In this document: positions 1-64,000 of the stretch, piece after piece
How positions within the stretch are numbered: the first letter of the stretch is position 1
Layout of the letters: every line of letters starts with the position of its first letter
Assembly (NCBI RefSeq): GCF_022808775.1
Contig: NZ_JAKZLA010000002.1
Location: 372,001-436,000 of the forward strand
Source of the DNA: Geothrix terrae
Lineage (GTDB): Bacteria; Acidobacteriota; Holophagae; Holophagales; Holophagaceae
DNA: 64,000 bases
Direction: 5' to 3'
Translations under genes and position numbers: made by a program
Notes under the pieces: generated by a model
The model's input: only the letters and a program-made list of their open reading frames with translations
Databases searched by the model: none
Told to the model about the DNA's origin: nothing

Positions 1-1
1 T

Positions 2-460
2 GAACACGTGGCGAAGGTGCTCGCGGAGCTGCTGGGCGGCTACGCGGGCCCCTTCGTCGGCCCCATCCCCGGCGCCTGGGTCGCGTACGCGGAAGACGCC
101 CACGGCACCGGGGTCGAGGTCTACCCCGAGCGGACCACCCTGGTGCCCGGCGAGGACGAGAGCATGGGCGCCGTCGCGCTGCGTGACGCACCCGCCGCCG
201 TCGCCTTCCATGCTCTGATCTCGGTCAAGGCCGGACGGGTGGACATCGAGCGGATCGGCACCCGCGAGGGCTGGCGGACGCGGCACTTCTGGCGCGGGCC
301 CAATCCGCAGGTCCGGCTCTTCGAGCTCTATGAGTTCTGGGTGGAGAACCGCGTCATGCTCGAACTCGTCACGGAGGACATGGTCGAGGCCTACCGGAAG
401 ATCGCCCAGGGCCCGGCCCAGCGCGACCTGCTCGCCCGCCTGGCCAGCGCCCGGTCCTGA
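2..460 (+). CDS. Hypothetical protein, probably 5'-truncated by the window edge
   Basis: The reading frame is open from the first bases to a TGA at 458-460. A GTG at base 8 is a possible start, but no ribosome binding site is visible, so the true start may lie outside the window. About 150 residues are present. They carry a Gly/Pro-rich N-terminal stretch (GPFVGPIPGAW) and a C-terminal aromatic part (FELYEFWVENRVM) that looks like a packed alpha/beta domain. No signal peptide, membrane helix or familiar catalytic motif is seen and I do not recognise the family. The gene ends 31 bases before the convergent epimerase gene. Confidence 0.6.
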   Translation, partial: EHVAKVLAELLGGYAGPFVGPIPGAWVAYAEDAHGTGVEVYPERTTLVPGEDESMGAVALRDAPAAVAFHALISVKAGRVDIERIGTREGWRTRHFWRGPNPQVRLFELYEFWVENRVMLELVTEDMVEAYRKIAQGPAQRDLLARLASARS

Positions 461-491
461 GGGCCTCTCAGCGCCCGGCTCTGTGGGCGCC

Positions 492-896
492 TCAGCGCCC
501 CTGGCTCAGCTCCATCAGCACGCCGCCGGTCTCCGCGGGGTGGATGAAGGCCACGCGGCAGCCGTGGGCTCCGTTTCTCGGGGCCTGGTCGATCATGCGG
601 ATGCCCTTGGCCAGGAGCTGGGCCACCGCGGCGTCGATGTCATCCACCTCGAAGCAGACGTGGTGGATGCCGGGGCCGCGCTTGGCTAGGAACTTCCCGA
701 CGGGGCCCTCGGGATCGGTGCTCTCCAGGAACTCCAGGGTGCTCTCTCCCACGGGGAAGAAGGCCGTCGTCACTTTCTGCTCGGGCACCGCCTCCGTGTG
801 GTCGGGAGCCATGTCGAAGAGCCGCGCCATGCGGTCCATGGCCTCGTCCAGGCCCGGCGTCGCGATGCCCAGGTGGTTGATGCGCAGCAGTTTCAT
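492..896 (-). CDS. mce: Methylmalonyl-CoA epimerase (VOC superfamily)
   Basis: A protein of 134 residues with the paired beta-alpha-beta modules of a glyoxalase/VOC metalloenzyme. It opens with INHLGIATPGLDEA and has GIHHVCFEVDDIDAA in the second half and a terminal GGVLMELSQ. These match methylmalonyl-CoA epimerase, which interconverts the R and S forms between propionyl-CoA carboxylase and methylmalonyl-CoA mutase. The metal ligands His (INHLG), His (GIHH) and Glu (LMELSQ) are in place. I chose the ATG at 894-896 because AGGGGAG lies 6-7 bases upstream; a longer start at 926 adds only ten polar residues. The mutase is not in this window. Confidence 0.88.
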   Translation of the reverse strand: MKLLRINHLGIATPGLDEAMDRMARLFDMAPDHTEAVPEQKVTTAFFPVGESTLEFLESTDPEGPVGKFLAKRGPGIHHVCFEVDDIDAAVAQLLAKGIRMIDQAPRNGAHGCRVAFIHPAETGGVLMELSQGR

Positions 897-942
897 GCCG
901 GACTCCCCTGCCCCATTCTCCGGCATCCGCGCAGGGAAGGGT

Positions 943-998
943 TAGGGCCTGTTTTCAAAGTGGGGCGTGGCGGCGCCCCACTTTGAAAACAGACCCTA
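943..998. repeat. Long inverted repeat, 25-bp arms
   Basis: Arms 943-967 and 974-998 pair with one mismatch around a 6-base loop; the core of each arm is GTTTTCAAAGTGGGGCG and its complement. The right arm includes the stop codon of the Cache-domain gene. It could terminate that gene on the minus strand, but no T-tract follows, and such long arms resemble the ends of a small transposable element collapsed onto each other. No target-site duplication is obvious. Confidence 0.75.
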
Positions 999-2246
999 GG
1001 CCGGGGGTAGCTTTCCGGCCCTCGGCGGGAAGACCTCCTTCGCGCAGTCGGGACAGATGCCATGGGTGAACTCGGCGTCGGTGTGCTCGTTCAGGTAGGC
1101 CTCGAGCTGGTTCCAGTAGCCCTTGTCATCCCGGATCTTCTTGCAGTGGCTGCAGATGGGGAGCATGCCACCCAGGGTTTTCACTTCGGCGAGGAGGGCC
1201 TCCAGGCGCGCATGGGCGGCCTGCTGGCGGACCCAAACCCGATGCAGCAGCCAGGAGGCCGCCAGGGTCAGGCAGGTGAAGAGGGCCACCTCCAGGACCT
1301 CCTGGGCCAGGTCCTGCCGCCACTCCGCCAGGACATCCTGATCGGCCAGACCCACCACCACGTAGAAGGGCTGCCCCTCGACCCGGCGGATGGCGAAGGT
1401 GCGCCGGACGCGATCGAAGGGTGTGAGGGCTCGGTAGGTGCCAGCGCCCCGGCCGGATCGCGCGAAGGCCTCGAACTCCGGAGAGACGATCCTCTGGCCG
1501 ATGGCGGTGCCGGCGCTGACGGGCTCCGGGTGGCGGGCGATCAGCTCCAGATCCAGGTCCCGGAGGGCCACGGAGCCGCGCTGCCCCACATCCAGGGCCG
1601 AGAAGGCGCGGTTGAACTGGTCCAGCTCGATGACGGCGTGGGCCATGCCGGCGAAGCTGTGGTCCGGGCGCTCGATGCGCCGCGCCAGGACGATCACCCA
1701 GGTGCCCGTGAGCCGCCCCACCAGGGGCTTGGAGATCACCAACCCAGCGTGGGGATCATCCCTGAGGCGGAGGAAGTGGGCCCGGTCCGACAGGTCGACG
1801 GGGGTGGCCATCCCGGCGCCGAGGCCGCGCACGACCACGCCCCGGGCATTGGTCACCCGCAGGGCCTTCACCTCCGGCACCCGCGCCTGCTGGCGGCCGA
1901 TGAAGGCATCCAGGGCCGCGCCGGCCCGGGCGGGATCCGCGAGCGCGCGCTCGGCCTCGTCCTGCACCGCCCGCAGGGCGAGGTCGGCCTTGCCGAAGGT
2001 CCCTCCCACGGAGTCGTCCAGCACCCGGGCCAGGTTCTGGGCCGTGGCCGCAGCCTGGTCCCGGTGGCTCCTCAGGCCCTTGTGGAGAGAGAGCCAGGCC
2101 ATGAGGATGACGAAGAGGTTGAGAATCAGGACGCCCGCCCCCAGCAGGAGCAGGAAGCGCTTGGGCGCGAAGATCTGGGCAGAGGTGGGTCGGGAAGGTT
2201 CCATGGAATCCGCTGGGAGGACGTCCTGCAGAGATCCTAGCGGCAT
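996..2246 (-). CDS. Membrane sensor with periplasmic Cache-type domain and C-terminal CxxC module
   Basis: 416 residues. There is a membrane helix near residues 31-52, a periplasmic region of about 260 residues with features of a double Cache domain (DLSDRAHFLRL, VGLADQDVLAEW), and a second helix near 318-338. A short coiled stretch follows, and then a terminal module of about 45 residues: GMLPICSHCKKIRDD, a GYWNQLE segment and GICPDC. That module, with two CxxC pairs, recurs at the ends of many PAS/Cache sensors and may bind metal. No kinase, GGDEF or methyl-accepting domain is present, so the output is unknown. A later start at 2204 is possible; neither start has a well-spaced ribosome site. 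The gene follows yecH by 15 bases. Confidence 0.8.
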   Translation of the reverse strand: MPLGSLQDVLPADSMEPSRPTSAQIFAPKRFLLLLGAGVLILNLFVILMAWLSLHKGLRSHRDQAAATAQNLARVLDDSVGGTFGKADLALRAVQDEAERALADPARAGAALDAFIGRQQARVPEVKALRVTNARGVVVRGLGAGMATPVDLSDRAHFLRLRDDPHAGLVISKPLVGRLTGTWVIVLARRIERPDHSFAGMAHAVIELDQFNRAFSALDVGQRGSVALRDLDLELIARHPEPVSAGTAIGQRIVSPEFEAFARSGRGAGTYRALTPFDRVRRTFAIRRVEGQPFYVVVGLADQDVLAEWRQDLAQEVLEVALFTCLTLAASWLLHRVWVRQQAAHARLEALLAEVKTLGGMLPICSHCKKIRDDKGYWNQLEAYLNEHTDAEFTHGICPDCAKEVFPPRAGKLPPA

Positions 2247-2261
2247 CCTTCCCCGTCACCT

Positions 2262-2504
2262 TCAGTGCTGGCAGGCCGGGGCCATGCCCAGGGTCACCAT
2301 GCCGTCCGCCACCTGCACCTTGCCCTTGCTGCCCAGGAAGGAGATGACGCCATCGAAGTCGAACTGATCGCCATGGCAGTTGCAGTAGACCGCGGAGGTC
2401 CCGTGGGCGGCGACGGAGGCGGCCCGCAGATCTTCCAGGCGGCAGCTCCCGCCCCGCTCCACCAGCAGGGACAGCAGGTCGTGGCCGTAGAGGGGTTCGG
2501 ACAT
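2262..2504 (-). CDS. yecH: YecH-family metal-binding protein (DUF2492)
   Basis: 80 residues beginning MSEPLYGHDLLSLLVERGG, with YCNCHG in the middle and the terminal PACQH. The GH near the start, the internal CxC and the C-terminal C-x-H agree with the YecH family of small putative metal-binding proteins of unknown physiological role. The ATG at 2502-2504 has GGAG six bases upstream; the open frame runs 23 codons further, but that part is low-complexity. It is followed closely by the Cache sensor gene on the same strand and may be cotranscribed with it. Confidence 0.75.
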   Translation of the reverse strand: MSEPLYGHDLLSLLVERGGSCRLEDLRAASVAAHGTSAVYCNCHGDQFDFDGVISFLGSKGKVQVADGMVTLGMAPACQH

Positions 2505-2569
2505 GGCTGGCTCCAGTTCAGGAGTCGTGGCTCCTGAATCCAGTCTATCGGCACCGGCGGTGACGGGGA

Positions 2570-3583
2570 TCACGCCCCCTGGAGCGCCAGCCCCACCTCC
2601 CGCAACAGGGGCTCGGGGCTGAGGTTGCGCGGCAGGTGCCGGAGCCCTTCCAGGACCGCCTGCTGGGGCGGTCCCAGGTCCCGGTCCCGGGCGGCCAGGG
2701 GCTCCAGGGCTTCGCGCCAGGGTTCCAGCGCTGGAGGCTGGCCGGCGCGGATCCGCGCCAGGTCCGCCAGCAGGCGCAGGAGCAGCTCCAGGGGCTGGCG
2801 CAGCTGCTCGCCCTGGGCCAGGGTGGACTCCCTGTCGGGCAGGAGCGCCCCGCCGACCTCGCTGAAGGGCTGCCCCCCGAGGAGGGCCAGCCAGGCTTCC
2901 ACCTGGGCCTCGGCCCGGCGGAAGGCGGCCTCATCGAGGAAGCGCAGCCCACCCTCTCCCAGGGCCGTCCAGCGGGGCCGGTCCGCCTCGATCCATCCCT
3001 GCTGGAGGGCCACGGCCCAGGCTTCCTCGGGCCCGAGGGGCGCGAAGGGGATGCGTTCGCAGCGGCTGCGGATGGTCTGGAGCAGGGCCTCGGGGCGGTG
3101 GGTCACCAGGATGAAGTGGGTGTCCGCGGGGGGTTCCTCGAGGGTCTTCAGCAGGAGGTTGGCGCTGTTTTCGTGGAGGCGGTGGGCTTCCTCCACCACG
3201 ATCCAGCGGTGGCAGCCCACGGGCGGTGCCAGGGAGGCCCACTCGATGACGCCCCGGCTGAAGCGCGGCTGGTTGTTCGAATCGAGGCCCTCGCGGATCT
3301 GGTCGATGCGGATGACGCCCGCCTTGCCTTCGGGCGAAATGCGCAGGAGGTTCGGAAGCTCGAAGGGCAGGTCCTCGCCCATCACCATGCGGCAGCCCTC
3401 GCACTGCCCGCAGGCGTTGCGGCGGAGGCAGATCTCGCGGCGGGCCAGCTCCAGGGCCACGCGGCGCTTGCCGATGCCTTCCGGCCCCGTGAAGAGGAGC
3501 GAGCCCCGGATCCGCCCGGCCCGGAGGCGATCCAGCAGGCGCTGGCGGATGGCGTGGTGGCCGACGATCTCGGGAGCGAACAT
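2570..3583 (-). CDS. holB: DNA polymerase III delta-prime subunit (clamp loader)
   Basis: 337 residues of the AAA+ clamp-loader type. The Walker A motif is GPEGIGKRR near residue 34, followed by the four-cysteine zinc module CLRRNACGQCEGC. The Walker B/sensor region includes VVEEAHRLHENSANLLLKTLEEPP and the SRC motif (TIRSRCERI). The delta-prime subunit helps load the sliding clamp onto primed DNA. The start at 3581-3583 (MFAPEIVGHHAI) is eight bases after the tmk stop, the common tmk-holB pairing; the open frame upstream of it merely overlaps tmk. Confidence 0.9.
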   Translation of the reverse strand: MFAPEIVGHHAIRQRLLDRLRAGRIRGSLLFTGPEGIGKRRVALELARREICLRRNACGQCEGCRMVMGEDLPFELPNLLRISPEGKAGVIRIDQIREGLDSNNQPRFSRGVIEWASLAPPVGCHRWIVVEEAHRLHENSANLLLKTLEEPPADTHFILVTHRPEALLQTIRSRCERIPFAPLGPEEAWAVALQQGWIEADRPRWTALGEGGLRFLDEAAFRRAEAQVEAWLALLGGQPFSEVGGALLPDRESTLAQGEQLRQPLELLLRLLADLARIRAGQPPALEPWREALEPLAARDRDLGPPQQAVLEGLRHLPRNLSPEPLLREVGLALQGA

Positions 3584-3591
3584 GCGGTTCC

Positions 3592-4257
3592 TCAGTCGAC
3601 CTTGAACCCGGCGCTGCGCAGGAGCGGCGCCACCCGGGCCCAGATGGCGGCCTCCACCTGGTCCACGGGATCCCGCGCGGGCACCACCGCCACGCGGGTG
3701 GGGTGGGTCTGCGCGATGACCAGGAAGCGGTTCCGCACCTTGCGGTGGAATTCCAGGGCCGCTTCGTCGAAGCGGGTTTCCGCGAACTCGGAACCCAGGG
3801 ACAGGTTGCGTACCTCCACACGCTGGAGAGACACCTCGGGATCCATGTCCAGCAACACCGTGAGGTTCGGCCGCAGCCCCCGCAGCACCACCTCGCTGAG
3901 GCGGTCCAGGTTGGCCTCGGACACGCCGCTGGCGCCCTGGTAGGCCCGGCTGGAGTCCTCGAAGCGGTCCACCAGCACCACCTTGCCCTCGGCCAGGGCC
4001 GGCCGGACCACGGCCTCCAGGTGCTGGGCCCGGTCCGCGTAGAAGAGCAGCAGCTCGGCGTCCGCGCACCAGGCCTCGCCGCTGGCGTGGCGCTCCAGCA
4101 GCAGGCGCCGCAGCTCCCGCCCCAGGGCCGTGCCACCCGGTTCCTTGGACACCACCAGGGGGAGGCCAAGGTGCCGCAGCCGCTCGGAGAGCCTCAGCAG
4201 CTGGGTGGATTTCCCTGAACCCTCCACCCCTTCAATGGTGATGAACACGCCCCGCAC
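3592..4257 (-). CDS. tmk: Thymidylate kinase
   Basis: 221 residues. The P-loop EGVEGSGKST sits at residues 9-18, the DR(Y/F) substrate motif appears as VDRFEDSSRAYQG, and KEPGGTALG follows the first helix, all typical of dTMP kinase. It phosphorylates dTMP to dTDP for DNA synthesis. It is upstream of holB in the same transcription unit with an 8-base gap. The gene starts back to back with the zinc-ribbon gene on the other strand, so a divergent promoter should lie in the roughly 98 bases between 4258 and 4355. Confidence 0.93.
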   Translation of the reverse strand: MRGVFITIEGVEGSGKSTQLLRLSERLRHLGLPLVVSKEPGGTALGRELRRLLLERHASGEAWCADAELLLFYADRAQHLEAVVRPALAEGKVVLVDRFEDSSRAYQGASGVSEANLDRLSEVVLRGLRPNLTVLLDMDPEVSLQRVEVRNLSLGSEFAETRFDEAALEFHRKVRNRFLVIAQTHPTRVAVVPARDPVDQVEAAIWARVAPLLRSAGFKVD

Positions 4258-4355
4258 CGGACCTCCGCCCGATGAGGATACCCGGGGGCCGGCCCTTCGC
4301 GGTTTGGCCGCCTTCCGCCGCAGTGCTATCCTGCTCGAAACTCGAGGAGTTCCAG

Positions 4356-5453
4356 GTGGCCGAAGCGATCCATTGCCCCAGCTGCTCCACCCGATACCGC
4401 CTGCGTCCCGAGCGGTTGAGGCCGGCCTACCGCCGGGCCCGCTGCTTCAGCTGCGGCGAGGTGTTCCCCCTGGGCCTCGCGGTGCCGGACCTGGCTCCGC
4501 CCCCGCCGGCCGAGTCGCCGGCGGCCACCGCCTCCTTCGACCTCGCCGACGTGGCCGCCGCCCTGGAGCCGGCTCCCGTCATTGCGTCCTCCCTGACGCT
4601 GGGGGACCTGGAAAGCACCGACGAGGACATCCTGGAGAAGACGCTCTCGGGCCTTTCCACCGAACCTGCTCCCGCCGCGGCCCTGGCGGTTCCCGACGCG
4701 CCTTCCGCGCCCGCCCCAGCTCCAGCCGCCGTCCAGGTGCCGGAAGTCGGGGAGGACACCCTCACGGGAACCTACAGCTCCGCCAAGGACGCCATCAGCA
4801 AGCTGTTCGCCGGCATGCCGGATCTCCCCACGGCCTCCAAGGCGCCGAAGGAACCCGGCGCCATGGACATGGAGGCCACCCTCTCGGCCCTGGAGGCCAC
4901 ACTGGGCAAGACCGCGGCACCCGTGGCGCCTTCCCATCCGGATGGGGACGAACCCACCTCCGCGGGCAGCCTCTCCGACGTGCTCCAGGCCACCTCCACC
5001 ACCACCCTGCGCCTGTCCCAGGAGGATCTCCGGACCGCCCTGGCCGCGGCGAAACCCGAGCCCCCCGCCGAGGCCCGCACCGAGCCCCCCACCGAGGCCC
5101 TGCGACCTTCGGACCTGGCGGTCCCCCTGCCGGAGCCGCCCGCCCCCGCCGCGCCGGCGGCTGAGGAGGCCGGTGCCGAGCGCCTGCGGCTGAAGATCGG
5201 GGAGGAGATTTATCCGGGCCTCACCATGGCCCAGCTGACCGCCTGGATCGAAGAAGGACGCGTGCTGGAGCATCACCTGGTGGCCCGCCAGCACAGCGAG
5301 AACTGGCTGGAGGCCCACAAGGTGCCGGGCCTCCGCCTGGTCTTCGACCGCCTGCGCCGCGAGCGCGAGGGCGCCCCCAGCTTCGACGCCTCGTCCATCC
5401 CCGAGATCGCTCCCAAGAAGAGCCTCTTCGGTGGCCTCTTCGGGAAGAGCTGA
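4356..5453 (+). CDS. Zinc-ribbon protein with Pro/Ala-rich linker and GYF_2-like C-terminus
   Basis: 365 residues starting at a GTG preceded by GAGGAG at six bases. The N-terminus has the MJ0042-type zinc ribbon: CPSCSTRYRL, then RCFSCGEVFPLG. A low-complexity region of about 220 residues rich in Pro, Ala and Glu follows. The C-terminal 90 residues (KIGEEIYPGLTMAQL, TAWIEEGRVLEHHLVARQ) resemble GYF_2/DUF4339-type domains that read a small-residue surface, and the protein ends with KKSLFGGLFGKS. Proteins of this architecture occur in Myxococcota and Acidobacteriota with no settled function. The next gene begins two bases after its stop, so the two are probably an operon. Confidence 0.75.
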   Translation: MAEAIHCPSCSTRYRLRPERLRPAYRRARCFSCGEVFPLGLAVPDLAPPPPAESPAATASFDLADVAAALEPAPVIASSLTLGDLESTDEDILEKTLSGLSTEPAPAAALAVPDAPSAPAPAPAAVQVPEVGEDTLTGTYSSAKDAISKLFAGMPDLPTASKAPKEPGAMDMEATLSALEATLGKTAAPVAPSHPDGDEPTSAGSLSDVLQATSTTTLRLSQEDLRTALAAAKPEPPAEARTEPPTEALRPSDLAVPLPEPPAPAAPAAEEAGAERLRLKIGEEIYPGLTMAQLTAWIEEGRVLEHHLVARQHSENWLEAHKVPGLRLVFDRLRREREGAPSFDASSIPEIAPKKSLFGGLFGKS

Positions 5454-5455
5454 CC

Positions 5456-5956
5456 ATGCAGACCCTCGCCCTCGCCGCCCTCCTCTGTCTGGCCCAGGCG
5501 CCGCCCGCACCGCCGACGGCGGCTCCCGCGCCAGCTCCCACCTCGGCCGCCGCGCCCGTCCCCGATGCCTCGCTCTCCTACTTTTCGGAGTCCTTCCCCT
5601 TCGCCTGGGACCGCGTGATCCCCCTGTCCGTGAACGTGGACGGCCTCAAGGTCAGCAGCATCTTCTTCAACCGGCGCGTGCTGCAGCCCGGTTTCTTCAA
5701 CATCCTCAAGGGGGCCGAGTTCGGCACACGGGCTCAGGTGGAGGTGACCAACACCGCCAAGTACCCCCGCATCCCGGGCTTCGCCGTGGCCGTGCTCGAC
5801 AAAGACGGCAAGCTGCTGGGCGTGGCCTCTGGCGGCACCAAGGTGGGCACCATCAAGCCCGGCGAGACCGAGACCTTCGACCTGAACTTCACCCAGGTGA
5901 AGGAGCGCCTCCCCAAGGGCGACCGCTTCCTGCTGGCCATCGAACTGAGGAATTAA
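5456..5956 (+). CDS. Exported protein, FxLYD-like beta domain
   Basis: 166 residues. Residues 1-15 form a signal peptide (MQTLALAALLCLAQA), followed by a short Pro/Ala linker and a domain of about 115 residues. The latter part (VEVTNTAKYPRIPGFAVAVLD, then GTIKPGETETFDLNF) has the rhythm of FxLYD-type extracellular beta-sandwich proteins. It probably sits in the periplasm. It is translationally close to the zinc-ribbon gene (2-base gap), which suggests a shared envelope role, but no activity can be assigned. About 136 bases without a recognisable gene separate it from the convergent heptose kinase gene. Confidence 0.65.
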   Translation: MQTLALAALLCLAQAPPAPPTAAPAPAPTSAAAPVPDASLSYFSESFPFAWDRVIPLSVNVDGLKVSSIFFNRRVLQPGFFNILKGAEFGTRAQVEVTNTAKYPRIPGFAVAVLDKDGKLLGVASGGTKVGTIKPGETETFDLNFTQVKERLPKGDRFLLAIELRN

Positions 5957-6092
5957 GCCTCGCTCGACCCACCCTGGGAACAAGTCGAGCCCCGGCTTTG
6001 CTGAAGCTCCGCGCGGGGGTGCGGGAGGGTGCGCGCAGCGCGCCCCTAGATCCTCGCAGCGCGTGCGGTGCGAGGAGAACCCCCGCGGAGCA

Positions 6093-7097
6093 TCAATTCG
6101 CTTCCTGCTCGTGGTAGTGGGCGAGCAGCTCGGCGGGCGTGACCGTGGCCGTGCCGACCTTGGCCACCACCAGCCCCGCGGCGGCGTTGGCCAGCATGGC
6201 CGCCTCCCGCCAGTCCGCGCCCGCGGCGATGGCGGCGCTGAAGGCCGCGATGACGGTGTCGCCCGCGCCGCTCACGTCGAAGACCTCCCGGGCCTCGGTG
6301 GGCACCATCCAGGGCGCCCGGTGGTCCCCGTCCGGCGCGAAGAGGGCCATGCCGCGCTCGCTGCGGGTCACCAGCAGGCCCTTCAGGCCCAGCTCGGCCA
6401 CCAGGGACCGGCCCGCCTCCGTCACTTCCGCATCGGACTTCGCGGCGCGGTGCGTGAGCTCCGAGGTCTCCTTCGTGTTGGGGGTCATGAGCGTCGCGCC
6501 CCGGTAGAGGGCCTTGTGGGCGGGCTTGGGATCCACGATCCAGGGCAGTCCCTTGGCCGCGCAGAGCTCCCGCACCGTCTCCATGACCGGTTCGTTCACG
6601 GTGCCCTTGGCGTAGTCCGACACGATGAGGGCCGAGGCCTCGCCCAGGGCCCGCTCCAGGCGGTCCCTGAGGCCCATCAGCACGGCGGCTTCCGGCGGCC
6701 CGGACTCCTCTCGGTCGATGCGGAGCATCTGCTGCTGCTGGCCGATGACGCGGGTCTTGATGATGGTGGGGCGGGAAGGATCCAGCACCAGGCCTGAGAT
6801 GGAGATGTCCAACCGGCCCAGCAAACCCAGCAGGCGGTCGCCGGCGATGTCCTTCTGCAAGGTGCCGATGAGCAGGGGCTCCGCGCCCAGGGCCTTGAGG
6901 TTGGCCGCCACGTTGGCCGCCCCGCCCAGCACCGCCTGTTCCCGCACCACGCGCACGATGGGCACGGGCGCCTCGGGCGAGATGCGGCTCACCTCCCCGA
7001 AGAGGTACTCATCCAGCATCACGTCGCCCAGCACGGCCACCTTGCGGCCATCCACACGCTGGAGCAGGGATTCGGCCTGGGCGCGGTCGAGTCTCAC
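6093..7097 (-). CDS. rfaE1: D-glycero-beta-D-manno-heptose-7-phosphate kinase
   Basis: 334 residues of the PfkB/ribokinase fold. Recognisable parts are VLGDVMLDEYLFGEV near the start, VLGGAANVAANLKALGA (substrate site), TPNTKE and the catalytic anion-hole motif DVSGAGDTVIA. This matches the kinase half of HldE, which phosphorylates heptose-7-phosphate on the route to ADP-heptose for the LPS core. The adenylyltransferase half is absent, so a separate RfaE2 is expected elsewhere. The start is GTG and overlaps the TGA of the Trm112-like gene (GTGA), a sign of translational coupling. Confidence 0.88.
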   Translation of the reverse strand: MRLDRAQAESLLQRVDGRKVAVLGDVMLDEYLFGEVSRISPEAPVPIVRVVREQAVLGGAANVAANLKALGAEPLLIGTLQKDIAGDRLLGLLGRLDISISGLVLDPSRPTIIKTRVIGQQQQMLRIDREESGPPEAAVLMGLRDRLERALGEASALIVSDYAKGTVNEPVMETVRELCAAKGLPWIVDPKPAHKALYRGATLMTPNTKETSELTHRAAKSDAEVTEAGRSLVAELGLKGLLVTRSERGMALFAPDGDHRAPWMVPTEAREVFDVSGAGDTVIAAFSAAIAAGADWREAAMLANAAAGLVVAKVGTATVTPAELLAHYHEQEAN

Positions 7098-7261
7098 AGG
7101 TCCACCTTCTTGGCCTGGTCCACCAGCATCACGGGGATGCCGTCCTCGATGGGATAGAGCAGCCCGCAGTCCTGGCAGTGCAGCCCCTCGGCCTTCTCCA
7201 CGAGGTCGCCGTGGCAGGCCGGGCAGCAGAGGATCTCGAGGAGGCGCGGGTCGAGCGGCAT
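7094..7261 (-). CDS. Trm112-like small zinc-ribbon protein
   Basis: 55 residues beginning MPLDPRLLEILCCPACHGDL, with a second cysteine pair CQDC and the terminal YPIEDGIPVMLVDQ. This is the Trm112/YcaR signature: two CxxC knuckles followed by the LLYPI..GIPVML strand. In bacteria such proteins are often encoded beside lpxK, kdsB or heptose genes and are thought to be small accessory or chaperone-like factors. The frame overlaps the heptose kinase start by four bases. Confidence 0.85.
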   Translation of the reverse strand: MPLDPRLLEILCCPACHGDLVEKAEGLHCQDCGLLYPIEDGIPVMLVDQAKKVDL

Positions 7262-7371
7262 GGATCCAGCTTATCGGAATCCCGGAAGGTGGGAGGCCGC
7301 GGCTCGTCAGGGGGCGTCCGGGCCGGAAACCGGTCCCGGCGCCCCCCTACCACTCACCCTCCTCACATCCT

Positions 7372-7725
7372 TCACGGCCCGATGGCCGCGCCTCCCGACT
7401 CCCCCGTGCGCACCCGGAAGCACTCCTCCAGGTTGAGCACGAAGATCTTCCCGTCCCCCAGATGACTGGGCTCGGACTTCGCGGCGCTCATGATGGCCTC
7501 CACCGCGGGTTTGACGTACTCCTCGTTCACGGCGATCTCCAGCTTCACCTTGGGCAGCAGGCGGATGAGGCCGATCTTGCTGCCCCGGAACTGCTCGGCG
7601 TAGCCCTTCTGAGTGCCGCATCCCCGCACGTCGGACACGGTCATCAGGTAGATCTCCTTGGCCACCAGGGCGGCCTGCACCGCCTCGAACTTGTCGGGGC
7701 GGATGATGGCGACGATCATCTTCAT
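7372..7725 (-). CDS. glnB: PII-family nitrogen regulator lacking the uridylylation tyrosine
   Basis: 117 residues with the PII frame: MKMIVAIIRPDKFEAV, GCGTQKGYAEQF, LLPKVKLEIAV and GDGKIFVLNLEECFRVRTGE. PII trimers sense ATP/ADP and 2-oxoglutarate and control partners such as AmtB. In the T-loop (FRGSKIGLIRLLPK) the position of E. coli Tyr51 is Ile and the loop is one residue longer, so uridylylation at the usual site is not possible. The B-loop also carries an insertion (KSEPSHLGDGK). It lies 12 bases downstream of amtB in the same operon, where a GlnK-like role blocking the channel is likely. Glu63 and the GDGKIF nucleotide site are intact. Confidence 0.9.
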   Translation of the reverse strand: MKMIVAIIRPDKFEAVQAALVAKEIYLMTVSDVRGCGTQKGYAEQFRGSKIGLIRLLPKVKLEIAVNEEYVKPAVEAIMSAAKSEPSHLGDGKIFVLNLEECFRVRTGESGGAAIGP

Positions 7726-7737
7726 GGTCGGATCCTC

Positions 7738-9447
7738 CTACAGGGACGTGGACAAGGCGGACCGCGAGCCGACGGCCGATTCCGAGTGGGCGGGGACCCG
7801 CAGGGGCGCTCCCGCCGGGGAGGCCAGGGCCGAGATCACGTATTCGGGATAGGCCGAGATGCCGTGCTCGTGGAGGTCCAGGCCGTCGTGCTCCGCGTCC
7901 TCGTGGAGCCGCAGGAGGCCCGCGGCGTCGATGGCATACATGACAGCGAAGGACACCGCCAGCGTGGAGACCGTGACGATGGCGCTGCCGAGGGCCTGGG
8001 CGGCCAGGACCTTGGTCCCTCCCCCGTAGAAGAGGCCCGTGAGCTTGGACGACAAGTCCGGCGCGACGGGGTCGCTGCCGATGGCGGAATACTGGCCGCT
8101 GGCGAAGAGGCCCAGCGAGAGCGTGCCCCAGATGCCGTTCATCATGTGCACGGGGACGGCGCCGATGGGATCGTCGATGCGCAGGTACTCCAGCAGGTCC
8201 ACGCCCAGGATCACGATCACGCCGCCGATGGCCCCGATCATGACCGACCCGAAGGGACTCACCCAGTAGCAGGGCGCGGTGATGGCCACCAGGCCCGCCA
8301 GGAAGCCGTTGGTGATGGAGCCGGGATCCCACTTGCCCGTGCGGGCGTAGATGTAGAACACGGCAGTCAGGCCCGCGGCGCAGGCGGCGAGGGTGGTGTT
8401 GGCAGCCACCCGGCCGATGCCCTCGAAGTCCATGGCGGACAGGGTGCTGCCGGGGTTGAAGCCGTACCAGCCGAACCAGAGCAGCAGGCCGCCGCACACG
8501 GCGATGGTGAGGTCGTGGGGTGTCATGGGACCGCCGCCATCCCGCTTGAACTTGCGCCCGAGTCGGGGGCCGAGGACCACGGCACCGGCGAGGGCCACGG
8601 CGCCGCCGATGGTGTGCACCACCGTCGAACCGGCGAAGTCATGGAAGTTCATGCCCAGCGAGGGCAGGAACTTGCCGGCGCTGCCCATGGTGGCCAGGAA
8701 GCCGTCGGGCCCCCACGCCCAGTGGCCGATGATGGGATAGATGAAGCCGGACACGGCGAAGCTGTAGAGGATGTCGCCGATGAAATCCGTGCGGCCGATC
8801 ATGGCGCCGGAGGTGATTGTCGAGCAGGTGTCGGCGAAGGCGAACTGGAAGAGCCAGTGGGCCAGGATCGCGACGCCCGTGGTGCCGTAGGTCGCCGGGG
8901 CGCCCTTGAGGAAGAACCAGTGGTACCCGATGAACCCGTTGCCCTCGCTGAACATGAACGCGTAGCCGAAGGCCCAGAAGAGGATGCCGCAGAGGCAGGT
9001 GTCGAAGACGCACTCCACCAGGACGTTCACCGTCTCCCGCGAGCGGCAGAAGCCCGCCTCCAGCATCACGAAACCCACCTGCATGGCGAAGACGAGGAAG
9101 GCCGCGATGAGTGTCCAGACCGTGTTGAGGGGGTTGATGATGTCCTTGGCGGCGACCGCCGGCGGCGCGGGCGCTGGTGCTGGTGCGGGCGCAGCAGCGG
9201 CGGGTGTGGTCGTGGCCACCACGGCGGCAGGGCTTGCGGCGGGCGGCACGTCCGCCCGGGCCGAGCTGCCATTCAGCAGCAGCGGGATGAGGATCATCAT
9301 CCCGAACAGCGTGGCCACGCCCAGCAGCTTGCCCGAGGCCATCACGAAGCCGTAGCGGCGCCATTCCGGGTCCCTCAGGCGGGCGCCCAGCCGGACCAGT
9401 TTTTCGGAGAAGGAGAGCTTGTCGCGCTCGTGGGTGATCCTTGCCAT
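7738..9447 (-). CDS. amtB: Ammonium transporter with extra N-terminal helix
   Basis: About 569 residues. The Amt/Rh channel core starts near residue 105 (NTVWTLIAAFLVFAMQVGF, then MLEAGFCRSR). The pore histidines are visible in FHDFAGSTVVHTIGG and PVHMMNGIWG, and the ammonium-recognition surface includes FADTCSTITSGAM. Before the core are a cytoplasmic stretch, one membrane helix (LLGVATLFGMMILIPLLL) and an Ala/Pro linker of about 40 residues, more than a cleaved signal peptide would need. I prefer the ATG at 9445-9447 because GGAG lies six bases upstream; 9459 is the alternative. The order porin-amtB-PII indicates an ammonium uptake operon. Confidence 0.92.
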   Translation of the reverse strand: MARITHERDKLSFSEKLVRLGARLRDPEWRRYGFVMASGKLLGVATLFGMMILIPLLLNGSSARADVPPAASPAAVVATTTPAAAAPAPAPAPAPPAVAAKDIINPLNTVWTLIAAFLVFAMQVGFVMLEAGFCRSRETVNVLVECVFDTCLCGILFWAFGYAFMFSEGNGFIGYHWFFLKGAPATYGTTGVAILAHWLFQFAFADTCSTITSGAMIGRTDFIGDILYSFAVSGFIYPIIGHWAWGPDGFLATMGSAGKFLPSLGMNFHDFAGSTVVHTIGGAVALAGAVVLGPRLGRKFKRDGGGPMTPHDLTIAVCGGLLLWFGWYGFNPGSTLSAMDFEGIGRVAANTTLAACAAGLTAVFYIYARTGKWDPGSITNGFLAGLVAITAPCYWVSPFGSVMIGAIGGVIVILGVDLLEYLRIDDPIGAVPVHMMNGIWGTLSLGLFASGQYSAIGSDPVAPDLSSKLTGLFYGGGTKVLAAQALGSAIVTVSTLAVSFAVMYAIDAAGLLRLHEDAEHDGLDLHEHGISAYPEYVISALASPAGAPLRVPAHSESAVGSRSALSTSL

Positions 9448-9501
9448 CTCAGACTCCATGAAAAGGGATGAGGTGAAGAGCAGGCGTCGGAGGGGCGGCG
9501 C

Positions 9502-10410
9502 CTAGAAGGCCTTGGCGACGGTCAAGGTCAGGCGGCCCTTGCCGATGTTCCGGCCCATGGCGTTCTCGTAGACGGGCACGTTGCCGTCCGCGGCCCGCGC
9601 CCGCGTGTTCGCGTCCGTGGCGGCGAGGGCGAGCGTGTAGCCCCGGATCTCCTTCGCCAGGCCCACCTTGTAGTCCGAGTAGCTGAACAGGGCGTTGTCG
9701 CCGGTGAGCGTCGAGCCGTTGGAGAAGAAATCCGGATTCGCCTTGGCAGGATAGGTCGTCCGGCCACCGTGCAGGAGCACCGTCCAGCCGCTCTCTCCCA
9801 GCGGAATCGCAAGGCTGAGGTCCACGTAGCTCGTGCCCTTGCTGTTGAAGACCCCCATGGCAGTCTTGCTCAGCACCCGCGAGTACTTGAGGCTGGCCCA
9901 GGCGTAGCTCAGCCCGAGGTAGGCCTCGGTGGTGTCCGGGTTCCGGAAGGCCCCGAGGTTGTCGTAGGTGCCCGGGTAGAGGTAGCGGTAGAGGCCCACG
10001 TCCAGAACCCAGTCCTTCGCGAAGCCCCACTTGTAGCCCCCGAACAGGTCCAACTCCACGCCGGCGGAGTTCACCTTGTCCGGAGCGTAGAGGGGCGCCC
10101 CCACCGCGCCCGGCGAGCCCAGGGACACGGGGGCACTGGCGAAGCCCGCGTTCTGATCGGTGAACCAGGAGATGTTGCTCAGGCTGGTGCTGAGGTAGAA
10201 CCCCGTGGGATGGACCAGGTCCAGCTCCGCTTGGACGGTGGGATTCCCGTCGGTCTGGGTGAGGCCGCGCCAGATGTACTGGGAGCCGAGGGTGGCCGAG
10301 CCGCTCAGGGCGAATCCCAGGAAGGAGGGGGGAGGCGGCGCGGCCGGGGTCTGGGCGGCGAGATCCGCTGCCAGGACCGCGAGCAGCGGAAGGAGCCTGG
10401 GTGGGGGCAT
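9502..10410 (-). CDS. TorF-family putative outer-membrane porin (Gcw_chp)
   Basis: 302 residues with a signal peptide ending near AADLAAQ and a beta-barrel domain. The N-terminal strand SGSATLGSQYIWRGLTQTDGNPTVQAELDL is typical of the Gcw_chp/TorF family (the part SQYIWRGLTQTDGNP is diagnostic), and the protein ends in an aromatic residue (VAKAF), as outer-membrane barrels do. Members are often encoded beside amtB and PII, so it may let ammonium or small nitrogen compounds through the outer membrane. GGAG precedes the start at five bases. It is 54 bases upstream of amtB and downstream of a candidate sigma-54 promoter. Confidence 0.82.
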   Translation of the reverse strand: MPPPRLLPLLAVLAADLAAQTPAAPPPPSFLGFALSGSATLGSQYIWRGLTQTDGNPTVQAELDLVHPTGFYLSTSLSNISWFTDQNAGFASAPVSLGSPGAVGAPLYAPDKVNSAGVELDLFGGYKWGFAKDWVLDVGLYRYLYPGTYDNLGAFRNPDTTEAYLGLSYAWASLKYSRVLSKTAMGVFNSKGTSYVDLSLAIPLGESGWTVLLHGGRTTYPAKANPDFFSNGSTLTGDNALFSYSDYKVGLAKEIRGYTLALAATDANTRARAADGNVPVYENAMGRNIGKGRLTLTVAKAF

Positions 10411-10593
10411 GGGTGCTCCGGAAGGGGTGGGATCCGGGGGAGCCCTGGATCCGGATGGTGGGCGGAGGCCGGGCAGGGCCTCCCCGAGGGCCTGGGTGGC
10501 CCCGGGTGGAAGGAGATGGGAGGCGGGCGTCAGCAGGCCGGGGGCCTCCCGCCCCTCGAGGCGGGGAGGACCGGAATGGCGGGGCCCGGCGTA

Positions 10594-10746
10594 TTAGGGA
10601 TGGACGGGAAGCATGGGAGCGCGGAGAGGAGCCCGCCGGAGGCCGCCCGCCCCGCCGGCCTGGACATCGGCTGAGAAGAGCAGGGTGGACATGGCCGCAA
10701 AAGCCACCGCCACCGCGATACCCCGGAACAGGGTTCGGCGGTTCAT
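10594..10746 (-). CDS. Small exported protein of 50 residues upstream of the porin
   Basis: The frame MNRRTLFRGIAVAVAFAAMS continues through a hydrophobic stretch to FSADVQAG, a classic signal peptide with a predicted AxA-type cleavage. Only about 20 mature residues rich in Gly, Arg and Pro remain. AAGGAG lies eight bases upstream of the ATG. It is the first frame downstream of the candidate sigma-54 promoter and is followed after 183 bases by the porin gene. It may be a genuine small secreted peptide or only a spurious leader frame. No family is recognised. Confidence 0.5.
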   Translation of the reverse strand: MNRRTLFRGIAVAVAFAAMSTLLFSADVQAGGAGGLRRAPLRAPMLPVHP

Positions 10747-10887
10747 GGGAGATGCTCCTTCCGTGGAGTGGGGGATCGGTGTGGCCTTCACCGAGGGAAT
10801 CCGGTGGATCGGCTCAGGCCACGGCTCTCTTCCGATCCTCCCTGGAGTCCGGGAGCCGACCACCGGCTCCCCGTGCCCAGAAAAGAG

Positions 10888-10903
10888 AGCAGGGAACGTG
10901 CCT
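10888..10903 (-). promoter_or_regulatory. Candidate sigma-54 (-24/-12) promoter for porin-amtB-PII
   Basis: On the minus strand the sequence is AGGCACGTTCCCTGCT. It has the invariant GG and GC dinucleotides ten bases apart and matches TGGCACG-N4-TTGCT at all but two defined positions. It reads toward the small exported protein, porin, amtB and PII. A transcript would start near 10876, leaving about 130 bases of leader. The only enhancer-binding protein gene in the window lies directly upstream. Confidence 0.7.
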
Positions 10904-10992
10904 ATTCATGGCGACAGGGTATAATTTCGTTTAAGATCTGCAATCAGTTATATTATGCGTTTGTGGATCGTCGGATTTTCTCGAAATCAGCT

Positions 10993-11006
10993 TGACAAAA
11001 ATGTAA
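10993..11006. promoter_or_regulatory. Palindromic site 1 of the distal operator pair
   Basis: Read on the minus strand this is TTACATTTTTGTCA, a relative of the TTACAATTTTGTAA palindrome found upstream of the NifA-like gene. Its centre is 30 bp from the next site at 11023-11036. Together with that site it forms a 13-bp perfect inverted repeat (10995-11007 with 11022-11034). It lies about 90-100 bp upstream of the sigma-54 -24 element, a usual enhancer distance. Confidence 0.6.
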
Positions 11007-11022
11007 TGAGGAATCGATTTAA

Positions 11023-11036
11023 TTACATTTTTGTAC
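11023..11036. promoter_or_regulatory. Palindromic site 2 of the distal operator pair
   Basis: The sequence TTACATTTTTGTAC differs from the site at 12637-12650 at two positions. It lies just beyond the stop codon of the NifA-like gene and about 127 bp upstream of the -24 element of the sigma-54 promoter. It may be an upstream activating sequence, or in part a terminator hairpin with site 1, since the two are mutually complementary; no T-tract follows on the minus strand. Confidence 0.6.
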
Positions 11037-11045
11037 AATTTCACC

Positions 11046-12587
11046 TCAGGATGACCGGAACCGCTCGGGCTCCAGCCCGTACTTCTGAACCTTGTAGTTC
11101 AAGATGCGCTCGGTGGTCTGGAGGAGGCGGGCGGCGCGGGAGCGGTTGCCCCGGGCAGATTTCAGGGCGTCCTGGAGCAGGTCCCGCTCGAAGGCCGCCA
11201 CGGCCTCGCCCAGGGCCGTCCCCGGCACGGTGCCGGAGACCTCCGCCGTCTGGAGGGAGGGCGGCAGATGGTGGGCGTGGATCACGCCGCCTTCGCAGAC
11301 GAGGATGGCCCGCTCGAGGGCGTTCTCCAGCTCGCGCACGTTGCCGGGCCAGTGGTAGGCCGTGAGCATGTCGATGGCCGAGGTGGAGATGCGGCGGACG
11401 TCCTTGCCCTGGGCCGCCGCGATCTTCTCCACGAAGTGGTCCGCCAGCAGCAGGATATCCGCCTGGCGCTCCCGCAGGGGCGGCAGGAAGATCTCGAAGA
11501 CGCGGAGGCGGTAGTAGAGGTCCTCCCGGAAGGTCCCGGCCCGCACGGCGGCCTCCAGATCCCGGTTGGTAGCGGCCAGGAGCCGCACGTCCACCTTCAC
11601 GGGCCGCACGCCGCCCAGGCGCTCGAACTCCCGCTCCTGGAGGACCCGCAGCAGCTTCACCTGGGTGGCCGGAGTCAGCTCGCCCACCTCGTCCAGGAAC
11701 AGCGTGCCGCCGTGGGCCAGCTCGAAGCGGCCCTTCTTCACCTGGCGGGCGTCCGTGAAGGCGCCGGGCTCGTAGCCGAAGAGCTCGGACTCGATGAGGG
11801 GCTCGGGCAGAGCCCCGCAGTTCACCTTCACGAAGGGCTTGTCCGCCCGCGGCGAGTTGTAGTGGAGGGCGTGGGCCACCAGCTCCTTGCCCGTGCCGGA
11901 CTCCCCGCGGATGAGCACGGTGGTGCTGCTGGGCGCCGCCTGGGCCACGGCCTCGTAGACCCGCTGCATGGCATGGCTGTGCCCGATGAGGTGGTGCAGC
12001 TCGTAGCGCTCCCGCAGCTCCAGGCGGAGCTGCTGGTTCTCCTCCACCAGCCGCTGCCGGTCCGCCGCCACCAGCCGCGCCACCTTCATGGCCAGGCCCA
12101 CCATGGAGGCCGCGATCTGGAGGAGCTTGGTGTCCCGGTCGAAGTCCCGATTCCGGTCGTAGGGCACGGTGAGACAGAGGGTTCCCGCCGTCTTCCGGTC
12201 CAGGAACACCGGGATGCAGAAGAAGGACATGTCGGACTTCTTCCGCTTCTGGGCCTTCAGGACGCCTGTCCGGTCCAGGAAGAGGGGCTCCAGGCTGGCC
12301 TGGGGGACCACGATGGCCTTGCCGGTGGCCAGCACCCGCCCGTTGATGCCCTCGCCCACCCGGTAGCGGGCCCGCGCCACCTCCTGGCTGGAGAGGCCCC
12401 GGGCGGCCTCGACCCGGAGCGCGCCCCCCTCCTCGTCCGCCAGCAGGATGGCACCGTTCAGGGCGCCGAAGGCCTCGGCCAGGATCTCCAGGACTCGGGG
12501 CAGCGAGGCCCGGATGTCCGAGGCGGCCAGGGCCTGGCTCAGCTCCAGCAGGGGCGAGAGGTGAAGGGCGTCCTCCGAGGCGGCCAT
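11046..12587 (-). CDS. NifA-like sigma-54-dependent transcriptional activator
   Basis: 513 residues. The N-terminal GAF domain (about 10-180) carries the NifA-type stretch YRVGEGINGRVLATGK. The AAA+ domain (about 200-435) has Walker A GESGTGKE, Walker B GGTLFLDEVGEL and the R-finger region. The C-terminal Fis-type helix-turn-helix (RSRAARLLQTTERILNYKVQ, then KYGL) resembles NifA. The sigma-54-contacting loop reads GAFTDA instead of GAFTGA. It is probably an activator of nitrogen acquisition genes, given the adjacent porin-amtB-PII operon; nif genes are not in the window. GGAG precedes the ATG by four bases, and two palindromes overlap its probable promoter. I cannot prove orthology to NifA from sequence reading alone. 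Confidence 0.85.
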   Translation of the reverse strand: MAASEDALHLSPLLELSQALAASDIRASLPRVLEILAEAFGALNGAILLADEEGGALRVEAARGLSSQEVARARYRVGEGINGRVLATGKAIVVPQASLEPLFLDRTGVLKAQKRKKSDMSFFCIPVFLDRKTAGTLCLTVPYDRNRDFDRDTKLLQIAASMVGLAMKVARLVAADRQRLVEENQQLRLELRERYELHHLIGHSHAMQRVYEAVAQAAPSSTTVLIRGESGTGKELVAHALHYNSPRADKPFVKVNCGALPEPLIESELFGYEPGAFTDARQVKKGRFELAHGGTLFLDEVGELTPATQVKLLRVLQEREFERLGGVRPVKVDVRLLAATNRDLEAAVRAGTFREDLYYRLRVFEIFLPPLRERQADILLLADHFVEKIAAAQGKDVRRISTSAIDMLTAYHWPGNVRELENALERAILVCEGGVIHAHHLPPSLQTAEVSGTVPGTALGEAVAAFERDLLQDALKSARGNRSRAARLLQTTERILNYKVQKYGLEPERFRSS

Positions 12588-12606
12588 GGGGGCTCCGGTG
12601 AGTGAT

Positions 12607-12620
12607 CTACAAAATTGTAC
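12607..12620. promoter_or_regulatory. Palindromic site overlapping the regulator's -10
   Basis: The core TACAAAATTGTA (12608-12619) has perfect 5-bp arms. On the minus strand it contains TACAAT, which lies 17 bases after TTGTAA and would serve as the -10 element for the NifA-like gene. A protein bound here would block that promoter. Confidence 0.6.
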
Positions 12621-12636
12621 AGACCTTGGTTCGATC

Positions 12637-12650
12637 TTACAATTTTGTAA
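12637..12650. promoter_or_regulatory. Palindromic site overlapping the regulator's -35
   Basis: TTACAATTTTGTAA has perfect 6-bp arms. Its centre is 30 bp, about three helical turns, from the site at 12607-12620. On the minus strand its end forms TTGTAA, the candidate -35 of the NifA-like gene. It is the best-formed of the four related palindromes and defines the consensus. Confidence 0.65.
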
Positions 12651-12672
12651 ATCTCCCAGAGAACCCCAGATT

Positions 12673-13365
12673 TCAGAAGCGTTTCTCGACCACGCGCCAG
12701 TCGATGAGGGGCTTCACGGCGTCCACGTACTTGGCCCGGCCCGTGGCGCCGTAGTCCTTCACGTAGGCGTGCTCCCACACGTCCACGACCAGGAGCGCCT
12801 GGGCGCCCACGGCAACGGCGTTCTCGTGGTCCTGGAACCAGGCGTTCATGAGCCGGTCCGAGGCCGGGTCCTTCAGGAGGGCGCCCCAGCCGATGCCCGT
12901 CATGGTGCAGGTGGCCTTGAAGGCGGCCCACCAGGCGTCGAAAGAACCCCAGGTGGCGGCGATGGCCTGATGGAGGGGATGCGTTGCACTGGGCTTGGCG
13001 GCGCTGGCGGACAGGGCCTCGAAATAGAGCTCATGGAGGCGCATGCCGCTGAACTCGAAGCCCAGGCGCCGATGCAGCTCCTGCACCGCGGGACCGGCCT
13101 TGCCCTCCCGTTCCGCGGCGAGCGTGTCCCTGAGGAGGGCATTCGTGCGGCTCACGTAGCCCTTGTAGAGCGTCAGGTGCTCCGCCAGCAGCTCCTTGCC
13201 GAGGCCGGGCAGCCCCGTGCCGAAGTCGAAGGGCCGGGCGGCGTAATCCGCCAGGGGATTCCCCGTGGGCTTCGCGTCCGTGGCGCCGGGGCCCAGGCCC
13301 TTGGCGTGGAGTCCGGCCCCCACGGCGCCGGCGGCGAGGGTTCCGAGAAGGGTGCGGCGGTCCAT
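12673..13365 (-). CDS. sodB: Exported Fe/Mn superoxide dismutase
   Basis: 230 residues. The N-terminus MDRRTLLGTLAAGAVGAG has a twin arginine and hydrophobic core of a Tat or Sec signal, so the enzyme is probably periplasmic. The SOD fold follows, with the four metal ligands His in LLAEHLTLYKGYV, His in RLHELYFEAL, and Asp and His in VVDVWEHAYVKDY. It converts superoxide to peroxide and oxygen. Export before or after metal loading would favour Tat. The ATG at 13363-13365 has AAGGAG five bases upstream. It is convergent with nothing and sits upstream of the NifA-like gene on the same strand; the gene end is 23 bp from the first regulator palindrome. Confidence 0.9.
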   Translation of the reverse strand: MDRRTLLGTLAAGAVGAGLHAKGLGPGATDAKPTGNPLADYAARPFDFGTGLPGLGKELLAEHLTLYKGYVSRTNALLRDTLAAEREGKAGPAVQELHRRLGFEFSGMRLHELYFEALSASAAKPSATHPLHQAIAATWGSFDAWWAAFKATCTMTGIGWGALLKDPASDRLMNAWFQDHENAVAVGAQALLVVDVWEHAYVKDYGATGRAKYVDAVKPLIDWRVVEKRF

Positions 13366-13433
13366 GGCGGCTCCTTGGAAAGAAGCCCAGCCTAGTCCAT
13401 GTCCCGACAAATATGAATTCGATTATCAAAAAA

Positions 13434-13446
13434 CAATCATTGATTG
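13434..13446. promoter_or_regulatory. Perfect palindrome between sod and aroF
   Basis: CAATCATTGATTG is a perfect 13-bp palindrome around a central T, lying in the AT-rich divergent region between the superoxide dismutase start and the aroF leader. It may be an operator for either gene. The binding protein is unknown. Confidence 0.35.
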
Positions 13447-13542
13447 GATGTTCAGCGTCTGTCGGACCGCCATCCGGAATCTGTTGGCACCTTGACGTTC
13501 CGGCCTCCGGGGGTCCAGCATGGGACACCTTCGGACCCCGCC

Positions 13543-13617
13543 ATGACGTCCCGCTTCCATCGCTATTATTGGTTCCCGCGCACGGATCGTGCGTGGCACG
13601 GCGAGGGTCCAGCCTGA
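13543..13617 (+). CDS. Leader peptide of the aroF attenuator
   Basis: A frame of 24 codons, MTSRFHRYYWFPRTDRAW and six more residues, ending at TGA 13615-13617. It has Phe5, then consecutive Tyr-Tyr-Trp-Phe at 13564-13575 and Trp18, an extreme density of the three end products of the pathway that DAHP synthase opens. The codons just after YYWF form the first stem of a set of alternative RNA hairpins ending in a terminator. No strong Shine-Dalgarno is seen (only GGAC before the ATG), which weakens the case slightly. Confidence 0.75.
   Translation: MTSRFHRYYWFPRTDRAWHGEGPA
13576..13596 (+). promoter_or_regulatory. Attenuator hairpin 1:2 inside the leader peptide
   Basis: Arms 13576-13584 and 13588-13596 pair (core CGCACG-GAT-CGTGCG, with a G-U and two further GC pairs). 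The segment CGGATCG at 13583-13589 can alternatively pair with CGATCCG at 13644-13650, the left arm of the terminator, giving an 8-bp antiterminator. A ribosome stalled on the Tyr-Tyr-Trp-Phe codons would cover the left side and release the alternative. Confidence 0.65.
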
Positions 13618-13640
13618 TACCTGGAACATCCCCATGACCA

Positions 13641-13673
13641 CCCCGATCCGTTCTCCGGATCGGGGTTTTTCTT
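13641..13673 (+). terminator. Intrinsic terminator (attenuator) upstream of aroF
   Basis: Arms CCCCGATCCG (13641-13650) and CGGATCGGGG (13656-13665) pair perfectly over 10 bp with a five-base loop and are followed by TTTTTCTTT. It stands between the leader peptide and the aroF start 18 bases later, so in its default state it would stop transcription before aroF. Confidence 0.88.
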
Positions 13674-13690
13674 TATCCCGGAAGGCCCCC

Positions 13691-14758
13691 ATGACCCACC
13701 AGGCGCTCGAGAACCTCAACATCGATTCGTTCGACCGGATGCCTTCGCCGGCGGAGATCCACGCGGCCCTGCCCGTGCCCGACACCGTGGCGGAGACTGT
13801 GGCCGGCGGCCGCCGGGACCTCCAGCGCATCCTCGCCCGGGAGGATCCCCGCCTCATGGTGGTGGTGGGTCCCTGCAGCATCCACGACCCCGTGGCGGGC
13901 CTCGACTACGCGCGGCGGCTCAAGGCCCTCTCGGACGAAGTCGCGGACACGCTGCTGCTGGTCATGCGGGTCTACTTCGAGAAGCCCCGCACGTCCACGG
14001 GCTGGAAGGGCTTCATCAACGATCCCCGCATGGACGATTCCTTCCACATCGAGGAGGGCATGCGGAAGGCCCGGGAGTTCCTGCTCCGCATCGGAGAGAT
14101 CGGCCTGCCGGCGGCCACCGAGGCGCTGGACCCCAACACGCCCCAGTACATCGGCGACCTCATCAGCTGGACGGCCATCGGTGCCCGGACCTCCGAATCC
14201 CAGACCCACCGGGAGATGTCCAGCGGCCTGTCCACCCCCGTGGGCTTCAAGAACGCCACAGACGGCGACCTGGCCGCCGCCGTGAACGCCATCCTCTCCG
14301 CCTCCCGCCCCCACAGCTTCCTGGGTCTGAACGACCAGGGCTCGGCGGCCATCGTGCGCACCAAGGGGAATCCCCACGGGCATCTCGTCCTGCGCGGCGG
14401 GGGCGGCCGCCCCAACTACGACACCGTCAGCATCGCCCTGGCCGAAGGCGCCCTCCGCAAGGCCGGACTGCCCGGGAACATCGTGGTGGACTGCTCCCAT
14501 GCCAACAGCCACAAGAACCCCCGCCTCCAGCCCCTGGTCCTCCAGGACTGCGCCCACCAGATCCGGCGGGGCAATGCGTCCATCGTCGGAGTCATGGTGG
14601 AGAGCTTCCTCGAGGAGGGCAGCCAGCCCATCCCCGCGGACCTGTCCACCCTCCGCTACGGCTGCTCGGTGACCGATGCGTGTCTGGGCTGGGACGACAC
14701 CGCCGCCATGCTCCGGGAGACCCGGGATCTGCTGAAGGATGTGTTGTCCAAGCGCTGA
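13691..14758 (+). CDS. aroF: 3-deoxy-7-phosphoheptulonate (DAHP) synthase, class I
   Basis: 355 residues of the E. coli AroF/G/H type: VVVGPCSIHDP, RVYFEKPRTSTGWKG, the SES-THRE region (ARTSESQTHREMSSGL), FLGLNDQGSAAIV and VDCSHANSHKNP. It condenses phosphoenolpyruvate and erythrose-4-phosphate as the first step of the shikimate pathway in the cytosol. The N-terminal extension that binds feedback amino acids is present in the usual length. I chose the ATG at 13691; upstream in-frame codons run through the terminator. Expression is probably controlled by attenuation through the leader peptide at 13543. A 67-bp relic of a second copy lies at 18107. Confidence 0.95.
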   Translation: MTHQALENLNIDSFDRMPSPAEIHAALPVPDTVAETVAGGRRDLQRILAREDPRLMVVVGPCSIHDPVAGLDYARRLKALSDEVADTLLLVMRVYFEKPRTSTGWKGFINDPRMDDSFHIEEGMRKAREFLLRIGEIGLPAATEALDPNTPQYIGDLISWTAIGARTSESQTHREMSSGLSTPVGFKNATDGDLAAAVNAILSASRPHSFLGLNDQGSAAIVRTKGNPHGHLVLRGGGGRPNYDTVSIALAEGALRKAGLPGNIVVDCSHANSHKNPRLQPLVLQDCAHQIRRGNASIVGVMVESFLEEGSQPIPADLSTLRYGCSVTDACLGWDDTAAMLRETRDLLKDVLSKR

Positions 14759-14990
14759 GCCGTTCCGGGATCCCGCCCGCGCCTCAACCATCTGGCTTCA
14801 CCCCTGAAGGAGCGTCCGCATGCCGTCATCCATGGATAGCGTGCGGGTCTCGTCCACGGGGGCTTCCTTCTGGATCGCCAGAGACAATCGTCATTCACCA
14901 ACTGGTCGTGGATGCCGATGCGCCCCTTGTAGCCGCGCCTTTCACACTTCGGGCGGCCTTGGGTACGGAAGAGACGAAGCAGACGCCCGT

Positions 14991-17873
14991 CTAGGGCCTG
15001 TAGATCTCGGTGACCAGATCGCCACCAGGGCCGAAAGCAACCATGATGTCTCCGTTGGGGAAACGTATGGAACTGTGGCCTGCCCGTGGCAAGGCCAGGT
15101 TATCCGCCGGCGTCCAGACCTGCGTGGCGGGATCGTAGAGCTCCGCGCTGCTGAGGATCGAGTTGGAAGAATTCCTACCTCCCACCACCAGAACCTTGCC
15201 GTTCGCGAGGAGGTCAGCCGAATGGCCTCTGCGCGCCGATCCCATGGCGGAAGTCGGGAGCCAGCCGTTCGTCGTGGGATCGAATACTTCAGCACTGTCC
15301 AAGGTTCCGGAAGCCCCAGTCCCGCCTGTCACGAGTACCCGCCCATCCGACAGCAGCGTGGCCATGTGGCCCCGGCGGGCCGTTCCGAGGGCGCCCACCG
15401 CGGTCCAGGTCTCTCCAGCAGGATCGTAGAGTTCAGCGTTGGCGATTGGATCGGAGAAGCTCCCACCACCGACCACCAACACCTTCCCGGTGGAAAGCAG
15501 GGTGGAGGTGTGGCCGACACGGGCGATTCCGAGGCTGGTGGTGGGTCGCCAAGTTGAAGTGGCGGGATCGTAGAGTTCGGCGCTCTCCGATGCGATGCCT
15601 CCGACGAAACCTCCCACGACCAGGACCTTCCCATTGGGGAGCAGCGTGGCAGTCTGTTGGCCTCGCGTAGTATTTAAACTGCCGACCGGGGTCCAGGACC
15701 CATTGGCAGGGTCGTAGAACTCAGCGCTGGTGAAGCCTGGCTGCGAGAGGGCGTCACCGCCTACCGCCAGAACTTTCCCATCCGAGAGCAAAGTGGCTGT
15801 GTGACCTCTGCGGGTGGTGCCCATGTTCTTCGCGGGCGTCCAGTATCCAGTCGCAGGGGCGGCGATTTCCGCATCGTCAAGGATTCCTCGCGGGAAGTTC
15901 TCTCCTCCCGCGACCAGCGCCTGCCCGTTCGCGAGAAGGGTTGCTGTGTGGAACTCGCGGGGGGCCATCGGTTGCCCAGCCAGGGGCTTCCAAGTCCCGT
16001 TTCCCGAGTCGTAGATTTCGGAACTGGCGATGTCATAGAAGTACAGGGACCCGCGGCCGCCGGTCACCAGGACGGTCCCGTCCTGGAGCAGGGTGGCTGT
16101 ATGGCCGAACCGCCCCGTCCCCAGGTTGCCGGCGGGTGTCCAGGTCGATGCCGCGGGGTCGAAGATGGCCGTGCTGAAGAGGAAATTGTCGTGATATTCG
16201 CCACCCGCCATCAGCACCCGCCCATCCGGGAGGAGGGTGGTCGTATGGTGGCGGCGTTCTTCCCCCATGGTGGCCGTGAGAGCCCAGGTCCCGGTCCCGG
16301 GATCGTAGATTTCAGCGCTGGAGGTTCCCGAGATGAGGATTGAACCTCCCGTCACGAGGACCTTCCCATCCGCGAGCAGGGTGGCCGCGCACTCGTTCCG
16401 CGCTTGGTTCAGGCTTCCGGCGGAAACCCAGGTGCCGTCCGCCGGGTCGTAGAGCTCCGTGACAGGGTTGTCCTCGGAACCTCCGGCCACCAGGACCTTC
16501 CCGTCCACCAACCGCGTGGCCGTGTGGAAGGTCCGCGCGATCCCCATGCTGCCGGTGGGTGTCCAGGTTCCAGTTGCAGGGTCGTAGACTTCCGCGGTGG
16601 CCGTATGACCGCCTGCCGCGAGTACCTTCCCGTCCGGGAGCAGCGTGGCCGTGCAGGCGCTCCGAGAGGTTCCCGGGTTGCCCGTGCGATGCCAGGTTCC
16701 TGAGGCGGGGTCGTAGAGCTCGGCCGTGCCATTGCCTGCCACCAGCACCTGGCCGGTGCGGAGGAGGGTGGAGGTGTGCCAGTCCCGCGGATTCGCCATG
16801 CTGCCGACGAGGTTCCAATGGCCCGTCTCGGGATCGTAGACCTCGGCGCTGTTCCCGCCGCCGCCTGTCACCAGCACGCGGCCACTGGGGAGGCGCGTGG
16901 CCTGGCAGGGGAACCTCTTGACCGAAGCACCTCCGTTCTTGACCAGCCAGGTTCCCGTCTGGATGGTGACCTTCCGAGTGGAGGCGATCGCATCCCCGGC
17001 CTGGTTCTGGACATCCACCTTGAGGTGGAAGGTGCCCACCGATGGGCCCGCCGAGAAGCTGATCACATGGGTACCCTGCCCGGCGGTGATGCTGGCCGTG
17101 CCGGTGCTGGAGACGATGGTCCAGAGGTAGGTCATCCCATGCTGGTGGGGCACGCTGGCCTTCATCCAGGCATCGCCGGGGTGGGTTTTCAAGGGCAGAG
17201 CCAATTCGGCGTTGGGGGCGGGCACGACGGAGGCGGAGGCGCTCCCGGAGCCGCTGCCGCCATAGGCAGTGACGACCACCGTGGCGGTCAGGGTGGTGCC
17301 GGCCACGCCGGCGGTGAAGGTGATGGCGGGGCTTCCCTGGCCTGAGGTGAGCGTCCCGCCGGTCAAGGTCCAGGCATAGACGGCCTTCGGCCCCCAGTCC
17401 GGGGTGCTCGCCACGAGCCCCGCCTTTCCCTCGGTGACGAAGGGAGCCAGGTACACCACCGGGTTCTCGGGCGGGGCCTCGGCCTTCACCGTCAGTCGCG
17501 CATATCGACTCTGGACCTCCGACTGGCCGGAGGTCAGGCGCACGAAGAATCTGGAACCACTGTCGCTCAGCTTCAGGGGAGGCGTCGTGTACTCGGGCGA
17601 TGTCGCCCCAGGGATCAGGCGGGTGCGCTCCCCGGTTGGGTCACAGTACCACTGGTAGCGGAGTTCCCCGCTCCCGGCGGTGGCCACCACGGAGAAGGTC
17701 GCCGTCTGCCCCGGGCCCACCTTCTGGTCCGTGGGTTGGGTGAGGACGATGATCCCGACCGGAGCCTCATCGCTCCATAGGGCGCCACCCGCCATCCCCA
17801 GTGCCAGGAGTACGGGCACACAAAGGAGGCGAATGAGCGTCGCCGCGCATCGACTGATTCTTGACCAAACCAT
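14991..17873 (-). CDS. Large exported kelch-repeat protein
   Basis: 960 residues. A signal peptide (LLCVPVLLALGMAGGALW) is followed by an Ig-like domain (about 50-145; QPTDQKVGPGQTATFSVVAT), a second region with PKD/Ig character, and then thirteen full and one partial kelch-type repeats of about 45-50 residues. The repeat pattern is R.GHTATLL.DGKVLVVGG, a variable loop, AELYDPATGTW. Fourteen blades could form two seven-bladed propellers. Such proteins act in adhesion or carbohydrate contacts, but no activity can be assigned. The start MVWSRISRC at 17871-17873 is preceded by AGGGGG. A 15-bp perfect palindrome lies about 62 bases upstream. The gene is inserted between aroF and an aroF relic. 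Confidence 0.85.
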   Translation of the reverse strand: MVWSRISRCAATLIRLLCVPVLLALGMAGGALWSDEAPVGIIVLTQPTDQKVGPGQTATFSVVATAGSGELRYQWYCDPTGERTRLIPGATSPEYTTPPLKLSDSGSRFFVRLTSGQSEVQSRYARLTVKAEAPPENPVVYLAPFVTEGKAGLVASTPDWGPKAVYAWTLTGGTLTSGQGSPAITFTAGVAGTTLTATVVVTAYGGSGSGSASASVVPAPNAELALPLKTHPGDAWMKASVPHQHGMTYLWTIVSSTGTASITAGQGTHVISFSAGPSVGTFHLKVDVQNQAGDAIASTRKVTIQTGTWLVKNGGASVKRFPCQATRLPSGRVLVTGGGGNSAEVYDPETGHWNLVGSMANPRDWHTSTLLRTGQVLVAGNGTAELYDPASGTWHRTGNPGTSRSACTATLLPDGKVLAAGGHTATAEVYDPATGTWTPTGSMGIARTFHTATRLVDGKVLVAGGSEDNPVTELYDPADGTWVSAGSLNQARNECAATLLADGKVLVTGGSILISGTSSAEIYDPGTGTWALTATMGEERRHHTTTLLPDGRVLMAGGEYHDNFLFSTAIFDPAASTWTPAGNLGTGRFGHTATLLQDGTVLVTGGRGSLYFYDIASSEIYDSGNGTWKPLAGQPMAPREFHTATLLANGQALVAGGENFPRGILDDAEIAAPATGYWTPAKNMGTTRRGHTATLLSDGKVLAVGGDALSQPGFTSAEFYDPANGSWTPVGSLNTTRGQQTATLLPNGKVLVVGGFVGGIASESAELYDPATSTWRPTTSLGIARVGHTSTLLSTGKVLVVGGGSFSDPIANAELYDPAGETWTAVGALGTARRGHMATLLSDGRVLVTGGTGASGTLDSAEVFDPTTNGWLPTSAMGSARRGHSADLLANGKVLVVGGRNSSNSILSSAELYDPATQVWTPADNLALPRAGHSSIRFPNGDIMVAFGPGGDLVTEIYRP

Positions 17874-17934
17874 TGGATACCCCCTGTGAATGGAAGTGGT
17901 TGGCCGCCGCCATGAGGGCCACTGGCCCTCTCCC

Positions 17935-17949
17935 ATGATCAGTGATCAT
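17935..17949. promoter_or_regulatory. Perfect 15-bp palindrome upstream of the kelch gene
   Basis: ATGATCAGTGATCAT is palindromic around a central G and lies 62 bases before the kelch-protein start in an AT-rich stretch (about 17935-18005) that otherwise holds no gene. It is a candidate operator; the cognate regulator is not known. Confidence 0.4.
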
Positions 17950-18106
17950 TGTAAAAATAAGGCTACAGGCGATTACAATATCACCATATTACATGAATAT
18001 GCCATTCGCCCCCTGGCGCAATGCTGATTTTTTCGTGTGCATCCTCGCGGCCGGACTCCCCATCCAGCCATGGATCGCCCTTAGGCAGTCCCCCTAGGGA
18101 CCGGGA

Positions 18107-18173
18107 GCCGGCTGTCCGGGAACGTCGTGGTGGACTGTTCCCGTGCTAACAGCCACAGGAACCCCCGCCTCCT
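18107..18173 (+). pseudogene. Relic fragment of a second DAHP synthase gene
   Basis: About 67 bases match aroF 14462-14529 at close to 90 percent. After a single-base deletion near the left end the differences are nearly all transitions. The translated piece reads GNVVVDCSRANSHRNPRL against GNIVVDCSHANSHKNPRL. No other part of aroF is recognisable on either side; the chemoreceptor stop follows 24 bases later. It indicates that a second aroF stood here, or that recombination around aroF brought in the kelch gene. The rest of 17950-18196 shows no gene. Confidence 0.75.
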
Positions 18174-18196
18174 GATCGGACCTCAGCCCTGGGTTC

Positions 18197-19789
18197 TCAA
18201 CCCTGAGCGAGGTCGCGGGCGGGCCCTTCGAGCACGAAGGCCCTGGCGCTCTCGTCGAGGGCTGTCGCCTGCGACGACAGGACCTCCGACGTGGCCGACA
18301 TCTCCTCGGCGGCCGTCGCGTGCCGCTGCACCACCTGGGAGAGCTCCTCGAGGGCTCGGTTGATCTCCCGCACCGTATGATCCTGGGCCATGGCCGCCTC
18401 GGCAAAGGCCTGCAGCTTCCGGGCGCTCCGCGTCACCTCGGGCGCCACCCGCGCGAGCAGCGCCTCGGCGCGCACGGCGATGCCCACGCTCCGATCCGAG
18501 ATGGCGCGGATCTCCTTGGCTCCCTCCCCGCTGCGCTCCGCGAGCTTCTGCACTTCGGCGGCCACCACCGCGAAGCCGCGTCCGTGGACACCGGCGCGCG
18601 CCGCCTCGATGGCGGCGTTGAGGGCCAAGAGGTTGGTCTGGTAGGCGAGGTCCTCCACCATGCCGATCCGCTCGGCGATGTCGCGCATGGCCGCCGAGGT
18701 CTCCGCGGCGGCGCTGGTCCCGACCCGCACTTCCTCGGCCACGCCGGCGGCCCGATCGCTGGCCTTCCTCGCATCCTCCGCGGCCCGGGCCGCGCCCGCA
18801 GCCAGTTCCTGCATGGAAGCCGTCAGCTCCTCCACCGAGGCCGCCTGCTCCGAAGAGCCATGGCTCACATCCTGCGAGGTGGCGTTCAGCTGGGTGCTCA
18901 CCTGCTTGACGACCTCGACGGAGTGCTGGAGCGTGGCGATCAGGGAGGCCACCGCCTCCCGCATGGCGCGCAGGGCGCTGGCCATCGCGCCGGTCTCGTC
19001 CTGCGCGGCCTCGAAGGCCTTCAGTGAATCGTCCTCGCGGAAATCGTAGCCGGCCAGGCGGCCCAGGCTGGCGGTGATCGCCAGGATGGGCCGGGAGATC
19101 CGGTGCCCGAAGTTCGCCCACACCGCCACGGTCACGACCAGACACACGGCGACCACGGCGAGCAGCACCTGGGTGCGCTGCCGAATGTCAGCCAAGGCGG
19201 CCGCCCGTTCGGTGGCCACGATCGCGTCGATGTCGTCTACGTAGTTGCCGGTGCCGATCACCCAGCCGAACGACGGCACCAGGAGCGAGTAGGCCCGCTT
19301 GGGCAGCGGCACGGTGCCGCCCTTCTTCGGGAACCAGTAGTCGCTGTAGCCACCGCCGCTGGTGCCCGCCCGGATGATGTCCCGCATGTACGGGGTGCCC
19401 TTCTGATCCACCGCATCAATCCGGTTCTTGCCTTCAAGAATGGGCTGGGTGGCATGCACCATGTTCAGGCCATCCACCGTGTCCGCCCAGAAGTAGCCTT
19501 CCTGGTCGTACCGGAGTCCGCGCAGGAGATCGGCGCCGAGCCGCTTCGCCTCCTCGGCCTTGATCTCCCCCTTCTGCTGCCGCTCGGCGATCCCGGCGAG
19601 CATGGACGCGGCCGTCTCGACCTCGAGGCGGGCCCGCCGGTCGTAGTCGGCACGCAGGGTCCGCTCGAGCTGCTCGATGCGCTGTTCGGACGTGCGCCGC
19701 CCCTCAATGACAAGGAAGGTTCCGAGCGCCACGCCCGCGATCGAAGCTGTTGCGACCGTAAGGGAGATGATCTTCGCTGCGATGCGCAT
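18197..19789 (-). CDS. Methyl-accepting chemotaxis protein with Cache domain
   Basis: 530 residues. A membrane helix near 8-28 is followed by a periplasmic single Cache domain ([33 protein letters not shown]), a second helix near 205-225, a HAMP segment ([20 protein letters not shown]) and a long signalling helix bundle. The conserved hairpin is [25 protein letters not shown] in essence (key part [15 protein letters not shown]), which docks CheA/CheW. YFWAD-type Cache domains often sense small organic acids, so a carboxylate ligand is possible. No pentapeptide CheR tether is seen at the C-terminus. The gene stands alone, with about 120 bases to its downstream neighbour's stop. Confidence 0.92.
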
Positions 19790-19912
19790 GCCTGGAGCCT
19801 CGTGAGCGGGAACCCCATCATCTGACCACAGGGGGTGGAGACCGTGGTTACGAAACTTCTCCAGGGGTCCCGGGACGCTTCAGGCGCCCCGGGACCCCCG
19901 GGAAGGCCGGGG

Positions 19913-21949
19913 TCAGGCCCCCAAGGCCTTGGCGGCCAGTTCCAGCACATCCGTGGTGGCCACGCCTTCGTGGTTGGTCTCGCCCGCCGCGTTGTTCAGC
20001 ATGACGTTGCAGAAGGGGCAGCCCACGGCGATGGTGGTGGCCTTCGTCTCCAGGGCCTGCTCGAAGCGTTCGTGGTTCACGCGCTTGCCCAGGTGCTCCT
20101 CCAGCCAGAAACGCCCGCCGCCGGCGCCGCAGCACATGGTGGCTTCGCCGTGCTTCTCCATCTCCGTGAGCTTCACGCCGGGGATGGCGCCCAGGATGGC
20201 GCGGGGCGCCTCCACCTGGCCGTTGATGCGGCTGAGGTAGCAGGGGTCGTGGTAGGTGAGGTCCACGTCCACCTTCTGGTCGAGCTTGAGCTTCCCTTCG
20301 GCCATGAGCTTGGCCACCAGCTCGGTGCCGTGCACCACCTCGAAGTCGCCGCCGAAGGCCGGGTACTCGTTCTTCAGGGTGTTCAGGCAGTGGGGGCAGT
20401 TGGTGACGACCTTCTTCACGCCGTGGCCCTTGAGGGTCTCGATGTTGGCCTCGGTGGCGGACTGGTAGAGGTATTCATTGCCCAGGCGCCGGGCGGACTC
20501 GCAGGTGCAGCTCTCCTCGGTGCCCAGGATGGCGAAGGAGACATTGGCGGCCTTCAGCAGCTTCACGAGGGACTTGGACACCTTCTGGCCCGCGGCGTCA
20601 TAGCTGCCGGCGCAGCCCACCCAGAAGAGGTACTCGGCCTCCGGATTCTCGGCGAAGGTGGGCACCTCCAGCCCATCCGCCCACTTGGCGCGATCCGCCT
20701 GGGGCAGGTTCCAGGGGTTGCCCTGACGCTCCATGCCCTTGAAGGCGGTCTGCGCCTCGGCGGGGAAGTCGCTCTCCTCCAGCGTGAGGTAGCGGCGCAT
20801 GCCCACGAGCTTGTCCACGAAGCTGATCTGCAGGGGGCAGGCCCACTCGCAGTAGCCGCAGCTGGTGCAGGCCCAGATGGTGTCCTGGCTGATCCAGCCC
20901 TCGAGCTGTTCCTTGCTCCAGGGCGCCTCCTCGTCATCGCGCTTCCAGTACGAGCCTTCGGGCACGGGGCCGCCGATGAGCTTGCGGTCCTCGGGCACGG
21001 GCTTGTCCTGTCCCATCTGCTCCAGGGGCGTGGCCTTCAGGTAGTCCCGCAGGTCGGTGCCGAAGTTCTTGGGGCGCAGCGGCTTGCCCGTGAGCGTCGT
21101 GGGGCAGTTCTCCAGGCAGCGGCCGCACTCCACGCAGGTGTAGAAGTCCAGCATCTGCTTCCAGCTGAAGTCCTGGATCCGGTTGACGCCGAAGTGCTCG
21201 GCCTCCAGGTCCATGGGCTTGAGGTTCTTCTGGGGCTCCAGCTCGCGGAAGTAGATGTTGAAGAGGCTGGTGAAGACGTGGAAGTGCTTGGAGTAGGGCA
21301 GGAAGTTGGCGAAGAAGTAGAGGACGGCCAGGTGCAGCCACCACATGGCCTTGTAGAGCACCAGGAGCCCGGTCTGGCTCAGGCCGCCCAGCAGGTTGGC
21401 CACGGCCACGCCCGCCGGGGACCAGGCCGCCCAGGCGGGATGGTGCAGGGCCACGAAGGCGCCGTCGGCCAGCAGGTCCGTGACCATGAGGCCGCCGATG
21501 AGGCTCAGGGTGGCCCAGGCGTCCCAGGAGTTCTCCAGGCGCCAGGGCTTGGCGGCCAGGCGGCGGAAGGTGGCCAGGCCCAGGCCCAGGAGCACCAGCA
21601 CCTCGAAGATGTCCTTGGTGGCCTGGTAGCCGAGGCCGAAACCGCCGAGGGCTTCGGTCATGTGCCATCCGAAGAGGCCCTCCAGCACCAGCCCGATGGT
21701 GCGCAGAGACAAGACGCAGAAGCCCCAGAAGATGAGGATGTGGTAGAAGCCCGCGTACTTGTCGCGGACCATCCGCTTCTGCATCAGCGCGAGGGTGAAG
21801 ACGCCCTTCAGGCGCACCCAGGGCTGGTCGAAGCGGTTGTCCGGCAGGCCCGCCTTCAGGGTGGCGATGCGCAGGCGGATGGTCCACGCGAAGAACCCGC
21901 CCGCGGCCAGCGTCATGATCCAGAACAGCGCGATTTCCAGGGCCTTCAT
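19913..21949 (-). CDS. Membrane Fe-S oxidoreductase (ETF:menaquinone oxidoreductase type)
   Basis: 678 residues. The N-terminal third holds about six membrane helices of the nitrate-reductase-gamma kind, with histidines suited to haem b. Two ferredoxin motifs follow (CVECGRCLENCP and CTSCGYCEWACP), and then two cysteine-rich HdrD-type domains (HDPCYLSRIN, TMCCGAGGGRFW, and a second VGCPFCNVML set). This arrangement matches membrane Fe-S proteins proposed to pass electrons from electron-transfer flavoprotein to menaquinone during fatty-acid or amino-acid oxidation. No etfAB genes are adjacent here. GGAGG precedes the ATG at 21947-21949 by seven bases; the frame extends seven codons further upstream. 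Confidence 0.87.
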   Translation of the reverse strand: MKALEIALFWIMTLAAGGFFAWTIRLRIATLKAGLPDNRFDQPWVRLKGVFTLALMQKRMVRDKYAGFYHILIFWGFCVLSLRTIGLVLEGLFGWHMTEALGGFGLGYQATKDIFEVLVLLGLGLATFRRLAAKPWRLENSWDAWATLSLIGGLMVTDLLADGAFVALHHPAWAAWSPAGVAVANLLGGLSQTGLLVLYKAMWWLHLAVLYFFANFLPYSKHFHVFTSLFNIYFRELEPQKNLKPMDLEAEHFGVNRIQDFSWKQMLDFYTCVECGRCLENCPTTLTGKPLRPKNFGTDLRDYLKATPLEQMGQDKPVPEDRKLIGGPVPEGSYWKRDDEEAPWSKEQLEGWISQDTIWACTSCGYCEWACPLQISFVDKLVGMRRYLTLEESDFPAEAQTAFKGMERQGNPWNLPQADRAKWADGLEVPTFAENPEAEYLFWVGCAGSYDAAGQKVSKSLVKLLKAANVSFAILGTEESCTCESARRLGNEYLYQSATEANIETLKGHGVKKVVTNCPHCLNTLKNEYPAFGGDFEVVHGTELVAKLMAEGKLKLDQKVDVDLTYHDPCYLSRINGQVEAPRAILGAIPGVKLTEMEKHGEATMCCGAGGGRFWLEEHLGKRVNHERFEQALETKATTIAVGCPFCNVMLNNAAGETNHEGVATTDVLELAAKALGA

Positions 21950-22109
21950 GGCGGTCCCTCCAGCAGTCAAGGTTCAGCTCGTCCCTCGGCAAGGAGCCGG
22001 AGGCCGATCATTGTCTCACCCGGTTATCAGGTATGCGGTCGAAGGCCCAGTGTAGCCGTGCCCATGACAAACTGAAGGCCCGACCTGGAGTCAGTTTCCG
22101 GAGCCCCCT

Positions 22110-22463
22110 TTGAGTCCCGCCGCCCCCCTGATCTTCGAAGCCGCCGTGACCCGTCCCCTGTCGGTGGTGTTCCGCACGGGCGAGACCTGGGAGGGCCACG
22201 ACTACACCGTGGAGGTGGTGGCCGCCCGCCCGGGCCTGGACGCTTTCGACGTGGTGGTGGACTTCCGGGACCTGGAGGCGGCCCTCGACCGCAGCCTGGC
22301 GCCCCTCCAGGGGAAGCTCCTCTCGGAGTTGGGCCTGGACGGTCCGCTGGCCCTGGCCCGGCGGCTGCTGATCGAGTTGGCCCCCTTCGTCCCCGACCCC
22401 GCCCGTCTCAAGGAAATCGCGCTGACGGACGGACGGGGAAGGCGGCTGGCCCTCCGCCCGTGA
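22110..22463 (+). CDS. 6-pyruvoyl-tetrahydropterin-synthase-like protein, catalytic residues missing
   Basis: 117 residues starting at TTG with GGAG upstream. GHDYTVEVVAA and the VVDFRDLEAALD segment follow the PTPS/QueD fold. The family's zinc site normally has three histidines plus a catalytic cysteine; only the GH histidine is evident and no cysteine occurs at all. It is therefore probably not an active QueD and may have another role. Its stop overlaps the signal peptidase start (GTGA), so the two are translationally coupled. Confidence 0.6.
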   Translation: MSPAAPLIFEAAVTRPLSVVFRTGETWEGHDYTVEVVAARPGLDAFDVVVDFRDLEAALDRSLAPLQGKLLSELGLDGPLALARRLLIELAPFVPDPARLKEIALTDGRGRRLALRP

Positions 22464-22924
22464 AGCCCTGGATCCCCCTGGCCGCCCTGGCCCTGGCCCT
22501 GTCGCCCCTGACGGTGCTGCATCCGATCCGGGTGTCGGGGCACAGCATGGAGCCCGCGCTCCGCGATGGCGACCTGTGCTGGGCCGTGCGGGCCTGGGCC
22601 AGCCATGGGCCCAGGCGGGGGGAAGTCTGGGTCGTGGCGGGTCCCCACGGCTCCTCCGTGAAGCGGGTGCTGGGACTTCCCGGCGAGACCCTGACCTGGA
22701 ACGGTCCGGATCTCTGGATCGACGGCCAGCGCCTGGAGGAACCCTGGGTCGTCCACCCCGAGCGGGGTGGCGCGGGACGCCAGGTCTGCGGGGCTGGCTA
22801 CCTGGTCCTGGGCGACAACCGCCCCGACAGCCAGGATGGGCGAACCTGGGGTCCGCTCCCGGGCCGATCCCTCCAGGGGAGGCTCCTCGGTTCGGGCCTC
22901 GCGGGGAAGCCAGACTCCCGATAG
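22460..22924 (+). CDS. lepB: Signal peptidase I family (S26)
   Basis: 154 residues, short for the family. An N-terminal hydrophobic helix (IPLAALALALSPLTVL) is followed by the catalytic serine motif SGHSMEPALRDGD and the catalytic lysine in SSVKRVLGLPGE. The GDNRPDSQDGRTWGPL box matches the conserved GDNR.NS.DSR.WG motif. It would cleave signal peptides at the outer face of the inner membrane, or act in a specialised system as short S26 peptidases do. The start is GTG, overlapping the upstream PTPS-like gene by four bases. Another, full-length LepB is likely elsewhere. Confidence 0.87.
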   Translation: MKPWIPLAALALALSPLTVLHPIRVSGHSMEPALRDGDLCWAVRAWASHGPRRGEVWVVAGPHGSSVKRVLGLPGETLTWNGPDLWIDGQRLEEPWVVHPERGGAGRQVCGAGYLVLGDNRPDSQDGRTWGPLPGRSLQGRLLGSGLAGKPDSR

Positions 22925-22950
22925 GCTTCCGTGCATTCCCAGGAGCCCGC

Positions 22951-24210
22951 ATGGATCATCTCGAGGCCCGGCCGGTGTCCCAAGCCGAGCGGCTGGGCCA
23001 CCTGGACGCCCTCCGCGGCGCGGCCCTGTTCGGCGTCCTCATCATGAACGTGCCCTGGTTCTTCGCGCCCGAGGCGCGGGTCCAATCCCTCCGCGACTCC
23101 TGGCCCAGCCTGGCCGACGGGATGACGGCCTTCCTGAGCACCGTCTTCCTGGCCGGGAAGGCCATGACCCTCTTCTCGATGCTCTTCGCCGTGGGTCTGA
23201 GCATCCAGAAGGAGCGGATCGAAGCGCGGGGGGAGGCCTTCGGCCCCTTCATCCGGCGCCGGCTCGCGGTCCTGCTCGGGTTCGGCATCCTGCACGTCCT
23301 CCTGCTCTGGATGGGGGACATCCTCCACGCCTATGCGCTGTGCGGCTTCCTTCTCCTGCCCTTCCTGGGAAGGCGGACCCGCACCGTCTGGATCTGGACC
23401 GCCTGCCTCTGGGGGCTGGGATTGGGCGCCGGACTCGTCGTCTCCATCCTCCACCTGCGCCGGGGGACCCCACCGATGCCTTCCGCTGCCGAGCTGGCCG
23501 CGGCCCGGGCCTGGACCAGCCAGTGCCTGGCGGCCTACGGCCAGGGAACCTGGTGGCAGATCCTCGTCTTCCGCCTCCGGGACTGGCTCCATGACGCCAG
23601 TGGCCTGCTCCTGGGGGGGCTCGGATACTCCACCTTGAACTTCCTCGTCGGCCTCGGAATCTGGAAATCGGGCCTTCTGAGGGATCCTGCCGCCCACCTC
23701 CCCCTGCTCCGCCGGATCGCCAAGGGGGGCTTGGCCCTGGGCCTCCTCCTGGGCCTCGTGTGGGCCGGCCGGGACACACCCCAAGTCAGGGCCTGGGCCC
23801 TCACCCACTGGCCCGTCTCCCGCTGGCTGCTGCCGCTCCGCGCCCTCACCACCCTGCAACCCATGATCCTGGCCCTCGGGTACGGGGCCGGCCTGCTGCT
23901 GCTTTGGCAGGATGAAACCTGGCGCCGCTGGCTCCAGATCCTGACTTGGCCGGGGCGCATGGCTTTCACGAACTACCTGGCCCAGAGCCTCGTCATGACG
24001 GCCATCTTCTATCACTGGGGCCTGGGCCTCTACGACCGCATGGGTCTCGCTTCCGCCACCCTGCTCGGGGTCGTGGTCTTCGGGCTGCAGGTCCTGGCCA
24101 GCCGGTGGTGGCTCGCGCGATTCCAGTTCGGCCCCCTGGAGTGGGTCTGGCGCTCCTTGAGCTATGGACAGATCCAGCCCTTCCGCCTGCGCAGATCAGC
24201 CGCGGGATGA
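22951..24210 (+). CDS. DUF418 (YeiB-type) integral membrane protein
   Basis: 419 residues with about ten hydrophobic helices. The family marks are LDALRGAALFGVLIMNVPWF near the start, FLAGKAMTLFSMLFAVGLSI, and the C-terminal GRMAFTNYLAQSLVMTAIFYHWGLGLYDRMG region (key part GRMAFTNYLAQS). DUF418 proteins are inner-membrane proteins possibly related to acyltransferases, without a settled substrate. AGGAG precedes the ATG at 22951 by five bases. It follows the signal peptidase by 26 bases in the same direction. Confidence 0.85.
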   Translation: MDHLEARPVSQAERLGHLDALRGAALFGVLIMNVPWFFAPEARVQSLRDSWPSLADGMTAFLSTVFLAGKAMTLFSMLFAVGLSIQKERIEARGEAFGPFIRRRLAVLLGFGILHVLLLWMGDILHAYALCGFLLLPFLGRRTRTVWIWTACLWGLGLGAGLVVSILHLRRGTPPMPSAAELAAARAWTSQCLAAYGQGTWWQILVFRLRDWLHDASGLLLGGLGYSTLNFLVGLGIWKSGLLRDPAAHLPLLRRIAKGGLALGLLLGLVWAGRDTPQVRAWALTHWPVSRWLLPLRALTTLQPMILALGYGAGLLLLWQDETWRRWLQILTWPGRMAFTNYLAQSLVMTAIFYHWGLGLYDRMGLASATLLGVVVFGLQVLASRWWLARFQFGPLEWVWRSLSYGQIQPFRLRRSAAG

Positions 24211-24331
24211 GCCAGCCAGGAGGCCTGGGGATGTGGAAGGACCTGGCGGTGATCCAAGGGGGCATGCGTCCTGACAAGAAGATTCGGGAACCGGCCCACC
24301 ACCTCCACAGAGAGTGCACTAGGATGAGGGC

Positions 24332-25249
24332 ATGCCGGGCCGCCCTGACATTCCCGTCTCCTTCCGGGGCCTGTACGACAGCCCCCTCGTCAGGGTCCGG
24401 GAATACCGCTGCCGTGCCTGCTGTGGCGGCCCCGGGCCAGAAGAGGCGTCCGACGCCAACACGCTCATTCTCATGCGGCATGGCGCCTTCTGCCGGCATT
24501 TCGGCCGGAGCCACGCCACCGCGGACGTCAACCAGGCGGTCTTCTTCTCGAAGGGATCCACGTACCGGGTGAGCCACCCGATGGACGGCGGGGACAGGGG
24601 TACGGTGTTCGCCGTCGCACCGCGGGTCCTCCATGACATCATCCGGGAGCTGGATCCCACCGTGGATGATCGGCCGGAACAGCCCTTCCCCTTCGTGGCC
24701 GGCCCCTGCGAATCGACGGTCTTCTGGAGACACCGGGAGCTGGTGCAGCGTCTGGAAGCGGGAATCGAGGCTCTGGAACCCTTCTGGGTGGATGTGACCG
24801 CCCTTCAGATCGTGGCCGACACCCTCGAGGCGGCCTTCGCCCAGCAGGGCCATCCCCGTCGCAGTCGCCGGGAAGGCACGGAAGCCGACCACGTGAACCT
24901 CGCCGAAGCGGCCAAGAGCCATCTTGCGGCTCGGCTGGGGGAGCGCCTCACCCTCGACGAGGTGGCCCAAGCCGTCCACGCCTCGCCCTTCCACTTCGCC
25001 CGCGTGTTCCAGCAGCGCACAGGGATTTCCATCCATCGCTACCTCACCCTGCTGCGGCTGAGGGCCTCGTTGGAGCGCCTGGCGGGCGGCGAGGAGGACC
25101 TGACCGCCCTGGCCCTGGACCTCGGCTTCTCCAGCCACAGTCACTTCGCGGACGCCTTCCGGAAGGAATTCGGCCGCTCGCCCTCGGAGGTGCGCAGGAA
25201 CGCCAGCCTCCGGACGCTGCATCAAATGAGCAAGAATCTGGAAGTTTGA
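24332..25249 (+). CDS. AraC-family transcriptional regulator
   Basis: 305 residues. The N-terminal part looks like a cupin-type sensing domain (about 10-110). The C-terminal 100 residues hold two helix-turn-helix motifs of the AraC/XylS type: LTLDEVAQAVHASPFHFARVFQQ and LDLGFSSHSHFADAFRKEFG (recognition helices at SPFHFARVFQ and SHSHFADAFR). The effector is unknown. A cysteine pair in the sensing part (RCRACCGG) could respond to metal or thiol stress. The downstream gene encodes a tiny cysteine-rich protein, which is a plausible target. Confidence 0.87.
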   Translation: MPGRPDIPVSFRGLYDSPLVRVREYRCRACCGGPGPEEASDANTLILMRHGAFCRHFGRSHATADVNQAVFFSKGSTYRVSHPMDGGDRGTVFAVAPRVLHDIIRELDPTVDDRPEQPFPFVAGPCESTVFWRHRELVQRLEAGIEALEPFWVDVTALQIVADTLEAAFAQQGHPRRSRREGTEADHVNLAEAAKSHLAARLGERLTLDEVAQAVHASPFHFARVFQQRTGISIHRYLTLLRLRASLERLAGGEEDLTALALDLGFSSHSHFADAFRKEFGRSPSEVRRNASLRTLHQMSKNLEV

Positions 25250-25337
25250 GAATCCCCCCCTTCCTACCTTTGTTCTCACAGGGTTCGAGCCCGGCGGCCA
25301 TGGTGGTCCCACGTCGAACCCTCAAGAGGAGAAGGTG

Positions 25338-25499
25338 ATGAGCATCGAAAAGTGCCCCGTGTGCGACTGGGACATGAAGGACGGCGGGATCAAGGTGCGC
25401 GTGGCAGGCAGGGAACTCACGGTCTGCTGCGACGAATGCGCCGCCAAGGTCAAGGCGAACCCCAGCGCCTACGCCGCCATGACCATTAGGCACCCCTGA
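25338..25499 (+). CDS. Small TRASH/YHS-like metal-binding protein
   Basis: 53 residues: MSIEKCPVCDWDMKDGG, then GRELTVCCDECAAKVKANP and the terminal Ala-rich piece. The CPxC, CCxxC and NPxxY-like order follows TRASH/YHS-type metal-binding knuckles found in copper and heavy-metal handling proteins. GAGGAG lies upstream of the ATG. It is between an AraC regulator and a SnoaL-like gene, and a GC hairpin after its stop ends the unit. Confidence 0.75.
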   Translation: MSIEKCPVCDWDMKDGGIKVRVAGRELTVCCDECAAKVKANPSAYAAMTIRHP

Positions 25500-25505
25500 A
25501 CGCCA

Positions 25506-25540
25506 GGGCCCGAATCCAGGTGGATCGGGCCCTCTCTCTC
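25506..25540 (+). terminator. GC hairpin with pyrimidine tail after the small metal-binding gene
   Basis: GGGCCCGA (25506-25513) pairs with TCGGGCCC (25525-25532), followed by TCTCTCTC. It looks like an intrinsic terminator with a weak U-tract. Confidence 0.55.
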
Positions 25541-25554
25541 CCATGGGGAAACGC

Positions 25555-25953
25555 ATGACCTCAGCCCACGAACAGACCATCCGCCGCGTCTACGCGGCCT
25601 TCAACCGATGGGACATCCCGACCATCCTGGATAGCTTTGCGCCCGACATTGAGTGGGTGGCCGCAGACCACTCCCCCTTGGCCGGGCACAGCCCCTACCG
25701 GGGCCTGGAGGCAGTCCGGGATGGCGTCTTCACCCCCATCGGCGCCCACTTTGAAGTGACCATCCGCGTCGATGAACTCCTGGAGGCAGGCGATCGGATC
25801 GTCATGCTCGGGTACTACGAAGGCAGCCCCAAAGCCACCGGCAGGCGGTTCCGCGCCCAGGTGGCCCACGTCTGGACCCTGGCCCAGGGCAAGGTCCGCC
25901 GCTTCCAGCAGTACACGGACACCTTCCAGCTGGCGGAAGCGCTCCAGCCCTGA
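25555..25953 (+). CDS. SnoaL-like / NTF2-fold protein
   Basis: 132 residues from the ATG at 25555, which has GGGGA five bases upstream; 25543 is an alternative adding four residues. The sequence RRVYAAFNRWDIPTILDSFA, DIEWVAADHSP, YRGLEAVRDGVF and the C-terminal HVWTLAQGKVRRFQQYTDT (key part VRRFQQYTDT) is the typical SnoaL-like cone fold. Members act as isomerases, hydrolases or ligand carriers, and the substrate cannot be deduced. It is convergent with lon, five bases apart. Confidence 0.82.
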   Translation: MTSAHEQTIRRVYAAFNRWDIPTILDSFAPDIEWVAADHSPLAGHSPYRGLEAVRDGVFTPIGAHFEVTIRVDELLEAGDRIVMLGYYEGSPKATGRRFRAQVAHVWTLAQGKVRRFQQYTDTFQLAEALQP

Positions 25954-25957
25954 ATCC

Positions 25958-28360
25958 TCAGCCGCAGGGACCCTCTTCCAGGACCGCGCCGAGCGCCTCG
26001 TACACCTGGTCGATCCAGATGATCTGCAGCCGCTCCCGGGCCAAGGGGGGGATGTCCTCCAGCTCCTTCCGGTTGCGGGAGGGCAGCATGACGCGGGTGA
26101 TCCCGGAGCGCAGGGCCGCCAGCACCTTCTCCTTGATGCCGCCCACGGGCAGGACGAGCCCCCGCAGGGAGATCTCTCCGGTCATGGCCGTATCGCTCCG
26201 GACGGAGCGTCCGGTGAACAGGGAGACCAGCGCGACGAACATGGCGATGCCGGCGCTGGGCCCATCCTTCGGCGTCGCCCCGGCTGGCACGTGGATGTGG
26301 ACGTCCAGCCGCTCGAAGTCCTCACCCGCCAGACCAAGCTCGCCCAGGTGCCCCTTCAGGAGGGACAGGGCGGCCTGGGCGCTCTCCTTCATCACGTCGC
26401 CCAGCTGGCCGGTCAGGAGGAGCTTGCCGCTGCCTGGCATCCGGGCCGCCTCGATGAACAGGATGTCGCCGCCCACGGGAGTCCAGGCAAGCCCCGTGGC
26501 CACGCCTGGCTTCCCTGAGCCCATGGCGCTCTCCGACTCGAATCGGGGCGGACCGAGGATCTCGCCCAGATCCTCCGGCTTCACCCGGACGGCCGCCACG
26601 GCCCCCTCGGCGACGCCCATGGCCACGTGGCGGAGCACGGATCCGATCTCCCGCTCCAGGTTGCGCACGCCGGCCTCCCGCGTGTAGTCCCGGACGATGG
26701 CGGTGAGGGCTCCCTCGCCGAAGGCGCATTGCTCCGCCGCGAGCCCGTGGACCGCCAGCTGCCGCCCCACCAGGTAGCGACGGGCGATCTCGAGCTTCTC
26801 CTCCTCGGTGTAGCCGGGGAGCTGGATCACCTCCATGCGGTCCCGGAGGGGGCCCGGAATGGTGTCCAGCACATTGGCCGTGCCGATGAACATCACGTGC
26901 GACAGGTCGAAGGGGAGGCCGAGGTAGTTGTCGCGGAACGTGGCGTTCTGCTCCGGATCCAGGGCCTCCAGGAGGGCCGAGGCCGGATCTCCATGGAACC
27001 CCCCGGCGCCCAGCTTGTCCATCTCGTCCAGCATGAACACCGGGTTGCGCGTGCCCGCGCCATGGATGCCCTGGATGATGGTGCCAGGCAGGGCGCCGAT
27101 GTAGGTGCGCCGGTGGCCCCGGATCTCCGCCTCATCGTGGACGCCGCCTAGGCTCGCATGCACGAACTTCCGCCCGGTGGCATGCGCGATGCTCTGCCCG
27201 AGCGAGGTCTTTCCCACCCCAGGCGGACCGACGAAACAGAGGATGGGGCTTTTGCCGCCGGGGTTGAGCTTGCGGACCGCCAGGTACTCGAGCATGCGCT
27301 TCTTGATCTTCTCCAGGCCGTAGTGGTCCGCGTCCAGGATCTTCCGCGCCTCGGCGATATCAATGCCGGCCTCGCTTTCACGGGACCAGGGCAGCTCGGT
27401 CAGCCAGTCCAGATAGGTGCGGATCATGGAATATTCGGCGGCCGAATCCGGCATGCGCTGCAGGCGCTTCAGCTCCTTGCGGGCCTGCTTCTCGACGTCC
27501 TCCGGCATCTTCGCGTCGGCGATCGCCTTCGCGACCGCGTCCAGCTCCGCCGCCGTCTCGTCCGTGTCACCGAGCTCCTTCTGGATCTGTTTCAGCTGCT
27601 CGCGCAGGAGGAACTCCCGCTGCTGGGCGTTCATGGCCTCCCGCGTCTGCTCGGTGATCTTGCGGGACATGTGGATCACTTCCAGGGCATGGGCCATGCG
27701 CGCCAGCACTTTGTCCATCCGCTCCCGCACATCGAAGGTCTCGAGGATGTCCTGCTTGTCCTGGGCCTTGATGTCCATCAGCCCGGCCACCAGGTCGGCG
27801 GCGGGCCCGGGCGAGCTGAGCTGCTGGATGGCGTTGATCAGCTCCAGGGGAGGCATGGGAAGGGCTTCGGCGTATTCCTGAACCTGCTGGCGCAGCGTGA
27901 CGACCCGGGCTTCCAGGGCGCTGGACAGGGTCTCGTCTTCGCGGACCCGGGCGATGCGGGCGACCAGGAAGGGCCAGCCTTCGAGGAATTCAAGCACCCG
28001 GAAGCGCTGTTCGCCGTGGCAGATGAGGTGGTGGGAGCCATCCGGCGTCGTGATGAATCGGAGGATGTGGGCCAGGGTTCCCACCCGGTAGAGGTCTTCC
28101 GGACCCGGCTCATCCTCGGCCGGATCCCGCTGCAGCAGGAGCCCCAGCGCGCGTTCCGCCTTGATGGCCTCCTGCGCCGCGATGACGGATGGCTGTCCCT
28201 GGCCGATGGTCACCACCGTCACCATGCCAGGGAAGAGGTCAAGTTTTCGCACGGTGATGATGGCCGTGGCGTCCTTTGGAAGGTCGGGGCCCGACCGGGG
28301 CTCCGGCTCTGCCTCTCCTGCGGGTTCGCGGTCGGTCCGCGATCCATGGTTCCTGTTCAT
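25958..28360 (-). CDS. lon: ATP-dependent Lon protease
   Basis: 800 residues. The N-terminal LON substrate domain (about 30-225) is followed by a coiled-coil (REFLLREQLKQIQKELG). The AAA+ module has Walker A GPPGVGKTS and Walker B VFMLDEMDKL. The protease domain has the catalytic serine in TPKDGPSAG and the lysine in VGGIKEKVLAA. It degrades misfolded and regulatory proteins in the cytosol. Its start overlaps the stop of the hsp20 gene (ATGA), so the chaperone and protease are coupled in one operon, which makes sense for a heat-stress unit. Confidence 0.95.
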   Translation of the reverse strand: MNRNHGSRTDREPAGEAEPEPRSGPDLPKDATAIITVRKLDLFPGMVTVVTIGQGQPSVIAAQEAIKAERALGLLLQRDPAEDEPGPEDLYRVGTLAHILRFITTPDGSHHLICHGEQRFRVLEFLEGWPFLVARIARVREDETLSSALEARVVTLRQQVQEYAEALPMPPLELINAIQQLSSPGPAADLVAGLMDIKAQDKQDILETFDVRERMDKVLARMAHALEVIHMSRKITEQTREAMNAQQREFLLREQLKQIQKELGDTDETAAELDAVAKAIADAKMPEDVEKQARKELKRLQRMPDSAAEYSMIRTYLDWLTELPWSRESEAGIDIAEARKILDADHYGLEKIKKRMLEYLAVRKLNPGGKSPILCFVGPPGVGKTSLGQSIAHATGRKFVHASLGGVHDEAEIRGHRRTYIGALPGTIIQGIHGAGTRNPVFMLDEMDKLGAGGFHGDPASALLEALDPEQNATFRDNYLGLPFDLSHVMFIGTANVLDTIPGPLRDRMEVIQLPGYTEEEKLEIARRYLVGRQLAVHGLAAEQCAFGEGALTAIVRDYTREAGVRNLEREIGSVLRHVAMGVAEGAVAAVRVKPEDLGEILGPPRFESESAMGSGKPGVATGLAWTPVGGDILFIEAARMPGSGKLLLTGQLGDVMKESAQAALSLLKGHLGELGLAGEDFERLDVHIHVPAGATPKDGPSAGIAMFVALVSLFTGRSVRSDTAMTGEISLRGLVLPVGGIKEKVLAALRSGITRVMLPSRNRKELEDIPPLARERLQIIWIDQVYEALGAVLEEGPCG

Positions 28361-28770
28361 GGGCCTTCAACCTTCCGGAACGTGAGGAGCAGGCAGCCGT
28401 CGCACCATTCATTCCGGACGATCTCGAGCCCCGGGGGCAGGCCCTCAATCCGGCGCTCGAAGTGGCCATGGGGAATTTCCATGCGGTGGATGGCACCGAC
28501 GCGCTCCTTCCAGGGAACGGGAAGATCTCCGCTGATCACCAGGTCTGTCCCTTCCCAGAGCACCTTCAGGCGGTCGACGGACCTGCCGGGCAGCGCCACC
28601 ACGATGCGCAGGGCCCCACCGGATTCGAAGATGTCCACCGGCGGTTCCCAGGCCGGGTGCGGCGAAGTGGACCGGCCCACGTGGAAGAACTGCTTCTGCA
28701 GGCGCTCGGCCTCGTTCAGCACCTCGAGGGCGCGGGTCCACATCCAGATTCGGGGATCGCCGGGTTTCAT
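28357..28770 (-). CDS. Small heat-shock protein (Hsp20 family)
   Basis: 137 residues with an alpha-crystallin domain from about residue 42: WEPPVDIFESGGALRIVVALPG, DLVISGDLPVPWKE, RMEIPHGHFERRIEGLP and a terminal strand. The HRMEIPHGHFER segment matches the conserved L-P loop of Hsp20. The N-terminal arm is short and there is no C-terminal IXI motif, so oligomers may be small. It overlaps lon by four bases and is the first gene of that operon. On the minus strand upstream there is a CTTGAA resembling a heat-shock -35, but no matching -10 was found. Confidence 0.85.
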   Translation of the reverse strand: MKPGDPRIWMWTRALEVLNEAERLQKQFFHVGRSTSPHPAWEPPVDIFESGGALRIVVALPGRSVDRLKVLWEGTDLVISGDLPVPWKERVGAIHRMEIPHGHFERRIEGLPPGLEIVRNEWCDGCLLLTFRKVEGP

Positions 28771-28883
28771 GGTGGGAGCACCGGGGTAAACCTTCAGGGC
28801 CGCCCTCCGCCCGACCCCACTTCAAGCATGGTGATCCATCCCCCCTCCGCAAGGTTGGGCTACGCTGGAAGGCTGGAGTTTCG

Positions 28884-30185
28884 ATGGACCGACTGGTGAT
28901 CCAAGGTGGACAGGCCCTGCGGGGGCGCATCCGGGTGTCGGGGGCGAAGAACGCCGCCTTGCCCTGCCTGGCGGCGGCCCTGCTGACGCCGGATGCCGTC
29001 GTACTGTCCAATCTGCCCGCGGTGGCGGACATCCGCACCATGGTGAAGGTGCTCCAGGCCCTGGGCACGGACGCCGTCCTGGAGCCCGAGGGCGAGGGCT
29101 TCGAGCTGACCGCCAAGCTGGCCTGCGCGGGCAGCGAGGATCCCAAGGCCCCCTACGAGCTGGTGAAGACCATGCGGGCCTCCATCCTGGTGCTGGGGCC
29201 CCTCCTCGCCCGCTTCGGCAAGGCCACCGTGAGCCTGCCCGGCGGCTGCGCCATCGGGGCCCGCCCCGTGAACCTGCACCTGGAGGCCCTGGAGCGCATG
29301 GGCGCCGTGATCGAGATCAGCCACGGCTACATCCACGCCTCGGTGAAGGGCCGCCTCAAGGCCATCGACCACGCCTTCGCGAAGGTGAGCGTGGGCGCCA
29401 CGGAGAACATCCTCATGGCCGCCGCCCTGGCCGAGGGCACGACGGTCCTGCGCAACGCGGCCCAGGAGCCCGAGATCGGCGACCTGGCCCAGCTGCTGGT
29501 CAAGATGGGCGCGGCCATCGAGGGCATCGGCACGGGCACCCTCACCATCACCGGGGTCGGGCGCCTCCACGGCTGCGAGCACACCGTCATCCCCGACCGC
29601 ATTGAGGCCGGCACCTACCTGTGCGCCGTGGCCGCCGCCTGCGGTGACGTCGTGCTGGACCGCTGCGAGCCCGAGCACCTGCGGGCCCTGCTGGACCTGC
29701 TAGAGCGCTCCGGCTGCGTCATCACGGAGCGCGAGGGCCAGGATGGCCGCCAGCTCCGCATCCAGCGCGAGTGCGGCCAGAAGCTGCGCTCCAAGGACGT
29801 CACCACCCTGCCCTACCCCGGCTTTCCCACGGACCTGCAGGCCCAGGTGATGGCCGTCATGACCCAGGCCTGCGGCATCAGCGTCATCAACGAGGGCATC
29901 TTCGAGAACCGCTTTCAGCACGCCATGGAGCTGGAGCGCCTGGGCGCCAACCTGCGCACGGACGGCCACACGGCCATCGTGGCCGGCCCCGCGGAGCTGA
30001 CGGGCTGCACGGTCATGGCCACGGACCTCCGGGCCAGCGCCGCCCTGGTCATCGCCGGCCTCGTGGCCACGGGCGAGACCATCGTGGATCGCATCTACCA
30101 CCTGGATCGCGGCTACGCCGGCCTGGAGAAGAAGCTCCAGGGCGTGGGCGCCCGCATCGAGCGCGTGGGCGGCGGCCGGGTCTAG
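28884..30185 (+). CDS. murA: UDP-N-acetylglucosamine 1-carboxyvinyltransferase
   Basis: 433 residues. [17 protein letters not shown] with the conserved Lys-Asn is near the start, the catalytic cysteine lies in [16 protein letters not shown], and [12 protein letters not shown] and [16 protein letters not shown] are present in the second half. It transfers enolpyruvate from PEP to UDP-GlcNAc, the first committed step of peptidoglycan synthesis. The cysteine form is expected to be fosfomycin-sensitive. It stands divergent from hsp20-lon, with 113 bases between, and is followed after 29 bases by a WYL regulator. Confidence 0.95.
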
Positions 30186-30214
30186 GCCGATCCGGACGGA
30201 CGCCTCAGATCCTC

Positions 30215-30904
30215 ATGCGCCGCGCCGACCGCCTGTTCCAGATCGTCCAGCTGCTCCGTCGAGACCGCATCAGTACCGCGGCGAAGCTGGCCCGGGAGCT
30301 CGGCGTCAGCGAGCGGACCCTCTACCGCGACATCGCCGACCTCATGGCCTCTGGCGTGCCCATCGAGAGCGAGGCCGGGGTCGGCTACAGCCTGCCGCGC
30401 CACTTCGACCTGCCGCCCTTCATGTTCAATGCGGAGGAGGCCGAGGCTCTGCTCCTGGGGGCGCGCGTCGCAGCGGCCTGGGGTGATCCCTCGCTCCGGA
30501 CGGCGGCGGAGAGCCTGCTCCGGAAGGTGGAGGCCGTCCTGCCTCCGGGCCGGCGGACGGCCCTTTCGGATCTCCCCTTCCTGGTCCCCGACTTCCACGT
30601 GCCGCCCGAGACCGCCCGCTTCCTCGGGGACCTCCGCCAGGGCCTCCGCGAGCAGCGCCGGGTCCGGATCACCTACGCCCGGGCGGACGGGACAGGCTCG
30701 GTGCGGGTGGTTCAGCCCCTGGGCGTGATCTTCTGGGGGTACCGCTGGCACCTGGCGGCCTGGTGCGAGCTTCGCGAAGCGCTGCGGACCTTCCGGGTGG
30801 ACCGGATCCAGGCCAGCGAGCTGCTGGAGCCCTTCGTGGCGGTCGCCGGCCGGGGCCTGGAGGATTACCTGGGAAAAATGAAGACAGAAAAGAACAATCT
30901 CTGA
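30215..30904 (+). CDS. YafY-type WYL-domain transcriptional regulator
   Basis: 229 residues. An N-terminal winged helix (RRADRLFQIVQLLRRDRIST, then ARELGVSERTLYRDIADLM) is followed by a WYL domain (VRITYARADG, RVVQPLGVIFWGYRWHLAAW). It is most likely a DNA-binding regulator responding to a small ligand or nucleic acid. The ATG at 30215 was chosen because upstream codons overlap murA in another frame. A DinB-family gene follows 66 bases later, and YafY with DinB is a frequent bacterial pair. Confidence 0.87.
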   Translation: MRRADRLFQIVQLLRRDRISTAAKLARELGVSERTLYRDIADLMASGVPIESEAGVGYSLPRHFDLPPFMFNAEEAEALLLGARVAAAWGDPSLRTAAESLLRKVEAVLPPGRRTALSDLPFLVPDFHVPPETARFLGDLRQGLREQRRVRITYARADGTGSVRVVQPLGVIFWGYRWHLAAWCELREALRTFRVDRIQASELLEPFVAVAGRGLEDYLGKMKTEKNNL

Positions 30905-30970
30905 ACACTCCTGCCACCAGGCTGTCAGGAGCCGGCGTCATGATGGTCCTCCACCACCCAAGGAGCCCCC

Positions 30971-31474
30971 ATGGCCCTCGCCCAAGCCCTCCTCCCCGAG
31001 TTCGAACACGAAACGGCCACCCTGCGCCGCGTGATCGAGCGCATCCCCACCGGCCGCCTGGACTACCGGCCCCACGCCAAGTCCTTCACCCTCGGCGACC
31101 TGGCCAACCACCTGGTGACCATTCCCGGCTGGACCGTGAGCACGATGACCGAGACCGAGCTGGACTTCGGCCTGCCCGAGACCCAGGCCCGCCAGCCCAA
31201 GCCCAGCACCACCACCGAGGGCCTCCTCCGCACCCTGGACGCCCAGGTGGAGGCCGCCCTGGGGGCCCTGTCCAAGACCTCCGACGAGGCCTTCCACGTG
31301 ACCTGGACCCTCAAGAACAACGGCCAGATCCTGTTCGCCATGCCGCGCATCGCGGTCTACCGCGGCTTCGTCATGAACCACCTCATCCACCACCGGGCCC
31401 AGGTCGCGGTCTACCTCCGGATGCTGGATGTGCCGGTTCCGTCCATCTACGGCCCCAGCGCCGACGAGGGCTGA
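30971..31474 (+). CDS. DinB-family putative metal-dependent protein
   Basis: 167 residues forming a four-helix bundle. The metal-ligand histidines are visible in LGDLANHLVTIPGW and in MNHLIHHRAQVAVYLRML, the usual HxxH-H pattern of DinB/BstA proteins. The family includes thiol transferases and damage-inducible proteins, and the exact reaction is unknown. It is preceded by the WYL regulator and followed by a strong GC hairpin, so these two genes probably form a unit. Confidence 0.85.
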   Translation: MALAQALLPEFEHETATLRRVIERIPTGRLDYRPHAKSFTLGDLANHLVTIPGWTVSTMTETELDFGLPETQARQPKPSTTTEGLLRTLDAQVEAALGALSKTSDEAFHVTWTLKNNGQILFAMPRIAVYRGFVMNHLIHHRAQVAVYLRMLDVPVPSIYGPSADEG

Positions 31475-31489
31475 GCCGGGGGGATCGCA

Positions 31490-31523
31490 CCCTCCGGCGG
31501 GCCGCCCTGGCCCCGCCGGAGGG
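31490..31523 (+). terminator. GC hairpin after the DinB gene
   Basis: CCCTCCGGCGGG (31490-31501) pairs perfectly with CCCGCCGGAGGG (31512-31523) across a 10-base loop. No U-tract follows, only CTTCCCG, so it is a terminator-like stem or a Rho-assisted stop. It separates DinB from prs. Confidence 0.5.
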
Positions 31524-31594
31524 CTTCCCGTCCATCCCTGTGACGACCTCCACCCGGGCCCTCGGCTACACTTGGGATCGAGATCGGGGGATCC

Positions 31595-32542
31595 ATGTTC
31601 GGCGAGATGAAGGTGTTTTCCGGGAGCAGCCACCCGGAGTTGGCGAGGGGCATCGCCACACACATGGGCATGCCCCTGGGCAAGCTCAAGATCACCCGGT
31701 TCTCCAACGAGAACATCAAGGTGAAGATCGAGGAGAACGTCCGCGAATCGGACGTCTTCGTGATCCAGACCTCCTGCCCGCCCGTCAGCGACAACCTGCT
31801 GGAGCTGCTGATCCTCATCGACGCGCTGAAGTTCGCGTCCGCGGCCCGCATCACCGCCGTGCTGCCCTACTTCCCCTACGCCCGCAGCGACAAGAAGGAC
31901 GAGGCGCGCATCTCCATCACCGCCCGGCTGGTGGCCGACCTGCTGGAAACCGCCGGCGCCGACCGCGTGCTCACCATGACCCTGCACGCGCCGCAGATCC
32001 TGGGCTTCTTCCGCAAGCCCGCGGACCAGCTGCTGGCCACGCCCACGCTCACGAACTACTTCAAGACCAAGGACCTCGCCAACACCACGGTGGTGGCCAC
32101 GGACGCCGGGGCCGCCAAGTTCGCCGGCCACTTCGCCAAGCGGCTCTCCGTGCCCATGGCCATCATCGACAAGCGCCGCTTCGACGACTCCGAGAAGGCC
32201 CAGAGCGTGGCCCTCATCGGCGACGTGAAGGGCCGGGACGCCATCATCTACGATGACGAGATCGCCACCGGCGGCTCCATCAAGGAAGCGGCCCGCATCC
32301 TGCGCGAGTTCGGGGCCAGGACCGTCCGCGTGGGCGTCACCCATGGCGTGCTCTCGGGGAACGCGGTGGAGACCCTCAACTCCGCCAACCTGGATGAGCT
32401 GGTGATCACCGACAGCATCCCGGTTCCGCCGGATCGCGCCAAGGCCCTGCCCAACCTGCGCGTGCTCTCCACGGCCGCCCTCTTCGGGGACGCCATCCTC
32501 CGCATCCATGGAGGCCGCAGCATCAGCGAAATGATGGACTGA
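31595..32542 (+). CDS. prs: Ribose-phosphate pyrophosphokinase
   Basis: 315 residues. Recognisable motifs are FSGSSHPELARGIATHMG, RFSNENIKVKIEENVRESDVF (key NENIKVKIEENVR), LPYFPYARSDKKDEAR and the PRPP-binding loop DDEIATGGSIKEAA. It makes PRPP from ribose-5-phosphate and ATP for nucleotides, histidine and tryptophan. A second Met (MKVFSG) four codons in could be the start; the first has only weak GGAT upstream. The stop shares a base with the methyltransferase start (TGATG), so the two are coupled. Confidence 0.93.
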   Translation: MFGEMKVFSGSSHPELARGIATHMGMPLGKLKITRFSNENIKVKIEENVRESDVFVIQTSCPPVSDNLLELLILIDALKFASAARITAVLPYFPYARSDKKDEARISITARLVADLLETAGADRVLTMTLHAPQILGFFRKPADQLLATPTLTNYFKTKDLANTTVVATDAGAAKFAGHFAKRLSVPMAIIDKRRFDDSEKAQSVALIGDVKGRDAIIYDDEIATGGSIKEAARILREFGARTVRVGVTHGVLSGNAVETLNSANLDELVITDSIPVPPDRAKALPNLRVLSTAALFGDAILRIHGGRSISEMMD

Positions 32543-33705
32543 TGGCCGTCCGCCTCGGGCCCATCGACGGACCTCCGGGTCTCGACCTGCTTGGACCCGA
32601 GGGACCGGAGATCTCGTCCCTCCTGACGCGTCCCTTCCTGGCCCTGCACCGGGCCTCGGGGCTCTACACCGCGCGGACATGCCTGCACCTGCTCTTCGAT
32701 CTGGGCTGGGAGGCCCGGCTCCGGCAGGGCACGACCCTCGATGCGCTTTGCGAGGCCGGGCCTGCCCAGGCCCGCAAGCCCCTGGCCTGGATGCTGCCCT
32801 TTCTCGCCAGCGAGGGGATGCTCGCCCAGGAGCGTGACCGCTACGTCCTGTCCGGCGAACCCGATCTGGACCTGGCCGGCATCCGGGAGGCCGTGGAGGT
32901 CGAGGCGCCCGGGCACGCGGCCAATTTCGACCTCCTGGATGGGGTGCGTTCCCACATCCGGCCCTTCTTCACGGACGGGAAGGACGGTGATTCCCTGCTC
33001 TTCGGGCTGTCCCTCTTCCCCCTCTGGCTCGCCTACTTCCGCAACGAGAACCTCGTCTACTTCCCCAACAACCTGTTGACGCTCCTCGCCCTCCGGAAGG
33101 AGCTGCCGGAAGGCGCCCGGATCCTGGAGCTGGGCGGCGGCGTGGGTTCCTTCGCCCAGCTGGTGGCCGCCCGGGGCGCCGCCGAAGGCTGGCTTTCCCG
33201 GATGGCGGAGTACCGCTTCACCGACGTGGCGCCGACCTTCATCCACCGGGCCCGGCGGCGCCTTCCGGAGGCGGCTCCCGGGCTCCCCCTCTGCTTTCAG
33301 ACCCTCGACCTGAACCAGCCCCTGGGAGGTCAGGGCATCGAGCCGGAGAGCTTCGATGCCATCGTGGGGATCAATGTCCTGCACGTGGCCCAGGATCTCG
33401 AAGCCACCCTGCTCGACCTGCGGAGCCGGCTGAGGCCCGGCGGGCGGCTGGTGATCGGCGAGTGCCTGAAGCCCACCCTCGACACGCCCCTCTACTTGGA
33501 ATTCTTCTTCAGCTTCATCCGGAGCTTCACCGAGGTGAAGCTCGACCCGCGCTGGCGGCCCCGGCACGGCTTCCTCACGCCCGAAGCCTGGGACGACTGC
33601 CTGCGCCACGCGGGCTTCCGCGACGTCCGCCACATCCCTCCTCCTCGCCCGCTGATGGACCGCCATCCAGCCTTCAACGTCGGGGCCATGGCCGCCCTTG
33701 CCTGA
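32542..33705 (+). CDS. Class I SAM-dependent methyltransferase
   Basis: 387 residues. A N-terminal helical, winged-helix-like part of about 170 residues precedes the Rossmann core: ILELGGGVGSFAQLVAA (SAM loop I), YRFTDVAPTF, SFDAIVGINVLHVAQDLE (motif II/III) and LRPGGRLVIGECL. The N-terminal half resembles the dimerisation domains seen in O-methyltransferases and polyketide methyltransferases, so a small-molecule or lipid acceptor is likely, but none can be named. Its start overlaps prs by one base, an unusual partner. Confidence 0.8.
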   Translation: MAVRLGPIDGPPGLDLLGPEGPEISSLLTRPFLALHRASGLYTARTCLHLLFDLGWEARLRQGTTLDALCEAGPAQARKPLAWMLPFLASEGMLAQERDRYVLSGEPDLDLAGIREAVEVEAPGHAANFDLLDGVRSHIRPFFTDGKDGDSLLFGLSLFPLWLAYFRNENLVYFPNNLLTLLALRKELPEGARILELGGGVGSFAQLVAARGAAEGWLSRMAEYRFTDVAPTFIHRARRRLPEAAPGLPLCFQTLDLNQPLGGQGIEPESFDAIVGINVLHVAQDLEATLLDLRSRLRPGGRLVIGECLKPTLDTPLYLEFFFSFIRSFTEVKLDPRWRPRHGFLTPEAWDDCLRHAGFRDVRHIPPPRPLMDRHPAFNVGAMAALA

Positions 33706-33713
33706 AACGAGGA

Positions 33714-33733
33714 GCGGCGCCCGAGGGCGCCGC
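33714..33733. terminator. Bidirectional hairpin between convergent genes
   Basis: GCGGCGCC (33714-33721) pairs with GGCGCCGC (33726-33733) between the methyltransferase stop and the lipoprotein stop. It lacks a real U-tract on either side (TTCC on the plus strand). Confidence 0.45.
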
Positions 33734-33757
33734 TTCCTGGTCGAGCTGGGCAGGGGA

Positions 33758-35449
33758 TCAGAACCCCGTGAACACCACCACGGCGTAGGCGGCGTAGGTG
33801 CCGTCCGGCTTGGGCACCACGGCCACGCGGGCCTGGGTGGCGGTCACGAGCTTGGTGGCCCAGGCCGTTGCATCCACCGGCGTCACCGTGATCGCTCCGG
33901 TCTGCTTTGACACCTCCAGCACCAGCGGCTGCGCGCCCACGGTGGTGTTCAGGGTGACAGTGACGGACTGGGTGGCGGCGGTGGAATCCACGAAGGTGAA
34001 GCCCAGCTGGCCGCCGTTGTAGGAGGTGCTGATGGTGCCCTGCGGCAGGGCCACGGGCATGAAGATGGCATTGTTGGCGTCCCAGGCGCTGGTGCCGGTG
34101 TTCCAGACCAGGTCGCTCAGGCCCCGGGGCATCAGGTCGGGGGAGGCCGTCCCCGTGCCCATCATGCCCATGCCCATGCCGGAGCAGGCCGAAGAGAAGG
34201 CGCTGACACTGCTGGACGTCATGCCGGGAAAGCCCACGTACCACCAGGCGAAGGCGCTGTCGTAGGCATGGGTGCGGTCGCCGCTCGCGTGCTGGTAGGT
34301 GAAGCTGCTGGTGGAAGCGGCACTGATGCGGCCGCCGTCCACGGCGCGCTGGATGTTCACCGAGGCGGCGTGCATGGGCGTGGCCAGGGGATCCTTCACC
34401 TGCACCTGGACCTTGAAGCCCGTCCACATATTGGCGAGGGCCGCCGATCCGGTGCCGAAAAATTGGGCCATGTGGTAGGTGAAGGCGGTGTCGGGATCGA
34501 TGGCGATGGTCCGGGGCGTGCCGTTGCCGGAGCTGACCACCATGAGGCCGTTGGTCTGGTCCACCCCGTAGACATGGCCCTCGGGCGTCCAGGGCTGCAG
34601 GGGGTTGGCGCTGTACCACACGCGCACCGCCCAGAGGCTGCCATCCGGCTGCATGCGCAGGGAGACCAACGCGTACTTCCCGGCGGCCAGGCCCGCGAGG
34701 CTGCCGACCGTCTTGGTATCGGCGTCGAAGAACCAGGCGCCCGTGCCCACGTTCACCGTGAGGTCGTTGCCGCCGTCCGTGTGGAGCACAAAGCTCGAGG
34801 TGCCCACGGAAGCGATGGTGCCCTTGCGATGGCGGAACATCAGCTGCGCCACGCCGGTCATGCCGTTGGCGTTGGGACGGTGCCTGACCTGGAGGTTCAT
34901 CACCCAGGTCCCATCCGGCAGCTGCACCAGGAAGAGGGGGTGGCTCAGGTCGAAGTCGAGCTGCACGGCATTGCTGCCGTTGGCGGTCACCACCAGGTCG
35001 GAGCTGAGGTTCACGAGGACGCTGCTGCCCGCCACCTTCACCTGGCTGGAGGGCACTGCCGTGCCATCGGCCTTCACCAGGTTCACGCTGGTGGGATCGA
35101 TGGTGATGCGCAGGGCATCGTAGGTGCCCGCGGGGATCTGGGCCGAGGCCAGCAGCTCACCCACGCTGTCCAGGTCCACGAGGTTGATCTTGGCGCTGGC
35201 GCCCTGGAAGGCCACCACCTCCTTGGTGTGGTCCGCCTTGTTCAGGAAGGCCACCTGGGTGACCACCACCTCGACGGAGGACCACTGGTCCGACGGGGCG
35301 TCGGTGAGGATGACGGCCGCCGTGCCCGTGGGCGTGGCGGAGCCGGCGGAACCGCTGGAGGAACCGCCGCCGCAGGCCAAGCCGAGGGCCAGGGCGGTGA
35401 GGCCCAGGGGAAGCGCCAGCAGGGAGTAAGTGCGGGGAACAGGGCGCAT
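33758..35449 (-). CDS. DUF4382 lipoprotein
   Basis: 563 residues. A lipoprotein signal with lipobox LALGLACGG precedes a Gly/Ser linker. The DUF4382 domain follows (VILTDAPSDQWSSVEVVVTQ, INLVDLDSVGELLASAQIPA, key part AGTYDALRITID), with two further beta-rich regions of about 170 residues each (SVGTSSFVLHTDGGNDL and similar). It should be anchored to the outer membrane or inner-membrane periplasmic face. Families with DUF4382 are common in Acidobacteriota and Bacteroidota and have no known function. A Met-rich, Cys-containing segment (SACSGMGMGMMGTG) could bind copper. It is divergent from the ANL-like gene, with 145 bases between. Confidence 0.8.
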   Translation of the reverse strand: MRPVPRTYSLLALPLGLTALALGLACGGGSSSGSAGSATPTGTAAVILTDAPSDQWSSVEVVVTQVAFLNKADHTKEVVAFQGASAKINLVDLDSVGELLASAQIPAGTYDALRITIDPTSVNLVKADGTAVPSSQVKVAGSSVLVNLSSDLVVTANGSNAVQLDFDLSHPLFLVQLPDGTWVMNLQVRHRPNANGMTGVAQLMFRHRKGTIASVGTSSFVLHTDGGNDLTVNVGTGAWFFDADTKTVGSLAGLAAGKYALVSLRMQPDGSLWAVRVWYSANPLQPWTPEGHVYGVDQTNGLMVVSSGNGTPRTIAIDPDTAFTYHMAQFFGTGSAALANMWTGFKVQVQVKDPLATPMHAASVNIQRAVDGGRISAASTSSFTYQHASGDRTHAYDSAFAWWYVGFPGMTSSSVSAFSSACSGMGMGMMGTGTASPDLMPRGLSDLVWNTGTSAWDANNAIFMPVALPQGTISTSYNGGQLGFTFVDSTAATQSVTVTLNTTVGAQPLVLEVSKQTGAITVTPVDATAWATKLVTATQARVAVVPKPDGTYAAYAVVVFTGF

Positions 35450-35594
35450 GGGAATCTCCAGGGGGCGGAGCCGGGCTCCGGATGAAGGGGGAAGCGGACA
35501 CCCCTCTGACCCGCCCTTCCGGGAAAGGGTTGATCACAGGTTTCAGGTTGCATACCGGAGCGCCGGTCTTGCCAAACTGGTCCTGGGAGATTGA

Positions 35595-36233
35595 ATGGCC
35601 TCCACCCTGCGGGACCTCCTCATCCAGCGCGCGGCCCGCCTCCAGGGCCGGCCCGCCCTGACGGCCCCCGGCTGGGGCACGTTGACCTACGCCCAGCTGC
35701 GCAACCGCGTCGAGGGGGTGGCCTTGGGTCTGCTGGCAGGCACGCCTCCCGCGACGGTGTTCAGCGCGACGGGCACCATCTGGGATTGGGCCGCCGAGCT
35801 GGCCGCGGCGGCCTCGGGTCTGGCGTGGGACCAGGAAGGGCAGCCGGTGCCCATGGAAGCCTTGGGTGGCCCCCGCTTCAACGCCGAGGCCGGGCGCGGC
35901 GCCTACCACGCCCGGGAGCAGGTCGTCACCGAGGGCACGCCCTTCACGATGGGTCTGACCCATGGCGAGCTGATGGTCCGCCTGCGGCGCCTGAACGCGG
36001 CCCTGGGCTGGGATCACGACACCCGCGCCGACCTGCCCCTGGCCCGCCTGGGCGAGCCTGCCCTCCGCGCGGCCCTCTGGAGCGCCCTCTTCGCCGGCGC
36101 CCACGCCGTGCTTGTCCCCGCCGCGGCACCCGCCGCCGGCCTCCTGGCCCGCTTCCGCCACCATGAGACCCCATGGGACCCAGCTCCCTTCAGGGACTTC
36201 TGGGCCCCCCTCGGGACCGCCACGGACCGATAG
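35595..36233 (+). CDS. Truncated ANL-like (acyl-CoA synthetase-related) protein
   Basis: 212 residues. The first 50 (LRDLLIQRAARLQGRPALTA, then GTLTYAQLRNRVEGVALGLL) copy the start of AMP-dependent synthetases, and LTHGELMVRLRRLNAALGW resembles the segment after the P-loop. The phosphate-binding TSGTTGxPK motif, the core A5/A8 motifs and the C-terminal lid are all absent, and the length is under half of the family's 500-plus. It is an orderly frame with normal codon use, so it may be a stable reduced protein rather than recent debris. It cannot adenylate in the usual way. Confidence 0.6.
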   Translation: MASTLRDLLIQRAARLQGRPALTAPGWGTLTYAQLRNRVEGVALGLLAGTPPATVFSATGTIWDWAAELAAAASGLAWDQEGQPVPMEALGGPRFNAEAGRGAYHAREQVVTEGTPFTMGLTHGELMVRLRRLNAALGWDHDTRADLPLARLGEPALRAALWSALFAGAHAVLVPAAAPAAGLLARFRHHETPWDPAPFRDFWAPLGTATDR

Positions 36234-36313
36234 CCGCTCCCTGGAGCCCGCGGCCGCCCTCGTGCCTTGCTTCTGGACAGTCGCTGGCCAATCATGGTCC
36301 TCAGGAGGTCGCC

Positions 36314-37372
36314 ATGGCCCGACCCGCGTCCCGCAAGGCCCCCGAATCGCCCCGCCCGGACGGGGCCAGCCTCGTGAAGCCCGAGCGTCTCCAGGCGGTG
36401 CTGGACGCCATCCGGGACGCCGGGGAGCGCGGCATCACCAAGGCCGCCCTGGCCCGGAAGCTGGGCGGCGTGGCCATGCGCACCGTGGACCGGGCCATCG
36501 TGCTGCTGGAGGAGCAGGGCGCCCGCTTCGGGAAGGCCCGCGAAGGCCGGCCCGCCGTCATCCACTTCACCCTGGAGAAGGCGCCGGACTGGGACAGCAA
36601 GATCACGCCCCACGCCCGTCTGGCCCTGGAGGTGGCGCTCATGGCCCTGGAGGGCACGGCCACGGAGATGTGGTACGACCAGCTCGAGGGCCTGCGCGCC
36701 CTGGCGGACAGCCACCTCAGCAGCCGCGACCGCAACCTCTTCGACGCCCTCCAGTCCCACGTCTGCGTGCGCGGCGGCGCCGACGACCAGCAGGCCCTCG
36801 ACACCAAGATGCTCTCGCAGGTGCTGATGGCCCTGGGCCACCCGGAGGGGCCGCGCGAGCTGGAGCTCACCTACGCGGCCGCCTCCACGGGCCGCACCGG
36901 CACCCGCACGGTGGTGCCCTTCACCCTCACCCACGACGTCTTCTCCGGCGGCGCCTTCCTGCTGGCCTGGGACCCCGCCAAGCAGGAGCCCCGGCACTTC
37001 CGCCTGGCGCGCATCGTGGAGGCCAAGGCCCTCTCCCGGCGCGGCCTCATCCCCGACAAGCGCCCCCTGGAGCAGGCCCGGGACCTCCAGATCGGCGGCT
37101 GGTTCAGCCCCGGCGCGCCCTTCCAGGTTCAGGTGCGCGTGGGCGGCTCCAACTGGCCCCAGTCCCTGCAGGACGCGCCCCCCGCCCTGCCCCGGATCGA
37201 GGTGCGGAAGGAGAAGGGCGGCACGGTCCTGCTCAGCTTCATGGCCACGGACCTCCACGGTCCCACCCGCTACATCCTCCAGCTCGGCGCCGATGCGGAA
37301 GTGCTCGAGCCCAAGGCCCTGCGGGCGCACCTGGCGACCACCCTGAAAGCCATGGCGGCCCGGTACCGGTAG
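36314..37372 (+). CDS. WYL-domain transcriptional regulator
   Basis: 352 residues. An N-terminal winged helix (RLQAVLDAIRDAGERGITKA, ARKLGGVAMRTVDRAIVLLE) is followed by a WYL domain (HFRLARIVEAKALSRRGLIP in part) and a C-terminal WCX-type region (GGTVLLSFMATDLHGPTRYIL). The tryptophan-tyrosine-leucine core is degenerate. It is distinct from the shorter regulator at 30215. GGAGG lies six bases before the ATG at 36314. No target can be inferred; the ANL-like gene is 80 bases upstream on the same strand and a membrane protein gene is convergent. Confidence 0.8.
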   Translation: MARPASRKAPESPRPDGASLVKPERLQAVLDAIRDAGERGITKAALARKLGGVAMRTVDRAIVLLEEQGARFGKAREGRPAVIHFTLEKAPDWDSKITPHARLALEVALMALEGTATEMWYDQLEGLRALADSHLSSRDRNLFDALQSHVCVRGGADDQQALDTKMLSQVLMALGHPEGPRELELTYAAASTGRTGTRTVVPFTLTHDVFSGGAFLLAWDPAKQEPRHFRLARIVEAKALSRRGLIPDKRPLEQARDLQIGGWFSPGAPFQVQVRVGGSNWPQSLQDAPPALPRIEVRKEKGGTVLLSFMATDLHGPTRYILQLGADAEVLEPKALRAHLATTLKAMAARYR

Positions 37373-37375
37373 GTC

Positions 37376-37960
37376 TCAGCCCTGCTTCCGCGTGTTGCTC
37401 TCGATGGCGCAGAGCAGGCCCAGGAGTTCGGAGGCGAGGTAGCCACCCAGAAGGCCCAGGGCCGCGGAGGCCAGGCCGGTGAGCAGCATGGCCAGGCCCG
37501 CGGGGAACGGGTCCCCGCCGGCGCCGGGCAGCAGCAGGCGCAGCTCGCCCATGTCGGGCCGCGCCTCGCCGGCGCTGATCCAGATCATGAGGGCGCCGCC
37601 CACGCTGGCCACGGCCACCAGGCTGGCGTAGAGCTCTCCGCCCAGCCGCAGCAGCAGCCGCGTGAGGGGGATGATCACCTCTCCGGCGATCTGGGGCATG
37701 GCCGCCACGTCCTGGGCCCGCACCCAGCTGAGGTGGGCCACGAGGTAGGTGGCCAGGACCAGGGCGACCTGGAAGATCAGCTGTCCGAAGATGGCCTGGG
37801 TGCTCGTCCCACCGCCCCGCCACAGCTCGATGGACAGCCAGATCCCCGCCACGAGGGCCGCCACCGCCCACAGCCGGAGGAGCCAGGAGAAGACCTGCTT
37901 GAAGAAGCTGCCCTCGGAGATGAGGCGCAGCAAGGCAGGAACGATGGACAGCTTCGGCAT
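37376..37960 (-). CDS. Hypothetical membrane protein
   Basis: 194 residues from the ATG at 37958-37960, which has GGAG six bases upstream. A TTG start at 38023 with AAGGGA is a rival and adds 21 polar residues. Four hydrophobic helices are evident (LLRLWAVAALVAGIWLSIEL, IFQVALVLATYLVAHLSW, LYASLVAVASVGGALMIW and LAMLLTGLASAALGLLGGYL). The Arg/Gly-containing loops give no motif. It is downstream of a lipoprotein gene and an M48 protease gene on the same strand, so it may belong to one envelope operon spanning 37376-40498. Confidence 0.7.
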   Translation of the reverse strand: MPKLSIVPALLRLISEGSFFKQVFSWLLRLWAVAALVAGIWLSIELWRGGGTSTQAIFGQLIFQVALVLATYLVAHLSWVRAQDVAAMPQIAGEVIIPLTRLLLRLGGELYASLVAVASVGGALMIWISAGEARPDMGELRLLLPGAGGDPFPAGLAMLLTGLASAALGLLGGYLASELLGLLCAIESNTRKQG

Positions 37961-38040
37961 CGGAGCCTCCGGCGGACGTGGGATCGACGGCTCCAGCCTC
38001 GGGAGGTCATCGGCCTTCGTCAAGCGATTCCCTTCTCCGG

Positions 38041-38646
38041 TCAGCCCTTCTCACGGGGGCGCGCCGACTGGGCGATGGCCTCGACCTGCGGCAGGTGCTT
38101 GGTGAAGTAGTGGATCCGGGGGGCCTCGTACACCATGAGGAAGAGCTCGCCGCGATGGATGGCGCCGTAGGCCACGCCCCGCGTTCGGACCTCGTCGCCC
38201 TTCCTCACGCGGCTGAACTCGAATCGGAAGCCGCTCTCGTCCGCGAACTTCGCCGGGGAGAGCTTCTCCAGCTTGAAGACGCTGCCGTCCCGGCTGGCGA
38301 AAGCCTCGTACATCTCCACCACGTCCTGGGCCTGCATATCCTTCCGGAAACGCGGGATGGGCTTGTCGGCGGGACGATCCTTGACGGGCACGAAGGCCTC
38401 CCCCTCGGCGAGCCCCGTATAGAAGTGGAGCTGGTCCAGGGGCATGCCCTCGGAGGTCCAGACATCATGCTTGGGCTGCTGGGTGCCCTCGAGGCGGCTC
38501 CAGGCGCCGTCGATGCGGACCGCCAGCCGCTCGCACACCACCAGCTCCCCGGGCGTGACGCCCACCCAGGTGGCGGGCTTCGTGCAGCCGGTCAGCAGCA
38601 CCAACGAGGCGAGGAGCGCGACGAGGAGCGCGGGCTTCAGGTTCAT
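38041..38646 (-). CDS. Lipoprotein of unknown function
   Basis: 201 residues with a lipoprotein signal (ALLASLVLLTGCTK). The mature part contains two halves (LVVCERLAVRIDGAWSRLEG, then PLDQLHFYTGLAEGEAFVPV, later VAYGAIHRGELFLMVYEAPRIHYF). The last piece resembles the end of outer-membrane lipoproteins involved in envelope biogenesis, but I do not recognise the family. It starts one base after the stop of the M48 protease gene, so the two are cotranscribed and could work together. Confidence 0.75.
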   Translation of the reverse strand: MNLKPALLVALLASLVLLTGCTKPATWVGVTPGELVVCERLAVRIDGAWSRLEGTQQPKHDVWTSEGMPLDQLHFYTGLAEGEAFVPVKDRPADKPIPRFRKDMQAQDVVEMYEAFASRDGSVFKLEKLSPAKFADESGFRFEFSRVRKGDEVRTRGVAYGAIHRGELFLMVYEAPRIHYFTKHLPQVEAIAQSARPREKG

Positions 38647-38647
38647 C

Positions 38648-39814
38648 TCAACCCCCTTCCGTCAGATAGGAACGGATCATCTCGGCGTCCTCCGCATCGG
38701 GGCGGGCCGCCAGGTACCGACCGAAGGCCTCCCGCATCTCCGGCAGCCGGCCGGTCTTGCGGTAGAGGACGCCCAGGGCCCGGTGGACTTCGGGCGGCAC
38801 GCCCGGCAGGCCCGCGGCCTTCTGGTAGGCGGCCAGCGCGCGTTCGCCGTCCCCGTCCGAGGCCCGCAGGCGGTAGGCCTCGCCCAGGAAGTAGGCGGCC
38901 TGGCCATCTTGGGGATCCGCCGCGGTGAGCCGGTCCAGCAACGCCAGGCTCTCACCGAACTTGCGCCGCCGGAGCTCGTCCTCCAGCCAGACCTGGCGCC
39001 AGGGTGCCGTGGCTTGCCGGAGGGCCGGGGCGCGGGGGTCGAGATCCGATCGGCCGAGGGCCCTGGCCGCGGCCTCCAGCTTGGTCTGGCGCTCCTTCTC
39101 CGTGGGGTGCGTGGCGAAGAGGAGGCTCCGAGTGGAGGCGTCGCCCGTCCAGTCCTTCTCCGCCTGCAATTCCGCCAGGAGATTCGTCCAGACCTTCGAG
39201 GCCTCCAGAGGCGGATAGCCCGCGGCAGCCATCAGCTCCAACCCGATCTGATCGGCCACCCGCTCGTGGTTCCGGCTGTAGGCGAACGCCCCGGCCAGAA
39301 CGCCCAGACCTGCCAGCGTGCCGGCCACAGGCACCAGGCCCAGGACATGGGCGAAAGCGGTCCGCGACTTGGCGTCCCGGAGGCGCTCCACCGAATGGCG
39401 GGCCATGTAGTGCCCCACCTCGTGGCCGATCACCGCGGCCAACTGGGCCTCGTTCTCCGCCCGGAGGATCAGTCCCGTCCAGACCTGCATCATGCCGTTG
39501 GGGGCCATGTTCGCGTTGAAGTAGGGGGACCGGACTACGTAGGTGCGCACGTCCGGACAGTGGGCTTGCGCCAGGCGGCAGGTGATGGCGTGGACATAGG
39601 CGGAGATGGCCGCGTCCCGCACCAGGAAGGAGCTCTGGCGCAGGCGCTCCTCCTCCCGGTCCATGAGGGCCCAGAGGCCGCCCTCATCCGTCTTCGGCGA
39701 GGGCCGCGGGATGCGGGGCGGTGGCGTCCAGCCCTGCGCCGCCCTCAGCGCCGATCCCAGAAGGGCCATGGCGCCGCAGCAGCTGCAGGTTCCGACGAAG
39801 TCGCGACGGTCCAC
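38648..39814 (-). CDS. M48-family metalloprotease with TPR tail
   Basis: 388 residues. The start MDRRDFVGTCSCCGAMALLG has twin arginines and cysteines of an export signal. The zinc motif is HEVGHYMARH, with the third ligand Glu in RNHERVADQIGLELMAAAG. The C-terminal 100 residues form TPR-like helices (YFLGEAYRLRA, ALGVLYRKTGRLPEMREAF). This is the arrangement of BepA/YfgC-type periplasmic proteases that police outer-membrane assembly. It precedes the lipoprotein gene by one base and follows a secreted protein gene by three. Confidence 0.88.
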   Translation of the reverse strand: MDRRDFVGTCSCCGAMALLGSALRAAQGWTPPPRIPRPSPKTDEGGLWALMDREEERLRQSSFLVRDAAISAYVHAITCRLAQAHCPDVRTYVVRSPYFNANMAPNGMMQVWTGLILRAENEAQLAAVIGHEVGHYMARHSVERLRDAKSRTAFAHVLGLVPVAGTLAGLGVLAGAFAYSRNHERVADQIGLELMAAAGYPPLEASKVWTNLLAELQAEKDWTGDASTRSLLFATHPTEKERQTKLEAAARALGRSDLDPRAPALRQATAPWRQVWLEDELRRRKFGESLALLDRLTAADPQDGQAAYFLGEAYRLRASDGDGERALAAYQKAAGLPGVPPEVHRALGVLYRKTGRLPEMREAFGRYLAARPDAEDAEMIRSYLTEGG

Positions 39815-39817
39815 ACC

Positions 39818-40498
39818 CTACTCCGGGAATTCCTTGAGCAGATGGCCGAGGGTGGCCTTCGCGGGCTCCAGTTCCCGCACATCCCCGGTGACCTTGGCCA
39901 TCTCGTTGAACCACAGGATGCGGCCCGTCTTCAGGTCCACCAGGGAGGCGTAGCCCACCTGGGCGCCCCCGCCCACCCCCACGCCCAGCGCCGCGTAGAG
40001 GACCATGGTCGCCACCCGGCCGCCGGTGGCGTAGCTGTCCCGCAGGAAGATGAACAGCGCGTAGTCCGCGGAGGCCTGCTTCCGGATCTCGGCGACCTCC
40101 TCGCCCAGGGACCAGTCGAGCTTCCCGGCCTTGCTGGGCAGCTTCCAGGAGCCGAAGTGGTGGAGGTCGATGGCGCGGGCCACGGCGCCGTGCAGGTGGT
40201 TGAGCTCCGCCAGTAGCTCTCCGTCTCCGGGTGGCACGGGCACGAAGGTCCCGCCCTGCCCCGCCTTCCGCAGGCGGAGTGCCTCCTTCAGGTTCGCGAT
40301 GGCCTTGGTGGTCCACTCCGCCCGGGGTTCCAACACGCCTCCGGCGGTCACGGCGAACAGCTCCACGTCGAGCGGCATCACGGCCACCGTGGCCCCGGCG
40401 GGCAGGCCCGTGAAGCCCTCGGCCAGATGGGACTGAGCGGCGAGCCCGCGGCCCAGGCTCAGGATCAGAGCCAGGAGGATCAGGCGGAAACGGACCAT
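39818..40498 (-). CDS. Exported hypothetical protein
   Basis: 226 residues with a signal peptide ending near SLGRGLAAQS. The mature part runs VAVMPLDVELFAVTAGGVLE, AIDLHHFGSWKLPSK, ALFIFLRDSYATGGR, and a GYASLVDLKTGRILWFNE segment. The alternating pattern recalls proteins of the DUF799/CsgG-like kind that report on envelope state (the 'MPLD' and 'DLKTGRILW' elements), but I cannot place it with confidence. It is the first gene of the M48 operon, four bases from the next gene. Confidence 0.65.
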   Translation of the reverse strand: MVRFRLILLALILSLGRGLAAQSHLAEGFTGLPAGATVAVMPLDVELFAVTAGGVLEPRAEWTTKAIANLKEALRLRKAGQGGTFVPVPPGDGELLAELNHLHGAVARAIDLHHFGSWKLPSKAGKLDWSLGEEVAEIRKQASADYALFIFLRDSYATGGRVATMVLYAALGVGVGGGAQVGYASLVDLKTGRILWFNEMAKVTGDVRELEPAKATLGHLLKEFPE

Positions 40499-40565
40499 GG
40501 GATACCTCCGGAGGCGCGGAGCAGGTCATGTGTGGGATCGGTTCCTTCCATGCTACCCCCTGACG

Positions 40566-40596
40566 CAAGCGGGGCCGGCTGAGCCGGCCCCGCTTG
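40566..40596. terminator. GC hairpin downstream of nrfA
   Basis: CAAGCGGGGCCGGC (40566-40579) pairs perfectly with GCCGGCCCCGCTTG (40583-40596) around the loop TGA. It lies between the nrfA stop (40615) and the exported-protein start (40498). No U-tract follows on the minus strand. Confidence 0.55.
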
Positions 40597-40614
40597 GTGC
40601 AACGGTGGGAATGC

Positions 40615-42105
40615 CTACTTCCGGGCCGACTTGGAGGCGCCCAGATCGCGGAGGGCCACCTGGCCCTGCCGGCCGAAGTCGATGGCCTCCCCGAGGATGC
40701 GGGCGACCTCCTGGGGCGCGTGGAAGCCCATGGAGTTCTCGGCATTCACGAAGTCCACCCGCCACTGGGCCTTGCGCTGGAGCTCGAGGATGGGCTTGAG
40801 CTTCGCCTCGTCCAGGCCGGCCTTCTTGGCGGCCTCGATGTCGTTGATGAGGTTCACCACGGCGTCCTCGGCGCGGTCCATGAGGGCCTTGGTGCGATCC
40901 TGGATGGCCGTCACGCGGGCCTTCAGCTCCTCCTCGGGGAAGCGATGGCAGGTCTGGCAGGAGCGGGAGACGTTGAGCAGCGGGCTGCGCACCTGGTGGT
41001 CGCTGACCTTGAGGGCGCCTTCCCGGACATAGGGCATGTGGCAGTCCGCGCAGGAGACGCCGGAGCGGGCGTGGATGCCCTGGCTCCACATCTCGAACTC
41101 GGGGTGCTGCGCCTTGAGGACCTCGGCGCCGGTCTTGCCATGCTGCCAGTCGAAGAAGCGGTGACCGTCGGGGAACTTGTAGCTGTCATAGTAGGCCTCG
41201 ATCTGCTCGACCTTCAGGCCATTGTTCCAGGGGAAGAAGAGCGTGACTTTGGGGCCGCAGTAGTACTCCACGTGGCACTGGCCGCAGACCATGGAGCGCA
41301 TCTCCTGGCGGGAGGCGTCGCGGTTCGCGTCATAGGGCGTGGCGCGGTCGCCCTTGCGCCACTTCTCGATGGAAGGCAGGTGCGGCACGGGCTCGGGGCT
41401 GTTGGCCAGGGCCACGATGCCGCGGATGAAGCCGGGCTTGGTGACGCGCAGGGCCATGTTCTTGGGATCGTGGCAGTCGATGCAAGCCACGGGGTGCTTC
41501 ACCAGCTTGGTGGCGTCGGCGTAGGGCATCTTGCACACGGCCTCGAAGCCGGCCATGAGCTGGGCCTGGGCGTTGGAGCTGGTGAAGTCCTCATCCAGCG
41601 TGCCGGGCGCGCCGGCCTTCAGGCCCTGCTCGCGGAAGGCCACCGTGTTCGAGGCGTGGCAGTGGAGGCAGGAACCGGGCTGCTTGCGCTCGGTAACGCG
41701 CTTGGTGTTGCGCTGGTCGTCCAGCATGTAGGCGTGGCCGCGGCGCTGGTTGAAGTCGATGGCGAAGGCGTAGCCGTCGAAGATGGTCACCAGCCGCGGA
41801 TCCTCCTGGATGCGGCTCTTGGGCAGGGCCTCGCTGCCGGCGCCGCCGTACTTGGTGTTGTACTTCTCGGAGGTCTTCAGGTAGGTCTCGTACTCGCGGG
41901 GGAAGTTCTTTCCCCACAGGGCGGGATCGACGACTTTCTCGTCGAGGTCCACGAGCTTGAAGCTGGTCTGCTTCGCCTCGGCCTTGCGGGTGGTGATGCT
42001 GGCGTAGAGGGCCATCACGAGCACCGTCGCCACGGCGGCACCCGCGGCGATGAGGCCCATCCGGACCACGGGCCGGGAGAAGAACGGGGTGGGGTTGTCG
42101 GTCAT
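40615..42105 (-). CDS. nrfA: Cytochrome c nitrite reductase, ammonia-forming, catalytic subunit
   Basis: 496 residues with a membrane-anchoring N-terminal helix (MGLIAAGAAVATVLVMALYA). Five haem motifs are CLHCH, CIDCH, CGQCH, CADCH and CQTCH. The first, which in most NrfA carries the active-site lysine as CxxCK, is CxxCH here. The other catalytic residues appear in place: Arg in DDQRNTKRV, Tyr in CGQCHVEYYC and His in WSQGIHARSG. It reduces nitrite to ammonium with six electrons in the periplasm. GGAGG precedes the ATG at 42103-42105. It follows nrfH, its electron donor, 98 bases downstream. Confidence 0.93.
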   Translation of the reverse strand: MTDNPTPFFSRPVVRMGLIAAGAAVATVLVMALYASITTRKAEAKQTSFKLVDLDEKVVDPALWGKNFPREYETYLKTSEKYNTKYGGAGSEALPKSRIQEDPRLVTIFDGYAFAIDFNQRRGHAYMLDDQRNTKRVTERKQPGSCLHCHASNTVAFREQGLKAGAPGTLDEDFTSSNAQAQLMAGFEAVCKMPYADATKLVKHPVACIDCHDPKNMALRVTKPGFIRGIVALANSPEPVPHLPSIEKWRKGDRATPYDANRDASRQEMRSMVCGQCHVEYYCGPKVTLFFPWNNGLKVEQIEAYYDSYKFPDGHRFFDWQHGKTGAEVLKAQHPEFEMWSQGIHARSGVSCADCHMPYVREGALKVSDHQVRSPLLNVSRSCQTCHRFPEEELKARVTAIQDRTKALMDRAEDAVVNLINDIEAAKKAGLDEAKLKPILELQRKAQWRVDFVNAENSMGFHAPQEVARILGEAIDFGRQGQVALRDLGASKSARK

Positions 42106-42203
42106 TGGGGTTCCTCCCGCGTGGCGGGCCACGCGCCTTAAGGTGGGATCGAGGGTGAGATCGGGGGTGGGGTCAGGGGTAGGTGGTCAGATCGGTCGGA
42201 AGC

Positions 42204-42731
42204 TCAGCCCATGGGCCCATGGCCCACCTCCTGGTGGCAGCGCACGCAGCCGTAGAGGTCGGCCTTCTGGGTCGGGTCCGTGGGCACGCCCAGGGTGCCG
42301 TGGGCGGTGATCTCGCCCGTCAGCTCGCCGTGGCAGCGGATACAGTTGTCCTCCAGCACCTTGGCGTTGCCGGGCTTGATGCGGATGGGCTCCGCGAAAT
42401 TCAGCAGCGTGAAGGCCTTCGAATGGTGGTACCCGTTGCTGGCCTTCACGAAGAACTTGTTCACGACGTTGTCGTGGGGCAGATGGCAGTCGTTGCACAC
42501 GGCCACGGCGTGGTGCGAGCCGTGCCGCCAGCTGTCGTACTCCCCGCGCATCACGTGGCAGTTCACGCAGACCTGGGGATCGTTCGACAGGTACGAGGTG
42601 CCGTGGGCCGCCACGAACGTGTAGGCCCCGGACCCCACGAAGACGCCCGCGAAGACGCTGGCGAGGACGCTCAACAGGAAGAGGCGACGCTTTCCGCTCA
42701 CGGGGTATCCATCCGATGTCCGAGGGTCCAT
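42204..42731 (-). CDS. nrfH: Cytochrome c nitrite reductase, small membrane subunit
   Basis: About 175 residues. One membrane anchor (RRLFLLSVLASVFAGVFVG) precedes four CxxCH motifs: CVNCH, CNDCH, CIRCH and CVRCH, the NapC/NirT pattern. The Met near the first haem (HVMRGEYDSW) is the likely unusual ligand. It takes electrons from quinol and passes them to NrfA. The start is uncertain: ATG 42731 has GGAGG directly abutting, TTG 42773 has none, and GTG 42701 is a third choice. The upstream region carries the GATAT palindrome at 42777. Confidence 0.9.
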   Translation of the reverse strand: MDPRTSDGYPVSGKRRLFLLSVLASVFAGVFVGSGAYTFVAAHGTSYLSNDPQVCVNCHVMRGEYDSWRHGSHHAVAVCNDCHLPHDNVVNKFFVKASNGYHHSKAFTLLNFAEPIRIKPGNAKVLEDNCIRCHGELTGEITAHGTLGVPTDPTQKADLYGCVRCHQEVGHGPMG

Positions 42732-42776
42732 CCTCCGACCGGAACAGGATGAGATAAAATTAAGACCTGTCAATCC

Positions 42777-42790
42777 GATATCAAAATATC
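42777..42790. promoter_or_regulatory. Palindrome upstream of nrfHA
   Basis: GATATCAAAATATC has 5-bp arms (GATAT/ATATC) and lies 46 bases before the nrfH start, beside a TTGACA on the minus strand (42769-42774). It is not a canonical Fnr or NsrR site. It is a possible operator of nitrite-responsive control. Confidence 0.4.
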
Positions 42791-42817
42791 TTTTTCGACG
42801 ATATGGTTGTCTATGCA

Positions 42818-42848
42818 GAGCAAGAGCCGGCTCTGCCGGCTCTTGCTC
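42818..42848. terminator. Perfect GC-rich hairpin between nrfHA and the DUF4097 gene
   Basis: GAGCAAGAGCCGG (42818-42830) and CCGGCTCTTGCTC (42836-42848) form a 13-bp stem. It lies upstream of the nrfH promoter and downstream of the DUF4097 stop (42865). On the minus strand it could stop that gene, though no U-run follows. Confidence 0.5.
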
Positions 42849-42864
42849 GAAGGGTCGAGAGGTC

Positions 42865-43677
42865 TTAATCCAGCGTGATCGCCCCGTTCACCGTGCTCAG
42901 GTGGATGTCCTGATCCCCTCCGGGGAAGGTGGCCGTGACCCGTCGCTTGGAGACCTCCACCTGCTCGGCGCCCTTGGCATTGAAGGTGATGCCGCCGTTC
43001 AGCGTGGTGGCGGTGAGGTGCCCCTTCAGACCCGCGATCTGGAGGCGGATGGTGCCGTTGACGGTCTCGGCCTTGACTCCGCGGCCCAGGCCGTCCAGAC
43101 CCGTGCCCTTGATGGTGCCGTTCACAGTCTGGATGGTGAGGCCACCCTGCACCCGCTCCAGGGTGACGGGGCCGTTCACCGTGGTCGCCTTGAGGGAATC
43201 CCCCAGATCCGTGGCACGCACTCCGCCGTTCACGGTGGTGAGACTGGCGGCGCCCCAGGTTCCAGTGAGGGCCACCTCACCGTTCACGGTCTCCAGGGAA
43301 GGGACCACTTTGCGCGGCACCTTGAGGGTCATCTGGCACTGCGGCCCCTGGTAGGAACCCCAGCCGTTGTGCTTGGGGTACTCGCCGCGGATTTCCAGAC
43401 CGTTCTTCCCGGATTCGAAGACCACCTTCACCTGCTCGTCCCGGCTGCTGGGCTTGAATTCACCCGTGAACTGGACCTCATCGCGATCCCAGGCCTCCAC
43501 ATGGATGAATCCATTGACGTTCTTCACCTTGAGCATCGACCCGGCCGCCAGGGGCACCGTGCGGGTCTCGGTGGTCTTCTCCGCCTTGGCGGGCTGGATC
43601 ACCTGGGTCTGGGCGGCGAGCGGAGCCCAGAGGAGGACAGCGGCCACGGCCGCGGCGAGGGGATGGGTGAGGGACAT
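42865..43677 (-). CDS. DUF4097 beta-helix protein with TVNG repeats
   Basis: 270 residues with a signal peptide (PLAAAVAAVLLWAPLAAQ). The mature protein is a DUF4097-type repetitive beta structure: VKNVNGFIHVEAWDRDEVQF, then a run of TVNG turns (SLETVNGEVAL, TTVNGGVRATDL, ATTVNGPVTL, QTVNGTIKG, AETVNGTIRL, TTLNGGITF and STVNGAITLD). Each turn marks one rung of a right-handed helix. It should be periplasmic or surface-bound. Similar Acidobacteriota proteins are encoded beside anti-sigma factors; none is here. GGAGG precedes the ATG at 43675-43677. Confidence 0.82.
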   Translation of the reverse strand: MSLTHPLAAAVAAVLLWAPLAAQTQVIQPAKAEKTTETRTVPLAAGSMLKVKNVNGFIHVEAWDRDEVQFTGEFKPSSRDEQVKVVFESGKNGLEIRGEYPKHNGWGSYQGPQCQMTLKVPRKVVPSLETVNGEVALTGTWGAASLTTVNGGVRATDLGDSLKATTVNGPVTLERVQGGLTIQTVNGTIKGTGLDGLGRGVKAETVNGTIRLQIAGLKGHLTATTLNGGITFNAKGAEQVEVSKRRVTATFPGGDQDIHLSTVNGAITLD

Positions 43678-43783
43678 GGAAGCCTCCTGCGTTGTCAGAG
43701 AACGTTGGAGGTGATACGAAGGCCTTCGGAGGCGGTTTAGACTCCTTTCCAGCTCCGTATACTTGGGAGTGCGCGGAGTCCCC

Positions 43784-44044
43784 ATGTCCCAGACCATCGA
43801 CCGCCCCGAGCTCAGCCCCGCCGAGTGGAAGCTCATCCAGGACCTGCGCTCCCTTCCGGACGCGGCCCTCCGGGAGCGCATGCAGACCTCCATCGGCGAG
43901 CTGCTGTTCTTCTTCCAGACCCCCCGCTGCCAGGGCATCGGCATCGAAGGCTTCCCCTGCGGCGATCCGCGCTCCTCCTGCGAGGACTGCCACCAGATCT
44001 GGGACACGCTCGACAAGGTGGCCGAGCGGGTCCGCAAGGCCTGA
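43784..44044 (+). CDS. Small cysteine-containing hypothetical protein
   Basis: 86 residues from the ATG at 43784 with GGAG five bases upstream. The first half is helical (LSPAEWKLIQDLRSLPDAAL), and the second holds four cysteines: PRCQGIGIEGFPCGDPRSS, then CEDCHQIW. The arrangement Cys-x9-Cys-x6-Cys-x2-Cys could bind zinc or an iron-sulfur cluster. I do not recognise the family. It is divergent from the DUF4097 gene and ends ten bases before the convergent YdcZ-type transporter. Confidence 0.65.
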   Translation: MSQTIDRPELSPAEWKLIQDLRSLPDAALRERMQTSIGELLFFFQTPRCQGIGIEGFPCGDPRSSCEDCHQIWDTLDKVAERVRKA

Positions 44045-44054
44045 GCGACCGGCG

Positions 44055-44519
44055 TCAGCGCGCCAGCCAGCGGTCGCCGAAGTTCACGAGAATCGCGCCC
44101 GCCAGGATGAACCCGGCCCCGAGAAGGCGGATCCAGGACAGGCCCCGCGCCTGGAGGCCGATGAGGCCGAAATGGTCGAAGGCCAGCGAGGAGCACACCT
44201 GCCCCGCCACGATGAGCGACACCATGGCCGCCAGGCCGATGCGGGGAGCCAGCAGGGTCGTCCCGAACACGAAGAAGGCCCCCAGGAAGCCGCCCAGCCA
44301 CTGCCACCACGGCACGCGGGAGAGGCCTCCCAGCGCCGCGAAGGGCTGGCCCGTGAGGGCGGAAACCACCAGCAGCGCCGCGGTGCCCACCGCGAAGGAC
44401 ACCAGCGCCGCCAGCATGGAGCCGCTGTGGAGCGATGCCCGGAGCGCGTTGTTGACGGCCGACTGGAGGGGCACTGCCAGCCCGATGGCGAAGGCCATCA
44501 TGAGGAAGAGCAGAACCAT
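44055..44519 (-). CDS. DMT-superfamily transporter (DUF606/YdcZ)
   Basis: 154 residues of five hydrophobic helices: FAIGLAVPLQSAVNNALRAS, GSMLAALVSFAVGTAALLVV, WWQWLGGFLGAFFVFGTTLL, RIGLAAMVSLIVAGQVCSSL and IRLLGAGFILAGAILVN. The QSAVNNALR and FDHFGL motifs are family marks of YdcZ/DUF606. It is an inner-membrane transporter half whose substrate is unknown. The ATG at 44517-44519 has GGAGG five bases upstream; the long frame extending upstream overlaps the GGDEF gene and is not coding. Confidence 0.85.
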   Translation of the reverse strand: MVLLFLMMAFAIGLAVPLQSAVNNALRASLHSGSMLAALVSFAVGTAALLVVSALTGQPFAALGGLSRVPWWQWLGGFLGAFFVFGTTLLAPRIGLAAMVSLIVAGQVCSSLAFDHFGLIGLQARGLSWIRLLGAGFILAGAILVNFGDRWLAR

Positions 44520-44589
44520 CCGTGCCTCCGCCTGGAAGGGCCCATGGTAGCCAGCTTGGAAGCCCCCGCCGTCCTTTGACGGGAGCTCT

Positions 44590-45519
44590 TCAGAGGGCGC
44601 ACACGCGGTTGCGCCCCTCCACCTTGGCCCGGTAGAGGCCAGCATCCGCCCGGGCCAGCATCTGCCCCGCATCCAGGTCTCCCGGGGCCCGCTCGGCGAT
44701 GCCGAGGCTGCAGGTGACCACCAGCCCGCCGCCGGGAAGGGGCACGGGCGCTTCCCCCATGGCCTTCCGGAAGCGCTCCGCGAGGGGCCGCGCGCCATTC
44801 AGGTCCGTCTCCGGGAGGATCACGAGGAACTCCTCGCCGCCGATGCGACCGGCCAGGTCCGCCTCGCGCAGCGTGGCCCGCAGGCGCTCCCCGAAGACCT
44901 GGAGCACGAAATCCCCCGCCCCGTGGCCGTGGGTATCGTTGATCCGCTTGAAGTGGTCCAGGTCGCACATCAGCACCGACAGCGGCCTGCCGTAGCGCAC
45001 GCTGAGGCCGAAGCGGGTCTGGAACTCCGCCAGGGCACGGGTGCGGTTGGCCAGGCCCGTGAGCGGGTCCTTGGTGCTGAGGTCGAGCAGGGTCTCGTGG
45101 AAGGCGCGCTCGAGGGGGTCCATGGCCACCAGCTTCAGCACATGGCCGCCGATGGCCAGGCGGTCGCCCGGGTGCAGGGCCACGGCCCCCTGGATGCGCG
45201 AGCCATTCAGAAGGGTGCCATTGGTGGACCCGAGGTCCTCCAGCCACACCTGGCCACCGATCACGCCGATCCGGGCGTGGTGCCGGCTCACCTCGCCATC
45301 CAGCAGGGCCACCTGGACGTCCGGCGCCCGGCCGATGAGGGAAGCTCCCGGCCGCAAGGCGAAGATCCGTCCCAGCGCCGCGCCTGCGTAGGCCACCAGG
45401 GCCCACTCCGAAGGGGCCTCGGGGAGGTCGCCCCCGGGTTGGATCCCCGCCAGCGTGGGCATGTCCGCAGTGACGGGCGCCTGCACGGGCCGGGGCGGGG
45501 CAGGCCGTTTGCGCACCAT
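44590..45519 (-). CDS. FHA-domain diguanylate cyclase
   Basis: 309 residues. An FHA domain (about 50-130) has SLIGRAPDVQVALLDGEVSR, HHARI and GSTNGTLLNGSRI; the phosphothreonine-binding Arg, Ser and Asn are present. The GGDEF domain (about 145-305) has the active loop GRIGGEEFLVILPETD and an inhibitory RxxD site five residues before it (READLAGRIGGEEF). It should therefore make cyclic di-GMP, gated by Thr-phosphorylated partners and inhibited by product. GGAGG lies upstream of the ATG at 45517-45519; codons upstream run into the tRNA-Gln gene and are not used. Confidence 0.9.
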   Translation of the reverse strand: MVRKRPAPPRPVQAPVTADMPTLAGIQPGGDLPEAPSEWALVAYAGAALGRIFALRPGASLIGRAPDVQVALLDGEVSRHHARIGVIGGQVWLEDLGSTNGTLLNGSRIQGAVALHPGDRLAIGGHVLKLVAMDPLERAFHETLLDLSTKDPLTGLANRTRALAEFQTRFGLSVRYGRPLSVLMCDLDHFKRINDTHGHGAGDFVLQVFGERLRATLREADLAGRIGGEEFLVILPETDLNGARPLAERFRKAMGEAPVPLPGGGLVVTCSLGIAERAPGDLDAGQMLARADAGLYRAKVEGRNRVCAL

Positions 45520-45580
45520 GGGTCCTCCGGGAGATCCCTTCTTTTTTGGAAGACTACATCGCACCTGCCGGAACCACCTC

Positions 45581-45608
45581 TTGTCTTTTACCCAACACCT
45601 GGTACATT
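45581..45608 (+). promoter_or_regulatory. Promoter of the tRNA-Gln/tRNA-Glu unit
   Basis: TTGTCT (45581-45586) and TACATT (45603-45608) are spaced by 16 bases. Each matches four or five positions of a sigma-70 box, and the tRNA begins 15 bases after the -10. Confidence 0.6.
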
Positions 45609-45623
45609 GAATCTTCCACTCGT

Positions 45624-45698
45624 TGGGGAGTGGTCTAATGGTAGGACAACAGATTCTGGTTCTGTCAGGTGAGGGTTCGAGTCCTTCCTCCCCAACCA
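45624..45698 (+). tRNA. tRNA-Gln (CTG)
   Basis: The acceptor arms TGGGGAG and CTCCCCA pair. The anticodon arm ACAGA-TTCTGGT-TCTGT exposes CTG, and the T-arm holds GGTTCGAGTCC. CCA is encoded at 45696-45698. It precedes tRNA-Glu by 17 bases and should be cotranscribed with it. Confidence 0.95.
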
Positions 45699-45715
45699 CT
45701 CAAAATTTGGTTCCT

Positions 45716-45790
45716 GGTCCCATCGTCTAGCGGTTAGGACGACGCCCTCTCACGGCGTAAACAGGGGTTCGATTCCCCTTGGGACTACCA
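45716..45790 (+). tRNA. tRNA-Glu (CTC)
   Basis: The acceptor arm GGTCCCA pairs with TGGGACT (the first pair is G-U). The anticodon stem ACGCC/GGCGT frames loop CTCTCAC with anticodon CTC, the T-arm has GGTTCGATTCC, and CCA is encoded at 45788-45790. The 3' part together with the following terminator is duplicated at 45973-46044, the hallmark of an integrase attachment site. Confidence 0.95.
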
Positions 45791-45842
45791 AACGGCCCGG
45801 CACACGCCGGGCCTTCTTCTTGTCCCAAGGGAAATCGAAGTC
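45771..45842 (+). repeat. Direct repeat copy 1: tRNA-Glu 3' end plus terminator
   Basis: From GATTCCCC onward, 53 bases are identical to 45973-46025, and about 20 more match with a few changes. This copy includes the intact 3' end of tRNA-Glu and its terminator. Confidence 0.9.
45794..45821 (+). terminator. Intrinsic terminator of the tRNA unit
   Basis: GGCCCGGC and GCCGGGCC (arms 45794-45801, 45806-45813) surround loop ACAC, followed by TTCTTCTT. A second copy is at 45996-46023. Confidence 0.8.
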
Positions 45843-45924
45843 AGCGCTGGCGGGGCGGTAGCCGCCTCCTCTGACAGCCCGGGGGGCTGCCAGAGGAGAT
45901 CAGCGGCGGCCCCAGCCAGCGCTG
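45842..45924. repeat. Long imperfect inverted repeat between the tRNA-end copies
   Basis: CAGCGCTGGC (45842-45851) pairs with GCCAGCGCTG (45915-45924) at the base. An inner stem CTCCTCTG (45866-45873) pairs with CAGAGGAG (45891-45898), and several GC pairs lie between. It would form one hairpin of over 30 pairs in RNA or a cruciform in DNA. No gene occurs here. The stretch 45925-45972 has no recognisable feature. Confidence 0.65.
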
Positions 45925-45972
45925 CGGCCGGAACGTCACCCCGGAGGCGCAGCCGCAGGGGTGATGCGGAGG

Positions 45973-46044
45973 GATTCCCCTTGGGACTACCAAACGGCCC
46001 GGCACACGCCGGGCCTTCTTCTTGTTCCAAGGGGGATCGAAGTC
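45973..46044 (+). repeat. Direct repeat copy 2: duplicated tRNA-Glu 3' end and terminator
   Basis: This copy lacks the rest of the tRNA. It has GATTCCCC, the acceptor end with CCA and the same terminator hairpin. It stands 202 bases after copy 1. It is what remains if an element inserted at the tRNA end, regenerated it, and was then lost except for about 130 bases. The following 46045-46271 shows no convincing gene; a 51-codon frame with SD-like GGAGG abutting its ATG at 46160 overlaps the next gene. Confidence 0.85.
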
Positions 46045-46271
46045 ACGGATGGCGAAGCCCAGCCGGGCCCCGGCGGGCTGAGCATCATGTCCAAGGTGTC
46101 TCTGCCTAGCCGCGCCAGCCGCCCGCAGTCGCCCCCACCCCCGGGGCTATTCTGGAGGCATGGCCGCCTCTGTTCCCGTTCCCCCGCCGGCGCCCAAGGC
46201 CGCGCGCCCCGTCTGCTCCTGGACGTGCCTGGGCCACTGCCCGACCTGCCAGGCCCGGGCCATGGAAGGGG

Positions 46272-47021
46272 TCAGCTCCGGATCAGGTGGGTCGCACGCA
46301 TCGGGTCGTGCCTGAAGTAGTCTTGATCCGGCCAACCGTCGACGACGACCCGCCGGCAGGCCTGGGCGATGGTCTCCACGCTCTGGCGCTCGTTGTTGAA
46401 CACGGCGTCGTACCAGCGGGAGGACGTGACGTCCGCGTGGAGGCATTCACTGATGAATTTCTCCCGCAGCTTCGATTGCTTCCGGACCAGCTTCTCGGCC
46501 TCCGTCAGGGAAATGTCCAGGCGGCGGGCGATGGTCGAGATGCGGAAATCCAAGCCGGCCTCCAGGCGGAAATGGAAGCAGTTCTTCAGGTCCTGGCAGG
46601 CGACGGCTCCGCCCCGGCCCACGATGATGGCGCTGCCGACCATGGCGATCTGGACGAGGTGCTTCACCACCTTGGCGTAGGCGTCATCGTGGGTGAGGTG
46701 GCCGAAGTGGGTCCGGAGGACATCCTGCGCATGGCTCTCATCCCCCAGATGGCCCAGGAGCTGGCGGGACAGGTTCTCATCCGAGGCCACCTGGTCCACC
46801 AGCGCCTTGTCGAACAGGTTCCAGGGCTGGCCGGAGGCCTCCTCCAGCAGCGCCTTGAGCCGCTGGGCCAGCGCATAGCCCTCGCACCCGTACTGCCTGG
46901 AGATGGTCACGGACGGATGGGCCTGGGGCCGATGGGCCTGCTCGAAGCGCTCCCGGAGGCGCATCCAGCCGGCTTCGCGCTGCTCGATGCTGGGGATGAG
47001 GGAATCGAAGCTTTTGGGCAT
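46272..47021 (-). CDS. Cytidylate-kinase-like family protein
   Basis: 249 residues of the Cytidylate_kin-like family (PF13189 type). The start region holds VTISRQYGCEGYALAQRLKA, where the Arg-Gln-Gly part substitutes for the P-loop, followed by LFDKALVDQVASDENLSRQL. The middle has IIVGRGGAVACQDL, and the substrate-binding arginines fall in ARRLDISLTEAEKLVRKQ. Members occur beside sensor proteins and may phosphorylate nucleotides or a regulatory ligand. The start at 47019-47021 has GGAGG five bases upstream. It is separate from the metabolic cmk. Confidence 0.8.
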   Translation of the reverse strand: MPKSFDSLIPSIEQREAGWMRLRERFEQAHRPQAHPSVTISRQYGCEGYALAQRLKALLEEASGQPWNLFDKALVDQVASDENLSRQLLGHLGDESHAQDVLRTHFGHLTHDDAYAKVVKHLVQIAMVGSAIIVGRGGAVACQDLKNCFHFRLEAGLDFRISTIARRLDISLTEAEKLVRKQSKLREKFISECLHADVTSSRWYDAVFNNERQSVETIAQACRRVVVDGWPDQDYFRHDPMRATHLIRS

Positions 47022-47189
47022 GGAACCTCCGGCTTCTGAGCGGTCAGATCCGGGGCCTACGCCCGGAAGGTACGGCCTCCACGGGCGGTGGCAAGGTCCC
47101 CGCGCGCTGATATTTCGGGGGTCATCTGGTTCGGGACCCGCGTGCGAGGGCCGGCTCGCATCCCCCCGCCGCCTGTGGTTCGATGGATC

Positions 47190-48266
47190 ATGCGCTTTCG
47201 TGGATCCTGGCTCCTTCCCCTGGCCGTGGCCGGGACGATCTTCTGGCTGAGCGCGCAGGGGCACTACCCGGGCGGGATCGAGCTGCCCTCCCCCCTGGAC
47301 AAGGTGGCCCACGCCACCGTGTTCGGCATCCTGGCCCTGGCCTTGGATGTGGCCCTGCGCCAGACGGCGCCGGGGCTGCCCCCCTATCGCCGGCACCTGG
47401 TGATCCTCGCCGCCGTCGCCCTCTATGGCGTGTCCGACGAATTGCACCAGCGGTTCGTTCCCGGGCGGGCCTGCGAGCTCAGTGACTGGGTGGCCGACGC
47501 CCTGGGCGGCGTTCTGGCCCTGACCGCCAGTTCGATCCACCTGCTCACCACCCGTCGGCTGGCGGCCCTCTCCTGGCGCCGCGGCGCGCCGCGCAGGCCG
47601 GACGCCGTCCGGGACCTCATCCTCGTCGCCGACCCCCACTGGAACGCCACGCTCACCGGCCTGGAGGCGGCCACCGCGGCCCATCCGGAGGCCGACTGGC
47701 TCTTCCTCGGCGATGTCTTCGACGTGTGGGTGGGCTTCCCGGGCATGGAAACGGAAGCGCAGGGGGCCTTCCTGGGCTGGGTGGATGCGCGCCGCGCGGC
47801 GGGCCGCTGGGTAGGTCTGTGGCTGGGCAACCGCGAGTATTTCCTGGACCCCCACGCCGCGCGCTTCGACCTGATGGGCGAAGGCATTGGCGGGGCCCTG
47901 GACGGCGAGCCCCTCGCCTGGGAGCACGGCGACCTCATTAACACCGCGGACCGCCAGTACCGCCTGTGGAACCTGGTGTCCCGCTCCGGCGCCCTGTGGC
48001 TGCTGTTCCGCCTGATGCCCGCGAGCACGGCCCGGAAGGTGTCCGCCTGGATGGAGCGGAAGCTCCGCACCACCAACGCCGCCTACAAGCTCGCCTTCCC
48101 CCGCGAGGCCTTCCGCGCCGCCGCCCAGGCGCATCCCGGCACCACCTTCCTCACCGGCCACTTCCACACCCACGAGGTCGAAGCCAACGGCATCGCCCTG
48201 CCCTGGGCCCACGAGGGGCGGTTCATGGTGTGGCGGAAGGGGAAGGTCGAGGCGCTAGAGCCCTAG
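47190..48266 (+). CDS. VanZ-like membrane domain fused to LpxH-like phosphoesterase
   Basis: 358 residues in one open frame. Residues 1-125 are VanZ-like, with helices and LDKVAHATVFGILALAL and YGVSDELHQRFVPGRACELSDW, the DExHQxF...R...DW pattern. Residues about 140-358 are a calcineurin-type phosphoesterase: LVADPHWN (DxH), LFLGDVFDVWVGFPG (GDxxD), LGNREYF (GN[HR]D/E), EHGDLINTADRQYR and TGHFHTHEV. The last two match UDP-2,3-diacylglucosamine pyrophosphatase LpxH of lipid A synthesis. No ribosome site or start lies between the parts, so a true fusion is likely. The end overlaps engB (convergent) by 12 bases. Confidence 0.8.
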   Translation: MRFRGSWLLPLAVAGTIFWLSAQGHYPGGIELPSPLDKVAHATVFGILALALDVALRQTAPGLPPYRRHLVILAAVALYGVSDELHQRFVPGRACELSDWVADALGGVLALTASSIHLLTTRRLAALSWRRGAPRRPDAVRDLILVADPHWNATLTGLEAATAAHPEADWLFLGDVFDVWVGFPGMETEAQGAFLGWVDARRAAGRWVGLWLGNREYFLDPHAARFDLMGEGIGGALDGEPLAWEHGDLINTADRQYRLWNLVSRSGALWLLFRLMPASTARKVSAWMERKLRTTNAAYKLAFPREAFRAAAQAHPGTTFLTGHFHTHEVEANGIALPWAHEGRFMVWRKGKVEALEP

Positions 48267-48842
48267 CAGGTCCGCCACCTCGCGCCGCAGCTCGGGGATG
48301 CCCGTGCCCTTGCCCGCGCTCACCCAGGCGATATCACCGGCATGCAGGCCCAGGTCCGCGGCCACGTCCTTGCGCTGTTTCAGGGCCCGGCTGGGCTTCA
48401 CCTGGTCGGCCTTGGTGGCCACGATGCGGTGGGGCAGGCCCTCGGCGCGGAGCCAGTCGATCATCTGGTGGTCCAGCTTGGTGGGGCCCACCTCGGCGTC
48501 TACGAGCACGAAGACCATGCGCAGCGTGGCCCGGCCCGTGAGGTAACCCTCGACCATCTTCTGCCACGTGGCGCGCTCGGCGGCGGGCCCCGTGGCGAAG
48601 CCGTAGCCCGGCAGATCCACGATCCAGCGGTCCGGCCCCGTGAGGAACACGTTGATGAGCCGCGTGCGGCCCGGCGTCTTGGACACCCGCGCCAGCTGCT
48701 TCTGGTTGGCCAGGGCGTTCAGCAGCGAGGATTTCCCCACGTTGCTGCGCCCCACGAAGGCCACCTCCGCGTGGCAGACGCCCAGCTTCTTCGCGTCGGC
48801 CGCGGAGGTGACGAAACGGGCATCGGTGAGGGGCTGGGCCAT
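48255..48842 (-). CDS. engB: Ribosome biogenesis GTPase EngB/YsxC
   Basis: 195 residues with the GTPase boxes VAFVGRSNVGKSSLLNAL (G1), TPGRTRLIN (G2), DLPGYGFA (G3), VATKADQVK (G4) and VSAGKG (G5). It helps assemble the large ribosomal subunit and is usually essential. The start at 48840-48842 (MAQPLTDARF) follows a plausible AGGTCCC region. It lies downstream of ftsE on the same strand, with 88 bases between, and overlaps the tail of the VanZ-LpxH gene by 12 bases. Confidence 0.93.
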   Translation of the reverse strand: MAQPLTDARFVTSAADAKKLGVCHAEVAFVGRSNVGKSSLLNALANQKQLARVSKTPGRTRLINVFLTGPDRWIVDLPGYGFATGPAAERATWQKMVEGYLTGRATLRMVFVLVDAEVGPTKLDHQMIDWLRAEGLPHRIVATKADQVKPSRALKQRKDVAADLGLHAGDIAWVSAGKGTGIPELRREVADLLGL

Positions 48843-48930
48843 GGGACCTCGGGTGGCTACGACGAAGGTCGAGGCAGATTCAAGATTAGCGCCCTTCCGA
48901 GCCGCACGGCGTCTGGAGTCCGGACTGCCC

Positions 48931-49692
<762 letters not shown>

Positions 49693-49769
49693 TCCATTTT
49701 CACCACGACCGGGCCCTGATGGCCGCCCGATTTGCTTGCGGCCCGGACAGCCCTGGGGTGAAATCACCT

Positions 49770-50624
49770 ATGTCCAACCCCACGGCCATCTTCCTCATCT
49801 CCTGCCCGGACCAGAAGGGCATCGTGGCGCGCCTGGCCGGCTTCGTGTACCAGCACGGGGGCAACATCGTCGATTCGGATCACCACTCGGACCTGCAGGC
49901 GGGGCGCTTCCTGGGCCGCATCGAGCTCGAGGTCGAGGGCCTGGACCTGGATCGGGCCGGGCTCCGGAAGGGGTTTGCGGCCATCGCCGACCCCATGGGC
50001 GGCCACTGGGAACTCCATTTTTCGGATGTGGTCCCCAGGATCGCCCTCTGGTGCAGCAAGCAGGAGCACTGCCTCCTGGACCTCCTCTGGCGCCACCAGG
50101 CCGGCGAGCTGGGGGCGGAGATCGCCCTGGTGCTCAGCAACCACGCCACGCTGAGGCGCCACGTCGAGCCCCTGGGCATCCCCTTCCACGTGGTCCCCAT
50201 CACCCGTGAGACCCGGGAGGCCGCCGAGGCCCGGGAGCTGGCCCTGCTGCGCTCCGAAGGCGTGGACCTGGTGATCCTCGCCAAATACATGCAGGTCCTC
50301 AGCCCCGCCTTCCTGGAGGCCTTCCCGTCGGTCATCAACATCCACCACAGCTTCCTGCCCGCCTTCGCCGGGGCCCAGCCCTACCACCAGGCCCACGCGC
50401 GGGGCGTGAAGCTCATCGGCGCCACGGCCCACTACGTCACGCCGGACCTCGACTCGGGTCCGATCATCGACCAGGACGTGGTGCGCGTCAGCCACCGCGA
50501 CACGGTCGAGGACCTGGTGCGCAAGGGCCGGGATATGGAGCGCCTGGCCCTCTCGCGGGCCGTGCGGCTCCACCTCCAGCACCGGGTCCTGACCTACGGG
50601 AACAAGACGGTGGTGTTCGAATAG
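49770..50624 (+). CDS. purU: Formyltetrahydrofolate deformylase
   Basis: 284 residues. An N-terminal ACT domain (AIFLISCPDQKGIVARLAGF) is followed by a GART-type catalytic domain with INIHHSFLPAFAGAQPYHQA, HYVTPDLDSGPIIDQDV and the catalytic Asn, His and Asp in those motifs. It hydrolyses 10-formyl-THF to formate and THF to balance one-carbon units. The ACT domain suggests control by methionine or glycine. I prefer the ATG at 49770 (MSNPTAIF) over a longer frame. It lies convergent with the thiolase gene, nine bases apart. Confidence 0.92.
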   Translation: MSNPTAIFLISCPDQKGIVARLAGFVYQHGGNIVDSDHHSDLQAGRFLGRIELEVEGLDLDRAGLRKGFAAIADPMGGHWELHFSDVVPRIALWCSKQEHCLLDLLWRHQAGELGAEIALVLSNHATLRRHVEPLGIPFHVVPITRETREAAEARELALLRSEGVDLVILAKYMQVLSPAFLEAFPSVINIHHSFLPAFAGAQPYHQAHARGVKLIGATAHYVTPDLDSGPIIDQDVVRVSHRDTVEDLVRKGRDMERLALSRAVRLHLQHRVLTYGNKTVVFE

Positions 50625-50632
50625 CTCTCGGT

Positions 50633-51805
50633 CTAAAGCCGCTCCACCAGCATCGCCACGCCCTGGCCGCCGCCGACGCAGAGGGCGGCGAGGCCGAGCT
50701 TCTTGTCCTGGTCCTGGAGCAGATGCAGCAGGGTGACGAGGATGCGGGTGCCGCTGGCGCCGATGGGGTGACCGATGGCAATGGCACCGCCGCGCAGGTT
50801 CACCTTGGCGGGGTCGATCTCCGGCAGCTCCGCCAGTACGCCCAGGCTCTGGGCAGCGAAGGCCTCGTTCAGTTCGAAGAGGTCGATGTCCGCCAGCTTC
50901 ACGCCGGTCTTCGCCAGCAGCTTCTGGATGGCGGGCACGGGGCCCAGGCCCATGGTGGCGGGATCCACGCCGGCCTGGGCGAAGCCGAGGATGCGGGCGA
51001 TGGGCTTGTGGGCCTTGGCGGCGGTCTCGGAGGCCAGCACCAGGGCGCCGGCGCCGTCGTTGATGCCGCTGGCGTTGCCGGCGGTCACGGTGCCGTCCTT
51101 CTTGAAGGCGGGCTTGAGCTTCGCGAGCCCTTCGGCGGAGGCATCGGCCTTGATGTACTCGTCGCGGTTGAAGAGCGCGTCGCCCTTCTTGCCTGCCAGG
51201 GTGACGGTGAACACCTCGCGGTCGAAGGCGCCCGCGGCCTGGGCGGCGGCGGCCTTCTGCTGGCTCTGGAGGGAGAAAGCGTCCTGGGCTTCGCGGGTGA
51301 TGCCGTGCTTGGCGGCCACGTTCTCGGCGGTGATGCCCATGTGGGTGTCACCATGGCCGCACCAGAGGCCGTCCTGGATCATGCTGTCGATGAGCTGGGC
51401 GTTGCCCATGCGCGCGCCCCAGCGGGCGGCGGGCAGCAGGTAGGGCGCGTTGGACATGCTCTCCGTGCCGCCAGCCACCACCAGGTCTGCGTCGCCCATG
51501 GCGATGGACTGGGCGCCCAGGGCGATGGCCTTGAGGCCCGAGCCGCACACCTGGTTCGGGGTGTGGGCGGGCGTCGAGAAGGGCAGGCCGGCCTTGAGGG
51601 CCGCGAGCCGGGCGACATTCTGGCCGCTGCCGGCCTGGAGCACGTTGCCCATGACCACGTCGCCCACGGCCTCCGGCGCCACGCCGGCCCGCTGGAGGGC
51701 CTCGGTGATGGCCAGGGCGCCCATCTGCACGGCATTCAGCGGCTTCAGGCCGCCTCCGAAGGAACCGACGGCGGTGCGGGTCGCAGACAGGATGAAGGTG
51801 GACAT
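50633..51805 (-). CDS. Acetyl-CoA C-acetyltransferase (thiolase)
   Basis: 390 residues. The nucleophilic cysteine lies in [14 protein letters not shown] near residue 88, the histidine in [16 protein letters not shown], and the second cysteine in [12 protein letters not shown]. This is the biosynthetic/degradative acetoacetyl-CoA thiolase type (AtoB/PhaA) with the usual length. It could join fatty acid oxidation, in keeping with the EMO-type oxidoreductase at 19913, or form acetoacetyl-CoA. The start [14 protein letters not shown] at 51803-51805 has GGAG upstream. No 3-hydroxyacyl-CoA dehydrogenase is next to it. Confidence 0.93.
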
Positions 51806-51873
51806 GGCAGGCTCCGGAGGATCCCCCCAGGGTATCGCGAAGCCGCGTCATTCAGGACCGGTCGGTATTCCGG

Positions 51874-52704
51874 TCACAGGGTCTTCAGGATGGCCTCGCG
51901 CTTCTCCTGATATTCAGCTTCGGAGATCAGGTTCTCGTCCCGCAGGCGCTTCAGGGCCTTGAGGCGCTGGTACTGGAGGTCGTAGAACTCCTGGCTAGGC
52001 TTCGGGGCCGCGGGCGGGGCCGCCGCGGGAGCAGGCGCTGCCGCTCCGGGGGCCAGCACCGGTGCGGATGCCGGGGCAGGTGCCAGTGCGGTAGCCGGTG
52101 GCGCCGCGGGCGCGAGCGGAAGGGCCAGCCAATCGGACCGGAGGTTCGTGGCGCCCTCGGCCTTGAGGGACACGGCGGTGCCGGCCGTCCGCGATCCGTA
52201 GGCGAAGGTGGGCAGCGTCCTGTCCGCGGAATAGCGGTCCATGAAATCGAGCCGCGCATCGTGGACGATCAGGTTGAGGGCCCCCGCCTTCACGAAGAGC
52301 CGCGCGGTCACGGCCAGGGCGGGATCCATGAAGTGTCCGCCCCGCCGCTGGGTGCTCAGCAGGACCAGGTCTTCCGAAGGCCGGGCGGCAGCGAAGGCCT
52401 CCTCCAGGGCCTTGGCGAGCGCGGCGGCTTCCTTGGGCTCGAAGAGGGGCGTGTCGGCCCCGTCCACCTGCGCCACCACGGTGGCAAGGGCCTTCTGCAG
52501 CACGGCCTGGGAGACCTGGGCCGGATGGCCGTTGGCGGCGGCGCCCGCCTCCGCCGGAATCCGGTTCACCCAGGTGAAGTTGGCCAGCTTCCACTGGGTC
52601 CGGCCCGGGTCGGCCGCCCGGGCGGACAGGCCCGGAAGCAAGGCCGCCATCAGCACCAGCATCAGCCCCGGCATCAGCCCCGGAATCAGCATCGGCGCCC
52701 GCAT
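51874..52704 (-). CDS. Exported protein with SHOCT-like C-terminus
   Basis: 276 residues from the ATG at 52702-52704 (MRAPMLIPGLMPG), with AGGGG upstream; 52725 is an alternative adding seven residues. A signal peptide ends near SARAA. The body (about 110-200) has LVLLSTQRRGGHFMDPALAV and LNLIVHDARLDFMDR, and an Ala/Pro linker leads to SHOCT-like helices at the end (RLKALKRLRDENLISEAEYQ). SHOCT motifs act in oligomer assembly or membrane attachment. It is probably periplasmic or an outer-membrane protein and I cannot name its activity. It is separate from the thiolase and the hexR operon by 68 and 82 bases. Confidence 0.7.
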   Translation of the reverse strand: MRAPMLIPGLMPGLMLVLMAALLPGLSARAADPGRTQWKLANFTWVNRIPAEAGAAANGHPAQVSQAVLQKALATVVAQVDGADTPLFEPKEAAALAKALEEAFAAARPSEDLVLLSTQRRGGHFMDPALAVTARLFVKAGALNLIVHDARLDFMDRYSADRTLPTFAYGSRTAGTAVSLKAEGATNLRSDWLALPLAPAAPPATALAPAPASAPVLAPGAAAPAPAAAPPAAPKPSQEFYDLQYQRLKALKRLRDENLISEAEYQEKREAILKTL

Positions 52705-52786
52705 CGCTTCGCCCCTGTGTCGCATGCTCCCCCCATGGTGGTGATGCTGTCAGATCCGTTCCGGAAGCATAGCCCGAAGTCCGGCC

Positions 52787-53629
52787 CTACCGGGGCTCCC
52801 GGGTGGCCTGGAGCGACACCTTGGCGGCTTCCATGCGCGTGATGGCCGCGGGCCCCTTGCGCAGGGCCAGGGCCACGGTGAGCACGTCGATGATGGCGAG
52901 GTGGACGAGCCGGGCCACCATGGGCGCGTAGACCTCGGGGTTCTCCTGCACGTCCGCGGGCAGCAGGATGTCCGCGGATTCCGCCAGGGGCGTGCCCGAG
53001 CGCGTGAGGGCGATGACGGTGGCCCCGGACTTCCGCGCCAGGGCGACGACCTCCAGCAGGCTGCGGGTGCGCCCCGAGTTGGAGATGGCCAGCACCACCG
53101 CGTCGGCGGGCAGCAGGGCCGCGGCCACGCGCTGCATCTGGGAATCCGTGCAGGCCACGGTGGGCGTCCCCATGCGGAACAGCTTCATCTGGGCGTCCTG
53201 GGCGGTGACGCCGGAGTTGCCCAGGCCGTAGCACTCGATGCGGCTGGCCTGGTCGAGGGCCTCCACGGCCCGGGCGAGCCGCTCGGGCCGCAGGGCGTCG
53301 CGGCCCCGGGCCAGGCCCGCCAGCGCACTGTCGAAGACCTTCGAGATCAGCCGACCCATGCCGTCCCCGGGCGCCAGGCGGTCGTGGACGAAGGGAATGC
53401 CGGCGCCCAGATCGCCCGCGAGCTTCAGCTTGAAGCCGGGCAGGCCCGGGAACTTGAGGCGGCGGCAGAACCGGATGACCGTGGGCTGGCTCACCTCGGC
53501 CAGGGCCGCGATCCGCGAGATGGGGGCGGAGACCACCTCCACCGGGTGGTTGAGCACCAGGTCCGCCACGCGCCGCTCCGAGGGCGGCAGTTCCGGCAGG
53601 AGGGCCTGGATGCGGGTCAGGAGGCTCAT
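52787..53629 (-). CDS. hexR: HexR/RpiR-family transcriptional regulator
   Basis: 280 residues. The N-terminal HTH_6 domain (ISRIAALAEVSQPTVIRFCR) is followed by a SIS sugar-phosphate domain (IECYGLGNSGVTAQDAQMKL, LAISNSGRTRSLLEVV) that should bind 2-keto-3-deoxy-6-phosphogluconate. HexR represses zwf and edd-eda in Proteobacteria until KDPG accumulates. Here its ATG overlaps the pgl stop (ATGA), making a zwf-pgl-hexR operon divergent from edd-eda. Two palindromes in the divergent region are likely its sites. The effector call is by analogy. Confidence 0.9.
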   Translation of the reverse strand: MSLLTRIQALLPELPPSERRVADLVLNHPVEVVSAPISRIAALAEVSQPTVIRFCRRLKFPGLPGFKLKLAGDLGAGIPFVHDRLAPGDGMGRLISKVFDSALAGLARGRDALRPERLARAVEALDQASRIECYGLGNSGVTAQDAQMKLFRMGTPTVACTDSQMQRVAAALLPADAVVLAISNSGRTRSLLEVVALARKSGATVIALTRSGTPLAESADILLPADVQENPEVYAPMVARLVHLAIIDVLTVALALRKGPAAITRMEAAKVSLQATREPR

Positions 53630-54315
53630 GGCGCCCAGCATACCGAGACCGGCACCACGGTCTGCCGCAGGATGGCCCGCACCGGCAGCTCCTCCGTGGG
53701 GCCGTCCTCCAACGCCCGCTCCAGCACCCGGCGCTTGGCCGGGCCGGAGATCATCAGCACGAGATCGCGGGTGTCCAGCAGGGCGCGCAGGGAGAGGCTC
53801 AGGCGTGGGTGGGGCGCGTGGGGGGGGTGCACCGCCAGTGCCGCGGCCTCCGTGGTCAGGCCCTCGGCCAGCTCCGCGGCCCCCGGGAACAGGGAAGCGA
53901 TGTGTCCGTCCTCGCCCATACCGAGGATCACCCGGCAGAAGGGCCGGGGCAGGTCCGCAAGCGCCGCGCAAACGGCGGGGGCCCCCTGCTCCGGCGTGGG
54001 GTCGCCCGTGAACAGAGGCAGCATGTGGGCCGCGGCGGCGTGCCCCTGCAGAAGGTGGGCGCGCACCAGGGACTCGTTGCTGTCGGGATGATTCGCCGGC
54101 ACCCAGCGTTCGTCGGCCAGGGTGACCGTCACCCGAGCCCACGGGAGGACCTGCCGGGCCATAGCCTGGAAGAGGGGCACGGGGCTGCGGCCGCCGGAGA
54201 CCACCAGGACCACCCGCTCCTGGCGTGCCAGGTCCTCCTTCAGGCGCCGGGCCACATCCTGGGCCAGGGCCGCGATGAGCGTGGCCTGGTCCGGGAACTC
54301 CCGCAGGGCGCACAC
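53626..54315 (-). CDS. pgl: 6-phosphogluconolactonase
   Basis: 229 residues: VVLVVSGGRSPVPLFQAMA, TLADERWVPANHPDSNESLV, the catalytic ILGMGEDGHIASLFPGAAEL. It hydrolyses 6-phosphogluconolactone to 6-phosphogluconate, the step between Zwf and Edd. The start is GTG immediately after the zwf TAG, so translation is coupled. Its stop overlaps the hexR start by four bases. Confidence 0.93.
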   Translation of the reverse strand: MCALREFPDQATLIAALAQDVARRLKEDLARQERVVLVVSGGRSPVPLFQAMARQVLPWARVTVTLADERWVPANHPDSNESLVRAHLLQGHAAAAHMLPLFTGDPTPEQGAPAVCAALADLPRPFCRVILGMGEDGHIASLFPGAAELAEGLTTEAAALAVHPPHAPHPRLSLSLRALLDTRDLVLMISGPAKRRVLERALEDGPTEELPVRAILRQTVVPVSVCWAP

Positions 54316-55776
54316 CTAATCCTCCTCGGACCAGGCCAGACCATCGCGGGAGAGGAGGGCGCTGGAAGCCGCGGGGCCCCAGCTCCCGGCGGTGTAGGAC
54401 TTGGGCCGGTCTTCGCTGGCGGCCCAGCTGTCGAGGATGGGCTCCACCCAGCACCAGGCGGCCTCCTGCTCATCCCGGCGCACGAAGAGCGTGAGCCGTC
54501 CGCGGATGGCGTCCAGCAGCAGGCGCTCGTAGGCCTCCAGCCGCCGCGCGCGGAAGGACTCCGCGAAGTCGAGGTTGAGGTTCACCGGGTGGAGGGCCAT
54601 GGCGTCACCGGGCTGCTTGGCCACCAGATAGAGGCGCATGCTCTCGTCCGGCTGCATGCGGATGACGAGGCGGTTGGCCCGGGTGCCGTGGGCGGCCTCG
54701 CCGAAGATGAAGTGGGGCACCTGGCGGAAGTTGATGACGATCTCCGCCAGCTTCTCGGGCATGCGCTTGCCGGTGCGGAGGAAGAAGGGCACGCCGGCCC
54801 AGCGCCAGGTGTCGATCTCCGCCTTCACGGCCACGAAGGTCTCGGTGCGGCTGTCCGGGGCCACGCCCGGCTCTTCCACGTAGCCCGCCACGGGCCTTCC
54901 CGCCACGGCGCCGGCCTTGTACTGGCCGCGCACGGTCTTGGCGGCCACATCCTGGGACGTGAAGGCGCGGAGGGAGCGCAGCACCTTGAGCTTCTCGTCG
55001 CGCACTGCGTCGGGATCGCTGGCCGTGGGCGGCTCCATGGCCACGATGCAGAGGAGCTGGAGCAGGTGGTTCTGCAGCATGTCCCGCAGGGCCCCGGTGC
55101 CCTCGTAGAAGTCGCCCCGGCCCTCCACGCCCAGCTGCTCGGCCACGGTGATCTGCACGTCCTGCACCCACTCCCGGCGCCAGAGCGGCTCGAAGAGCAC
55201 GTTGGCGAAGCGCAGGGCCAGCAGGTTCTGCACCGGCTCCTTGCCCAGGTAGTGGTCGATGCGGAAGATCTGGCGCTCGGTGAAGTGCCGGCCCACGGCG
55301 TCGTTGATCTCGCGGGAGGACTCCAGGTCGTGGCCCAGGGGCTTCTCCACCACCACGCGCGAGTGCGGCGTGATGAGGCCCGCCCCGCCCAGGTGGGCGG
55401 AGATGGCCGCGAAGAAGTCCGGCGAGGTGGAATAGTAGAAGACGCGGATGCGGTCGGGGTGCTGGCCCAGCGCCGCGCCCAGCGGCCCGTAGCTGTCCGC
55501 GGCCTGGGCGTCCATGGAGAAGTAGCTGAGGCGCTCTGCGAAGGAGGCCCAGGTGGCGGCGTCGTAGTCCGCGCCCAGGAAGGGCTTGCAGCTGGTCTCC
55601 GCCAGCTCGAGGAAGGCCTCGCGGGTGAGGGACCGGCGCGCGGCGGCGAGGATGCGGGACCCGGGGCCCACCGTGCCGGCCTTCACCTGCTGGTAGAGCG
55701 CGGGCAGCAGCTTGCGCATGGCCAGATCGCCGGTCCCGCCGAACAGCACCATGTCGAAATCGGGCAGGGTTCTCAT
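54316..55776 (-). CDS. zwf: Glucose-6-phosphate dehydrogenase
   Basis: 486 residues. NADP-binding starts at VLFGGTGDLAMRKLLPALY, the substrate site is FRIDHYLGKEPVQN and LRTGKRMPEK lies in the second half. It oxidises glucose-6-phosphate to the lactone, feeding the Entner-Doudoroff route. GGAG precedes the ATG at 55774-55776. Its upstream region is shared with edd and holds two palindromes of the HexR kind. Whether it prefers NADP or NAD cannot be read safely. Confidence 0.95.
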   Translation of the reverse strand: MRTLPDFDMVLFGGTGDLAMRKLLPALYQQVKAGTVGPGSRILAAARRSLTREAFLELAETSCKPFLGADYDAATWASFAERLSYFSMDAQAADSYGPLGAALGQHPDRIRVFYYSTSPDFFAAISAHLGGAGLITPHSRVVVEKPLGHDLESSREINDAVGRHFTERQIFRIDHYLGKEPVQNLLALRFANVLFEPLWRREWVQDVQITVAEQLGVEGRGDFYEGTGALRDMLQNHLLQLLCIVAMEPPTASDPDAVRDEKLKVLRSLRAFTSQDVAAKTVRGQYKAGAVAGRPVAGYVEEPGVAPDSRTETFVAVKAEIDTWRWAGVPFFLRTGKRMPEKLAEIVINFRQVPHFIFGEAAHGTRANRLVIRMQPDESMRLYLVAKQPGDAMALHPVNLNLDFAESFRARRLEAYERLLLDAIRGRLTLFVRRDEQEAAWCWVEPILDSWAASEDRPKSYTAGSWGPAASSALLSRDGLAWSEED

Positions 55777-55789
55777 GGGATCTCCGGAT

Positions 55790-55802
55790 GTAGAAATACT
55801 AC
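55790..55802. promoter_or_regulatory. Candidate HexR operator 1
   Basis: GTAGAAATACTAC has the shape GTAR-N5-YTAC. It lies 14 bases before the zwf start and probably overlaps the transcription start. The reported gammaproteobacterial HexR site has a similar GTAA-N5-TTAC core. Confidence 0.5.
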
Positions 55803-55832
55803 GACTTTTTTTCATGCAACCGGTTACAAAAA

Positions 55833-55845
55833 GTAATAATGTTAC
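55833..55845. promoter_or_regulatory. Candidate HexR operator 2
   Basis: GTAATAATGTTAC matches the GTAAT-W-A-A-A-TTAC type core at all but two positions. It is 40 bases before the edd ATG and 57 from zwf, centred 43 bp from operator 1. It also overlaps a TTACAAAAAGTAA palindrome (55824-55836) in the other phase. Confidence 0.6.
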
Positions 55846-55884
55846 ACACACCCGGCCCTCCGGGACCCCGGGAAGGAACCCCCC

Positions 55885-59361
<3,477 letters not shown>

Positions 59362-59422
59362 GCGCTGGGCTCGAATCGCCGCATCACCGCTATCCTGATC
59401 CGGTTCTACCGGCGGAGTTCTC

Positions 59423-60913
59423 ATGTCCAAGCCCCTCGTGCTGTCCGCGAGCCTCCTGTTCCTCGTCCTGGGATTGCCGGCCCGGGCGCAGCTGACCCCG
59501 GTGTCCCAGGCCCATATCCAGGCCCAGGCCCCGGCCGACCTGCCCACGGGTGAGCGCTGGTTGCGGCACTTCCGCGAGGATCTGCTCCCCTTCTGGAACC
59601 TGCCGGACGCTTGGGGCACGCCCCGGGGCGACTTCCCCACCTTCCGCGGCAACGACGGCAAGGCCGTGGACTGGGCCAAGCCCCCCGCCGAGCTGGCCGA
59701 CGCGCCGGGCTGGATCCAGGCCGAGTTCGGCCGCGACTATGTCCGCATGAAGTCCCGCCAAACCTACGTCTACGGCGTGGCCTACCACCTGACGGGCGAT
59801 CCAAAGATGCTGGAGCTGGCCCGGGACGGCGTGGCCTTCATCCGCGCGAAGGCCCTGGACCCCGCCACCGGCAGCGCCGTCTCCTGGTTCGAGAAGGGCG
59901 CGCCGAAGCCCGAGGTGCTGGCCCGCACCAGCCAGGACCTGGCCTATGCGGAGCTGGGGATGGCGATGTACTACTACCTCACCCGCGACGAGGCCGTGCT
60001 GGCGGACATCCGGCGGCTCAAGGACCACATCTTCTCCCAGTACTGGAATCCGGACTGGCAGGCCCTGCGCTGGGTGGTGAAGGCAGACGCGGACAAGGAC
60101 CAGCTGCGCCAGGAGCTGGTGGCCCAGCTGGACCAGGTGAACGCCTACCTGCTGCTGGTCACGCCCCTGCTGCCTCCCAGGGAGCGCCGGGCCTGGACCA
60201 CCGACCTGAAGCGCCTTGCGGCGGTCATGGTGAAGGACTACCACGACGCCGACCGGCACCTGTTCTGGGGCACCATCGACGACCCCGCCCAGAAGCGGCT
60301 GGGCTCCCGCCACACAGACTTCGGCCACACGGCCAAGGCCTACTGGATGCTGGAGCGCATCGGCCGGCTCACGCACGACCAGACCCTGGTGGACCTCGCC
60401 ACCACTGGCGCCAAGGCGGTGCTGAAGCAGGCCTACCTGCCGGACTCCGGGACCTGGGGCTCGCGCCTGCGCCGCGACGGAAGCGTGGACCCGGGCAAGG
60501 AATGGTGGATCTACGCCGAGCTGGACCAGCTGGCGGAGACCCTGGCCCTGCGCGATCCCGCCCAGGCCGCGCCCCTGCCTCGCACCGCGGACTTCTGGTT
60601 CCGCCGCATGGTGGACCCCGTGAACCACGAGGTCTGGGGCGGGGCCGGCGGTCCGGACTTCGAGCCCTGGCAGGGCCCCAAGATCCACCAGTGGAAGAGC
60701 GGGTACCACTCGTCCGAGCACGCCCTGGTGGGCTATCTCACGGCCCAGGCCCTCCACCACCAGCCCGCGGTCCTCTACTTCGCCCCCAGGGATCCGAAGG
60801 CGGTCCTGCGGCCCTACTTCTTCGACGGACGCCTGGCGAAGCGCACCAGCCACCCCCTGCCCGGCTTTCCCGGGCGCCGGAAGGTGGAGGCCGCCTTCAT
60901 CGAATTGAAGTAG
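59423..60913 (+). CDS. Exported AGE-family (N-acylglucosamine 2-epimerase-like) enzyme
   Basis: 496 residues. A signal peptide (LVLSASLLFLVLGLPARAQL) precedes an (alpha/alpha)6-barrel: RQTYVYGVAYHLTGDPKMLE, LARTSQDLAYAELGMAMYYY, RHTDFGHTAKAYWMLERIGR, GKEWWIYAELDQLAETLALR. The His in FGHTAKAYW and RHTDFGH region and the final KSGYHSSEHALVGYL are typical of the AGE superfamily (mannose, cellobiose or acylglucosamine 2-epimerases). It acts outside the cytoplasm, which is unusual for the family. It stands next to the pullulanase-like gene and may work on released sugars. Confidence 0.8.
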   Translation: MSKPLVLSASLLFLVLGLPARAQLTPVSQAHIQAQAPADLPTGERWLRHFREDLLPFWNLPDAWGTPRGDFPTFRGNDGKAVDWAKPPAELADAPGWIQAEFGRDYVRMKSRQTYVYGVAYHLTGDPKMLELARDGVAFIRAKALDPATGSAVSWFEKGAPKPEVLARTSQDLAYAELGMAMYYYLTRDEAVLADIRRLKDHIFSQYWNPDWQALRWVVKADADKDQLRQELVAQLDQVNAYLLLVTPLLPPRERRAWTTDLKRLAAVMVKDYHDADRHLFWGTIDDPAQKRLGSRHTDFGHTAKAYWMLERIGRLTHDQTLVDLATTGAKAVLKQAYLPDSGTWGSRLRRDGSVDPGKEWWIYAELDQLAETLALRDPAQAAPLPRTADFWFRRMVDPVNHEVWGGAGGPDFEPWQGPKIHQWKSGYHSSEHALVGYLTAQALHHQPAVLYFAPRDPKAVLRPYFFDGRLAKRTSHPLPGFPGRRKVEAAFIELK

Positions 60914-60922
60914 CCCCTTGGA

Positions 60923-63187
60923 TTATTTCCTGAAGATGGCCGAGGTCAGCGGGTCCAACGTCACGGTGGAACCGCTGACGACCACGCCGGTGGGGGCGGT
61001 GATCGCGGTGGTTCCGGCCGCGCCGCCGTCGGCGACCAGGGTGGCCGTGGTGAGGTCGATGTCCGCCGAGAAGGTCTTCGTGGTGGTGTCGGCGTTGTGG
61101 AAGACGTACCAGGTGCCCGTGCCGTCCGTGGACACGGCCTTGTAGCCGAAGGCCAGGGCGCTGCTGCCGGCGCCCGCGGCCGGCAGGCTGGTCAGGCTGG
61201 CGGCCCGCGCGGCATCGGGCAGGCGGAAGGCGCTGCTGCTCTTGCGGAGGGCGATGAGTCCCTGGACGTAGCGGTAGAGCTGGTAGCCGTTCTGGGTGGT
61301 GTCGTAGTTGGTGAAGCCGCCCGCCAGGGGATTGCCGCTGGTGTACACCCGGGCCCAGGCCACCAGGTTGATGGCGTCGGAGGCGTTGTAGGAGTTGTCG
61401 ACGAAGTACCGGCCGCCGTTCGACTTGGTGTTGGCGTACAGACCGGTGGTCTCCTTCGTGCGGAACATCTCGTCCCCGGCGTGGAGGAAGGCCAGCCCCT
61501 GGGAGGTCAGCAGCGCGGCATAGCCCACCCGGGCCCGCTTGAGGAGGACGGCATCGCCCGCCGTGGTCTTGGGTGCGGCGGTGGCCATGGCCAGCACGTC
61601 GTAGAGGCAGAGGTTGTCGTGGCAGGTCAGATAGCTGGCCACATTGTTCGTGGAGCCCGGCGCGAAGGCGGGGCTGGTGTTGGTGGGGACGCCGGCGATG
61701 TTGGAGAACAGGGTGGCCACGGACTGGGAGACGCCCGTGAGGAAGGCGGGCTGGCCGTCGTTGGGGTAGCCGTTCTTGAACACCTGGCGGTAGCTGTCGG
61801 AGAACATGGCGACGTTCTGACCGAGGAACTGGGCCGAGTGGCCCTGGTCCGCGCCGATGGTGGCGTCGCCGTTGTAGTCCGTGGCCGGTCCGCTGTAGAA
61901 GCCATTCCAGCCTTCTCCGATGAAGAGGGTCTTCGGGTTGTACGACGTGGCCGCGGCGTAGGCGGCCTTCACGGTCTGGGTGTCCAGCACGCCCATGAGG
62001 TCGAAGCGGAAGCCGTCTACCTTGTACTCGCGCACCCAGTAGGCGATGGAGTCCACGATGAGCTTCCGCACCATCTTGGCCTCGGAGCGCACATCCTGGC
62101 TGCCCGCGCCGTTCCGGCTGGTGCTGCGGTAGTAGTAGCCCTGGAGGCCCGAGTCCGCCAGCACGGCGTTGTTGGCCGTGTGGTTGTAGACCACATCCAG
62201 GATCACGCCCATGCCCCGCTTGTGGATCTCGTTGACCAGCGTCTTCAGCTCGTTGACGCGGGCCGCGGGATCGCCCGGGGCCGCCGAGTACATGCCGGTG
62301 GGCGTGAAGTAGTTCTGGGGATCGTAGCCCCAGTTGTAGTTGGCGCCGGAGGTCTGGCTGATGGTCAGCTCCCGGGTGCCGATCTTGGTCTGGTCGTAGG
62401 TGTAGTTCTCCAGGGGGCAGAGCAGCTGCACGTGGGTGACGCCCAGCTTCTGGATGTGGGGCAGCAGGTCCACCAGGCCCTTGAACGTGCCCCAGGGGTG
62501 CCCTGCGGCGAAGCCGCTGAGGTCGGGATCCACCGTGAGGTCGCGCACGCCGGCCTCGTAGATGATGGCGTCCCTGTTCGAGGCGTAGGCGTAGGGGGCC
62601 GCCGTCGCGCCGTCCGGGCCCTTCATGGCCGATCCGTCGAAGTAGTAGGAGGACCCGGCGTAGGGTGTCCAGCCGCCATCGGGGCCGACGGCCGAGGGAT
62701 CCACGATGGCGCCCTTGCCGATGCTGTCGCCCGGGATCGAGGCGCTGGGCGTGCGGACCCACTGGGCCATGGACTTGGCGTAGGGGTCCAGCACGTACTC
62801 GCCGCCGACCTTGAAGACATAGAAGCTCTGGGCGGGGAGCGCGATGGCTCCGGTGCTCCAGACGCCGCCGGAGCCCCGGGTCATGGCCACGGTGGCCGCA
62901 GGGGCGTTCAGGGCGTCGTTCCAGTGGGCGTAGAGGCAGAGCCCGACGGTGCTGGCGTTGGCGTTCCAGTAGTTGAAGGTGACCGTGCCGGGGCCGAACA
63001 CCGGCCCCAGGGCGGTACTGGGGACCTTGAAGTACGAAACGTCCGCCGGCGGCGTGGCGTTCGGATCCGCGTCCAGGGCCGCGGCGGTGTACCCGGAGCC
63101 GCCGGTACCGCCGCCTCCGCCACCCCCACCACAGGCGAGCAGGAGGAGCAGGCTGGCGGCCAGGGGGAACAGGGCGGCTCGGGACAT
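60923..63187 (-). CDS. Pullulanase-like GH13 lipoprotein
   Basis: 754 residues. A lipoprotein signal with lipobox LLLLLACGG precedes a Gly linker. An N-terminal beta domain (TVTFNYWNANASTVGLCLYA) is followed by the GH13 barrel: VILDVVYNHT, GFRFDLMGVLD with the nucleophile Asp, LFIGEGWNG with the acid/base Glu, and YLTCHDNLCLYD with the third Asp. A C-terminal beta domain ends it. YNWGYDPQNYF and the type I pullulanase order suggest hydrolysis of alpha-1,6 branch points at the cell surface. It overlaps nothing and is ten bases from the epimerase stop, tail to tail. Confidence 0.88.
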   Translation of the reverse strand: MSRAALFPLAASLLLLLACGGGGGGGGTGGSGYTAAALDADPNATPPADVSYFKVPSTALGPVFGPGTVTFNYWNANASTVGLCLYAHWNDALNAPAATVAMTRGSGGVWSTGAIALPAQSFYVFKVGGEYVLDPYAKSMAQWVRTPSASIPGDSIGKGAIVDPSAVGPDGGWTPYAGSSYYFDGSAMKGPDGATAAPYAYASNRDAIIYEAGVRDLTVDPDLSGFAAGHPWGTFKGLVDLLPHIQKLGVTHVQLLCPLENYTYDQTKIGTRELTISQTSGANYNWGYDPQNYFTPTGMYSAAPGDPAARVNELKTLVNEIHKRGMGVILDVVYNHTANNAVLADSGLQGYYYRSTSRNGAGSQDVRSEAKMVRKLIVDSIAYWVREYKVDGFRFDLMGVLDTQTVKAAYAAATSYNPKTLFIGEGWNGFYSGPATDYNGDATIGADQGHSAQFLGQNVAMFSDSYRQVFKNGYPNDGQPAFLTGVSQSVATLFSNIAGVPTNTSPAFAPGSTNNVASYLTCHDNLCLYDVLAMATAAPKTTAGDAVLLKRARVGYAALLTSQGLAFLHAGDEMFRTKETTGLYANTKSNGGRYFVDNSYNASDAINLVAWARVYTSGNPLAGGFTNYDTTQNGYQLYRYVQGLIALRKSSSAFRLPDAARAASLTSLPAAGAGSSALAFGYKAVSTDGTGTWYVFHNADTTTKTFSADIDLTTATLVADGGAAGTTAITAPTGVVVSGSTVTLDPLTSAIFRK

Positions 63188-63206
63188 GGGACCTCCTGCG
63201 GAGGGA

Positions 63207-64000
63207 CTAGCGGGAGGCCCGCTTGTACATCCGGCTGTAGTACTCGTCGAGCATGCGCTCGACGCCGAAGGCATCACGGGTGCTCCGGATCGAGGCGGCC
63301 ATCATGTCCACCCAGGCGTCGTGGCGATCGTAGTAGGTGAGCAGAACTTCGTCGGACAGCACCTTCTTGAAGGCCTTGAAGTCGTGCTTGTCCAGCACCG
63401 CCTCATCCTCGCTCTCGAACCCGTCGCCGAACTGCCAGCCGTTCACGCCGTGTTCGCACGCCTCGGGCCACCAGCCATCCAGGATCGACAGGTTCAGGAC
63501 GCCGTTCATGGCGGCCTTCATGCCGGAGGTGCCAGAGGCCTCCTTGGGCCGCCGCGGGTTGTTCAGCCACACGTCGGAGCCGCGGGTGAGCATGCGGCCG
63601 ATCTCCATGTCGTAGTTCTCGAGGAACACCACGCTCTCGGGGTACCGCTTCGTCATCTCCAGGATGTTCTCGACGATCTTCTTGCCGTTGTCATCCAGGG
63701 GGTGGGCCTTGCCGGAGAAGACGATCTGGAGCCGGCCGCTCTTGAGCAGGGGCTCGATGAACTTGCGGTCGGTGAAGATGAAGTTGGAGCGCTTGTAGGG
63801 CGCGGCGCGGCGCGAAAACCCGATGAGCAGCTTGTCTGCGTCGAGCTTCACGCCCGTGCGGGTCTCCACGAAGGCGATGAGCTTCTTCTTGTTGTCCAGG
63901 TGCGCCTTCCAGAGCGCATCCTTGGCCTTCTTCGTGCCGTCGAAGGCCGCGGCCAGGTCGAGCATCCGGGTGTCCACCCAGGTGGGGCGGTGGATGGCGT
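63207..64000 (-). CDS. glgP: Alpha-glucan phosphorylase, C-terminal part (runs off window)
   Basis: At least 264 residues, continuing beyond the window end (frame AIHRPTWVDTRM open at the edge). It carries KLLIGFSRRAAPYKRSNFIF, VFSGKAHPLDDNGKKI and the PLP-binding DVWLNNPRRPKEASGTSGMK, then NGVLNLSILDGWWPEA. These are GT35 alpha-glucan phosphorylase motifs of the shorter (maltodextrin/plant-unlike) group. It releases glucose-1-phosphate from alpha-glucans for Zwf. Its stop is 19 bases from the pullulanase start, so the two likely form one degradation operon. Confidence 0.9.
   Translation of the reverse strand, partial: AIHRPTWVDTRMLDLAAAFDGTKKAKDALWKAHLDNKKKLIAFVETRTGVKLDADKLLIGFSRRAAPYKRSNFIFTDRKFIEPLLKSGRLQIVFSGKAHPLDDNGKKIVENILEMTKRYPESVVFLENYDMEIGRMLTRGSDVWLNNPRRPKEASGTSGMKAAMNGVLNLSILDGWWPEACEHGVNGWQFGDGFESEDEAVLDKHDFKAFKKVLSDEVLLTYYDRHDAWVDMMAASIRSTRDAFGVERMLDEYYSRMYKRASR

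Follow-up and report, generated by a model that had tools for sequence, protein, structure and literature searches.

A putative Tyr-Trp leader-peptide attenuator before aroF in Geothrix, with related modules before other amino acid genes of the Holophagaceae

The short leader in front of aroF in the Geothrix genome studied here is, with a probability that we put at about 0.9 from the sequence evidence, a ribosome-mediated transcription attenuator that reads mainly charged tRNA-Tyr and tRNA-Trp. It was found in the window, that is, the whole stretch of 64,000 nucleotides that was analysed, which comes from a member of the Geothrix group (Holophagaceae, Acidobacteriota). The controlled gene (13691..14758, + strand) encodes a class I DAHP synthase (PF00793, 267 bits; TIGR00034 aroFGH, 458 bits) whose best solved relatives are the Tyr-sensitive DAHP synthases 6AGM/6AGL, with 419 bits, the Phe-sensitive ones reaching 371. 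Named AroF matches with 93-95% identity belong to Geothrix sp. SG200, G. fermentans and G. oryzisoli.

A 24-codon frame carrying Tyr-Tyr-Trp-Phe before aroF had been predicted from the letters of the window, and it is present with every coordinate correct: the leader ORF (13543..13617, + strand) runs from ATG 13543 to TGA 13615-13617 and encodes MTSRFHRYYWFPRTDRAWHGEGPA. A short ORF with codons for the pathway products therefore exists, its translation being a prediction; the Shine-Dalgarno sequence is weak. The likely promoter, as read from the sequence (13492..13521, + strand), consists of TTGACG (13492-13497), an 18-nt spacer and CAGCAT (13516-13521). This candidate scores below the threshold of our consensus scan, and a TTGAC-N18-CAGGAT-like spacing also lies upstream of the leaders of most relatives. 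The transcription start was assumed to be near 13528. Four consecutive aromatic residues appear in 1 of the 233 short ORFs of both window strands, precisely the leader ORF with a terminator after it.

Directly after the aromatic codons, and inside the leader ORF, lies stem 1, the anti-antiterminator (13576-13584/13588-13596, + strand; CCGCGCACG-GAT-CGTGCGTGG, with one G-U). According to pair counts, its inner six pairs are 96.9% paired across 39 aroF/asnB modules. Between the leader and the gene there is an intrinsic terminator (13641..13674, + strand), conserved in the 39 modules, whose arms CCCCGATCCG (13641-13650) and CGGATCGGGG (13656-13665) are followed by the T run TTTTTCTTT (13666-13674); 98.7% of the cells of its stem are paired. 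The segment CGGATCG (13583-13589) is complementary to CGATCCG (13644-13650), and the positions first proposed for stem 1, for this pairing and for the 10-bp terminator were all confirmed on the sequence. The antiterminator extends beyond these 7 bp, since GTGG (13593-13596) pairs with CCAC (13638-13641) and further inner pairs are added. Its 5' arm, CGGATCG...GTGG (13583..13596, + strand), was delimited from the fold and the pair counts in the 39 modules, and its 3' arm, CCAC..CGATCCG (13638..13650, + strand), overlaps the terminator left arm. Once the RNA is freed from 13583 to the end of the terminator left arm, one long imperfect hairpin is formed in 39/39 modules, with energies of -25 to -33.5 kcal/mol. 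The named antiterminator pairs are formed in 97.4% of the cells of these modules, compared with 20-52% when they are slid by 1-3 columns.

Conserved aromatic codons accompanied by compensatory stem changes had been put forward as the signature to look for in relatives. The codons are conserved, as detailed below, whereas true compensatory change in the aroF/asnB antiterminator is limited to one pair, for which G-C, G-U and A-U are all seen and A-C never. In a swapped-arm test with eight representatives of different genes, 4/40320 pairings of 5' and 3' arms equalled the matched one, itself included, a figure to be taken as a guide because the eight include related modules; the arms change together where the sequences are strongly different, which supports the proposed antiterminator pairing.

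With these elements, the promoter, the stalling, the kinetic trapping and the in vivo response of aroF would combine as follows. Transcription would begin about 15 nt upstream of the leader ATG. When Tyr and Trp are plentiful, the ribosome would pass Tyr8-Tyr9-Trp10 and reach the stop codon; with no stall, stem 1 (13576-13596) would sequester the antiterminator 5' arm, the terminator hairpin (13641-13665) would fold and RNA polymerase would halt near 13670, within the T run. Under a shortage of Tyr-tRNA or Trp-tRNA, the ribosome would pause at codons 8-10 and cover the 5' arm of stem 1, such that the freed CGGATCG...GTGG (13583-13596) could pair with CCAC..CGATCCG (13638-13650) before the terminator right arm is made, and aroF would be transcribed.

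We modelled this switch with ribosome masks, taking the E. coli distance of about 15 nt between the first base of the P-site codon and the leading edge. In the absence of a ribosome, stem 1 wins (0.57-0.92) and the antiterminator has a probability of 0.07-0.43 while the terminator right arm emerges. With a modelled stall that has Tyr8, Tyr9 or Trp10 in the A site, the antiterminator arm stays free, stem 1 is either broken or outcompeted, and the antiterminator probability rises to about 1.0 while the right arm emerges; in silico, then, a stall at the sensor codons frees an antiterminator that excludes the terminator. The predicted sensor is accordingly TAT TAT TGG (Tyr8, Tyr9 and Trp10; 13564..13572, + strand), on the strength of these stalls and of the conserved register. 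The second Trp of the leader (codon 18, 13594-13596) sits within stem 1; it is not plausible as a sensor because a modelled stall there covers the whole antiterminator arm and yields no antiterminator. Once complete, the terminator beats every other fold at equilibrium, whatever the state and even with a stalled ribosome; therefore, antitermination must be kinetic, a kind of decision that is usual for attenuators. The conserved register, the exclusive folds and the mask model, all of them drawn from sequence, thus uphold the original prediction of a trp/pheA-type logic.

The aroF leader, hairpin and terminator are kept together in 17 genomes of the Geothrix group, the window genome counted. 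Among cultured strains, G. fermentans DSM 14018 and G. oryzisoli retain the element. Conservation of the leader frame in relatives, the lack of which would have refuted the prediction, was found, and it is this conservation that takes the leader beyond chance. With codons numbered backwards from the hairpin's Asp/Asn codon, codon -6 is Tyr, always as TAT, in 15/15 distinct aroF leaders, and codon -5 is Trp in 14/15. Phe directly follows the Tyr-Tyr-Trp triplet in only 5/15, while codon 5 (-10) is Phe in 13/15, with the rare TTT used in six of them.

Reading of all three aromatic amino acids by a single peptide, as originally proposed, is therefore supported for Tyr and Trp and hardly for the Phe of the Tyr-Tyr-Trp-Phe run, where a modelled stall at Phe11 masks part of the antiterminator arm and lets its probability fall from 0.55 to 0.10; that Phe probably adds nothing. 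A Phe input through codon 5 is possible given its presence in 13/15 leaders, six as TTT, and Phe may add to the response in this way: a stall at Phe5 also permits the antiterminator in the equilibrium model, and the corresponding position of the asnB leaders is commonly Asn (17/22 at -10). On the other hand, a ribosome at Phe5 leaves the whole of stem 1 uncovered, and stem 1 is made first; Phe also has an attenuator of its own, in front of pheA and the adjoining class II DAHP synthase. We regard a switch that reads all three amino acids as doubtful, although worth keeping in mind. As to the preferred Tyr-Trp reading, we infer that control of DAHP synthesis is divided by end product at the RNA level, with aroF under Tyr/Trp, the pheA-DAHP synthase unit under Phe and trpE under Trp.

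The choice of synonyms in the leaders agrees with a sensing role. TAT accounts for 32/253 Tyr codons (13%) in the long ORFs of the window. The ratio TAT:TAC is 26:3 in aroF leaders vs 32:221 in those ORFs, AAT:AAC is 56:33 in asnB leaders vs 34:256, and TTT:TTC is 18:13 in pheA-type leaders vs 17:416; relatives are non-independent samples, so Fisher p-values on such counts overstate the rare-codon case, and in this genome by itself the rare-codon preference is modest (Tyr 0.016, Asn 0.07, Phe 0.009). The enrichment of the rare synonym is strong for Tyr, Asn and Phe and mild for Pro.

The element has decayed in two more genomes (L021 and L024) and is lost in three (L012, L013 and L014) whose AroF is 90% identical; these losses and degenerate versions indicate that it is dispensable. 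Upstream of aroF in L021 the terminator is retained and the Tyr-Trp codons and the hairpin are gone. In L012-L014, a small ORF (MRNFYLSPSGKPRP in L013/L014) lies directly before aroF, with a stop codon that overlaps the aroF start codon.

Such losses in a few relatives could fit a fixed terminator next to a chance or constitutive ORF, which would damp aroF or make a small RNA without sensing any amino acid. Terminators and short ORFs do arise by chance: a scan of 3 kb gave 3 terminator candidates, the one before aroF being the best, against an average of 1.8 in shuffles, so the hairpin alone is unremarkable. However, the SOD-like gene upstream of aroF is on the opposite strand and divergent, and the terminator therefore does not end that gene; moreover, a fixed terminator leaves unexplained the register of the sensor codons, the rare synonyms and the codons matched to each gene in the paralogues described next. 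We consider it very improbable.

A DNA search with the aroF leader picked up another copy in this genome (C1:473977-474070, L002); it precedes asnB, has the leader MTFSSLRTNRNFNNPLPRANRAWAGEGLT with Asn codons and is conserved across several Holophagaceae genera. From sequence comparison, the same RNA layout with other sensor codons recurs in this genome in front of no fewer than five further genes or operons for amino acids. Besides asnB, these are pheA, with Phe codons in MTASRAFFFSFRTSGARVGGV (C8:190188-190103, minus strand; L278, L361), a gene whose end runs into the start of a class II DAHP synthase gene; trpE, with Trp-Trp-Trp in MTLSFPTLRQGFLQGAWWWRAGSDGSLCEA (C1:400673; L360, L362) and the terminator CCCGACC-TTCC-GGTCGGG; proB, with Pro codons in MFTVTTFNPRPSHPITGRPAGGL (C7:11728-11825; L264); and proC, with Pro codons in MILIPAIHPRPSTLRAGGSRMIG (C8:53530-53445, minus strand; L247). 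The cognate residue dominates each class, with means of 3.6 Asn for asnB, 4.1 Phe for pheA, 4.9 Pro for proB and 3.4 Pro for proC. In the asnB paralogue, Asn is at -6 in 22/22 distinct leaders, and AAT in 23/24. The other class II DAHP synthase of the genome (C12) and its relatives showed no attenuator in their upstream regions.

These modules were collected with a covariance model (R1) built on the aroF/asnB module, which matches 55/77 Holophagaceae genomes at E 0.1 or better and whose weaker hits are attenuators with other codons. A pattern search for terminators in the genome added proB and pheA, and two further models (R2 and R3) completed the set; since both drew in part on R1 hits, the fact that they cross-detect aroF and asnB counts as support but not as independent evidence. 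Of 396 sampled genomes of the phylum, the aroF/asnB model hits 26, all Holophagaceae, with no match in the approximately 350 sampled genomes of the phylum outside that family. Two weak hits in the own genome (C7:7781 and C11:51586) were set aside as chance, and a hit at carA (L242 and L243) was rejected for lack of a convincing leader. Among relatives, Asn-rich leaders precede an asparagine synthetase A-like (AsnRS-like) gene, below the curated cut-off (L218, L222, L225), and Phe-Tyr leaders precede class II DAHP synthases (L230, L237).

Alternative terminator and antiterminator folds are also common to ligand- or tRNA-binding riboswitches (T-box-like) and to protein-bound attenuators, in which the ORF would be incidental. 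The Rfam search gave chance-level hits only, with no family at gathering score, and thus no membership of the T-box or another catalogued riboswitch class; in addition, the layout is common to genes for different amino acids, the consistent difference among them being the codon set of the ORF. Such a sensor is extremely unlikely in our opinion. We likewise give hardly any credence to an additional role of the leader peptide in trans, like that suggested for Sinorhizobium peTrpL. Both aroF and asnB leaders conserve a C-terminal RADRAWxGxG, as such a function might require, but this is explained by the same bases coding for the hairpin and the antiterminator, and the C-terminus of the peptide differs where the RNA arms differ (pheA, proB, proC and trpE).

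The aroF and asnB modules would be paralogues of one origin. We find it fairly probable, on balance, that a lineage-specific chassis was duplicated and its sensor codons swapped, giving rise to a Holophagaceae network that reads Tyr/Trp, Phe, Trp, Asn, Pro and possibly Gln. In the module tree, one branch with 98/98 support splits the aroF set from the Asn set; as the tree is unrooted, it leaves the direction of copying undecided. Several genera have Asn modules, whereas aroF modules are confined to the Geothrix-group genus, so the simplest history would be that the asnB module was copied to aroF and its codons swapped. The element is absent from more distant aroF copies within the Holophagaceae. 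Homologues of aroF outside the family, mainly from Betaproteobacteria, other Proteobacteria and Myxococcota, showed no comparable aromatic leader-terminator unit, except for weak, chance-like combinations in a few, and for that reason they were rejected as the source of the leader.

In the trp and pheA leaders of E. coli, whose features are well established, codons for the end product lie in a leader ORF, and an anti-antiterminator, an antiterminator and a terminator are mutually exclusive; the Geothrix arrangement is alike in these respects. Unlike those leaders, however, it has stem 1 and the antiterminator 5' arm both inside the leader ORF, its stop codon falls in the antiterminator loop, it would read two amino acids of the pathway before the first enzyme of that pathway, and its layout is common to several unlinked genes for other amino acids. 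Ribosome stalling at an aromatic-codon leader before a DAHP synthase has been reported for aroR-aroF of C. glutamicum (Neshat et al., 2014, in PMC11802643), and its Phe-Tyr-Phe peptide AroR is reported there to respond to Phe and not to Tyr. The Geothrix leaders do not carry that motif; they conserve Tyr-Trp, and in a different phylum. The uORFC-13-1 motif of Acholeplasma also combines a short upstream ORF and an intrinsic terminator before aroF, as in Geothrix, but with Phe codons (a U run), and it is limited to Acholeplasma and environmental sequences (PMC8632094). For E. coli aroF-tyrA, attenuation was proposed by Camakaris et al. (1980), as cited in PMC8632094 and PMC2659441, and the entry in the latter gives aroF as an attenuator sensing Tyr-tRNA (PMC2659441); Tyr-dependent control of aroF is thus shared with Geothrix, whereas the E. 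coli case is a hypothesis and its 5' UTR is different.

In Actinobacteria, as predicted here for Geothrix, a single genome has leader-peptide attenuators in front of several genes for amino acids; the systems described are for Trp, Leu, Ile/Val, Ala, Met and Thr, with none listed for Asn or Pro (PMC1262725, PMC8079986). Naville and Gautheret (2010) remarked that hardly any predicted attenuator of Acidobacteria had been given a function, and that leader-peptide systems had by then been shown only in Proteobacteria and Actinobacteria (PMC2965389). Our searches of open-licence papers, in which an absence is no proof, returned nothing relevant on leaders coded for Asn or Pro or on attenuators of Acidobacteria or Geothrix. 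As far as these searches reach, the aroF attenuator would be undescribed in Acidobacteriota, just as the original prediction had it, with DAHP-synthase attenuators known in C. glutamicum and Acholeplasma. What appears to be new is the lineage, the Tyr-Trp reading, the location of the two rival arms within the leader reading frame and a common chassis whose codons have been exchanged.

In this family of Acidobacteriota, leader-peptide attenuation seems to control an entire set of genes for amino acids, and the DAHP synthases seem to be split between a switch that reads Tyr/Trp and one that reads Phe. If true, attenuators coded for Asn (asnB and the asnA-like gene) and for Pro (proB and proC) would represent sensor types with no earlier description. 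The shared chassis makes a testable claim about evolution, namely that swapping one or two codons should change the amino acid sensed, and the near-fixed rare codon at -6 (TAT or AAT) is a natural data set on codon choice in attenuators.

Some minor observations accompany these results. In one genome (L227, 342-438), a Gln-rich leader, MRSSSRQQQQNPRPPANREGTREGRG, with the same hairpin and terminator layout precedes an Amt ammonium transporter and is possibly a Gln-sensing attenuator. At another locus (L223, 346-430, on the reverse strand of the locus), the Asn-type leader MSLVHPQIKRNTNLPRVDRAWAG and a terminator precede a 492-aa frame with no Pfam match. In the proB, proC and pheA leaders (L247, L264, L278 and relatives), AGC follows the sensor codons and produces a recurrent CCTAGC or TTTAGC; CTAG is usually rare in bacterial genomes. 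Finally, a fragment at 18107-18172 of the window matches the 3' part of aroF (67 nt, 90% identical) about 3.4 kb downstream of it, separated from the gene by a kelch-repeat-like gene (14991-17936, minus strand), and the relative L048 carries a 99-residue copy of the aroF 3' fragment, which suggests that the 3' end of aroF was the site of an insertion or duplication.
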